A stretch of 25,108 nucleotides of DNA, from NCBI GenBank assembly GCA_024655865.1, contig JANLFM010000019.1, positions 1-25,108 of the forward strand, read 5' to 3'. The position numbers and the translations under genes are program-made. Positions 1 to 25,108 of the stretch are shown in pieces. The notes beneath the pieces are model-generated. The model saw only the letters and a program-made list of their open reading frames with translations. It was not told where the DNA came from and did no database searches. This stretch comes from Caldisericota bacterium. Lineage in GTDB: Bacteria; Caldisericota; JANLFM01. Numbering within the stretch: position 1 is the first letter of the stretch; each line of letters begins with the position of its first letter.

Positions 1-69
1 GGTCACAGGTTCGAATCCTGTGACCCCTTGCGTGTGAAGCAAGTGCTCTAGCCGCTGAGCCATCCGCCC
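1..69 (-). tRNA. tRNA-Val(CAC), 5' two-thirds, aberrant T-arm, truncated at the window edge
   Basis: On the minus strand, reading from 69 downward, there is a 5' acceptor strand GGGCGGA (69-63), TG, a D-stem GCTC/GAGC (60-57 and 48-45), an anticodon stem CTTGC/GCAAG (43-39 and 31-27) and a loop TTCACAC whose central triplet CAC would read GUG valine codons. The cloverleaf is normal through the variable region (26-22). The T-stem ACAGG/CCTGT follows, but its loop reads ATTCGAA where TTCGAAT is expected, which is the reverse complement of a normal T-arm. The next bases GACC do not pair with the acceptor strand, so the 3' part is not that of this tRNA. A weak promoter (TTGAAC at 103-98, GATAAT at 82-77, 15-bp spacing) lies just upstream. 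The identity of the 5' part is fairly sure; an intact gene is not shown. Confidence 0.7.
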
Positions 70-104
70 TTTCCAGATTATCCTATCAAGTGCAGGCGTT
101 CAAT

Positions 105-1283
105 TCAAGAGATTCTGGCCAGGGCTCCCCTCATCAATCTTAAGGCTTCCTGGATGTTTTCCACGGAGTTGGCGTAAGAGAGCCTCAGGTAACCTTCGCC
201 GTACTCCCCGAATGCTGTGCCAGAAAGGGCTGCCACTCCTGCTTCGTTCAAGAGGTAGTCGGCGATCTCCTTGGAGGGCTTGCCGAAGGACTTTACGTTA
301 GGAAAGGCGTAGAAAGCTCCTGCGGGAAGCTTGCAAGAAACACCAGGGATCTCGTTTAACCCCTTGACGATGATGTCCCGCCTCCTTCTGAACTCCTGGA
401 CCATCTTTTCTGCCTCATCCTGGGGTCCGTTTAAAGCCTCGATTCCCGCCATCTGCACGAAGGCCGTGCTGCAGGAAACGAAGTTCACCATCAAGCGGGT
501 GATCTTTGATGCCAGCTCTTTATTCATTACCCCATAGCCCAGTCTCCACCCGGTCATGGCGTAGGTTTTGGAGAACCCGTCAAGGATAACTACCCGATCC
601 TTCATTCCCGGAAGCGATGCCAGTGAGAAGTGCTCGCCATCATAAATGATCCTGCTGTAAATCTCATCTGAAAGGACGTAAATATCACGGCCCTCGATGA
701 TCTCAGCAATTTTCTCTAAATCCTTTTTAGGAAGCACTCCGCCTGTGGGGTTATGGGGAGAATTGAGCACAATTAACTTTGTGCGGGGGGTGACGAGCTT
801 TCTGAGTTCCTCGACATCAAGCCGGAAATCCAGCTCTTCCCTCAGGGGAATAGGAACCGGCTTGCCACCTGTGAAATGGATCATGGATTCGTAGATGGGA
901 TAGGATGGATTGGGATAAATGACCTCGTCCCCTTCATCGATAAGCGCCAGCATCAGGAATGACATTATCGGCTTGCCACCGGGAGTGATGACCACCTCAT
1001 CAGGATCAACCGGGATGTTCCGGGTTCGGGAGACATAATTAGCAACGGCTTCCCTGACCTGAGCGATTCCTGCAGCGGGAGTGTAGTGCGTGTAGCCCTC
1101 GTTCAGGGCACGTATGGCAGCATGTTTGATGTTGGCTGGGGTATCGAAATCTGGTTCTCCGATTTCTAAGTGAATGACCTTCTTCCCTTTGGCCTCCAGA
1201 GCCTTGGCCCTTGCCAGGACCTCAAAAGCGGTTTCAGTTCCGCAAACCTGCATGCGCTTTGCGTAAAAAGATTCTCCTCTCAC
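105..1283 (-). CDS. PLP-dependent class I/II aminotransferase (aspartate/alanine-type)
   Basis: This 392-residue protein is a fold-type I, pyridoxal-phosphate aminotransferase of the AspB-like subgroup, which transfers amino groups between an amino acid and a 2-oxo acid in the cytoplasm. The family signatures are in order: NSPHNPTGG near residues 174-182 (Asn contacting the cofactor), SDEIY at 205-209 (Asp to the pyridine nitrogen, Tyr to O3'), the Schiff-base lysine in GFSKTYAMTGWRLGY (K239, with a phosphate-binding Arg at 247), and GYLRLSYA near the C-terminus with the carboxylate-binding Arg. The start is GTG at 1283, chosen because AAAGGAG lies seven bases upstream; a later ATG at MQVCG lacks this. 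The length is normal for the family. It sits 41 bp after the B12-transport ATPase gene with no terminator seen, so it may be cotranscribed. The exact substrate cannot be read from sequence; aspartate, alanine or aromatic amino acids are all possible. Confidence 0.92.
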   Translation of the reverse strand: MRGESFYAKRMQVCGTETAFEVLARAKALEAKGKKVIHLEIGEPDFDTPANIKHAAIRALNEGYTHYTPAAGIAQVREAVANYVSRTRNIPVDPDEVVITPGGKPIMSFLMLALIDEGDEVIYPNPSYPIYESMIHFTGGKPVPIPLREELDFRLDVEELRKLVTPRTKLIVLNSPHNPTGGVLPKKDLEKIAEIIEGRDIYVLSDEIYSRIIYDGEHFSLASLPGMKDRVVILDGFSKTYAMTGWRLGYGVMNKELASKITRLMVNFVSCSTAFVQMAGIEALNGPQDEAEKMVQEFRRRRDIIVKGLNEIPGVSCKLPAGAFYAFPNVKSFGKPSKEIADYLLNEAGVAALSGTAFGEYGEGYLRLSYANSVENIQEALRLMRGALARIS

Positions 1284-1324
1284 CTTGAGGCTCCTTTCCT
1301 TATAAGAAGAGATTTAGAAAAAGT

Positions 1325-2095
1325 TTACCATAAAAACCTGCCTCTGTAATTATGAACGTCTTCAGGAAGCAAATTTAAATTCAAATCATAGAGCTGGGAG
1401 GCAAAATTGGGAGTAACATCCTTAGGGGAAAATTCTTGAAGAAGAATGCCTGACTTCATGGCCAGGATTCTGTGAGCGAAGAGCGTTGCCAGCCAGAGAT
1501 CGTGATAGACCGCGAGAACGGCCATTCCTCTCTCAGCCAGTTTCCTGAGCAGGGAAGAAATTTCCAGTTGAAAATTCAAGTCCAGATGCAAGGTAGGTTC
1601 ATCCAGGAGGAAAAGCTCGCTCCCCTGGGCGATGGCTCGGGCGATCACTGCCCTCCTCTTTTCCCCACCGCTCAAAGTGGCGAATCTCTCCTTCCTTTTC
1701 TCCCAGAGGTCCACGTTCCTTAAAGCTTCCTCGGTTTTTTCCCTGTCCAGAGGGGTATCAAAAAACAGGGGATTATGGGGGAATCTTCCCATGATCACCA
1801 CTTCCTCAAGGCTGAAGGGGAATTCATGGCCGTTTTCCTGAGGGAGGTAGGCAATTTCTCGAGCCAGTTTTCTGCGGGGAATAGTGGACACGTCCTGACC
1901 CTTAAACAGCGCCTTTCCCCGAAAGATCTTGTTCATGCGCAGGATAGCCTTAAGAAGGGTGCTTTTCCCCGAGGCGTTGGGGCCCACTAAGACTGTAAAT
2001 TCCCCGGATTTGAGGCTGAAAGTGATATCTCGGATTACCGGTCCTCGATCGTATCCCGCAGTGAGCTCAACTATTTCTAATAGTTTCTCCATCAT
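1325..2095 (-). CDS. btuD: ABC transporter ATP-binding protein, vitamin B12 (cobalamin) uptake
   Basis: This 256-residue cytoplasmic ATPase powers import through the adjacent FecCD-type permease. It has Walker A GPNASGKST (38-46), a Q-loop region near AYLPQE (82-87), the ABC signature LSGGE (141-145), Walker B LFLLDEP (161-167) and an H-loop in VYHD. This is the FecE/BtuD subgroup of importers. It overlaps the permease gene by four bases (ATGA), a sign of translational coupling. Family membership alone does not separate B12 from iron-siderophore import, but the operon begins with a cobalamin riboswitch at 4123-4254, which strongly favours corrinoids. The gene symbol is assigned by this context. 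Confidence 0.9.
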   Translation of the reverse strand: MMEKLLEIVELTAGYDRGPVIRDITFSLKSGEFTVLVGPNASGKSTLLKAILRMNKIFRGKALFKGQDVSTIPRRKLAREIAYLPQENGHEFPFSLEEVVIMGRFPHNPLFFDTPLDREKTEEALRNVDLWEKRKERFATLSGGEKRRAVIARAIAQGSELFLLDEPTLHLDLNFQLEISSLLRKLAERGMAVLAVYHDLWLATLFAHRILAMKSGILLQEFSPKDVTPNFASQLYDLNLNLLPEDVHNYRGRFLW

Positions 2096-3081
2096 TCTTT
2101 CCTCAAAAGGTAAAGGAAGAAGGGCACACCCATCAAAGCTGTGATTACAGCTACCGGGATCTCAAACCCCGGGATGATGGAGCGCGCTAAATTATCCGCT
2201 CCCAAAAGGAGGACTCCACCTGTAAGGAAGGCAAAAGGCAGGAGCCTGGAGTGTTTAGCTCCTACGATCATGCGGGCGATGTGCGGCACGACCAGGCCCA
2301 CGAAGCCGATCAGTCCACTTACAGAGACCGCAGCCCCGGTCAGAAGTCCAATGATTACAGTGAAAATGAATTTGAACTGACCCACGTTCAGCCCTAATCC
2401 CATGGCGCTTTCATCCCCTAAAACCATTAAATCCAGGGGTTTCGCCAGGAAAATAAGTGCCAGAAGCGCTATCAGAACGAGGGGGAGAACCGCAAGGAAA
2501 GTATCCCAGTTAGCCCCGGCGAAGCCTTCCAGGGACCAGAGCACTGAGCGGTGGAGAACATTTCTTCCCAAAGTGGCAGCAAGGGAGCTTAAGGAGACAA
2601 AGAAGTAATTAGCCGCTATCCCCGCCAAAAGCAGGGTGTTAACGGGCAGTGCTCCCCCTTTTCTTCCTAAGAGGAGGACGCAGACGGTCACATGAACGGC
2701 ACCCAGGAATGCGAACCAGGGCAGAGCGAGCAACCCCGGTCTCAGATAGATGATGTTCAAAACAAGGGCCAGAGTAACTCCGAAGTTGGCTCCAGCGCTC
2801 GTTCCCACAATGAAAGGATCAGCCAGAGGGTTGCGGAAAAGGGACTGGCTGATACACCCCGCAAGGGCTAAAGCGGAGCCCGTGAGAAAAGCAGTAAACA
2901 TCCTGGGGATGCGGAATTCCCAGATGATGCTTTGATAAACTGGAGGGACTGAAGCCCAACCGAAAGGGCTACCGAGGGTTTCAAGAACAGTATGGTAGGA
3001 AAGAGGAGCGCCTCCGGCAAATAGCCCCCAGAACAGGAAGCAAAGAAAAACGAAAATTATCAGGATGTATTTCCAGCTCAA
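2092..3081 (-). CDS. btuC: FecCD-family ABC permease, vitamin B12 uptake
   Basis: This 329-residue polytopic membrane protein forms the translocation pore of a type II ABC importer. It starts with a hydrophobic segment (residues about 5-23) and carries several further membrane spans, as usual for BtuC/FhuB/FecCD proteins. Family hallmarks include GSALALAGCISQSLFRNPLADP in the first third (the conserved QxxxRNPLAdP stretch), SLEGFAGANW in the middle, and the GLIGFVGLVVPHIARMIVG stretch in the last third, which forms the coupling helix to the ATPase. The C-terminal PVAVITALMGVPFFLYLLRK is also typical. The length is normal. It lies 13 bases downstream of the binding-protein gene and overlaps btuD by four bases. 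Corrinoid specificity is inferred from the riboswitch upstream of the operon. Confidence 0.92.
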   Translation of the reverse strand: MSWKYILIIFVFLCFLFWGLFAGGAPLSYHTVLETLGSPFGWASVPPVYQSIIWEFRIPRMFTAFLTGSALALAGCISQSLFRNPLADPFIVGTSAGANFGVTLALVLNIIYLRPGLLALPWFAFLGAVHVTVCVLLLGRKGGALPVNTLLLAGIAANYFFVSLSSLAATLGRNVLHRSVLWSLEGFAGANWDTFLAVLPLVLIALLALIFLAKPLDLMVLGDESAMGLGLNVGQFKFIFTVIIGLLTGAAVSVSGLIGFVGLVVPHIARMIVGAKHSRLLPFAFLTGGVLLLGADNLARSIIPGFEIPVAVITALMGVPFFLYLLRKE

Positions 3082-3094
3082 AGCTCAGCTCGGC

Positions 3095-4075
3095 TTATGG
3101 GGAAACCTGGAACCACTCCGGGTGAAGGAATTGGGCTAGCTCAAGCAATGCCTCTTTAATCCTGGGCCCAGGGCGCAAATACACATTGGGGTCTTTGGGG
3201 ACGAGAATTCTGTTGTCGATTACGGCGTTGATGTTCTGCCAGCCTTTGCGGGATTCCAGGCTCTTTTGGGCGTCCTGCACCATATAGGCGAGCACAATGC
3301 AGTCCGGGTTCTCAAAGAGAATGTAATCGGTGGAAAGCGCAGGATAAGGCTCATCGATGGAGGAAGCAATATTTTCCCCGCCAGCGAGGCTGATTAAGTC
3401 ATCCCCGAAGGTACCGGCTCCGAAGGTGTAATAAGGCTCCTGAGGCCAGGTCTCGATGTAGACTTTGGGAAGTGTGCTTGTTTCCGTCCTTTTGGATTTC
3501 AGGAAATCGATGGTCTTCTGGATGTCTAAAGTGATCTTTTGGGCATTCTCTGGTTCACCGATCAGGTTCCCCACCTTGCCAACATCCTGGAGGACTTCCT
3601 CCACCGTTTGCGGATTTAAACCGAATACCGGAACTTTCTGGGCCTTGAGGTTCTCAATCAGGGTCATGGGATTTCCGAACACGGCTAAAACTAAGTCTGG
3701 CTCGAGGGAGAGTATTTTCTCTAAAGAGGGATTATCCATTCCCCCTACTTTCTCGATATTGGCTACTTCCGGGGGATAATCATCAGCAGTGGTCACTCCC
3801 ACCAATCTGTCCATCGCCCCTAAGGCAGCAACGATCTCTGTAGCTGAGGGGCCAAGAGAGATTATCCTCTGTGGTTTCTGAGGAAGCTGGATCGTGTTGC
3901 CCCAGAAATCAACGGCACTGAAGGGGGGCAGATTTGGCGAGGGCGTAGCCGTTGAAGTGGGACTTAAAGATGGTGAAGGTGTGGAAGGGGTTGGGGTTCC
4001 TGTTTCCCGGCACCCGGCCAAAAGCAGGGCCAGGATAAAAAAGAGGACCAAAAACTTTTTCCAAAAACTTTGCAT
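3095..4075 (-). CDS. btuF: Cobalamin-binding lipoprotein of ABC importer (BtuF-like)
   Basis: This 326-residue extracytoplasmic solute-binding protein delivers corrinoid to BtuCD. It begins with a lipoprotein signal: a short basic N-terminus, a hydrophobic core and the lipobox LLLAGC, with C22 as the probable lipidated residue. A Pro/Ser/Thr-rich linker (about residues 28-50) tethers the mature domain to the membrane. The binding domain has the cluster A-III pattern of BtuF/FepB-like proteins: PQRIISLGPSATEIVAALGA near residues 68-87, LVGVTTADDYPPEV, PSLEKILSLEPDLVLA, and a C-terminal RPGPRIKEALLELAQFLHPEW. The start is ATG at 4075 with AAAGGAG about eight bases upstream. It is the first gene of the btuFCD unit and directly follows the cobalamin riboswitch, so expression should fall when cobalamin is plentiful. 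Confidence 0.93.
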   Translation of the reverse strand: MQSFWKKFLVLFFILALLLAGCRETGTPTPSTPSPSLSPTSTATPSPNLPPFSAVDFWGNTIQLPQKPQRIISLGPSATEIVAALGAMDRLVGVTTADDYPPEVANIEKVGGMDNPSLEKILSLEPDLVLAVFGNPMTLIENLKAQKVPVFGLNPQTVEEVLQDVGKVGNLIGEPENAQKITLDIQKTIDFLKSKRTETSTLPKVYIETWPQEPYYTFGAGTFGDDLISLAGGENIASSIDEPYPALSTDYILFENPDCIVLAYMVQDAQKSLESRKGWQNINAVIDNRILVPKDPNVYLRPGPRIKEALLELAQFLHPEWFQVSP

Positions 4076-4122
4076 CTTCTTACTCCTTTCTCGCGAAGGA
4101 TTCAGATTTCCGCTTGCGCGGT

Positions 4123-4254
4123 GGAAAGCAGGTCTCCTGGCTCGGGGTCATCGCTCTTTTAGCCTTCCCAGCTTGCGCCAGTGGCTGCTTCGAGCTCATC
4201 CCTCACAGTGGCGGGACCGCGGCGGATTTTCACCGCTCTTCCCTTAGCTTTCCA
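4123..4254 (-). ncRNA. Cobalamin riboswitch (AdoCbl/B12 element)
   Basis: The minus strand contains the conserved cobalamin-aptamer core in the right order: GGTGAAAATCCGCC, then GCGGTCCCGCCACTGTGA, then GGGAAGGC, then the B12 box GAGCCAGGAGACCTGC. Closing helix P1 can form between GGAAAGC (4254-4248) and GCTTTCC (4129-4123). Just downstream is a short hairpin CCGC-GCAA-GCGG (4121-4110) with a GNRA loop. The btuF ribosome-binding site follows about 20 bases later. No U-tract terminator lies between aptamer and gene, so control of translation is more likely than attenuation, but the switching helices were not resolved. This element ties the downstream transporter to corrinoids. Confidence 0.95.
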
Positions 4255-4260
4255 AAGCAA

Positions 4261-4289
4261 AGTAAATCAGCTTTCACGAACGCTGTCAA
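4261..4289 (-). promoter_or_regulatory. Sigma70-type promoter of the riboswitch-btuFCD transcript
   Basis: On the minus strand, TTGACA (4289-4284) is a perfect -35 box, followed after exactly 17 bases by TTTACT (4266-4261), which matches four of six -10 positions. The predicted transcription start, about 7 bases later, falls at the 5' edge of the riboswitch closing helix, as expected. Confidence 0.75.
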
Positions 4290-4318
4290 GAAAAAAATCG
4301 CTAAAAAACCTAAAAACT

Positions 4319-4347
4319 ATTTATTTTCCTTAATTTCAGGTTATAAT
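4319..4347 (+). promoter_or_regulatory. Possible promoter of the S-layer-like gene
   Basis: A perfect TATAAT lies at 4342-4347 on the plus strand, but the hexamer 17 bases upstream (ATTTAT) matches the -35 consensus poorly. It would give a leader of about 120 bases for the gene starting at 4476. An alternative is TTGAAA at 4392-4397 with CAATAT at 4415-4420, spaced 17 bases. Only the AT-rich, divergent-promoter character of 4290-4475 is secure; nothing else was recognised in that stretch. Confidence 0.35.
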
Positions 4348-4475
4348 GGAGCAGGGAAAAGCGATACCTCAAAAATCGCCGCTAAAAGACCTTGAAAATT
4401 CTTATTTTCTGGAACAATATTTGAGGGTTATCGTCTATACTACTGAAGAAGAGAAAAATGGAGGTGTTGTAAAGA

Positions 4476-7352
4476 ATGAAAATTACAAAGAAGGTAATTA
4501 GCCTTGGGCTGGCGCTTGCGTTGCTGTTATCAATGGCGGCCATGCCGGTTTCCAAAGTTACACCAGCCATGGCAAATGGGGTAGGGAGTTTTGTGTCCTT
4601 TAATGTCTCCCCAAGCAATGTAGCACCCGGGGGGGAAGTCACATTCAGCTTCTCCTTTTTGCCTAATGTTTATGTTCCCACGGGCTACATTATTGTGGAG
4701 TCCATCCCGTCAGGAGTTCTGACAAACCCCATTCCCAATCCCTCGTATTTTACAAATGTACCCACCGGAAATCCCTGCACAGGTACAATTAAGTACACCG
4801 TTACTGCAACAAGCGGGACTATTACGGCCTACGGAATATTCTACATAATCACGGAGACAGACACTTATTTTGTCCCCTCAAATACTGTGGCCATCAATGT
4901 GGGGCAAACTCTATCTGTAAGCAAAGCAACCACAGCCACTACCGTAGTTTCCGGAAGTATGTTTACCTACACGGTCACCGTAAGCAATAATTCGGGGAGC
5001 ACTGCAACCCAGGTCAGGGTAACAGATTTTCTTGATTCCAACCTTGAGTATGTGAGCGGAACCGCATCAGTTGTGAGTACTACTCCCCTGATTTTCAGTC
5101 TGCCCGATCTTATTAGTGGTGCTTCGTCCTCGTTCACCTTCTGGGTGAGAGCCAAAACGGTAACTTCAACTAAAATCGTAACAAACGTCGTTACCGCCTC
5201 AGCTACGGGATTCGTCACTTCTGCTCCTGCAGCGGCAAGCCCCGTAACCATAATCCCGGCCACCACCGCTTTCACCAAAGAGGTAAACAAGACCCAAGCC
5301 GCTCCTGGCGATACTTTAACCTATACCATCAAGTTCACAAACCCAACCGGCTCCCCAACAATATACAATGCCAAAATAATTGACTATATCCCTGCTTACA
5401 CGGGCTATTTATCTGCACAAACTAACCTGGGAACAATTCTTCCCCCCACAACCGGCCAGAACTATGTTACCTGGAACATAGGCACCATTCCTCCTAACTT
5501 TACTTTTACCGCCATTTTGAACGTTCAAATATTCACCACTGTCCCCTGGAACACTAATATTAACAATTCTGCATATTTCTACGAGGGAACCAGTATCACG
5601 CATACTGCTCAGGCCCCCACGGTGACTGTCCTTCCCGCTCCTTTCTCCATCGAGAAAACCGCTTCTCCTACGGTCATCCTGCCTGGCCAGCAAGTCACCT
5701 TCTCCATAAGCTTTAAAAACACCTCCTCTTACACGGCAACAGGCGTAACGGTTGTGGACTATCTTGATCCCAAGTTCACCATTTCTGGAGTAGGGAGCAC
5801 GTATCCTTACACTATTTCTGGAAATCAAATAATCTGGACCATAGGGAATTTAGCTCCGGGGACAGCCACGATTACTGTTTCCTTCGTGGCCACTGCAAAT
5901 TTATATATTACTCCTGGAACCTCGATCCCGAACAAGGCATCTGTGAAAGGAACAGGGACGGCAGAAGTCTCAACCACTATTTACGTTTTGGTGGGACTTC
6001 CCTCCGCTTTGACTCTCCAAAAGACCGTCAATTCTCAAAACATCCTACCTGGAGCGGATGCCCTGTTTACGGTCACCGTTCAGAACCCCACCACCAACCC
6101 CACCATTCCTACCTTGACCATCACTGACACCCTCCCTGCGGAGCTCACCTTCAAGGGTGCCTCTCAAGGATACACCAGGACGGATAGCGTGGTCACCTGG
6201 ACGATTTCTAATCTCGCTCCCGGAGCAACGGGCACTGTAACCCTGGCTGCCACTGTCATTCCCACGGTTCCCGTGGGAAGCACGGTCACCAACACGGCGG
6301 TCCTGAAGGTTGGAGGCCTGGAGCCGGTAAGGGCTTCCGCTTCCTTCCAGGTGGGTCAGGCCCCTGCCTCTCCGCTCAAAGTAGCTAAACTGGCTACCGC
6401 CGATTCCGTAAAGGGCGGAGAGTACATCACCTACATCATCATTTACGCCAACACCGGAAACACCCTCCTCCCCGGAGCTAAGATCGAGGAGTATGCGCCC
6501 GCGAACACCACCTTCCTGAATGGGAACCCTTCCCCTGTAGTGGGACCTGAGGCGGGTAAATTAACCTGGAATCTGGGCGACCTCCCGCCCGGGGCTAACG
6601 GCACAATCATCGCCCAGTTCAGCGTAGCCTCCACTGTTTCCGGCGGGACTGTGATTGAGAATGTAGCTAAGGGCAAGGTTTCCGGTTATCAGGACAGCCT
6701 CTCGGCGACAGTCTACGTCACCGTAGGGCAGGTTCAGCACTCTGCTTTCATCCAGGGTTACCCTGATGGCACCTTCCGTCCGGAGAAGCCCATAACCAGA
6801 GCGGAAATTGCCGCCATCCTCACCAGGATCATGGGGCTCAATCCCCAGACTGCACCCAATCCCAACTTTGCTGACGTGCAATCCACCCACTGGGCCTTTG
6901 GGTACATCTCCGCAGTGGTGAATGCCGGAATTATGCAGGGTTATCCCGATCGCACTTTCCGTCCCGACCAATCCATCACCAGGGCCGAGCTGGCAACAGT
7001 GATGGTGAGAGCTCGTGGGCTCTTCCCCCTGATCGTTGCTCCTCCTACTTTCCCTGACATCGCCGGACACTGGGCTGCAGGCTATATTGAAGCTGCGCAG
7101 AGGGCAATGTTCATTACCGGATATCCTTCTGGCGACTTCCGGCCTGATCAATCCATTACCCGGGCCGAAACAGTAACCCTGATTGACCGCTCTTACGGAC
7201 GCGGTCCACTAAGTGGTCCTAATGTCTCCCAGACCTTCCCGGATGTACCGGTTGCCCACTGGGCATTCGCCTGGATCGCCGAGGCGGCTCAAAGCCACTA
7301 CGGCGTGCACTCCGTTGAGGGGAAGGAAATTCTGATCAACTACCTCCCATAA
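4476..7352 (+). CDS. Secreted DUF11-repeat protein with C-terminal SLH (S-layer homology) anchor
   Basis: This 958-residue protein is predicted to be exported and held at the cell envelope. A signal peptide covers about residues 1-33 (basic MKITKK, hydrophobic core, AMA cleavage site). An N-terminal Ig-like segment follows (about 36-140). Then come five DUF11-type beta-sandwich repeats beginning near residues 145, 265, 389, 512 and 633, each opening with a pattern like KTxxxxxxxPGxxxTYTIxxxN and containing VxDxLP and WxIGxLxPG motifs. Three SLH modules start near 753, 808 and 868, each with GYPDxxFRPxxxITRAE, which bind secondary cell-wall polymers. A partial fourth SLH-like stretch, FPDVPVAHWAFAWI, lies at the end. 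Start ATG 4476 has GGAGGTG nine bases upstream. It is the only rightward gene here. DUF11 repeats are structural or adhesive; no enzyme motif is seen. It may be an S-layer or surface fibre protein; which is not known. Confidence 0.93.
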   Translation: MKITKKVISLGLALALLLSMAAMPVSKVTPAMANGVGSFVSFNVSPSNVAPGGEVTFSFSFLPNVYVPTGYIIVESIPSGVLTNPIPNPSYFTNVPTGNPCTGTIKYTVTATSGTITAYGIFYIITETDTYFVPSNTVAINVGQTLSVSKATTATTVVSGSMFTYTVTVSNNSGSTATQVRVTDFLDSNLEYVSGTASVVSTTPLIFSLPDLISGASSSFTFWVRAKTVTSTKIVTNVVTASATGFVTSAPAAASPVTIIPATTAFTKEVNKTQAAPGDTLTYTIKFTNPTGSPTIYNAKIIDYIPAYTGYLSAQTNLGTILPPTTGQNYVTWNIGTIPPNFTFTAILNVQIFTTVPWNTNINNSAYFYEGTSITHTAQAPTVTVLPAPFSIEKTASPTVILPGQQVTFSISFKNTSSYTATGVTVVDYLDPKFTISGVGSTYPYTISGNQIIWTIGNLAPGTATITVSFVATANLYITPGTSIPNKASVKGTGTAEVSTTIYVLVGLPSALTLQKTVNSQNILPGADALFTVTVQNPTTNPTIPTLTITDTLPAELTFKGASQGYTRTDSVVTWTISNLAPGATGTVTLAATVIPTVPVGSTVTNTAVLKVGGLEPVRASASFQVGQAPASPLKVAKLATADSVKGGEYITYIIIYANTGNTLLPGAKIEEYAPANTTFLNGNPSPVVGPEAGKLTWNLGDLPPGANGTIIAQFSVASTVSGGTVIENVAKGKVSGYQDSLSATVYVTVGQVQHSAFIQGYPDGTFRPEKPITRAEIAAILTRIMGLNPQTAPNPNFADVQSTHWAFGYISAVVNAGIMQGYPDRTFRPDQSITRAELATVMVRARGLFPLIVAPPTFPDIAGHWAAGYIEAAQRAMFITGYPSGDFRPDQSITRAETVTLIDRSYGRGPLSGPNVSQTFPDVPVAHWAFAWIAEAAQSHYGVHSVEGKEILINYLP
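4909..6723 (+). repeat. Five tandem protein-level DUF11-type repeats inside the S-layer-like gene
   Basis: Five units of roughly 120 codons begin near 4909, 5271, 5643, 6011 and 6375. They share the order Lys-Thr/Ala start, PGxxxT(Y/F)T, xxNPT/NTS, DxLxP and WxI(G/S)xLxPG. The nucleotide sequences have diverged, so the repeats are old rather than a recent amplification. Confidence 0.75.
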
Positions 7353-7374
7353 AATGAGTTCAAATAATTAATTG

Positions 7375-7405
7375 AAAAGCCCCGGCTGGTTGAGCCGGGG
7401 CTTTT
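7375..7405. terminator. Bidirectional rho-independent terminator between converging genes
   Basis: A perfect 13-bp inverted repeat (7375-7387 and 7393-7405) has a GC core GCCCCGGCT/AGCCGGGGC, a five-base loop, and AAAA at one edge with TTTT at the other. It therefore has a U-tract when read from either strand. It lies 23 bases past the rightward S-layer-like gene and 24 bases past the end of the leftward metalloprotease gene, so it can end both. Confidence 0.9.
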
Positions 7406-7428
7406 CTAATTCCTCCCTTTCCCCTGGG

Positions 7429-8070
7429 TTAAAAAAGAAAAAGATTCAGAAAAAAGGAAAGCAGGGGATCAAGGATCCTCCAGAGAACTCCGGTTCCCAG
7501 AAGGGCAAAAAGTACAAAAGTTCCCAGAAGATTCACCTGAGGATCGTAAATCATCCTCCCCAAAGCTGAGGGGAAAAGCGCACCCAGCACCTTGGAGCCA
7601 TCAAGGGGCGGAAGGGGAATCAAATTAAAAAAGGCAAGGAGCAGATTCAGGGAGACCGTGAAATAAAGAATCTGATAAAGCAGGATGCCGCCTACATTGA
7701 ACACGTGAAAAAGGCGCCAGAGAAGGGAAGCAAGAACCGCCAGACTGAGATTGGTGACGATCCCCGAGAGGCTCACGAGAATGGTGTCCCTTCTCTGGTG
7801 TCTCAGGCGATAGAAATTCACGGGAACGGGCTTGGCCCACCCGATCAGGAAGTTGCTTCCTAAAAGAATGAGCATCAAAGGAAGGATAATTGTTCCCAGA
7901 AGGTCGATGTGGGGAATAGGATTCAAAGTTATGCGCCCCGCTAATCTGGCAGTGGGATCCCCCAATTTTTCCGCCGTCCATCCATGGGCTACCTCGTGCA
8001 GGATGATGCTGAAAAAGAGGATGAAAAGGGAGATGATGAAATATATAGGCTGGGAAAGGATGTTAGGCAT
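7429..8070 (-). CDS. Site-2-protease-like membrane zinc metallopeptidase (M50 family)
   Basis: This 213-residue intramembrane metalloprotease belongs to the small bacterial M50B group. The zinc-binding HEVAH motif is at residues 25-29 within the first membrane region, and the second zinc/catalytic region NLIPLPPLDGSKVL lies near 168-181, supplying the Asp ligand. Several hydrophobic spans cover most of the chain. No PDZ domain is present, unlike RseP, and the length fits the short YwhC-type proteins. The start is ATG at 8070 with GAGG seven bases upstream; it overlaps the pyrimidine-phosphorylase gene by eight bases, so it is probably translationally coupled as the last gene of the operon, just before the terminator. 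Its substrate is unknown. Confidence 0.88.
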   Translation of the reverse strand: MPNILSQPIYFIISLFILFFSIILHEVAHGWTAEKLGDPTARLAGRITLNPIPHIDLLGTIILPLMLILLGSNFLIGWAKPVPVNFYRLRHQRRDTILVSLSGIVTNLSLAVLASLLWRLFHVFNVGGILLYQILYFTVSLNLLLAFFNLIPLPPLDGSKVLGALFPSALGRMIYDPQVNLLGTFVLFALLGTGVLWRILDPLLSFFLNLFLF

Positions 8071-9373
8071 TGGAGATCCTCGCCAGGGGTTTAAATTTGC
8101 GTTCTACGGGTTCCTCAGAGAAGGAAAAGGCCTTTTCCACGAGATCCTGAGCCTCCTCGAGTCTCTCTCGGTTGTTCACGTATAGAATTGCCAGGGGTTC
8201 CTCCAGCGTAACCTGATCTCCCGTTTTCTTGCGCAGTCCGATTCCCACCCCGTAGTCGATGGGATCGCCCTTTTTCTCCCTGCCTCCTCCTAAAACCATG
8301 GCCGCCTTCCCTATTTTGAAAGCGTCGATGGTTTTAATGTATCCTTCCCTTTTGGCCGAGACTATCCAGCGAAGATTAGCCTGAGGTAAACGCCAGGGAT
8401 CTGCGATCACGCGCTCATCTCCGCCTTGAGCACTGATCATCTGCTGAAACTTCTTAAGAGCAGCTCCACCTAAAAGGACCTCTCTGGCTCTTTCCTTTCC
8501 TTCTTCTGGTGATTTTTCTTTACCCGAGAGGAAGAGCAGTTCCCCACAGAGCTCCAAAACGGCTTCGGTGAAATCCCGGGGGCCCTTTCCCTTTAACGTT
8601 TCAATTGCCTCCTTCACTTCCAGGGCGTTTCCCACCGCTTGTCCCAGCGGTTCCTCCATAGGAGTCACCAGGCAGGTGACCTTCCTCCCCATCCTCCCTC
8701 CGATTTCTACCATTACCCGGGAAAGTTCCTTTGCCTGTTTCAGAGTTTTCATGAAAGCGCCCCTGCCGCATTTGACATCGATCAGGATGCTTGAGGCACC
8801 AGCAGCGATTTTCTTAGACATCACTGAGCTGGCAATCAAGGGAATGCTCTCTACAGTCCCGGTGACATCTCGAAGAGCATAGAGCTTCCCGTCTGCAGGC
8901 ACGAGCTCGGGGGTTTGTGCTACGATGGCGCACCCGATTTCCCTTACCTGAGCAAGCAGTTCCTCTAAGGAAAGTGCGGTGCGAAAACCTGGTATGGACT
9001 CCAATTTATCTATCGTCCCCCCGGTATGCCCCAGCCCCCGCCCGGACATTTTAGCGATGAAGAGACCACAAGCAGCAAGGAGAGGCACCAGGGCCAAAGA
9101 AACCTTGTCCCCTACCCCACCGGTGGAATGTTTGTCTATAGTTGGTCCCGGAAGGAAAGAAAGATCCAGTTGCTTCCCGGATTCCACCATGCTTCTGGTT
9201 AAGGCCACAGTCTCCTCTAAATTCATCCCTCGAATGAGAGTGGCCATCAGGAAGCTCGCCATCTGATAATCAGGGATCTCCCCCTGAACGTATCCCTTGA
9301 TCAGAAAATCAATTTCCTCATCCTTTAGGGCCTTGCCATCCCTTTTCTTTATAATCAGGTCAACAGCCCTCAT
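8063..9373 (-). CDS. pdp: Pyrimidine-nucleoside (thymidine/uridine) phosphorylase
   Basis: This 436-residue enzyme splits thymidine, deoxyuridine or uridine with phosphate, giving the base and (deoxy)ribose 1-phosphate in pyrimidine salvage. The N-terminal helical domain ([21 protein letters not shown]) and the glycosyltransferase-family-3 signature are clear. The signature includes DKHSTGGVGDKVSL near residues 80-93, the phosphate/nucleoside site SGRGLGHTGGT with KLESIPGF, and DVKCGRGAF near 199-207. The C-terminal alpha/beta domain ends with AxxIGxAAMxLGGGRxxKxDxIDxxVG-like sequence, typical of Firmicutes Pdp and E. coli DeoA. Thymidine-only (deoA) versus broad (pdp) specificity is not settled; pdp is the more usual Firmicutes assignment. 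Start ATG 9373 has AAGGAGGT upstream. It overlaps the purine phosphorylase gene by 14 bases. Confidence 0.9.
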   Translation of the reverse strand: MRAVDLIIKKRDGKALKDEEIDFLIKGYVQGEIPDYQMASFLMATLIRGMNLEETVALTRSMVESGKQLDLSFLPGPTIDKHSTGGVGDKVSLALVPLLAACGLFIAKMSGRGLGHTGGTIDKLESIPGFRTALSLEELLAQVREIGCAIVAQTPELVPADGKLYALRDVTGTVESIPLIASSVMSKKIAAGASSILIDVKCGRGAFMKTLKQAKELSRVMVEIGGRMGRKVTCLVTPMEEPLGQAVGNALEVKEAIETLKGKGPRDFTEAVLELCGELLFLSGKEKSPEEGKERAREVLLGGAALKKFQQMISAQGGDERVIADPWRLPQANLRWIVSAKREGYIKTIDAFKIGKAAMVLGGGREKKGDPIDYGVGIGLRKKTGDQVTLEEPLAILYVNNRERLEEAQDLVEKAFSFSEEPVERKFKPLARISNA

Positions 9374-10178
9374 ATAGAGAGATTACCTCCTTGATGATTT
9401 CCGCAAGCTTCAAAGCAGCTCCGCTTGCAGCTTTGAGCACGGACTCGTGGCTCAATTCCTCACCACCGATAGCTGGGTCTAAATCAGTAATCACGGAAAA
9501 AGCCAGGACCTTCATTCCCATTTGACGAGCTACGATCGTCTCCGGGGTTACGGACATCCCCACAGCGTCCGCTCCCAAAACCCGGAGCGCTCTGAGTTCT
9601 GCGGGGGTCTCAAATTGGGGCCCCGGTACGCTTGCCAGGACTCCCTTTTCCAGCCGAAGCCCTGCTTTCTCGGCCGCTCTTTCCGCTAATTTCTGGAGCC
9701 CTGGATCATAGGCTTCAAAAAGGCTGGGGAACCTCTCTCCCCAATAGGGGTCATGCGGTCCCCTTAAAGGTGAAGGAATAAGATTGACGTGATCCACAAC
9801 GAGCATGATGTCGCCAACCTGAAAGGATCTGTTCAGTCCCCCCACTGCGTTGGTGGTTAAAAGACAGGAGACTCCCAGCTCCCTGAAAACGCGAATGGGA
9901 AAAACTACCTCTGCGGTCTCGTAGCCCTCATAGTAATGAAAACGGCCTCTCATTAAAAGAACAGGTTTTCCGCATAATGTACCACAGATCAGTTTTCCCG
10001 CATGACCGGGAACCGTGGAACGAGGAAAGTGAGGAATAGAGGAATATTCGATTTCCACAGGGGAAGAAATCTCGTCTGCCAGAGCATTGAGCCCGCTACC
10101 TAAAATAATTACCCAGCAAAATTTTAGGTCGCATTTTTCCCTGATGAAGCGTGCCGCTTCTACGGCTTTTTCTCTCAT
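9360..10178 (-). CDS. punA: Purine-nucleoside phosphorylase, trimeric PNP/MTAP family
   Basis: This 272-residue enzyme releases a purine base from its nucleoside with phosphate. It matches the trimeric PNP family: phosphate-binding GSGLNALAD (27-35), GRFHYYEGY (78-86), TTNAVGGLN (108-116), the loop [14 protein letters not shown] (130-143), [10 protein letters not shown] with E190, and the GMSVTPE variant of the GMSTVPE motif (207-213). Where inosine/guanosine enzymes carry an Asn (VTN/ITN), this protein has Asp in VITD (D232), a residue more typical of adenine- or methylthioadenosine-acting relatives, so the substrate preference is open. The gene symbol follows the family name only. ATGA overlap with sucD and 14-base overlap with pdp place it inside the operon. 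The length is normal. Confidence 0.88.
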
Positions 10179-11050
10179 TTTTCCCTCAAGAACTCCTTTA
10201 AGATTTCCGGTATCTGGGAAGGAAGATCAGCCACAGGGATTCCTGCTTCCCTGAGGGCTTTAATCTTTCCCTGTGCGCTCCCGGAGGTGCCAGAAACAAT
10301 GGCCCCGGCGTGTCCCATCCTCTTTTCCGGAGGCGCAGTCCTGCCGGCAATATAAGCGACAACCGGCTTTTTAATATGCTTTATTATAAACGATGCCGCT
10401 TCCTCTTCCATCCCTCCTCCAATTTCCCCGATGAGGACAATGGCCTTTGTTTGTTCATCTCCCTCAAAGAGCGTCAGGGCATCGGTATAGGTCAACCCCA
10501 CAAGCGGATCTCCTCCCATGCCAATGCAAGTGGACTGACCCAACCCACTCCTTGTGATTTGAAATGCTATCTCGTAGGTCAGAGTTCCGGAGCGGGAGAC
10601 AATGCCAATGTTTCCCTCTTTAAAAATGTGGGTGGGCATGATCCCCATCTTGCACTTTGAAGGAGAAATAAGCCCCGGACAGTTGGGTCCGATTACCATT
10701 ACCCCTTGAGCTGATGCCAGGGTAAGGATTTCCAGAGTATCGTGGACAGGCACGTGTTCCGTGATGATCACTACCGGATTAAGATGAGCCTCGATGTTCT
10801 CAAAAGCAGCATCTTTTGCAAAGGGAGCGGGAACAAAAAGGATGGCGGCGTTGGCCCCGGTTTCGTGCACCGCTTCTTCTACGGTGTCGAAAACTGGAAC
10901 GCCCTCTACTTCCATTTTTCCTTTCCCTGGAGTGACACCAGCTACCACCTTGCTTCCAGCCTGGAGCATGGAGCGTGTATGAAAGCGGCCCTGATTTCCC
11001 GTGATTCCCTGAACGAGAATTTTTGTGTTTTCATTGATTAAAACCGCCAT
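10175..11050 (-). CDS. sucD: Succinyl-CoA ligase (ADP/GDP-forming), alpha subunit
   Basis: This 291-residue subunit pairs with SucC and holds the CoA site and the phosphorylated histidine. The family landmarks are present: [13 protein letters not shown] near residues 13-25 (CoA-binding Rossmann turn), [10 protein letters not shown] near 121-130, [13 protein letters not shown] near 148-160, [13 protein letters not shown] near 205-217, and the active-site GHAGAIVSG near 247-255 with the phosphohistidine. The length equals typical SucD (about 290). The start is ATG at 11050, one base after the sucC stop, with a G-rich stretch upstream. The complex interconverts succinyl-CoA and succinate with substrate-level phosphorylation in the TCA cycle; related acyl-CoA ligases can differ in acid used, which is not decided here. 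Confidence 0.94.
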
Positions 11051-11051
11051 C

Positions 11052-12161
11052 CTAATTCCCCCCCTTTCCTCTGAGAAGAACTGCCTGCTCGGCTGCTTCC
11101 TCCATGGAGGAGAAAGCCTCGTAGCCTGCTTCTTTCAGGATCCGGATGCCCTCCTCCTCGTTGGTTCCGGTCATGCGCACGGAAATCGGGATTTTGGGCG
11201 CAAAATCCACTATCCCTCTGGCGATTTCGTCACACCTCGTGATTCCTGCAAAAATGTTCATGAATATGGATTTCACCCTGGGATTCCTGAGGACAATTTC
11301 CATACCCCTTTTTACCATCTCACTGGATGCCCCGCCTCCCAGGTCCAGGAAGTTGGCAGGACGGGCTCCCAGATGATTCACCAAATCCAGGGAAGCGAGG
11401 ACAAGCCCTGCGCCGCACCCGATAACGGCCACGTCCCCATCCATTTCCACGTAGGCCACACCGACCTCTTTGGCTTCCTTCTCCAGTTCTGTGAGTGACT
11501 CATCGGGAGGCATTTCCGGATGGCGGAAATAAGCGTTGTCGTCAAAGATCAACTTGCCATCCAGAGCTACCAGCCCCTGGGGGGTCAGGGCTAGAGGGTT
11601 GATTTCCGCAAGTTGCATGTCCTTCTCTCTGAGCAGTCGGAAGAGGTTGAAGGCGATCCGGGAGAACTGGGAAATCAATTCTCCACTTAAGCCCAGAAAT
11701 TTGGCTGCGATCTTCCCCTCGAAAGGAGAAAAACCCCGCCAGGTGTCGATTTTTCTCTGATAGATTAATTCAGGGTTCCTGGCCGCCACCTCCTCGATAT
11801 CCACCCCTCCACTGGGGGAAGCGAGGAAAAGCAGCATATGCTTCCTGTCCAGGAGAAAGGAAAGGTAGAACTCCTTTTCTACCTTCTGGGCTTCCACGAC
11901 CAGAATCTTCCTTACCGGAATTCCTTTGATCTGCATCTGGAACATTTGCCGGGCTTTTTCCCTGAGCTCCTCTTCATTGGAGGCCAGCTGCACCCCTCCG
12001 GCCTTGCCCCTGCCGCCCACAGCGACCTGGGCCTTCAAAACTACGGGGAAGGGAAGAGAAACTTTCTCCAGATCCTCCTCCTTTTCTACAAGGACCTGCC
12101 CGGGTGCGGGAATGGAATATTCCCCGAAGAACTTCATTGCCTGATACTCTAATAAGCGCAA
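11052..12161 (-). CDS. sucC: Succinyl-CoA ligase (ADP/GDP-forming), beta subunit
   Basis: This 369-residue subunit carries the ATP-grasp domain that binds the nucleotide and, at its C-terminal end, the carboxylate site. It shows [16 protein letters not shown] at the start (as in the usual N-terminus LHEYQAK), [31 protein letters not shown] with [12 protein letters not shown], and LDLGGGA followed by [16 protein letters not shown] and [11 protein letters not shown] longer open frame reaches GTG at 12182, but I chose TTG at 12161 because GGAGG lies six bases upstream and because the family N-terminus then aligns. It is the first gene of the sucCD-punA-pdp-M50 operon, with a -10-like TATAAT at 12209-12204. 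Confidence 0.92.
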
Positions 12162-12203
12162 TTTATCCCTCCGCAATAACACATATTTGTTAAAGTAATA
12201 TCC

Positions 12204-12209
12204 ATTATA
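12204..12209 (-). promoter_or_regulatory. Probable -10 element of the sucCD operon promoter
   Basis: A perfect TATAAT lies on the minus strand in the AT-rich 92-base gap between the preceding gene (ending at 12254) and the sucC start. The expected -35 position reads ACTTTT, a poor match, so the assignment rests on the -10 box and location. No terminator hairpin was seen in this gap, so read-through from the upstream operon remains possible. Confidence 0.45.
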
Positions 12210-12253
12210 AAATAGGAAAAGCTATAAAAAGTAGATAAAGAAAAATTAAAAAT

Positions 12254-13663
12254 TTATGCGCTACGGGCTCGAAGGCGCACTTCTTCGGGGTTGAAAAAGA
12301 AGAAGGGATATTCCCTGAAAGCCAGAACCTCTTCCCTTTGTTCCAGGCGCCGGACCTGGCCTTCCAAAAGCTGGATATCCCCCTCCAGGAAATTTAAAAG
12401 AGCGCGATTTATCCTCTGCAATTCCTGGTAGCCATCCCTATCCAATTTCTTTTCCTTCAGCTCTTCCTTCCTTAAAATGAGCTCGCGCTCTTTTTGCGCG
12501 ACCTCGGAAGAAAGGTAGCTCTCCGGGTTTTTCCGCATTTTCCTGATGAGTTCCCCGAGCCTTTTTCTTTCCTTAAAGTCAAATCCGGGGAAGAAAAGGG
12601 TGATGGTAGCCTTAGCAAAAAGTGGGGGTTCCACCTGGAAAAAATCCCGGATCATAAAATCCACTGCTTCCTCATAGTCCCCTCCTCCCAAACCATGAAG
12701 GAAGAGGTCGCACGCCATAAGGCGCAGGAACATGGTAAGCGTTGCCGCTCTGGGACGGATTTTATAGCTCTCCAGGGCATCCTCTAACTTTCCCAGAACT
12801 CTTTCCTCTGCTTTCAAGTTGCTTCGGGAATCAAGGAAAAGGGGAAGCCTCTCGCCGTCATTGAGATACCAGAAGGGGAGTTCGACCTCCCTCTCCGAGT
12901 TCCTTAAATCAGGAAAAGGAAGATTTTCTGAGCGCGCTTTCCTCTCCTTTCTCCAGCGGGCATTAGCGGCGTTGTAAATTCGAGCGAAAGTATCCGCGTT
13001 CCGGGCAATGTGCAGGAAAAAGAAGCGAAATTCCTCTTTTAAAATCTCAGAAAGGGGGAACTCGGGATAGTCTGGCTCCCCTTCAAAGTACCTCCTCAAG
13101 CGGGAGTAGAATGCGGAAAAGGGCTCCTCCTTCCAGGAGAAGCGCTCAATTTTCGAAAAATTCTCTTTGGCAGAGATTGCCTCAGGAAAGTTCAGGGAGC
13201 GCTCTATCTCCTTTGTAAACCTTTCCCAATCCTCCTTCCTGGGAGAGGAAAGGGACTCATATACCTTATTCTCCAAAGTTAAAGCTATCTCTTTAGACAC
13301 AAGCTCCCCCTGGAATTCAAAAGGAACCCGTACAGTTAATCCCCAATTGAGGTCCGAATCGAGGACGAAAGCTGCAGAGCTTATCCCCAACTCCTCCCTG
13401 GCCCGCTCTAAAAGGAAAAAGCGAAACCAGATTCCCGGGTGCACGAAGTGCGGTTGGTGCCCGGTAAGAAGGAGGGGATTACCTGGCTGAATTCCGTAAA
13501 GGGCAAGCCTCTTGCGCAGATTTTCTCTTACTTTCAAGAAGGGAATCCCCGCCAGGTCAAAGCGGTAGCTATTTATAAGCTGGAAATTTCCCTTTATGAG
13601 CCGGGACCATTCTTGAAAGGGCGGGGTGATGAGGCTTTCCCCGTTCTCCTTTGGTAGGTTCAT
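12254..13663 (-). CDS. Conserved protein distantly resembling BshC (bacillithiol cysteine-adding enzyme)
   Basis: This 469-residue protein has no certain function. Several features recall BshC. LLLTGHQPHFVHPGIW (65-79) compares with the BshC VTGQQ-GL--GPLY region. About 30 residues later, AAFVLDSD (97-104) compares with PVFWxAxEDHD. KIRPRAATL (301-309) and HGLGGGDY (323-330) compare with RP...GGPGE..Y, then QVEPP and TITLFFP (353-359). A C-terminal coiled coil spans about 385-450. The length is slightly below usual BshC (about 540). The frame opens at 13750, but I chose ATG at 13663: it forms an ATGA overlap with the deacetylase stop, giving translational coupling. Lys/Glu-rich composition. 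The deacetylase and glycosyltransferase neighbours support a role with an amino-sugar conjugate. Homology to BshC is my inference from motif spacing; it may be a separate uncharacterised family. Confidence 0.6.
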   Translation of the reverse strand: MNLPKENGESLITPPFQEWSRLIKGNFQLINSYRFDLAGIPFLKVRENLRKRLALYGIQPGNPLLLTGHQPHFVHPGIWFRFFLLERAREELGISSAAFVLDSDLNWGLTVRVPFEFQGELVSKEIALTLENKVYESLSSPRKEDWERFTKEIERSLNFPEAISAKENFSKIERFSWKEEPFSAFYSRLRRYFEGEPDYPEFPLSEILKEEFRFFFLHIARNADTFARIYNAANARWRKERKARSENLPFPDLRNSEREVELPFWYLNDGERLPLFLDSRSNLKAEERVLGKLEDALESYKIRPRAATLTMFLRLMACDLFLHGLGGGDYEEAVDFMIRDFFQVEPPLFAKATITLFFPGFDFKERKRLGELIRKMRKNPESYLSSEVAQKERELILRKEELKEKKLDRDGYQELQRINRALLNFLEGDIQLLEGQVRRLEQREEVLAFREYPFFFFNPEEVRLRARSA

Positions 13664-14343
13664 AAGATGGCGCTGATTTCCTTCAGGGAAAGGCACTCCC
13701 TGGAGGCGAACGGTTCGCCATAGTCTAAATGCGCCCGGGAACCCCACCACCTGGCAGTAATTTTGAGGTCTTCGAGGATCCTCAAATTGCCCCGGATCTC
13801 GTTAAACTGAGATTTATAGCAAGAGATAGCCCGGATTTTTACCTCGATGAACTGACTGATATCGAAAACGAAGGCTGGCTTCACCAGAAGCCGGAAATGG
13901 GAGGAGAAAAAGTAGAACAGGCGTCTGGGATAAAAGGGTTCCCCGGACATCTCCGTCTTGGTGAGCTTGGCGTAAAATCGAGCTGCCTCAGAGAGCTGGG
14001 AAGCGGCTCGATGGTCGGGGTGGGCATCCGTCCAGTAGTGCAAAAAGATAACGTCCGGCCTGACCTCCCTGATCACCTCCGCCACTTTCAGGCGATTCTC
14101 GATGGAATCCAGCAGGTACCTGTTGGGAAGGTCCAGGGTAATGCGGCGGTCAACCCCCAAAACTTTTGCTGCCTCCTGGCTTTCCTGAAGGCGTATCTCC
14201 CGGGAACCGGTGGGAGTTGGTTCTCCATCGGTTAAATCAAGAATCGTAACCTCGTGCCCCTTACCCTTCAACGAGGCGATCGTGCCTCCCATTCCGATTT
14301 CCACGTCATCGGGATGAGCCCCGATTGTTAGGATTCGTGCCAA
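13660..14343 (-). CDS. BshB1/PIG-L-type zinc de-N-acetylase
   Basis: This 227-residue protein belongs to the LmbE/PIG-L deacetylases, which remove N-acetyl groups from GlcNAc conjugates such as GlcNAc-malate in bacillithiol synthesis. The metal site is intact: GAHPDD (9-13; His10, Asp13 with catalytic Asp12) and AHPDH (107-111; His111 as third ligand). VEIGMGGTIASLKGKGHEV and the YWTDAHPDHRAAS stretch closely resemble BshB1 of Bacillus. The start is TTG at 14343 with AAGGAG eight bases upstream, overlapping the glycosyltransferase gene by 16 bases; its stop overlaps the next ATG. A role in a bacillithiol-like pathway is plausible, but other amino-sugar substrates (lipid-linked or mycothiol-like) cannot be excluded. 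Confidence 0.88.
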   Translation of the reverse strand: MARILTIGAHPDDVEIGMGGTIASLKGKGHEVTILDLTDGEPTPTGSREIRLQESQEAAKVLGVDRRITLDLPNRYLLDSIENRLKVAEVIREVRPDVIFLHYWTDAHPDHRAASQLSEAARFYAKLTKTEMSGEPFYPRRLFYFFSSHFRLLVKPAFVFDISQFIEVKIRAISCYKSQFNEIRGNLRILEDLKITARWWGSRAHLDYGEPFASRECLSLKEISAIL

Positions 14344-15035
14344 TTTTCAAGCTCCTTTTTGATGATTTCCAGATAATATTTTCTCCTCTCCCCGGAATCC
14401 TTAAGCTTCCCGGGAAAGGTCCGGGAATAGTCCATATAAATTAAAGGGACGGGGATCTCTTTAATTCTCAGCCCCGCTCTTTTTGCCTGAATCCAGAATT
14501 GCACGGGCAGCCCGTAGCCCGCTTCGGTGAGGTTTAGTTTGCAAAGAGAGGGAACGAAATATGCTTTGAAGCCGCAAAAGGAGTCCGTGAGCTTGTACCC
14601 TGTAATCTCATTAATAATTTTTGTGATCTCCATGTTGAGCTGATAGCGGTCCTGGGGTGGAACCGTTTCTGGTTTTTTAAGGTACCTGGAGCCAGAAACA
14701 ACGTCCCACCCCTTTATTTCCTCCCTGAACTCAGGGATCAATGCGGGCTCGTGCTGGGCATCGCAATCCATGGTAATGCACACTTCGTATCCATTTTCTC
14801 GGGCGAAGTGAAAGCCATCAAGCAAAGCTTTTCCATAGCCTAAATTTATGTGGTGCCTGATGATCTTTAAATTGCCATAGGAACCTAAAATTAGAGGAGT
14901 GCGATCCACAGAACCGTCATCCACTACCAGGACATCGCAATCGGAAGCCCATTGAAAGACTCCGCTTAAGACCTGGTCAATGGTCTTCTCCTCGTTGTAA
15001 CAGGGTAGGACGATCAGGGTCTTATAACTCCAGAT
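14328..15035 (-). CDS. Family 2 glycosyltransferase (DPM1-like), non-canonical start
   Basis: The reading frame encodes TLIVLPCYNEEKTI, VLVVDDGSVDRT, INLGYGKALLDGF, MDCDAQHEP, VVSGSRY and a Y..R.F.....D region, which is the full GT-A fold order of dolichol-phosphate-mannose-synthase-like GT2 enzymes that move a nucleotide-activated sugar. The only ATG/GTG/TTG start (GTG at 14924) would delete the first strand with PCYNEE, which binds the nucleotide, so it is probably wrong. The frame opens after a TAA at 15044-15042. GGGAGG at 15050-15045 sits nine bases before an ATC codon at 15035, which I use as the tentative start (235 residues); CTG at 15017 is another option. No C-terminal membrane segment is present. 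It overlaps the MBL gene end and the deacetylase start. A start-site sequencing error is possible. Confidence 0.8.
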   Translation of the reverse strand: MWSYKTLIVLPCYNEEKTIDQVLSGVFQWASDCDVLVVDDGSVDRTPLILGSYGNLKIIRHHINLGYGKALLDGFHFARENGYEVCITMDCDAQHEPALIPEFREEIKGWDVVSGSRYLKKPETVPPQDRYQLNMEITKIINEITGYKLTDSFCGFKAYFVPSLCKLNLTEAGYGLPVQFWIQAKRAGLRIKEIPVPLIYMDYSRTFPGKLKDSGERRKYYLEIIKKELENWHES

Positions 15036-15645
15036 AAGTCTTTACCTCCCTTACTGTGGTCAAAGGGCCGTGTCCCGGACAGATCACAGTCTCGGGAGGA
15101 AGGGACCAGATCATCTTCAAGGAAGAGCGCAGTTCCTCAGGCGACCCTCCAGGGAAATCCGTGCGCCCCACACCTTCCATGAAAACCACATCCCCGGAAA
15201 AGAGCAATCCGTGTCCCAGAAGCGCAAGGTGGCCAGGCGTATGTCCGGGAAGATGAATTAAGGAAAAGGACAAATTTCCCACCCTTAACTCATAAGGTGG
15301 ATGCAAAGCTTGTCCCAAATTATTAGGAACCTTCCCTCCCAGAAAGTGGAGAAAGTGCAAATTCGGCTTTTTGAAAAAAATTTCATCCTTCTCCGGATAA
15401 AATATGCGGGCTTCCGGAAAAAGTTCCTCTAACTCGGCAAGTCCTGCCCAGTGGTCGGCGTGACCGTGAGTAAGGAAAATCTGCATACTTTTAACGCCTT
15501 CCTCAAGCGCCTGGGAGATCGTCTCTCCATCCCCACCCGGGTCTATAATCAAGCACTGATCCCCGTCAAAAATGAGGTAGGAGTTTGTGGCATATGGCCC
15601 CACAGTCAATTTTTTAACCCAATCAGGCAAAAGAGGGGAATTCAA
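15022..15645 (-). CDS. MBL-fold metallohydrolase (glyoxalase II/YcbL-like)
   Basis: This 207-residue cytoplasmic hydrolase has the metallo-beta-lactamase fold with a binuclear metal site. Motif 1 THGHADH is at residues 59-65, with LIHLPGHTPGHLAL giving the next His ligand, LLFSGDVVF the bridging Asp, and ICPGHGPLT the last His. The VGPYATNSYLIF and VGRTDFPGGS stretches place it with YcbL-like glyoxalase II relatives, which hydrolyse thioesters such as hydroxyacylglutathione or other thiol adducts. The frame is open up to 15798, deep inside the phosphatase gene. I chose TTG at 15645, because GAAGGAGGT lies nine bases upstream and the length then fits the family. If the neighbouring genes make a thiol, a thiol-conjugate substrate is conceivable; this is speculation. 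Confidence 0.87.
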   Translation of the reverse strand: MNSPLLPDWVKKLTVGPYATNSYLIFDGDQCLIIDPGGDGETISQALEEGVKSMQIFLTHGHADHWAGLAELEELFPEARIFYPEKDEIFFKKPNLHFLHFLGGKVPNNLGQALHPPYELRVGNLSFSLIHLPGHTPGHLALLGHGLLFSGDVVFMEGVGRTDFPGGSPEELRSSLKMIWSLPPETVICPGHGPLTTVREVKTYLEL

Positions 15646-15661
15646 CTTACAAAGACCTCCT

Positions 15662-17332
15662 TCAGGGAGATGTAGTAAATAAGCTCCAGGGAATGCGCCA
15701 GACATACCCTTCCAGGCTATCGCTGGAACCTCCAGCAACGTAAAGGGCCTCAGCACTGGCACAAAGCCCCTTAGGATCACGAAAAGCTGGATCCTCAAGC
15801 TGGCTGGAGGTGATTTTGAACTTCAAATTCAAATCTGCATCAAAGACCAGAATCTGGTTTGTGGACATCTCGGGAACGAGCACGTCCCCGGAGTAAGTCA
15901 AAGCCAGATCTGAGGGGCCATCGTAAGTGCCCACGGAAGTAGCACCGGTGGTGGCGGTGGCCACGATATTCCCTCTGTAGTCTAACTTGATTACCTCGTG
16001 TCGGTTTTTCAGGCTCACGTAGAGGTTTCCATTCTCATCCACAGCCAGACCATTGGGCTTTTCGATTACTGCCGAACCATCCTCGTTCAGTCCGGAGTAC
16101 TCGTCCAGGTACTGGAAATCCCGGTTGAAAATTACAACCCTGTCATTGCCCCGATCGGCAACGTAAAAATAACGGCCATCGTATTCAATGGCCCGGGGAG
16201 AGCTCAAGGTTCCGTGATCCCCCATTTCGGGAACGAGCATCACAGGGTTCCCCTTATCGGGGTCAAGATAGAAGAACTTCCCCGCAGCATCAACGATAAA
16301 AATGTAGCGGCTGGTAGCTATCATGTCGCACGGTGCCTCAGCCGCAGGCAAATATCCGTTGTATCGGGAATCCTCCTGTCCGTCAGCGAACTTGCGCACT
16401 CTCTTTTCCTCTTTATCCAGAACGTAGAGGTTCTTATCCCAGAATAATACGGCGTAAGGATCCCGAAGGTCCTCGATGAACCTGAAGCGCGCAGAGTAGC
16501 TCGAAGTGACGGTCTCAGTGGGTGAGGGTGGAGGGGTTCCGCGATGCCAGAATATCAAAAAGGAGAGGAGAAAGCCTACGGCCAGGAGACCAACCAGGGA
16601 TAAAGCGATCTTCCACCAGTAATTACTGGGCCGGGCTTCCTCGAGTAAATCTATGGCCAAGGCCGTGATATTGTCCTCCCCACCTGCCCTTTTGGCGAGG
16701 GAAATTAAACGATCCGCAGCCGCCTGGGAAGAAACGCTCCACTGGAGCACTTCCCCAATTTCCGTCATGCGCACCCTATCCGCTAATCCATCAGTGGCAA
16801 AAAGCAAACTGTCTCCAGGAGCCAGCTTAACTTCAAAAACCTCCGGGGTAGGCACTTCAGTCTCGCTTGTGATTGTCTCCACCTGCTCCGGAACCCCTGA
16901 TACTAATCTCTTGAGTTCGCCGCTTCTTAAATGGAAAATAGCGCAGGAACCCAGAATCGAGTAGTAAAGACGATATCCAGAAATTACAGCACAGGCCAGG
17001 GAAACTGTAATCCCTTTCCAGTCCTCGTGCTTTGAGAGCTCCCTTAACCTTTCGTACCCTTCCTGAATGGCCTTCTTCAGCTCTATCAGGAAGGATTCGT
17101 GCTCCTGATTGAACAAGGGCTCGATCTTTTCCGCGATCGTGGAAAGAAGCAGGCGCGCAGCCGCCTCTCCCATCTTGTCCGTGCTGTCAGCGTCCGCTAC
17201 GGCATAAAGCCCGTTTAAGAGTGGGCCATCAGGGGAAACGCGATCCTCGAGGATGTAGTAAGCATCCTCGTTGGCGCTTCGCTTTCCAGGATCGGTTTGC
17301 ATCCCCAGGGTAACTAAAGGCGTCTGGTCCAT
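15662..17332 (-). CDS. PP2C-like phosphatase fused through one membrane helix to an NHL-type beta-propeller
   Basis: This 556-residue protein has two halves. Residues 1-230 are a PP2C-type Ser/Thr phosphatase: SANEDAY (19-25), VADADST (45-51) in place of VADGMGG, LLFATDGLADRV (176-187) and GGEDNITALAID (217-228). A single membrane helix spans about 241-262, followed by a Pro/Ser/Thr linker. Residues 280-556 carry repeated blades of the form GPSDLALTYSGDVLV, KPNGLAVDENGNLYVS and SPRAIEYDGRYFYVADRGNDRVVIF, typical of NHL/six-bladed propellers. The topology puts the phosphatase inside and the propeller outside, suggesting a ligand-sensing receptor phosphatase. The change in the DGMGG metal motif makes activity uncertain. 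It starts with ATG two bases after nadE; no partner kinase gene is in the window. Confidence 0.85.
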   Translation of the reverse strand: MDQTPLVTLGMQTDPGKRSANEDAYYILEDRVSPDGPLLNGLYAVADADSTDKMGEAAARLLLSTIAEKIEPLFNQEHESFLIELKKAIQEGYERLRELSKHEDWKGITVSLACAVISGYRLYYSILGSCAIFHLRSGELKRLVSGVPEQVETITSETEVPTPEVFEVKLAPGDSLLFATDGLADRVRMTEIGEVLQWSVSSQAAADRLISLAKRAGGEDNITALAIDLLEEARPSNYWWKIALSLVGLLAVGFLLSFLIFWHRGTPPPSPTETVTSSYSARFRFIEDLRDPYAVLFWDKNLYVLDKEEKRVRKFADGQEDSRYNGYLPAAEAPCDMIATSRYIFIVDAAGKFFYLDPDKGNPVMLVPEMGDHGTLSSPRAIEYDGRYFYVADRGNDRVVIFNRDFQYLDEYSGLNEDGSAVIEKPNGLAVDENGNLYVSLKNRHEVIKLDYRGNIVATATTGATSVGTYDGPSDLALTYSGDVLVPEMSTNQILVFDADLNLKFKITSSQLEDPAFRDPKGLCASAEALYVAGGSSDSLEGYVWRIPWSLFTTSP

Positions 17333-17334
17333 AC

Positions 17335-18168
17335 TTACTTACCCCAATCCCTCAGGTAATTGAAATCCCAGCCAATGGTCCTTGGAGAAAGCTTACAGAT
17401 AGGAGGCATCCGCCTTTTAAATTGGTACCTCTCCACCCTTTTAACGATCCTCTCTATTAAGTCCCCTGAAAACCCCTTTTTCTCCACCTCCACAGGGGAG
17501 AGCCTCTCGTCCACCAAAAGGTAGAGGATTTGATCTGCCAGAAGATACTGGAAACCGAGCTCGCCCTCGTCCGTTTGCCCTGGCCAGAGGTCTGCCGTGG
17601 GAACCTTCTTCACAATTTGAGGGGGAAGCCCCAGGTCCTTTGCCATCTGCCAGATCTGGGTCTTATAAAGGTCTCCGATGGGCATCAGGGAGCAGGCCAT
17701 GTCCCCATACCAGGTGCTGTACCCTAAAAGGAGCTCGGTTTTGTTGCTTGATCCCACCACCATCGCGGAGTGCGCCATAGCCTGATCGAATAAGATGGCC
17801 ATGCGCTCTCGGGCCATCTTATTCCCCCTGCGCACCTTGTCCGCTTCTGGCTCCAGCTCAAAGTATGCGTCAATCATGGGGGTAATGTCGATTTTCCGCA
17901 GGGAAAGGCCCAGCGTCTCCGCCATGAAAAGGGCATCGATTTCGCTCTGAGGATCGGTGCTTTTATAGGGGAGGAAGTAAGGGAAGACGTTCTCCTTACC
18001 CAGAGCTTCAACGGATAAGTAGGCCACGAGGGAGGAATCCACACCACCGGATAATCCTAATACCAGCTTATTAAAACCGAATTTTCCCGTTTCCTCCCTG
18101 AGGAAGCGCACAATGACATCCACCGCCAACTTCGTATTCAAGGTGAGGTCAACCACTTTCTCTTTCAT
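17335..18168 (-). CDS. nadE: NAD+ synthetase, ammonia-channel-type catalytic subunit
   Basis: This 277-residue enzyme amidates deamido-NAD+ using ATP in the final step of NAD synthesis. The ATP-pyrophosphatase P-loop LGLSGGVDSSL is at residues 37-47. Also visible are RMAILFDQAM, the substrate-binding GSSNKTELLLGYSTWYGDMACSL stretch with PIGDLYKTQIW, and KVPTADLWPGQTDE, all standard in NadE. The chain lacks the N-terminal glutaminase domain of glutamine-dependent synthetases. A free-standing nitrilase-type amidase gene overlaps its start by 20 bases, so the two probably work together. Start ATG 18168 has AAGGA seven bases upstream. The length matches ammonia-dependent NadE. Confidence 0.94.
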   Translation of the reverse strand: MKEKVVDLTLNTKLAVDVIVRFLREETGKFGFNKLVLGLSGGVDSSLVAYLSVEALGKENVFPYFLPYKSTDPQSEIDALFMAETLGLSLRKIDITPMIDAYFELEPEADKVRRGNKMARERMAILFDQAMAHSAMVVGSSNKTELLLGYSTWYGDMACSLMPIGDLYKTQIWQMAKDLGLPPQIVKKVPTADLWPGQTDEGELGFQYLLADQILYLLVDERLSPVEVEKKGFSGDLIERIVKRVERYQFKRRMPPICKLSPRTIGWDFNYLRDWGK

Positions 18169-18997
18169 AGCTGATCCTTTCCAGTTCCTTCAAGACCATT
18201 CCCAGGTCCTCGTCCCTCCTTAGGGGGACGAGGGAGTTTTTCCTCAACCAGATCCCCTCGTCTACTATGCCCGTGATCAGGGCTTCCTGGAAATATGGCC
18301 CGGAGGCCTCAATCTGCCCGAAGGGATTCACAATTACCGAGCCGCCGTAATAGGCCAGCCCGTCCTCAAATCCCACCCGGTGCGCGAAGAAAAGGTAAAA
18401 GTTCAGATAGTAGGCATAAACGGTAAAGAGGTTCTTGAGCATGGAGTCAGGATCGGGAACATTTCCCCGTACGCCTCTTACCGGAGAGGCATTGATTAAA
18501 ATCAGGTACCTGGCCCTGTCCTGAGCCAGAATGTAGCCGGAGGAAAGGTGCCAGGCGTCACGGCAGATCAAAAGTCCCATTCTTCCAAAGCGGGAATCAA
18601 AAGCCCGAATCCTGTCTCCCCTGGCAAAATACTTGGCATCCTCAAACATTCCGTGAGTGGGAAGGTGAACTTTGCGATGCACGTGTTTTATCTCGCCATC
18701 CTCTAAATATAGCGCAGAAATGTAAGGGAACCCTTCGCTTTTTTCCGCCAGGCCCACGACCAGAGAAATTTCCCGGGAAACGTCCAGAAGTTCCTTCAAG
18801 CGAGGATCATCAAGGCTCAGGGCGATCTCTCTGCTCAGGTCCTGGAGATAGTAACCAGTTAAACTAAGCTCTGGAAAAACTAAAAGGTCGATATTCTCTT
18901 CCCTGGCTTTCTTGATATATTGAAGGTGCTTCTGGAAATTAAAATCCACGTCTCCTAAACGTGGCCCTATTTGCGCAATGCCAACCTTAAAAGGCAT
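18149..18997 (-). CDS. Nitrilase-family amidohydrolase, probable glutaminase partner of NadE
   Basis: This 282-residue protein is a carbon-nitrogen hydrolase with a complete Glu-Lys-Cys triad: LLVFPELSLTGY (E43), HRKVHLPTHGMF (K109) and LLICRDAWH (C145). The N-terminal KVGIAQIGPRLGDVDFNF and FPELSLTGYYLQDL closely match the glutaminase domain of fused glutamine-dependent NAD synthetases, more than general amidases. I chose ATG at 18997, which overlaps the previous stop by one base (TGATG) and has GGGAGAG nine bases upstream; the open frame to 19225 codes low-complexity sequence without family match. With nadE overlapping directly downstream, it likely supplies ammonia from glutamine. It could also act alone on another amide; the pairing is inferred. 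Confidence 0.86.
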   Translation of the reverse strand: MPFKVGIAQIGPRLGDVDFNFQKHLQYIKKAREENIDLLVFPELSLTGYYLQDLSREIALSLDDPRLKELLDVSREISLVVGLAEKSEGFPYISALYLEDGEIKHVHRKVHLPTHGMFEDAKYFARGDRIRAFDSRFGRMGLLICRDAWHLSSGYILAQDRARYLILINASPVRGVRGNVPDPDSMLKNLFTVYAYYLNFYLFFAHRVGFEDGLAYYGGSVIVNPFGQIEASGPYFQEALITGIVDEGIWLRKNSLVPLRRDEDLGMVLKELERISYERESG

Positions 18998-19545
18998 CAG
19001 TAAGTCTCTCCCGTTTTCGTATATCTCACCATTAAAGTGGCAAGAAGCGGGGCACCCAGAAGATAACAGGCGATCAATTCGCCCGTGAGGATGCTCAGCA
19101 CCGCTCCCAGATAAGTGTAGCCAGAAACGAGGCCAAATTTCAATAGATAGTAGCTCACCCCAAAAGAGTTGAAGACCACGGGGAAAAGGGGGGCCAGGAT
19201 GAGGGCCAGGATGAAGAAGGGCCACTTCTTAATCCTCTTTTTCAGAGTACGCCCCACAAGGTAAGTGCAGGCTGCAGCAACAAGCGTGATCAGGCTGCCG
19301 AAGATCACATCAATTAGACCAAACGGAGAAAAAAGGTTAGCGATTAAGGCGCCCAGGAAAAGACCGGGAATAGCCTCGGGGAAGAAAAATGGCAACACCG
19401 TTAAGGCTTCTGCAAAGCGGATCTGGCTTACCTGATAGCTTAAGGCCGCAAGGCCCACAGTCAGACCTGCGTATAGAGCGCCAATGATTGCTGCCCTGGC
19501 AAGAAACTTTAGACTATATCCTGGCTGCGGAAGATTCTGTCGCAA
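18997..19545 (-). CDS. QueT-family (DUF988) membrane transport protein
   Basis: This 182-residue integral membrane protein has about five or six hydrophobic spans. The stretch SQIRFAEALTVLPFFFPEAIPGLFLG, followed by DVIFGSLITLVAAACTYLVGR and ending GELIACYLLGAPLLATLM, is the conserved pattern of QueT proteins. These are thought to be substrate-binding S components of ECF transporters for queuosine precursors. No preQ1 riboswitch is seen because the gene is internal in an operon, 37 bases inside the end of folP. The start is TTG at 19545 with GAGGTGG seven bases upstream. No energising ECF ATPases are in the window. The substrate could be another pterin- or deazapurine-like compound; the folE/folP neighbours make this worth noting. 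Confidence 0.82.
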   Translation of the reverse strand: MRQNLPQPGYSLKFLARAAIIGALYAGLTVGLAALSYQVSQIRFAEALTVLPFFFPEAIPGLFLGALIANLFSPFGLIDVIFGSLITLVAAACTYLVGRTLKKRIKKWPFFILALILAPLFPVVFNSFGVSYYLLKFGLVSGYTYLGAVLSILTGELIACYLLGAPLLATLMVRYTKTGETY

Positions 19546-20705
19546 ACTAAGGCCACCTCTTTAATCTCTGGCACATCGTGTACCCTGAGGATATCACAAC
19601 CCCCCTCAATAGCAAGTGCACAATAAGCAGCGGTTCCCATAATCCTTTCCTGTGGTGGTTTACCGGTAATTTTTCCGATGAACGACTTTCGGGAAATGCC
19701 GATCAAAAGAGGAAACCCCAAAGAACGAAAAGCCCTCAGGTTCTTCAACATCTGATAGCCATGTTCTGCCGTCTTGCCAAACCCGAAGCCTGGGTCAACG
19801 ATGATCTTCTCCTGGGGAACCCCAGCTTCGAGCGCCATCTCCACACTCTTTTCCAGCCCTTGAATCACTTCTGGGAGGAAATGCTGGTAATTGGGCTCCT
19901 CTTTATTGTGCATCAGGATCAGACCGGCACCAGATTCCTTTACCAGGTGTGCGATCTCCGGGGATCTCTTTAGCCCCCAAATATCGTTGATCATGTCCAC
20001 CCCCAACTCCAACCCCCTGGCGGCTACCTCAGCCTTGTAGGTATCAAGAGAAACAGGAACGGTCGCTTCAGACAAAAACTCCTTCAAAAAGGGCTCAAGC
20101 CTTTTCCATTCCTCTTCCGCACTGACGGGCGTATGACCGGGGCGAGTGCTCTCAGCGCCCACGTCGATGATGTCGGCACCGTTTGCGATCATCTCCTCGG
20201 CCCTTTGCAGAGCTCGATCAATGGAGCTAAAAAGTCCGTCTCCGGAGAAAGAATCAGGGGTTAAGTTGATGACCCCCATGATAAAGGTGCGCTTCCCCCA
20301 GTTAAAAGCCTGGCCTCTGAAAGAGGAAGGTGGAGGAGTGCCATTTAGATTCCTCACCACCCTTTCCATCTTTTCCGCCAGCGGAAAGAGCTCGAAGGGC
20401 TGAGCCCTCAATTTCTCACAGAGGGAAAAAAGCTGGGACTCCGTGGCCATGAGGAGAGCATCCGTGGGCCCCTCCCTTGTGGAAATGGTATCCCAGGATA
20501 TGGCCAGTTCCGCGCCCCGAGCCAGTGCTTCCTGCTTGAGGATGAGGGCGGCCTGTGGTCTTAAATCATAAAGCCGAAAAATATAATAACGGCCCTTGCG
20601 TTCCAGAATGGAAAGGGAATCCTGATGGGCGCCGATCTCCATAAAAACCTGGTCCAACTCTCTTTTGCTATGCAGGGAAAGGAGGACGGGAGGCAGAAAC
20701 TTCAT
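19509..20705 (-). CDS. folP: Dihydropteroate synthase with N-terminal extension
   Basis: This enzyme joins p-aminobenzoate to dihydropterin pyrophosphate in folate synthesis. The catalytic TIM-barrel starts near residue 138 with [18 protein letters not shown] (140-157), then [14 protein letters not shown] (178-191), [45 protein letters not shown] and a final RVHDV with the basic/His pocket residues. The core is about 260 residues, normal for FolP. The first 135 residues are an extra domain of unknown role, seen in some thermophile and Clostridia-type FolP proteins. It overlaps folE by four bases and the QueT-family gene by 37 bases. The start is ATG at 20705. Confidence 0.93.
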
Positions 20706-21271
20706 CTATCTCTATTAGAGAAAACAAGCGAAAAGAACTCGGACCTGGTTTCTATTCTGGCGCGAAATACTCCCCTTAAGGCGGAGGTCACCACAAAGCT
20801 CCCGGGCTTTTTCACGCCTCTCATTACCATGCACATGTGCTCCGCTTCCAGGACCACCCCTACTCCTGCAGGGTCCAGTGCGTCCTCGATGATATCGGCG
20901 ATTTTGGAGGTCAGGCGCTCCTGCATTTGGGGCTTTCGGGAGAGGATGTCCACCACGCGAGCAATTTTTGAGAGACCCACGATTTTGCCCTTGGGAATGT
21001 ACCCCACATGGGCTTTTCCGTAGAAGGGAAGGAGGTGGTGTTCGCACATGGAATAAAAAGAGATATCCCGGACTAAAACCATCTCGGAATGCGGTTCCTC
21101 GAATCCGATACTCAGTTCCTGGAGGGCTTTTTCTTCGCTGCCAGAAAAGATATCGGCGTACATTTCCGCAACACGGTCAGGAGTTTTCCTCAAGCCTTCC
21201 CTATCCGGGTCCTCCCCTATGGCTTCCAGAATTTCCCTGACCGCCCTTTTTATCCTTTCCTGATCGATCAT
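20702..21271 (-). CDS. folE: GTP cyclohydrolase I
   Basis: This 189-residue enzyme opens and rearranges GTP into dihydroneopterin triphosphate, the first step of pterin and folate synthesis. The zinc ligands are intact: C76 and H79 in [10 protein letters not shown], and C147 in [20 protein letters not shown] (99-107), [10 protein letters not shown] (119-128) and SALRGVF near the end are all conserved. The length equals standard FolE. The start is ATG at 21271 with TGGAGG five bases upstream. It is the first gene of a ten-gene run extending to 12254; the AT-rich 152-base gap upstream contains the weak ftsH terminator but no convincing -35/-10 pair. It could also supply queuosine precursor synthesis, since QueT-family and FolE genes share this route. 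Confidence 0.94.
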
Positions 21272-21336
21272 CTAATCCTCCATCCTCAAAAATTAGGATC
21301 GTTCTTTAAAGCCTATATATTCAGATAAAAATCCTT

Positions 21337-21363
21337 TCGCCCTTCTTTTTCTTCGTAGGGCGA
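21337..21363 (-). terminator. Weak rho-independent terminator after ftsH
   Basis: On the minus strand TCGCCCT and AGGGCGA form a 7-bp stem with a 13-base A-rich loop, followed by AAGGATTTTTATC. The U-tract is not directly against the stem, so termination may be partial. The position, 61 bases after the ftsH stop and before folE, is suitable. Confidence 0.4.
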
Positions 21364-21423
21364 TTCAAGACGCTTCAAACCAGCCAAGCTACGGGGGGTA
21401 AAATTGTGTTCCCTGAGCGCGGT

Positions 21424-23235
21424 TCAGACTCGAACTGTCTCGGTCTCAGCCCTGAGGAGGCTATCGAGTTCGCTTCCCTCGAGCACCTCCTTCTCCTTAA
21501 GGACCTGGGCAATTGCCCTGAGTTTCTCTTTGTGGTTTCGGATAATTTCCCGAGCTCTCTCGTAGCAGAGGTTGATGATGTTTTTAATTTCCTGGTCGAT
21601 CTCGTAAGCTACGGCCTCGGAGAAAATTCTCTCCCTGGTTAGATCACGGCCCAGGAAGACCAGTTCCTCTTTGTTGGAGAAGGATAAGGGACCCACCTTT
21701 TCCGACATGCCCCACTCCGTGACCATCTTCCGCGCAATTTCCGTTGCTTTCTGAAAATCATTTTGAGCTCCGGTGGTGATCTCTCCCAGGATTTCCTCTT
21801 CAGCCACCCTTCCTCCTAAAGTGAAGGAGATCTGGTTCAAAAGCTCCTCTTTAGTGCGGAGGTGCCTGTCCTCAGTGGGAAGCTGAATGGTGTAGCCCAG
21901 GGCCATGCCCCTGGAGATGATGGAGATACGGTGCACAGGGTCTGCCCCAGGAAGGAGTTTTCCCACGAGAGCGTGTCCGGTCTCGTGCACAGCGATGATC
22001 TCTTTTTCTTTATCGGAGACGATCCTGGACTTCTTCTGAGGACCGGCAATCACCCTCTCGATGGCCTCATCGATCTCAGAAAAAGCAATTTTCTTCTTCC
22101 CAAATCGAGCTGCCAGAAGGGCCGCTTCGTTGAGCACGTTCTCCAGATCAGCTCCCGTGAATCCCGGGGTGCGCTGAGCGACAATCTTCAAATCGTCCGG
22201 GTTCTCAAGCGGTTTGTTCCGGGCGTGTACTTTGAGGATGGCCTCCCTACCATTTACGTCGGGGTAATCGACCACCACTCTTCTATCGAATCTCCCGGGC
22301 CTTAAGAGGGCAGGATCCAGGATGTCAGGCCTGTTTGTGGCAGCGATGACGATTACGCCGATATTGGGATCAAAACCGTCCATCTCCACAAGAAGCTGAT
22401 TCAAGGTCTGCTCCCGCTCATCGTGCCCTCCGCCCAGTCCCGCTCCACGCAGGCGCCCTACAGCATCAATTTCGTCGATGAAGATGATGCAGGGAGCGTA
22501 CTTTTTTGCCTGGCTGAAGAGGTCACGGACCCGGGAAGCACCCACGCCCACGAACATCTCCACGAACTCGGAACCAGAAACTGAGAAGAAGGGAACTCCA
22601 GCCTCTCCGGCTACGGCACGAGCAAGGAGGGTTTTCCCGCATCCTGGAGGGCCCACCAGGAGAACGCCTTTGGGGATCTTGGCGCCTAACAGCTGGAATT
22701 TTTTGGGATTGCGCAGGAACTCGATTTCCTCCTGAAGCTCTTCCTTAACCTCGTCCACTCCCGCCACATCGCTGAAGGTCACCCTGGGCCTTTCATCCAA
22801 AAATAGCCTGGCCCTGCTTTTGCCAAAGGAGAAAGCCTGATTTCCTCCGGCCTGGGTCTGGCGGTAAAGAAAATACCAGAAGCCCACAATCAGGAGGATG
22901 GGCAATCCGTAGATCAAAATCATTGAGAGCCAGTTCGAGGGAGGAGGAGCGAACTTGTAATCTACCTGATGTTCCTCGAGGAGCGCGACCAGGTTGGGGT
23001 CTTCTCCGGCCTTAAAGGTGAGGCGGAACTCCTTTCCGTCCTTGTAGGCCCCCTTAATCTCGGATTCCCCAATTTCCACGGTGGCCACTTTGTCCTGCCG
23101 GACCATTTCCTTGAACTGGGTATAAGTTATCTCCTCAGCGCCAGGAGCACCGAAAATCAGCTGCCAGAGGCCCCAGAGAATTAATGCCAGAATGGCATAT
23201 ACAGCTATACTTCTGATTATGTTATTGTTCCTCAA
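21424..23235 (-). CDS. ftsH: ATP-dependent membrane zinc metalloprotease FtsH
   Basis: This 603-residue hexameric protease removes damaged or regulatory membrane and soluble proteins. Two N-terminal membrane helices (about 6-28 and 111-133) flank a small extracytoplasmic domain. The AAA+ module has Walker A GPPGCGKT (205-212), the pore loop in [14 protein letters not shown] (237-250), Walker B IIFIDEID (260-267), and the second region of homology with [20 protein letters not shown] (309-328). The protease domain has HETGH (427-431) and the third zinc ligand Asp in a conserved [13 protein letters not shown] region. The start is TTG at 23235 with AAGGA upstream. It lies 47 bases after hpt, as in the Firmicutes tilS-hpt-ftsH cluster. 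The length is slightly short but complete. Confidence 0.95.
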
Positions 23236-23265
23236 TTGTTTTCCTTCCTTATTTAATCTAAGTTA

Positions 23266-23271
23266 ATTATA
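23266..23271 (-). promoter_or_regulatory. Possible -10 box of an ftsH promoter
   Basis: A perfect TATAAT on the minus strand lies between hpt and ftsH, about 30 bases before the ftsH start. No good -35 box was found at 16-18 bases. A separate ftsH promoter inside a tilS-hpt-ftsH cluster is common, but the support here is slight. Confidence 0.3.
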
Positions 23272-23282
23272 CCTGAGGAAGA

Positions 23283-23825
23283 TTACTTTTGCGAGTAAAC
23301 CTCCTTCTTGAGCACAGCGATAAAGGGAAGGTTGCGATAATGGCCGTTGAAATCTAGTCCGTAACCCACCACGAACTCGTTGGGAATTTTGAAACCCAGG
23401 TAATCGACGTTCACAGGCACAATCCTGCGCTCGGGCTTATCTAAAAGGGCACAGACCTTCAGGGAGAGGGGGCGCCTCTCTTTGAGGATGGAAAGAATGT
23501 AGTTCAGGGTCAAGCCGGTGTCCACGATATCCTCGATAAGCAGGATGTGCTTCCGCTCCACGGGATAATCCAGATCTTTTAAAATTCTGACCACTCCCGA
23601 ACTCTCCGTGGAGGAACCGTAGCTGGAACAGGCAATGAAGTCCACCCTCACCGGGATGTCCAGGGAACGAATGAGATCAGCCAGGAAAACAAAGGCCCCC
23701 TTTAAGATGCACACCAGGAGCACTTCCTTTCCCTGATAATCTTCGGAGATCTTCCTTCCCAGCTCCTTCACTCTTTCCTGAATTTCTTTCGGCTCAATCA
23801 ATATCTTCTCTATGAGCTCGTTCAT
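23283..23825 (-). CDS. hpt: Hypoxanthine (guanine) phosphoribosyltransferase
   Basis: This 180-residue enzyme converts hypoxanthine and guanine with PRPP into IMP and GMP. The PRPP signature ILLIEDIVDTGLTL, the flexible-loop ACSSYGSSTESSG and LVCILKGAFVFLADLI near the N-terminus are diagnostic, and VGYGLDFNGHYRNLPF near the C-terminus is typical of bacterial Hpt. An upstream frame starts at a TTG in 23840, but this lies within the ribosome-binding site GAGGAGG, so ATG at 23825, six bases beyond it, is the start. It overlaps tilS by 32 bases. It complements the nucleoside phosphorylases at 8063-10178 in purine salvage. Confidence 0.95.
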   Translation of the reverse strand: MNELIEKILIEPKEIQERVKELGRKISEDYQGKEVLLVCILKGAFVFLADLIRSLDIPVRVDFIACSSYGSSTESSGVVRILKDLDYPVERKHILLIEDIVDTGLTLNYILSILKERRPLSLKVCALLDKPERRIVPVNVDYLGFKIPNEFVVGYGLDFNGHYRNLPFIAVLKKEVYSQK

Positions 23826-25108
23826 TTTTATCCTCCTCAAGGATATAAACGTGGAGCGCCTCTTTCGTCTCCTCGCTGATTTTAAAGGAATCGCTAACCT
23901 CTAAGCCAACAATGCAGGCAATTTCCTTTCCCACAGAAATTAAAGGCCAGCTCAACCTTTTCTCCCTGGGGATTTTGCGATCCACGAAGAAGTCCTGAAG
24001 CTTCTTTTCAAATTTAGACCCCAATGGGCGAAAGAGATCGCCAGGTTTCCAGAACCTGAGGGTTAATTCCCTTATACCTTTTGTATCCAGAAAGGAATGG
24101 CCCGGTTTAAAGTCCACCATTTTTTTCTCGATCCACTGGGCCACGATCTTCCTTCCGTCAGGAATGGTGAGTGAAATGGGGGGATTCAAGGCAGTCTCAA
24201 AATCCTGAAAGGTTACGAGTTCCTGCTTTCTCAGTTCCAGGAAGCGGTAACCCCTCACGACCTCAAAATCACCCAGAAGAAATCTTTTTCCCACGTTTTT
24301 GGATAACAGTTCCCTGATGCTTTCTATTTCCTGGAAGCTCGCCTGATTGAACTTCTCTTGGAGGAGGAGCTGGATCACCCTGCGTTCTAAGGCCACGGGG
24401 TAATCCTTCAATTTCAGGGAAATCAGGAGCGAGTCCCCCTCCCTTTTTACAACTTCCGGAAGGAGGCTCTTTGCCTGTTCGAGGAGATAGCGGTTTTCAC
24501 CCTCAAGGACCATGCTGGAGCGGAGAATCCCTTCCTTAGCTTGAGGGAAGTAATTCAGGATCTCAGGAAGAAGGCAGTTGCGCAAAATGTTCCTGGGGTT
24601 AATGGGCTGGTAATTGGTGGGGTCTTCCCGAAATTGGATTCCCCTTTCCCTGCAGTAATTTACGGTCTCCTCGTGCCAGTGAAAGAGCAAAGGGTGAATT
24701 GCCCCTCTTCTTTCATCGTAAAGGGGAATGCCTTTCAAACCATCAGTTCCGGCTCCATTGATTAAGCGCCAGAGAATGGTCTCTACCTGGTCGTCGGCCG
24801 TATGCCCCAGGGCAATCCAATCCAGGGCAAGCTCATCCTTGAGCCGAAAGAGGAAATCCATGCGCTCCAGGCGGCAGGCCTCCTCCAGAGAAAGACCTTC
24901 TTTTTCTTTCCTTTCGAGCACTTTTCCCTTTGCGGAATAAAAGGGGAGGTTAAGCTGGGCACACAGACGGGAAACGAACTCCCGATCCTCTCCGGATTCC
25001 GGCCTGATCTCGTGGTCAAAATGGGCCACATAAATTTTGAACCCGTATTCTGACTCCAGAAGGGAAAAGAGCAATGAACAGGAATCCGCCCCTCCGGAAA
25101 CTCCCACC
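23794..25108 (-). CDS. tilS: tRNA(Ile)-lysidine synthase, N-terminus beyond window edge
   Basis: TilS attaches lysine to C34 of tRNA-Ile(CAU), changing its codon from AUG to AUA. The visible 438 codons begin inside the ATP-pyrophosphatase loop VGVSGGADSCSLLF, so roughly 20-30 N-terminal residues and the true start are off the right edge. GLSLEEACRLERMDFL, ALGHTADDQVETILWRLINGAGTDGLKGI and PINPRNILRNCLLPEI follow, all standard for the TilS catalytic core. The C-terminal domain includes LTLRFWKPGDLFRPLGS and KLQDFFVDRKIPREKR with SVGKEIACIVGLEVSDSFK, as in full-length two-domain TilS. The gene overlaps hpt by 32 bases. No internal stop or frameshift was seen. Confidence 0.95.
   Translation of the reverse strand, partial: VGVSGGADSCSLLFSLLESEYGFKIYVAHFDHEIRPESGEDREFVSRLCAQLNLPFYSAKGKVLERKEKEGLSLEEACRLERMDFLFRLKDELALDWIALGHTADDQVETILWRLINGAGTDGLKGIPLYDERRGAIHPLLFHWHEETVNYCRERGIQFREDPTNYQPINPRNILRNCLLPEILNYFPQAKEGILRSSMVLEGENRYLLEQAKSLLPEVVKREGDSLLISLKLKDYPVALERRVIQLLLQEKFNQASFQEIESIRELLSKNVGKRFLLGDFEVVRGYRFLELRKQELVTFQDFETALNPPISLTIPDGRKIVAQWIEKKMVDFKPGHSFLDTKGIRELTLRFWKPGDLFRPLGSKFEKKLQDFFVDRKIPREKRLSWPLISVGKEIACIVGLEVSDSFKISEETKEALHVYILEEDKNERAHREDID

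Follow-up and report, generated by a model that had tools for sequence, protein, structure and literature searches.

The window, i.e., the whole 25,108-nucleotide stretch of Caldisericota DNA that was analysed, carries on its minus strand, read from 15035 to 12254, the three tightly overlapping genes described in the original prediction. They encode a DPM1-like GT2 glycosyltransferase of 235 aa (14328..15035), a PIG-L family N-deacetylase of the BshB1 type with a TTG start (13660..14343), and a protein of 469 aa (12254..13663), hereafter BshC-like, which is a candidate amino-acid (probably cysteine):glucosaminyl-conjugate ligase. The first two genes overlap by 16 bases and the last two by 4, and the GT2 gene also overlaps by 14 bases the preceding gene on the same strand, which encodes a glyoxalase II-like MBL-fold hydrolase of uncertain role (15022..15798). 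The GT2 gene has no ATG, GTG or TTG start; position 15035 is an ATC codon, a probable non-standard start, which follows, at a distance of eight bases, a good ribosome-binding site read from the sequence (gggaggt; 15036..15050 on the minus strand with its spacer). Since a relative of the same genus has TTG at this place, the ATC is likely to be either a start codon of a rare kind or the result of a local error in the sequence. Elsewhere in the window, the opposite strand encodes a surface protein of 958 aa that contains five DUF11 domains and three SLH domains (4476-7352) and is conserved in the equivalent position in the relative of the same genus (L006, 16191-19082). The translations between 17335 and 19225, read by eye, resemble an NAD+ synthetase split into amidohydrolase-like and synthetase genes, an arrangement also seen by eye in related genomes.

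The product of the first gene matches Pfam Glycos_transf_2 (89 bits, 4e-25, above the gathering score of 23.3), and the best PDB match of its profile is the DPM synthase 5mlz (3e-23), followed by ArnC, in agreement with its initial description as a DPM1-like enzyme distinct from the GT4 type of BshA. The BshA model (TIGR03999, cut-off 273.7 bits) is not reached by this protein, which is a GT2 and not a GT4, and the best GT4 elsewhere in the window's genome scores only 123 bits on it; neither canonical BshC (PF10079) nor BshA over the cut-off was found in this genome or in four others of its family. The GT2 shares its domain and the DxD and GSRY motifs with DPM1, ArnC and PpgS, but it forms a separate subfamily, paired with the BshC-like protein, and lies under every NCBIfam equivalog cut-off for polyprenyl-phosphate sugar transferases (PpgS, 86 of 370 bits; others lower), the highest of these models being polyprenyl-phospho-GalNAc synthase. 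Homologues of the GT2 in other phyla are about 44-50% identical to the window's protein, and those of the BshC-like protein 23-34%, the GT2 being the better conserved partner of the pair.

The deacetylase, the middle enzyme of the three, carries the AHPDD and HPDH motifs, matches Pfam PIG-L (3.5e-29) and exceeds the equivalog cut-off of thiol_BshB1 (TIGR04001; 201.9 vs 182.5 bits), a cut-off that is passed in all five genomes of the window's family and in the genome of an 'Armatimonadetes' MAG (G061). The MshB model gives only 34 of 224 bits, i.e., far under its cut-off.

The 469-aa protein has no match in Pfam, NCBIfam or the PDB sequences. PDB sequence searches with the single protein or with a five-member profile returned noise only, and PF10079 (Rossmann-like_BshC) matches none of the 27 members of the family, even at E 0.5. 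Matches of single members to NCBIfam CRISPR Cas6 and to Pfam MDMPI_N were put down to chance. AlphaFold2 models were built from an alignment of five sequences (pLDDT 83) and from one of 27 (pLDDT 95.1, pTM 0.89), and for both models BshC of Bacillus subtilis (4wbd) is the sole PDB match of Foldseek below 1e-3, with E values of 8e-12 and 4.8e-14, respectively. VIA-align extends the match to the whole length (Z 25.3-25.4 across 410-426 residues in the two models). The rmsd of 8.3 over 410 residues for the 27-sequence model is large, and an overall value of about 8 A suggests domain shifts between the model and BshC. The runner-up is class I LysRS (Z 17.6-19.2), and scores close to 10 are obtained by a mixture of class I synthetases, including MshC, CysRS and GlnRS (the latter around 10.6). 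The cysteine ligases MshC and CysRS do not stand clearly above other class I synthetases, and no cysteine-specific residue was found in the BshC-like protein.

Profile comparisons point the same way. The alignment of 27 BshC-like sequences matches that of 18 canonical planctomycete BshC over 401 columns (hhalign E 2e-5, probability 77%), and the five members of the window's family alone give E 2.4e-4 (probability 44%). In the register of the former alignment the motifs are co-linear: G68-x-Q70 falls on G90-x-Q92 of BshC, D102-x-D104 on D134-x-D136 and R272 on R294, and, provided that a two-residue alignment gap is accepted, R81 occupies the place of the invariant K105 of BshC, where most relatives have a lysine. 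The motifs TGHQ, LDSD, RPR and HGLGGGDY, from whose order a relation to BshC had been proposed, are all present, and the 27 homologues show little or no variation in GHQP, DxD, RPRA and GxGGxxY. The relation is supported by the predicted structure (Foldseek 4.8e-14, Z 25.4) as well as by the profile comparison, and the modelled protein has the BshC fold, with a Rossmann core and a helical coiled-coil region (long helices at 409-423 and 427-447). The two families nevertheless differ in length (469 vs about 540 aa), share only 11-13% sequence identity, and have distinct versions of two motifs: TGQQxGLxxGPLYxxYK of BshC becomes TGHQPxFxHPG, and GGPxEIAY becomes HGxGGxxY. Because none of the 27 members matches PF10079, the family is best called a sister of BshC and not a member of the curated family.

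The genetic organisation of the locus is conserved within the window's family and beyond it. All five genomes of the family keep the order MBL hydrolase, GT2, PIG-L, BshC-like; the last was absent from the 49 other genomes searched in the window's phylum. A scan of 84,980 genomes with a single sequence returned nothing, whereas an alignment-based scan of the genome contigs detected the family at 28 loci. Four of these belong to the window's family, one is in the 'Armatimonadetes' MAG, where the trio is complete, and the remaining 23 come almost entirely from genomes labelled Phycisphaerae or Planctomycetota. The GT2 gene lies directly upstream of the BshC-like gene at 27 of these loci, the exception being near a contig end. 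Of 43 genomes from the phylum to which the 'Armatimonadetes' MAG belongs, 42 encode the BshC-like protein, and the trio is intact in each of the 16 longer regions that we read. In Planctomycetota, most carriers have the GT2 and BshC-like genes as a pair, and they are adjacent in all 11 of the most divergent carriers read. The conservation of gene order in five genomes of one family and in a second phylum shows that the trio is not a chance association, and the genes co-occur in other phyla too. With the BshC-like predicted structure and the absence of canonical BshC and of BshA over the cut-off from the window's genome, each of the three checks set by the original prediction thus turned out in its favour. 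The trees of the two proteins are correlated (mirror tree, Spearman 0.49, 0 of 999 permutations, two genomes counted twice), which at least partly reflects shared species history. In several genomes of the phylum of the 'Armatimonadetes' MAG (e.g., L203 and L212), reading by eye placed heme-biosynthesis and queuosine-like genes upstream of the trio and cytochrome-c maturation or cytochrome b-c genes downstream, a neighbourhood that is possibly relevant to a redox function.

The MBL hydrolase does not follow these trends. It matches Pfam Lactamase_B (4e-30) and scores 86 bits on the GloB model, under the cut-off of 200.8. The suggestion that it acts on thioester adducts of the pathway is weakly favoured by its adjoining the trio in the five genomes of the window's family, but the gene is not beside the trio in the other lineages examined, and for this reason we rejected it as a core part of the module.

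The relation of the module to the known bacillithiol genes can be seen in their phylogenetic profiles across 294 genomes of Planctomycetota. The BshC-like protein is present in 54 of them and canonical BshC in 150, with no overlap. BshA, found in 143 genomes (142 over the cut-off and one split gene), never co-occurs with the BshC-like protein, nor with the GT2 subfamily, which is present in 53 genomes, 52 of which also encode BshC-like (unlinked cases included). Conversely, BshA and BshC occur together in 139 genomes. The deacetylase is common to both sets: BshB1 is present in 196 genomes. These include 52 of the 54 BshC-like carriers and 143 of the 150 carriers of canonical BshC; in total, it accompanies one or the other last enzyme in 195 of 204 genomes, against a single occurrence in the 90 genomes that have neither. 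Fisher tests give 3e-20 for the exclusion and 3e-54 for the pairing of GT2 with BshC-like, values that ignore shared ancestry and should not be read literally; the counts of exclusion and co-occurrence are likewise uncorrected for ancestry, and the carriers form clades. Targeted searches found no canonical BshC (PF10079) in 29 carrier genomes and no BshA above the cut-off in 12. Given the exclusion, the pairing and the BshB1 counts, the pattern is clean: two alternative pairs of first and last enzymes around one shared deacetylase step.

A single genome (G178) encodes canonical BshC and BshB1, no BshA, and a GT2 that scores 248 bits on the model of the module's GT2. This lower score, its different appearance and an unrelated neighbourhood indicate that it is probably a different GT2; the genome may possibly represent an intermediate state, but another GT2 is the more likely reading. 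As a possible functional link to bacillithiol, we also searched for its recycling enzyme, the bacillithiol-disulfide reductase YpdA (TIGR04018), which is missing from the five genomes of the window's family. This may weigh against a bacillithiol-type system, as may the rarity of YpdA-like proteins (over 260 bits) in BshC-like carriers (3 of 27), although they are likewise rare in canonical BshC carriers of the same phylum (4 of 20); none was found in 22 genomes with neither. In one BshC-like carrier (L194), the YpdA-like gene lies less than 2 kb from BshB1, on the opposite strand (4847-5875 and 7735-8439).

Taken together, these results suggest that the trio is probably an alternative route to a low-molecular-weight thiol of the bacillithiol type, with a different anomer and/or aglycone. 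The GT2, in place of the GT4 enzyme BshA, would transfer GlcNAc, probably from UDP-GlcNAc, onto a small acceptor (perhaps malate or another acid or phosphate). Since GT2 enzymes normally invert, the conjugate would probably be beta-linked instead of alpha-linked. The BshB1-type enzyme would then take off the acetyl group, a step supported by a family assignment above the equivalog cut-off. Finally, the BshC-like protein, a Rossmann enzyme of the class-I-synthetase type that has diverged deeply from BshC, would join an amino acid to the freed amine. By analogy with bacillithiol the product would be a thiol, and the amino acid would most probably be cysteine, since the module stands in for the bacillithiol genes. 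We give about equal weight for and against a broader proposal, in which this second, separately assembled route leads to an undescribed cysteinyl-beta-glucosaminide thiol with a new aglycone that would act as the principal redox buffer of the cytosol throughout one deep phylum, in some of the Planctomycetota and in a Caldisericota/Coprothermobacterota lineage.

The original prediction left a choice between a variant thiol and a modified glycolipid. In the latter case, the GT2 would make polyprenyl-phosphate-GlcNAc, the PIG-L enzyme would deacetylate it and the BshC-like protein would add an amino acid, resulting in the decoration of a glycolipid or of the envelope and in no soluble thiol. Such a pathway fits the closest relatives of known structure that the GT2 has, dolichol-phosphate mannose synthase and ArnC, which act on polyprenyl phosphates, its top NCBIfam model (polyprenyl-phospho-GalNAc synthase, under the cut-off) and the fact that PIG-L itself works on lipid-linked GlcNAc. 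Yet the deacetylase passes the BshB1 cut-off and BshB1 is almost limited to genomes with one or the other set, and the 235-aa GT2 has no obvious membrane segment when read by eye. Moreover, the decoration of the envelope is not expected to exclude bacillithiol, whereas GT2 with BshA and BshC-like with BshC are never found together in the 294 genomes. We consider this pathway unlikely; the fact that the module and the BshA and BshC genes exclude each other among Planctomycetota favours the variant thiol, although the chemistry of the latter is itself inferred.

The same exclusion, together with the sharing of BshB1, would also fit a simple functional replacement, in which the trio makes ordinary bacillithiol (Cys-GlcN-malate) with a non-homologous enzyme of the GT2 fold as GlcNAc-malate synthase and with a BshC that evolves fast. 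This is quite improbable, for bacillithiol is alpha-linked and a typical inverting GT2 yields the beta anomer, and the motifs of the BshC-like protein are strongly different (HGxGGxxY vs GGPxE), which suggests a different substrate. The link with thiols could even be coincidental if the BshC-like protein ligated another amino acid or acted on RNA or a cofactor like some paralogues of synthetases; its fold is indeed common to class I aminoacyl-tRNA synthetases (LysRS-I, Z 19; GlnRS, around 10.6). However, BshC scores far above these synthetases in the structural comparisons, and the gene of the BshC-like protein is found together with that of a BshB1-type deacetylase and takes the place of BshC in the phylogenetic profile, which makes such a function very improbable. 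A variant thiol of the bacillithiol type is the most probable reading.

A survey of thiol genes in 2018 listed Planctomycetes as being without a documented or predicted low-molecular-weight thiol (PMC6282198), and a survey of 2025 tallies bacillithiol organisms by their BshA/B/C orthologues (PMC12719100). Contrary to the former (PMC6282198), canonical BshC and BshA are each present in about half of the 294 Planctomycetota genomes, and a further 18% of them encode the parallel set. Our literature search found no paper describing the GT2/BshB1/BshC-like set, which appears to be an unrecognised route parallel to the known bacillithiol genes and to which standard annotation is blind. If it makes a thiol, then a new redox buffer awaits identification in several phyla.

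Known pathways offer two points of comparison. Mycothiol synthesis (MshA-MshB-MshC) likewise proceeds by sugar transfer, deacetylation and amino-acid ligation by an enzyme of the class-I-synthetase fold (MshC, Z around 10), but MshA is a GT4, the trio has no match to the MshC model and its deacetylase is far below the MshB cut-off. The bacillithiol set BshA-BshB1-BshC, which occurs in Bacillus, Bacteroidota, Deinococcota and Chlorobiota, shares with the trio the order of predicted chemistry, a BshB1-type deacetylase and a last enzyme of the BshC fold, and it fills the same phylogenetic niche in Planctomycetota. It differs in its first enzyme, the GT4 BshA instead of a DPM1-like GT2, and in its last, that of the trio being outside PF10079. 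If the trio does make a thiol, the evolution of bacillithiol would have involved the swapping of the first and last steps with conservation of the deacetylase.
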